A stretch of 6,463 nt of DNA, from positions 1 to 6,463 of the forward strand of contig MHDQ01000118.1 of assembly GCA_001803565.1 (NCBI GenBank), read 5' to 3'. Shown one piece after another: positions 1 through 6,463 of the stretch. Position numbers and translations under genes: made by a program. The stretch's first letter is position 1, and each line of letters begins with the position of its first letter. The DNA is from Nitrospinae bacterium RIFCSPLOWO2_12_FULL_45_22. GTDB taxonomy: Bacteria; 2-12-FULL-45-22. The notes beneath the pieces are model-generated. The model had not been told where the DNA came from and made no database searches. It was given only the letters and a program-made list of their open reading frames with translations.

Positions 1-113
1 TTATGATAATAAGCGTCAGTAGATGTATAATCTAACATTCCATCTTGTCCCTCTTTTTTGAATTGCTTCTCTAATATGCGAAAAGCTAATGCTTCAGCTA
101 TAACTTCGGCAAG
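1..113 (-). pseudogene. Out-of-frame C-terminal continuation of the GHKL ATPase gene
   Basis: Past the ATPase stop at 98-100, a different minus-strand frame reads LAEVIAEALAFRILE, then a Lys/Glu-rich stretch, and ends in DAYYH at the window edge with no stop. From memory of the family (inference), large GHKL ATPases of this kind often end in a helical 'aE.i.eal...ile' segment followed by a YY-containing helix, so this looks like the real C-terminus. It is offset by one base from the main frame. The region normally lying between VKGSEVGA and this helix, roughly 100 residues by my estimate, is absent, which favours an internal deletion over a simple one-base error. A separate gene or a chance open frame remains possible. 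Confidence 0.5.
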
Positions 114-1627
114 AGGGCAGCTCCAACTTCGGAACCTTTCACAGTGAATGTGGTTCTTCCGACTTTACCGTCATCTGATAATTTTTTCAAAAATACTGGC
201 GACGCACGAACTTTTATATTATCAGGATCACTGCTTATAATATTTATGGGTAAGGACTCATCCAAAAGTTCAAAATGTTTTATCACAATAGAAAAAGTTT
301 TAGGCTGATTAACTATAATAGGGTGTTCATCAGGCGGAATTATGTGTAATCCTATGCCGAGTTTTTTAATTTTGGAATCATCAATGTCCTCCGTTGGAAT
401 TTCTTCTTCTAATTCGGTTAATTTCTTCTCGAAAACTTTTGAAATCTCTTCCGAAAGGTCATCTAATTTTTTCTTAAGATTTTCATTCATAACATCTCGT
501 TTGAGAAGTTCCTCAGCGCTTTTTAGTTCTTCGATGAAAGGTTGTAGAATTTCTTTACATTTTTTATAAAGTGCCTGTGCAAAAGGATGTTCAAGTATCA
601 AGCCATCGCGGAACGGATCTAATAATCTCATCGGACTATTTGTAGGGTGATTTGGATTATCTGGATTTGCTTCTTCCCGATCGTCATATTCACGAATTAA
701 TTTATCAATAAAATCGCACCGCAATTTACCTGTAAATCTCCGAGAAAAAGGTTCTGATTCGAGCCCAAAATGATTGCAATCATGAATAGCTGCCGCACTT
801 TTAACCAAAATACCTTCTCTATAGGGAAGGTTTTCTTGCTCAAAAGAAGTCGCATGCTTATGGATAACAAGGTGGGCTGTTGCGTCAGGATAATTAGGAA
901 TTATAAAATCGCTATCAAATACAAATTCTCCCACCGGATACTTATAGATGAGGCGATCCTCTCGGTTTTTGTTTAGATCTACGAGTGTTACCTCTCTGTT
1001 AGGATTAGAAAATAAATCTCGCAGGCTATAATATCTATAAAAATCTTTTAACAGAGTTTCATGTTGCGGGACTTTAAACCTACTCTGGACCTTAATAAAC
1101 ACTACTGTGCCGTTGCCTCTTGGAACACCGAGTTTGTCCCGCGTCACAGCAGTGACCTTTTTAGGGCGAGGTTCTGTAAAGCGACATTTTAAGGAGGGAG
1201 GAATAATCAGGCAATTATATTCATCTCCTTTAATACTTTCAAAACGAACATCGCCAAAAGCGGAAACATCTCTTGCACCTCGTCCATGGAGACCCCGGCG
1301 TGCTTTTCCTTTCTCAAATCCTGAAGTTCTTCTACCCAATGTACCAAGTTTACGGAACATTTCTTCTCTGCTCATCCCTCCAGCTCTATCGCGTACTATC
1401 ACAATAGATGATTGCCCTTTTTTTCTCCTCTCAATCTCTATTCTGATTTTCCCTGAAGCTAGTTTTCCTCCTTCATCTTCTAAATCTCGATAGCTATCAT
1501 CGGAATTCGTTATTAGTTCTACCAACCCACGTTCAATTTTTCCCCTCATAGCTCTCTCCATATTCTGACGCTTATAGCGTGGGTCTGCTCCGAGGTCCCA
1601 TTCGGCTGGGATTTCACCTCTTGGCAT
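98..1627 (-). CDS. GHKL-type ATPase (Hsp90/MutL/MORC-like), C-terminus disrupted
   Basis: The 509-residue product is a GHKL (Bergerat-fold) ATPase, probably cytoplasmic. Seen: the N-box ELITNSDDSY at residues 37-46, with E37 in the place of the catalytic base and N41 as the Mg-binding Asn; DRAGGMS at 80-86, equivalent to DxGxG; and a glycine-rich lid GLHGRGARD at 112-120. These match the Hsp90/MutL/MORC branch rather than sensor kinases, and I see no phospho-acceptor histidine domain or membrane segment. A Lys/Glu-rich, probably coiled-coil stretch lies at about 375-415, followed by a beta-rich region. The start at 1627 is chosen because GGAGGTGA lies just upstream; an in-frame ATG at 1648 would enlarge the overlap with the preceding gene. 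It overlaps the winged-helix gene by 14 bp, implying coupled translation. The frame ends soon after VKGSEVGA, while family-like sequence continues in another frame to the window edge, so the gene is probably truncated. The fold is secure; the biological role is unknown. Confidence 0.85.
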   Translation of the reverse strand: MPRGEIPAEWDLGADPRYKRQNMERAMRGKIERGLVELITNSDDSYRDLEDEGGKLASGKIRIEIERRKKGQSSIVIVRDRAGGMSREEMFRKLGTLGRRTSGFEKGKARRGLHGRGARDVSAFGDVRFESIKGDEYNCLIIPPSLKCRFTEPRPKKVTAVTRDKLGVPRGNGTVVFIKVQSRFKVPQHETLLKDFYRYYSLRDLFSNPNREVTLVDLNKNREDRLIYKYPVGEFVFDSDFIIPNYPDATAHLVIHKHATSFEQENLPYREGILVKSAAAIHDCNHFGLESEPFSRRFTGKLRCDFIDKLIREYDDREEANPDNPNHPTNSPMRLLDPFRDGLILEHPFAQALYKKCKEILQPFIEELKSAEELLKRDVMNENLKKKLDDLSEEISKVFEKKLTELEEEIPTEDIDDSKIKKLGIGLHIIPPDEHPIIVNQPKTFSIVIKHFELLDESLPINIISSDPDNIKVRASPVFLKKLSDDGKVGRTTFTVKGSEVGAALLPKL

Positions 1628-2261
1628 TTCTTTCACCTCCTTTTTCACCTAAGAGTAATGCAAACTTCTTTCGACAGGAATTCACATAATTTTTAACTTC
1701 TTCTTTTTTCAGTTCTTCGGCTACTGAGTAGAGTTGCTCTAGTCGAGCGTTTAATACCTCGGCTCTAGTGTTTACGGTACAGACAATTGATTCAGCGAAC
1801 TCAGCATGTGAAATTTCTGCTTCTTCTCCGTACTCCCTAAACTTTTTGAAAGCTACACTTTTAAGAAGTTCTTTTAGTTTTCGATCTGCGGCTAAGCGGT
1901 CTCCTATTGGTCTATGTTCACCTAAATATTGTTCGATTCGTGGTTTATTCACTTTTATCCATTTAATTCCCTCAGCGGTAAGTATCCATCCTCCAACGCT
2001 CTTGACTGTTCTCTTCCTTTCGCTTTCTCCTTTAACTAAGGCCCCATATTTCGGCTTTTTTGCCGCTTCCAGCGCAAAACGGGCAGGTGCAAGATCTGGA
2101 TACTCCGGGTATTTTACCCAAGAAAATTTGGATGGAGCTACTTGGTAACACTTTAAAGCAATGTCTTCTGTATGAACGCGCTTCTGCCACCCTCCTAAAA
2201 GATAAAGGGCATAGAGAACGATATCCTTATCACTTAACTTATCTAATTTTTGTTCCTTCAT
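1614..2261 (-). CDS. Winged-helix-like protein, partner of the GHKL ATPase
   Basis: This 215-residue soluble protein belongs to no family I can name with certainty. Residues 10-50 (SDKDIVLYALYLLGG, then VHTEDIALKCY and FSWVKYPEYPD) look like a helix-turn-helix in which the 'tEdIA' helix follows a Gly-Gly turn. GGWILTAEGIKW at 90-101 resembles the closing strand and helix of a winged-helix domain ('GW.LT..G'). The C-terminal half, about 115-205, is charged and helical, rich in Lys/Glu with conserved-looking Phe and Cys (AFKKF, EFAESIVCTVN, CRKKFALLL); it could mediate protein-protein contact. I chose the ATG at 2261 because AAAAGGAA lies seven bases from it; the upstream GTG/ATG at 2288/2285 lacks a ribosome-binding site and would add nine residues. 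Its overlap with the ATPase suggests one transcript and a joint function. It might be a DNA-binding subunit or repressor of the cassette (inference). Confidence 0.8.
   Translation of the reverse strand: MKEQKLDKLSDKDIVLYALYLLGGWQKRVHTEDIALKCYQVAPSKFSWVKYPEYPDLAPARFALEAAKKPKYGALVKGESERKRTVKSVGGWILTAEGIKWIKVNKPRIEQYLGEHRPIGDRLAADRKLKELLKSVAFKKFREYGEEAEISHAEFAESIVCTVNTRAEVLNARLEQLYSVAEELKKEEVKNYVNSCRKKFALLLGEKGGERNAKR
1633..1640 (-). promoter_or_regulatory. Shine-Dalgarno deciding the GHKL ATPase start
   Basis: The minus strand reads GGAGGTGA, then five bases (AAGAA), then ATG at 1627-1625. This near-perfect anti-16S match lies inside the end of the winged-helix gene. It supports the start at 1627 over the in-frame ATG at 1648, which has no comparable site. 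Confidence 0.8.
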
Positions 2262-2344
2262 TTCACATTCCTTTTGCTTTAGCATCACATTATTTACTGA
2301 AATTTAAATAAGATCTTTTCAAGCAAAATGTCGCCTAACTTGTT

Positions 2345-2359
2345 TATATCCGTACTTCG
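2345..2359. repeat. Direct repeat copy of the operator-like half-site
   Basis: TATATCCGTACTTCG here matches TATATCCGAACTTCG at 2417-2431 with one difference, 72 bp apart. A shorter inverted copy (CGAAGTTC) lies between them at 2387-2394. Spaced related copies upstream of a putative DNA-binding protein suggest a multi-site operator. Confidence 0.5.
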
Positions 2360-2417
2360 CTTTTTATCCCAGATTGGGAGGATAGACGAAGTTCTTTTTT
2401 TGTACTATTTTGGAGGT

Positions 2418-2436
2418 ATATCCGAACTTCGGATAT
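2418..2436. repeat. Perfect 19-bp palindrome, operator-like
   Basis: The sequence is ATATCCGAACTTCGGATAT: two 9-base arms around a central C. It lies 14 bases past the E2 stop and upstream of the winged-helix gene. No T-tract follows on the minus strand, so a dimeric-protein binding site fits better than a terminator. Confidence 0.65.
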
Positions 2437-2446
2437 TGTTACAATA
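2434..2446. repeat. 13-bp palindrome abutting the first
   Basis: The sequence is TATTGTTACAATA: six-base arms around a central T, sharing three bases with the neighbouring 19-bp palindrome. It ends four bases from the E2 stop codon. It could be a second binding half, or part of a weak hairpin at the end of the E2 message. Confidence 0.45.
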
Positions 2447-2449
2447 AAA

Positions 2450-3640
2450 TTAAACCCAGGATATGGAAGGGAGGTTATTTTCTAATTTCTCTTTAATATC
2501 CGAGAGAAAAGAGGCAGCCAATGCACCATCTACTATTCGATGATCAGCAGCTAGCCCCAGGGTCATAATGGGTCTTATAGTCAACTCTCCCCTTGTTACC
2601 CAGGGGCGCTCCCTTATCCTTCCTACAGAAAGAATAGCCGTTTGAGGCGGGTTAATGATAGCCGTAAAGTAATCAACGCCATACATCCCCAGATTAGAGA
2701 TGGTGAAGGTACCTCCCTCTACCTCAGAGAAAGCCAGCTTATTATCCAGTGCCTTCTGAACTAGACTCGCTCTCTCTATCACTATATCAGATAAGGATTT
2801 ATCCGGTACACCTTTTATTACCGGCACTATAAGCCCTTCATCGGTTGCTACTGCCAGACCAATATTGATCTCTTTCAAAATCCTTATCTTATCGCCCTCC
2901 AGAGTAGCATTGAAGAGGGGAAATTGCGCTATAGAGAAGGTTACTATCTTAACCAATATATCGTTATAGGAGAGCTCTGGTATCCGCAGAAGGAACTTAG
3001 TCCTTAAGGCTTGCAGTTCATGGGCATCTATCTCGGTAAATAGATAGATATGGGGAATGGTAGAATAACTGGTTCCGAGCCTCTGGGAGATGATTTTTCT
3101 GCGGCGGCTCATAGGTATTATAGCCCCTAAGGTCAGGGATTCCTTTCCTTCGGCTATCTCCTCCTTGCCCTGAGCTTCCCAAAATGCCTCCACATCTTCT
3201 CTAGTTATCCTGCCACCAGGTCCGGTACCTTTTACCCCGGATAAATTGATCCCCTTTGCCTGGGCCAGCTTCCTTGCCGCCGGGGAGGCCTTTAGCTTAT
3301 CGGAAACCTGGTGCCGTTCAATGATTAATTCTTTCTGCGTAGTGCCTGACACCGTCTCTAAAGGCTTACTAACCAGATCTCCTGGGGATAGTTCCTCACC
3401 TTTATTAGCTATTAGGGCAAGGGTTTGGCCGACCGGGATAGGTTCTTCCGAGGGCATTATTAATATTTTTGCCAGGACCCCGGAACAAGGGGCCTCTATT
3501 TCGTACTCGATCTTATCCGATTCAATCCGGAGGATGGTTTGCCCTTCCTCTACCCTCTCTCCTTCGTCTACTAGCCATTCTACTACTTTCCCTTCGGTCA
3601 TGGACATGCCCAGTTTAGGCATAATAATCTTCCAGGCCAT
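2450..3640 (-). CDS. acoC: Dihydrolipoyl acyltransferase (E2) of the acetoin/pyruvate dehydrogenase complex
   Basis: The 396-residue E2 core transfers the acyl group made by E1 from its swinging lipoyl arm to CoA. Three parts are visible. A single lipoyl domain spans about 1-78, with the lipoylated lysine K43 in ESDKIEYE. After a short linker, the peripheral subunit-binding domain is at about 117-152 (KASPAARKLA, then GTGPGGRITREDV). The catalytic CAT domain spans about 172-396 and ends with the active-site DHRIVDG, with H367 and D371 as catalytic residues. The length is normal for a one-lipoyl E2. The ATG at 3640 has GGAG eight bases upstream. It follows E1 beta in the same direction but across a 199-bp gap containing a long inverted repeat. 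The acoC symbol rests on the AcoA-like neighbouring E1; pyruvate or a branched-chain 2-oxoacid as substrate cannot be excluded from E2 alone. Confidence 0.93.
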   Translation of the reverse strand: MAWKIIMPKLGMSMTEGKVVEWLVDEGERVEEGQTILRIESDKIEYEIEAPCSGVLAKILIMPSEEPIPVGQTLALIANKGEELSPGDLVSKPLETVSGTTQKELIIERHQVSDKLKASPAARKLAQAKGINLSGVKGTGPGGRITREDVEAFWEAQGKEEIAEGKESLTLGAIIPMSRRRKIISQRLGTSYSTIPHIYLFTEIDAHELQALRTKFLLRIPELSYNDILVKIVTFSIAQFPLFNATLEGDKIRILKEINIGLAVATDEGLIVPVIKGVPDKSLSDIVIERASLVQKALDNKLAFSEVEGGTFTISNLGMYGVDYFTAIINPPQTAILSVGRIRERPWVTRGELTIRPIMTLGLAADHRIVDGALAASFLSDIKEKLENNLPSISWV

Positions 3641-3661
3641 CTACTAAACTCCAAAAAATGC

Positions 3662-3837
3662 AAAGCTTAAAACGCAAAGCGCAAAACTAAGGTTAGACCG
3701 TAAGACCTAAGAGCGTTAGGAGAGAGGAGTAAGACATAAGTGGTAATGGACAAAACCAATTTCACCTTACTCCTCACCCCTTACGACTTACGCCCTATTT
3801 CTCGGCTCTACACCTTGCGCTTTACACTTTTAGCTTT
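3662..3837. repeat. Long imperfect inverted repeat between E1 beta and E2
   Basis: The outer arms at 3662-3684 and 3815-3837 match at 19 of 23 positions, including a run of nine (AAAGCGCAA against TTGCGCTTT). An inner pair at 3724-3733 and 3766-3775 (GAGGAGTAAG/CTTACTCCTC) is perfect, and a CGTAAG/CTTACG pair lies between them. On the minus strand the hairpin would be followed, after three bases, by six T residues (3658-3653) just before the E2 ribosome-binding site. It could be an attenuator or partial terminator lowering E2 relative to E1, or a MITE/REP-like insertion (inference). Confidence 0.6.
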
Positions 3838-3839
3838 CT

Positions 3840-4811
3840 TTACAGGATTTGACGGGCAGCCCTCAGGATCTTCTCTTCATCGGGTAAATAATGCTTCTCC
3901 AAAACAGGGTTGAAAGGTATAGGGACATCCGGGGCCGCTACCCTCTTAATAGGGGCATCCAGGGAATCAAAGGCCTCATCAGCAATCAGAGCCGCTATCT
4001 CTCCGCCAAACCCCCCAGTAAGGCACGCTTCATGGACTATAATTACCCGGCCGGTCTTTTCTACTGAGCTAAAGATAGCTTCCTTATCCAGAGGAACCAG
4101 GGTGCGTAAATCAATGACTTCTGCTTTAATTGCCTCTTTAGAGAGGATGTCCGCGGCCGAGAGACAGATATCTACCATGCGGGACCAGGAGATCAGGGTA
4201 AGGTCTTTACCTTCCCGCAGGATTTGTGCCTTTCCCAGTGGAATAGTATACTCCCCTTCTGGCACCTCTCCTTTCTTCCCATAGAGGAGCTTATGCTCAA
4301 TAAAAATAACCGGGTTATTATCCTTTATGGCAGCCTTCAGGAGGCCCTTAGCATCCTGAGGGGTAGAGGGCATGACTACTTTGAGGCCCGGGGTATGGGC
4401 AAACCAGGCCTCCAGACTCTGAGAATGCTGAGCTGAAGCACTGAACCCTGCACCAGCACAGGTCCTGATAGTGAGAGGCAAGGTGGCTTTCCCGCCAAAC
4501 ATATACCGCATCTTAGCCGCCTGGTTGACAATCTGATCCATAGCCACGGCAGTAAAATCTATAAACATTAATTCTATTACCGGCCTCATACCGGTGACGG
4601 CTGCGCCAATAGCTGAGCCAACGATAGCAGCTTCAGTAATCGGGGTATCCCGGACTCTTTCTTCGCCAAAATCTTCCAATAAACCACCGGTAACGCCAAA
4701 TACTCCACCCATCAGGCCTATATCTTCCCCGGCAATAAATACAGTGGGGTCTTTCTTCATCTCTTCCCGAAGGGCTTCATTTATAGCCTGAGCAAAGGTT
4801 ATCTCTCGCAT
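3840..4811 (-). CDS. acoB: Thiamine-diphosphate dehydrogenase E1 component, beta subunit
   Basis: This 323-residue beta subunit forms the alpha2-beta2 E1 heterotetramer that decarboxylates the 2-oxo substrate and acylates E2. The N-terminal pyrimidine-binding domain (about 1-175) shows [18 protein letters not shown] and [19 protein letters not shown]60 in ITE is the conserved glutamate that activates the thiamine aminopyrimidine. The C-terminal transketolase-like domain (about 190-320) holds [18 protein letters not shown] and [16 protein letters not shown], and ends in the usual [17 protein letters not shown] region. Length is typical. The ATG at 4811 is chosen because AGGAGGG lies four bases upstream and the protein then begins [14 protein letters not shown] as in the family; the frame is open for 25 more codons upstream, but those overlap E1 alpha and look unlike protein. 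It lies 13 bp after E1 alpha, so the two are surely co-transcribed. Confidence 0.94.
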
Positions 4812-4815
4812 AATT

Positions 4816-4822
4816 CCCTCCT
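4816..4822 (-). promoter_or_regulatory. Shine-Dalgarno deciding the E1 beta start
   Basis: AGGAGGG on the minus strand lies four bases before the ATG at 4811-4809, in the 13-bp gap after the E1 alpha stop. It fixes the start and excludes the longer open frame reaching 4886. Confidence 0.85.
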
Positions 4823-4824
4823 GA

Positions 4825-5787
4825 TTATGGTGTAAAGACATCTTCCAGCAACTTTTCCGTAGTGGGGTGCGGGCACTCCTCGGCATATTTTACAGTCTCT
4901 GCTATAGTCGCTCTTATCTCTTCCTCCATGGTTTCAAAACCCCTGGTTGTAAGTATCTTCATTTCTAATAGCTTATTCCTAAATCGCTTTATCGGGTCTT
5001 TTTTGGCCCACTCTTCCATCTCATTTTTAGTCCGATAGGCCATTGGGTCTCCTTCAAAATGACCCCGCAACCGATAAGTCTTGCACTCAATAAGGGTAGG
5101 CCCCTCCCCTGCCCGGGCCCTTCCTACTGCCTCATGGACCGCCTCATAGACCGCCAACACATCATTACCATCAATAGTTATACCCGGTATGCCATAGGCC
5201 TGGGCCCTATTAGATATATCCCTTATGTTTTGGTGTTTAGTCTGGCAAACGGATATTCCATAGAGGTTGTTTTCACAGATAAATATTACTGGTAGGCGCC
5301 AGACAGAGGACAGGTTAATCCCTTCATGAAAGGTGCTCTGGTTAGAAGCCCCATCACCAAAGAAGCATAGTGTTACCTGATCAGTCTTCCGGAGTTTAGC
5401 CGATAAACCTGCACCAGGGGCTATGGCCAGCCCTCCCCCCACAATGCCGTTAGCGCCTAAAATACCAATGTCCAGGTCAGAAATATGCATAGAACCACCC
5501 TTGCCTTTGCAGTATCCAGCTTCTTTACCATATATCTCCGCCATCATCTTCCGGAGGTCTCCGCCCTTAGCAATACAATGGCCGTGACCCCGGTGGGTAC
5601 TGGTTATATAATCATCCCTTCTCAGGGTAGTACAGGCCCCCGTGGCTACAGCCTCCTGCCCCACATATAAGTGGACAAACCCCGGGATACGGCCCTGAGC
5701 AAATAGTTCTGCTAACTTAAGCTCAAAATGACGGATAGTAACCATAACCTTCAATAATCCTAAAAGCTCCTTCTCAGTCAGGTCCAT
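4825..5787 (-). CDS. acoA: Thiamine-diphosphate dehydrogenase E1 component, alpha subunit (acetoin type)
   Basis: This 320-residue alpha subunit binds the diphosphate of thiamine diphosphate and partners E1 beta. The classic motif is complete: GDG at 144-146 and NN at 173-174, within [16 protein letters not shown] and FICENNLYG. Also present are [12 protein letters not shown] at 39-50, [12 protein letters not shown] at 64-75 and KGGSMHISD at 96-104. In the regulatory-loop region it reads [10 protein letters not shown]. From established family patterns, GHFEGD is usual in acetoin dehydrogenase AcoA, whereas pyruvate dehydrogenases generally show GHSxSDP; this is why I favour acetoin, although related 2-oxoacid enzymes share it. 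Length is normal for bacterial heterotetrameric E1 alpha. The ATG at 5787 follows GGGGAGGA at a six-base spacing. It is the first gene of the minus-strand operon, so its promoter must lie beyond 5787; no strong -35/-10 pair stands out there. Confidence 0.94.
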
Positions 5788-5866
5788 AATTTGTCCTCCC
5801 CAGGTCTTTGCTGACTCCCAGTGTTACGTTTAGACCAAAAATTACAACAATCAACGGAAAATAAGG

Positions 5867-5915
5867 TAACACTTTTCCCCCTGAAAGTTCAACCAAAAAA
5901 AAAGGGGAAGTGTTA
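5867..5915. repeat. Imperfect inverted repeat upstream of the E1 alpha operon
   Basis: TAACACTTTTCCCC at 5867-5880 pairs with GGGGAAGTGTTA at 5904-5915 if two T residues are bulged, with a run of nine A in the loop. An additional AGTGTTAC at 5820-5827 could compete for the first arm. Position suggests a control site or leader structure for the dehydrogenase operon, but no function can be assigned. Confidence 0.4.
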
Positions 5916-6019
5916 TAAAGAGGAAAGACAAAGGAATCAGGAAGACACGCTAATGTTTCTTAAGACAGCCGAGGAATATGGGATAACAGGAATAAAAAAT
6001 TCACCCCACATAAAAAAAT

Positions 6020-6100
6020 AGGTGTAACCATCCTCAAAACCGTTTATAATAAAGGGGAGATTAACATTAAAGGAGGTTACACCTTAGGGCAAGGTGTACC
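6020..6100 (+). promoter_or_regulatory. Two mutually exclusive hairpins around a TATAAT
   Basis: AGGTGTAACC at 6020-6029 is perfectly complementary to GGTTACACCT at 6075-6084. The latter (6075-6085) also pairs with AAGGTGTACC at 6091-6100, with one bulged base and a five-base AGGGC loop. Only one structure can form in a single RNA. The shared arm overlaps the end of the AAGGAGG ribosome-binding-like site (6070-6076). TATAAT at 6045-6050 is a perfect -10 match, though the bases at the -35 position are poor (GTGTAA). A transcript starting at this -10 would lack the first arm, so the alternative-RNA model needs a promoter further upstream. Confidence 0.4.
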
Positions 6101-6273
6101 ACAAAAGAATCTATTTAGCTGGAGGAGGCATTAAGAGGACTCTTAGGCACTCACACCTATCACCGGGGCATAAGAGAGATGCAGTTGAAATGATCGCTGG
6201 TCGTTTTGGATTTCAAACAGACAACAAAACAGAAAAAATTATACGAAAAGAGGGCTCCGGTAAATCCTTATAA
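6085..6273 (+). pseudogene. Small open frame with a lost start codon, unknown function
   Basis: AAGGAGG at 6070-6076 is followed after eight bases by TAG at 6085-6087, where a start would be expected, then by an uninterrupted 61-codon frame beginning GKVYHKRIYLAGGG, passing through HSHLSPGHKRDAVEMIAGRF and ending in EGSGKSL at a TAA. TAG is one base from TTG. I infer a start codon lost by mutation, or a remnant of a larger gene. A GTG at 6094 could start a 59-residue product, but its spacing from the ribosome-binding site is too long. I do not recognise the sequence. It stops ten bases before the tRNA. Confidence 0.35.
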
Positions 6274-6282
6274 ATAGTAGCG

Positions 6283-6371
6283 GCCGGGGTGGCGGAATTG
6301 GTAGACGCAAGGGACTTAAAATCCCTCGGTGTTACTGCACCGTGCCGGTTCAAGTCCGGCTCCCGGCACCA
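6283..6371 (+). tRNA. tRNA-Leu (anticodon UAA)
   Basis: This is a complete 89-nt class II tRNA that reads UUA (and by wobble UUG) leucine codons. The acceptor stem GCCGGGG pairs with TCCCGGC, with one G-U pair. The anticodon stem AGGGA/TCCCT (6310-6314, 6322-6326) encloses CTTAAAA with anticodon TAA at 6317-6319. The long variable arm CGGTG-TTACTG-CACCG is the leucine class hallmark. The T arm is GCCGG-TTCAAGT-CCGGC. Discriminator A is at 6368 and CCA is encoded at 6369-6371. TATAAA at 6269-6274 could be its -10 element, but no -35 is apparent. It is the only tRNA in the window and is oriented opposite to the protein genes. Confidence 0.97.
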
Positions 6372-6392
6372 GAAAAATCAAGGTAATGTGGG

Positions 6393-6411
6393 TAATAAAT
6401 GGGGAGATTAA
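6393..6411. repeat. Short direct repeat downstream of the tRNA
   Basis: TAATAAATGGGGAGATTAA here matches TAATAAAGGGGAGATTAA at 6047-6064 apart from one extra T. The two copies bracket the damaged small frame and the tRNA, about 346 bp apart. The rest of the sequence after the tRNA shows no gene and no clear terminator. Confidence 0.4.
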
Positions 6412-6463
6412 ATTTTTTGCTGGATAGAATTCCCTAAAATCAACTGTAAAATCGCCATACGAA

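Follow-up and report, generated by a model that had tools for sequence, protein, structure and literature searches.

A winged-helix gene coupled to a paraMORC-type GHKL ATPase, putative core of a laterally transferred conflict system

GHKL ATPases of the paraMORC class are found in restriction-modification operons (Iyer, Abhiman and Aravind 2008, PMC2292703), and the MORC family is united by an S5 signature, GhXhhpXXRhl (PMC2292703). VcSduA, a GHKL-Shedu protein assigned to paraMORC3, protects against phage in a manner that requires its ATPase (PMC12137116), MORC2 is described as compacting DNA (PMC12216690), and the CapK/CapS pair controls immune operons after DNA damage (PMC13373217). The two genes considered here, designated S and B, reside in a window (the whole stretch of DNA analysed, 6,463 nucleotides) that represents an entire contig (C118) of a 3.67-Mb, 321-contig MAG, and their features are the following.

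1614-2288, minus strand: open reading frame of S, open to a GTG at 2288, likely start ATG 2261
1614..2261, minus strand: S, winged-helix protein of 216 aa (ORF, 46-row family alignment, model)
1917..2261, minus strand: predicted winged-helix domain of S, of DNA-binding type (model residues 10-124)
1647..1916, minus strand: C-terminal helical domain of S (model residues 125-214)
1614..1627, minus strand: 14-bp overlap of the S stop and the B start, suggestive of translational coupling
98-1648, minus strand: open reading frame of B, likely start ATG 1627, as used in the relatives L015, L016 and L017
98..1627, minus strand: B, GHKL ATPase, shortened here, 509 aa from ATG 1627 (ORF, motifs, L015 model)
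1490..1522, minus strand: motif I (N-box) of B, VELITNSDDSY (49-row alignment)
1373..1390, minus strand: motif II of B, DRAGGM, i.e., D-x-A-x-G-M (49-row alignment)
1268..1297, minus strand: motif III (lid) of B, RGLHGRGARD (49-row alignment)
782..814, minus strand: S5 strand of B, GILVKSAAAIH, in the place of the MORC GhXhhpXXRhl, with R replaced by A
119..349, minus strand: B, truncated first Ig-like domain, limits approximate (about residues 425-510 of the L015 model)

Predicted folds and comparison with described systems

The smaller gene had originally been judged winged-helix-like from its sequence, and the structure predicted for S (mean pLDDT 89.9) indeed folds as a winged helix in residues 1-124, residues 125-214 being helical. 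The call is based on the secondary structure, in which helices 20-30, 40-50 and 66-77 and strands 85-88 and 100-103 follow the helix-helix-helix-strand-strand wing order, and on a second look with VIA-align, whose best row was F-93 of SSV1 (Z 9.9, rmsd 3.0, 89 residues), with the MarR family among the top rows (Z 9); Foldseek with the whole S model yielded no match at E<0.001. By structure comparison the fold is MarR/PadR-like, and the model points to S as a partner of DNA-binding type, the binding itself being predicted.

The original prediction of an ATPase of the MutL/Hsp90/MORC type with intact GHKL motifs is upheld, in that the N-box, motif II and lid are all present, the key residues of motifs I-III reach 90% conservation or more among 49 homologues, and the model of a homologue is clearly GHKL-S5. 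The Pfam profile HATPase_c_3 gives 21.2 bits on the window B, below the 25-bit cut-off, and exceeds this cut-off in the homologues L011, L012, L049 and L064. The full-length homologue L015 (750 aa), folded in place of the window B with a mean pLDDT of 85.6, consists of a GHKL domain (1-180), an S5 domain (to 345), a helical linker, two Ig-like domains (425-522 and 534-630) and a C-terminal part made of strands and two long helices. Residues 13-372 of this model align with Hsp90 (Z 22.6), while the comparisons with MORC3 (Z 21.6, rmsd 3.4, 296 residues), MORC2 (Z 21.4) and SMCHD1 (Z 20.8) give similar scores. With dN/dS relative to L015 at 0.07 for S and 0.11 for B, both frames evolve under purifying selection and neither is a product of chance. 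Structure comparison of the ATPase head also brought up phage RIIA proteins, an expected outcome for GHKL proteins; two predicted giant-virus proteins in BFVD, A0A1V0SGC9 (Hokovirus) and A0A5K0UA26 (Yasminevirus), match almost the entire L015 model (E 1.5e-30 and 5e-25), and all phage proteins match it far less well.

With MORC and SMCHD1 the B family shares the GHKL-S5 fold (Z ~21 over ~300 residues); unlike them, it lacks the signature arginine of S5 in 49 of 49 rows (A in 38, R in none), and neither a CW finger, nor a coiled-coil clamp end, nor an SMC hinge was recognised in B. B is thus not a MORC protein in the sense of Iyer 2008, GHKL motifs and S5 being present and the GhXhhpXXRhl signature absent. 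The resemblance to paraMORC is as follows: both have a GHKL head with intact ATP motifs, an S5 domain devoid of the MORC signature, a sporadic, lateral distribution and a neighbourhood rich in DNA methylases and restriction-type genes, and both are linked by the small gene c0 (see below). On the other hand, the steady partner of paraMORC is an SFII helicase whereas that of B is a winged-helix protein, and B has Ig-like domains; neither an RE-fold nor a TIR domain was recognised in it. Judging from the modelled domains, B would belong to the paraMORC class by its GHKL head and its signature-free S5, and not by a sequence match to paraMORC1-5. As to residence in restriction-modification operons, methylase, Mrr and DndB genes occur near the pairs and c0 provides a link to Dcm and Vsr, a complete R-M operon being absent at the window. 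Finally, VcSduA resembles B in its N-terminal GHKL ATPase and differs from it in having its own PD-(D/E)xK nuclease, DUF4263, for which neither Pfam nor PADLOC gave a match in full-length B homologues. On balance, we lean slightly towards placing S-B, as a variant, among the GHKL conflict ATPases of paraMORC type.

Pairing and spread of the two genes

The 14-bp overlap noticed in the original prediction is found at 1614-1627 when the B start is placed at ATG 1627, and recurs identically in the relatives L015, L016, L017 and L022. A second genome scan returned 80 loci; profile searches detected S in 50 loci, with B adjoining in all 50 and S directly upstream of B in 49, at gaps ranging from -107 to +41 bp. 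Among 386 genomes S occurs in seven and B in seven, and the five that have both have them side by side (Fisher p 6e-9), so that the expected co-occurrence of the winged-helix gene with the ATPase is borne out.

In the B tree one clade is accompanied by S in 44 of 51 rows, and a separate clade of 27 rows has S in none. Members of this S-less sister clade (L062-L094) are stand-alone GHKL ATPases of ~636 aa and come from Bacillota, Arthrobacter, Sulfurovum and beta-proteobacteria. In the two genomes with S alone, S adjoins other GHKL-type ATPases: one of 549 aa with transposases on both sides (L111), and one of 758 aa with Ig repeats and an adjoining DNA methyltransferase (L112). As it thus stands beside two further GHKL subfamilies, S partners with GHKL ATPases in general. 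At L111 (6556-11175), S and the ATPase form a unit with a protein of 740 aa that has a sigma-like HTH, and transposase genes flank this unit on either side.

The hosts of S-B belong to many bacterial phyla and to the archaea (Bathyarchaeota, Nitrososphaerota, Nanoarchaeota). The window B is 76-78% identical to copies in Nitrospinota and Nitrospira MAGs and 66% identical to a Chloroflexi copy, and this occurrence of close relatives in distant phyla indicates lateral transfer; S-B is a conserved cassette passed laterally among distant bacteria and archaea. The window proteins had no useful family match in NCBIfam, PADLOC or PHROGs, PADLOC models matched neither S nor B, and a search for close relatives with a single window protein found none. 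Searches with B as query revealed no homologues in phages, viruses or plasmids, and a literature search of incomplete coverage did not find a description of the pair. Two weak matches (G069, G063) were discarded, as they look antisense or non-coding.

Surroundings of the cassette and the small gene c0

The flanks of S-B pairs are not conserved. Among 137 genes lying within 1.7 kb of the pairs, Pfam recognised N6_N4_Mtase five times, Fic and ORF6N four times each, N6_Mtase, Mrr_N and PIN three times each, and DndB and DUF2130 twice each, whereas none of these eight families reaches two among 126 genes located more than 5 kb away; the enrichment has a Fisher p of 0.002 in the worst case, in which one gene per family is granted to the far set, and methylases alone are borderline (p 0.02-0.07). 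Hence the association of the pairs with defence-type genes is real, if loose. A methylase overlaps S in L012 and lies directly downstream of B in L040 and L044; at most loci, however, the genes immediately adjoining the pair include none recognised as a defence gene, and in L037, L041 and L050 the pair stands beside housekeeping genes. The neighbours are not consistently of the housekeeping kind, and of the defence role first proposed for the pair the plausibility of a conflict function is retained, tempered by the many loci situated beside ordinary genes. In L058, short methyltransferase-like ORFs were seen on either side of S-B, as if the pair had inserted into a methylase locus or broken it in two.

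A third gene, c0, encodes a protein of ~70 aa with the pattern RFKRLA..RTN..LGNCSN..Y.Y and is found upstream of S-B in 14 of 46 loci, two of them being the window relatives L016 and L017. That it might be exclusive to S-B is ruled out, eight of nine c0 genomes being devoid of the pair. Of the c0 loci outside the cassette, 14 could be evaluated (L129, L131 and L133 were left out as unjudgeable), and in 10 of these the gene immediately after c0 encodes another GHKL ATPase, the exceptions, with no GHKL ATPase following c0, being L126, L130, L132 and L142; the GHKL proteins of the 10 loci were recognised by eye from N-box and lid motifs, plus two weak Pfam matches. Different GHKL ATPases accompany c0 in L125, L127 and L128, the last also having Dcm and Vsr, and c0 precedes a GHKL ATPase on annotated plasmids (L134-L139, L141) of Ensifer, Arthrobacter, Dinoroseobacter, Priestia, Planococcus, Agrobacterium and Paenarthrobacter, several of these loci adjoining genes for Dcm, Vsr, Shedu, MutH/Sau3AI or type II restriction. 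The Ensifer adhaerens plasmid pCTYH.Ch1_3 (L134) combines c0 with an 800-aa GHKL-type ATPase related to that of L112 and with an S homologue (E 2.5e-10), the set being ~4 kb from a DNA methyltransferase. The Dcm-Vsr-GHKL-DUF6339 plasmid systems of Arthrobacter agilis (pAAG24-152) and Planococcus lenghuensis likewise have c0 directly upstream of the ATPase, although they differ from S-B in their GHKL subfamily, in their third and fourth genes and in possessing dedicated Dcm/Vsr/REase components. Inasmuch as c0 is common to S-B and to other GHKL loci of restriction type, it links S-B with the paraMORC class of restriction type; c0 is a shared leader gene, apparently undescribed so far. Small c0-like proteins also appear in Synechococcus phage records, that of S-N03 without an annotated GHKL gene nearby, and these could be decoys or unrelated look-alikes.

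It may be asked whether the pair could instead serve an ordinary cellular function, either as an accessory clamp for chromosome organisation or DNA repair, resembling MutL or SMCHD1, or as a specialised Hsp90-like chaperone that happens to spread laterally. The L015 fold is equally near to Hsp90, MORC, SMCHD1 and the gyrase/topo VI ATPases, several pair loci adjoin housekeeping genes and the S-less ATPase clade is frequent in Bacillota, Arthrobacter and Sulfurovum, all of which would suit such a function; against it stand the variability of the flanks and their enrichment in methylases and mobile genes, the link of c0 to Dcm/Vsr/REase operons and the patchy presence of B (7 of 386 genomes) with lateral spread over phyla. 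Mainly because of this patchy distribution, a housekeeping clamp or chaperone is considered quite improbable.

The main rival to a conflict function is a stress-sensing regulator, in which B would act as an ATP-driven switch or kinase that frees S, a winged-helix repressor, from an operator, the pair controlling its own or a neighbouring operon in the manner of CapK/CapS. The window offers a candidate for such an operator in the intergenic stretch upstream of S:

2418..2436, no strand assigned: perfect 19-bp palindrome ATATCCGAACTTCGGATAT, candidate operator, 157 bp upstream of S

The palindrome is single-copy in the genome (17-bp core, at most one mismatch) and an arm of such length arose in 5 of 2000 shuffles; further GAAGTxCG-like elements are seen in the same stretch at ~2344-2356 and 2376-2390. 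The MarR/PadR-like fold of S fits a repressor, and CapK with CapS constitutes a proven regulator pair of a GHKL and a wHTH protein beside immune operons (PMC13373217), comparable to S-B in the adjacency of the two proteins and in their link to immune operons. Yet CapK is an HTH-STAS-GHKL kinase and CapS a STAS-wHTH protein, whereas S consists of a winged helix with a helical bundle and B, like MORC and Hsp90, has an S5 transducer, followed by Ig-like domains, in place of a STAS-GHKL kinase layout; no fixed target operon adjoins the pairs and the palindrome is not conserved in L015-L017. Neither of the Pfam families of the HEF_HK / Response_reg_2 pair (PMC8011034) matched in B or S family members. 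Taken together, these data make the regulator unlikely. Upstream of S, on the same strand, the window contains ordinary metabolic genes, namely an operon named by eye as of the acetoin/pyruvate dehydrogenase type (2450-5787; E1 alpha, E1 beta, E2 lipoyl), and, close to the right end of the contig, a tRNA-Leu (taa) gene (6283-6371). Although tRNA genes often serve as integration sites, this one is separated from the pair by 4 kb.

State of the window copy and proposed function

The B proteins of relatives measure 750 aa (L015) and 754 aa (L017), compared with 509 aa in the window, where two further features account for the difference.

114..132, minus strand: junction of a ~575-bp internal loss in B, with frameshift (relative to L015 and L017)
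1..113, minus strand: out-of-frame remnant of the true B C-terminus (AEVIAEALAFRILEKQF...), from the translation; it continues in contig C101

Window positions 1-95 are identical to C101:10126-10220, an exact 95-bp overlap at the end of that contig, and the junction in B lies 19-37 bp away from the resulting contig fork. The missing ~200 aa (~575 bp) were not found elsewhere in the assembly, so that no hidden second copy came to light; nor was c0 found in this genome. Unless misassembly has produced the truncation, the window copy, which lacks c0 and part of B, is probably damaged. Whether it is a decaying remnant, an interpretation that concerns this copy alone and is compatible with any of the functions considered, is an evenly poised question: the internal loss with frameshift relative to L015 and L017, the disappearance of a c0 that L016 and L017 possess and the fact that S and the ATPase head alone are still open frames speak for decay, while the dN/dS of the surviving frames (0.11 for B, 0.07 for S) and the closeness of the break to the contig fork speak against it, the latter making strain mixture or misassembly as possible as a real deletion.

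The suggestion that an effector could lie beyond the left edge did not hold, none being found directly there; in C101, which is probably the adjacent contig, a DUF6036 nucleotidyltransferase and a PIN-domain gene (L003 8737-9577) follow ~0.5 kb past the B C-terminus. This nucleotidyltransferase and PIN pair looks toxin-antitoxin-like and is not a restriction gene.

The interpretation that we favour, by a modest preference, is that S and B form the core of a laterally transferred, paraMORC-type, restriction-like conflict system directed against foreign DNA, and a defence function of the pair is likely. It draws on the predicted folds, the pairing, the spread, the context enrichment and the link of c0 with Dcm, Vsr and GHKL genes. 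In such a system B would dimerise as a GHKL-S5 ATPase, and ATP binding would close its N-terminal domains round DNA, as in the MutL or MORC clamps. The Ig-like and C-terminal domains of B, together with S, could provide the substrate-sensing end, the winged helix of S binding DNA and thereby loading B on, or licensing it for, foreign or wrongly modified DNA; such DNA may end up entrapped and silenced, or a nuclease encoded at another locus may be recruited, and c0, where present, would be a small accessory protein common to other GHKL restriction-type systems. Clamping by B, targeting by S and a defensive outcome are thus what we infer from the comparisons described above.

None of S, B and c0 has a recognised domain of a nuclease, protease or toxin, and a RexA match in L064 (E 0.17) was taken as chance. 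A bolder version of the favoured interpretation, which we put forward tentatively and consider doubtful, holds that c0-S-B is a self-contained, nuclease-free defence, common to bacteria and archaea, in which a MORC-like ATP clamp, targeted by the winged helix, silences or entraps invading DNA. If this were true, c0-S-B would do in prokaryotes what MORC silencing does in eukaryotes, and c0 would be a common accessory of the GHKL conflict ATPases.

If the conflict interpretation is right, c0 would serve as a simple genomic marker for GHKL-based systems of restriction type; as one cassette resides on a plasmid of Ensifer, the interpretation can be put to the test in a host that is cultivable. S-B would then represent an unnamed family of conflict systems, composed of a winged helix and a GHKL clamp and often accompanied by c0, distributed over many bacterial and archaeal phyla and unrecognised by PADLOC and NCBIfam, that bears on how ATPases of the MORC type acted before the eukaryotes.
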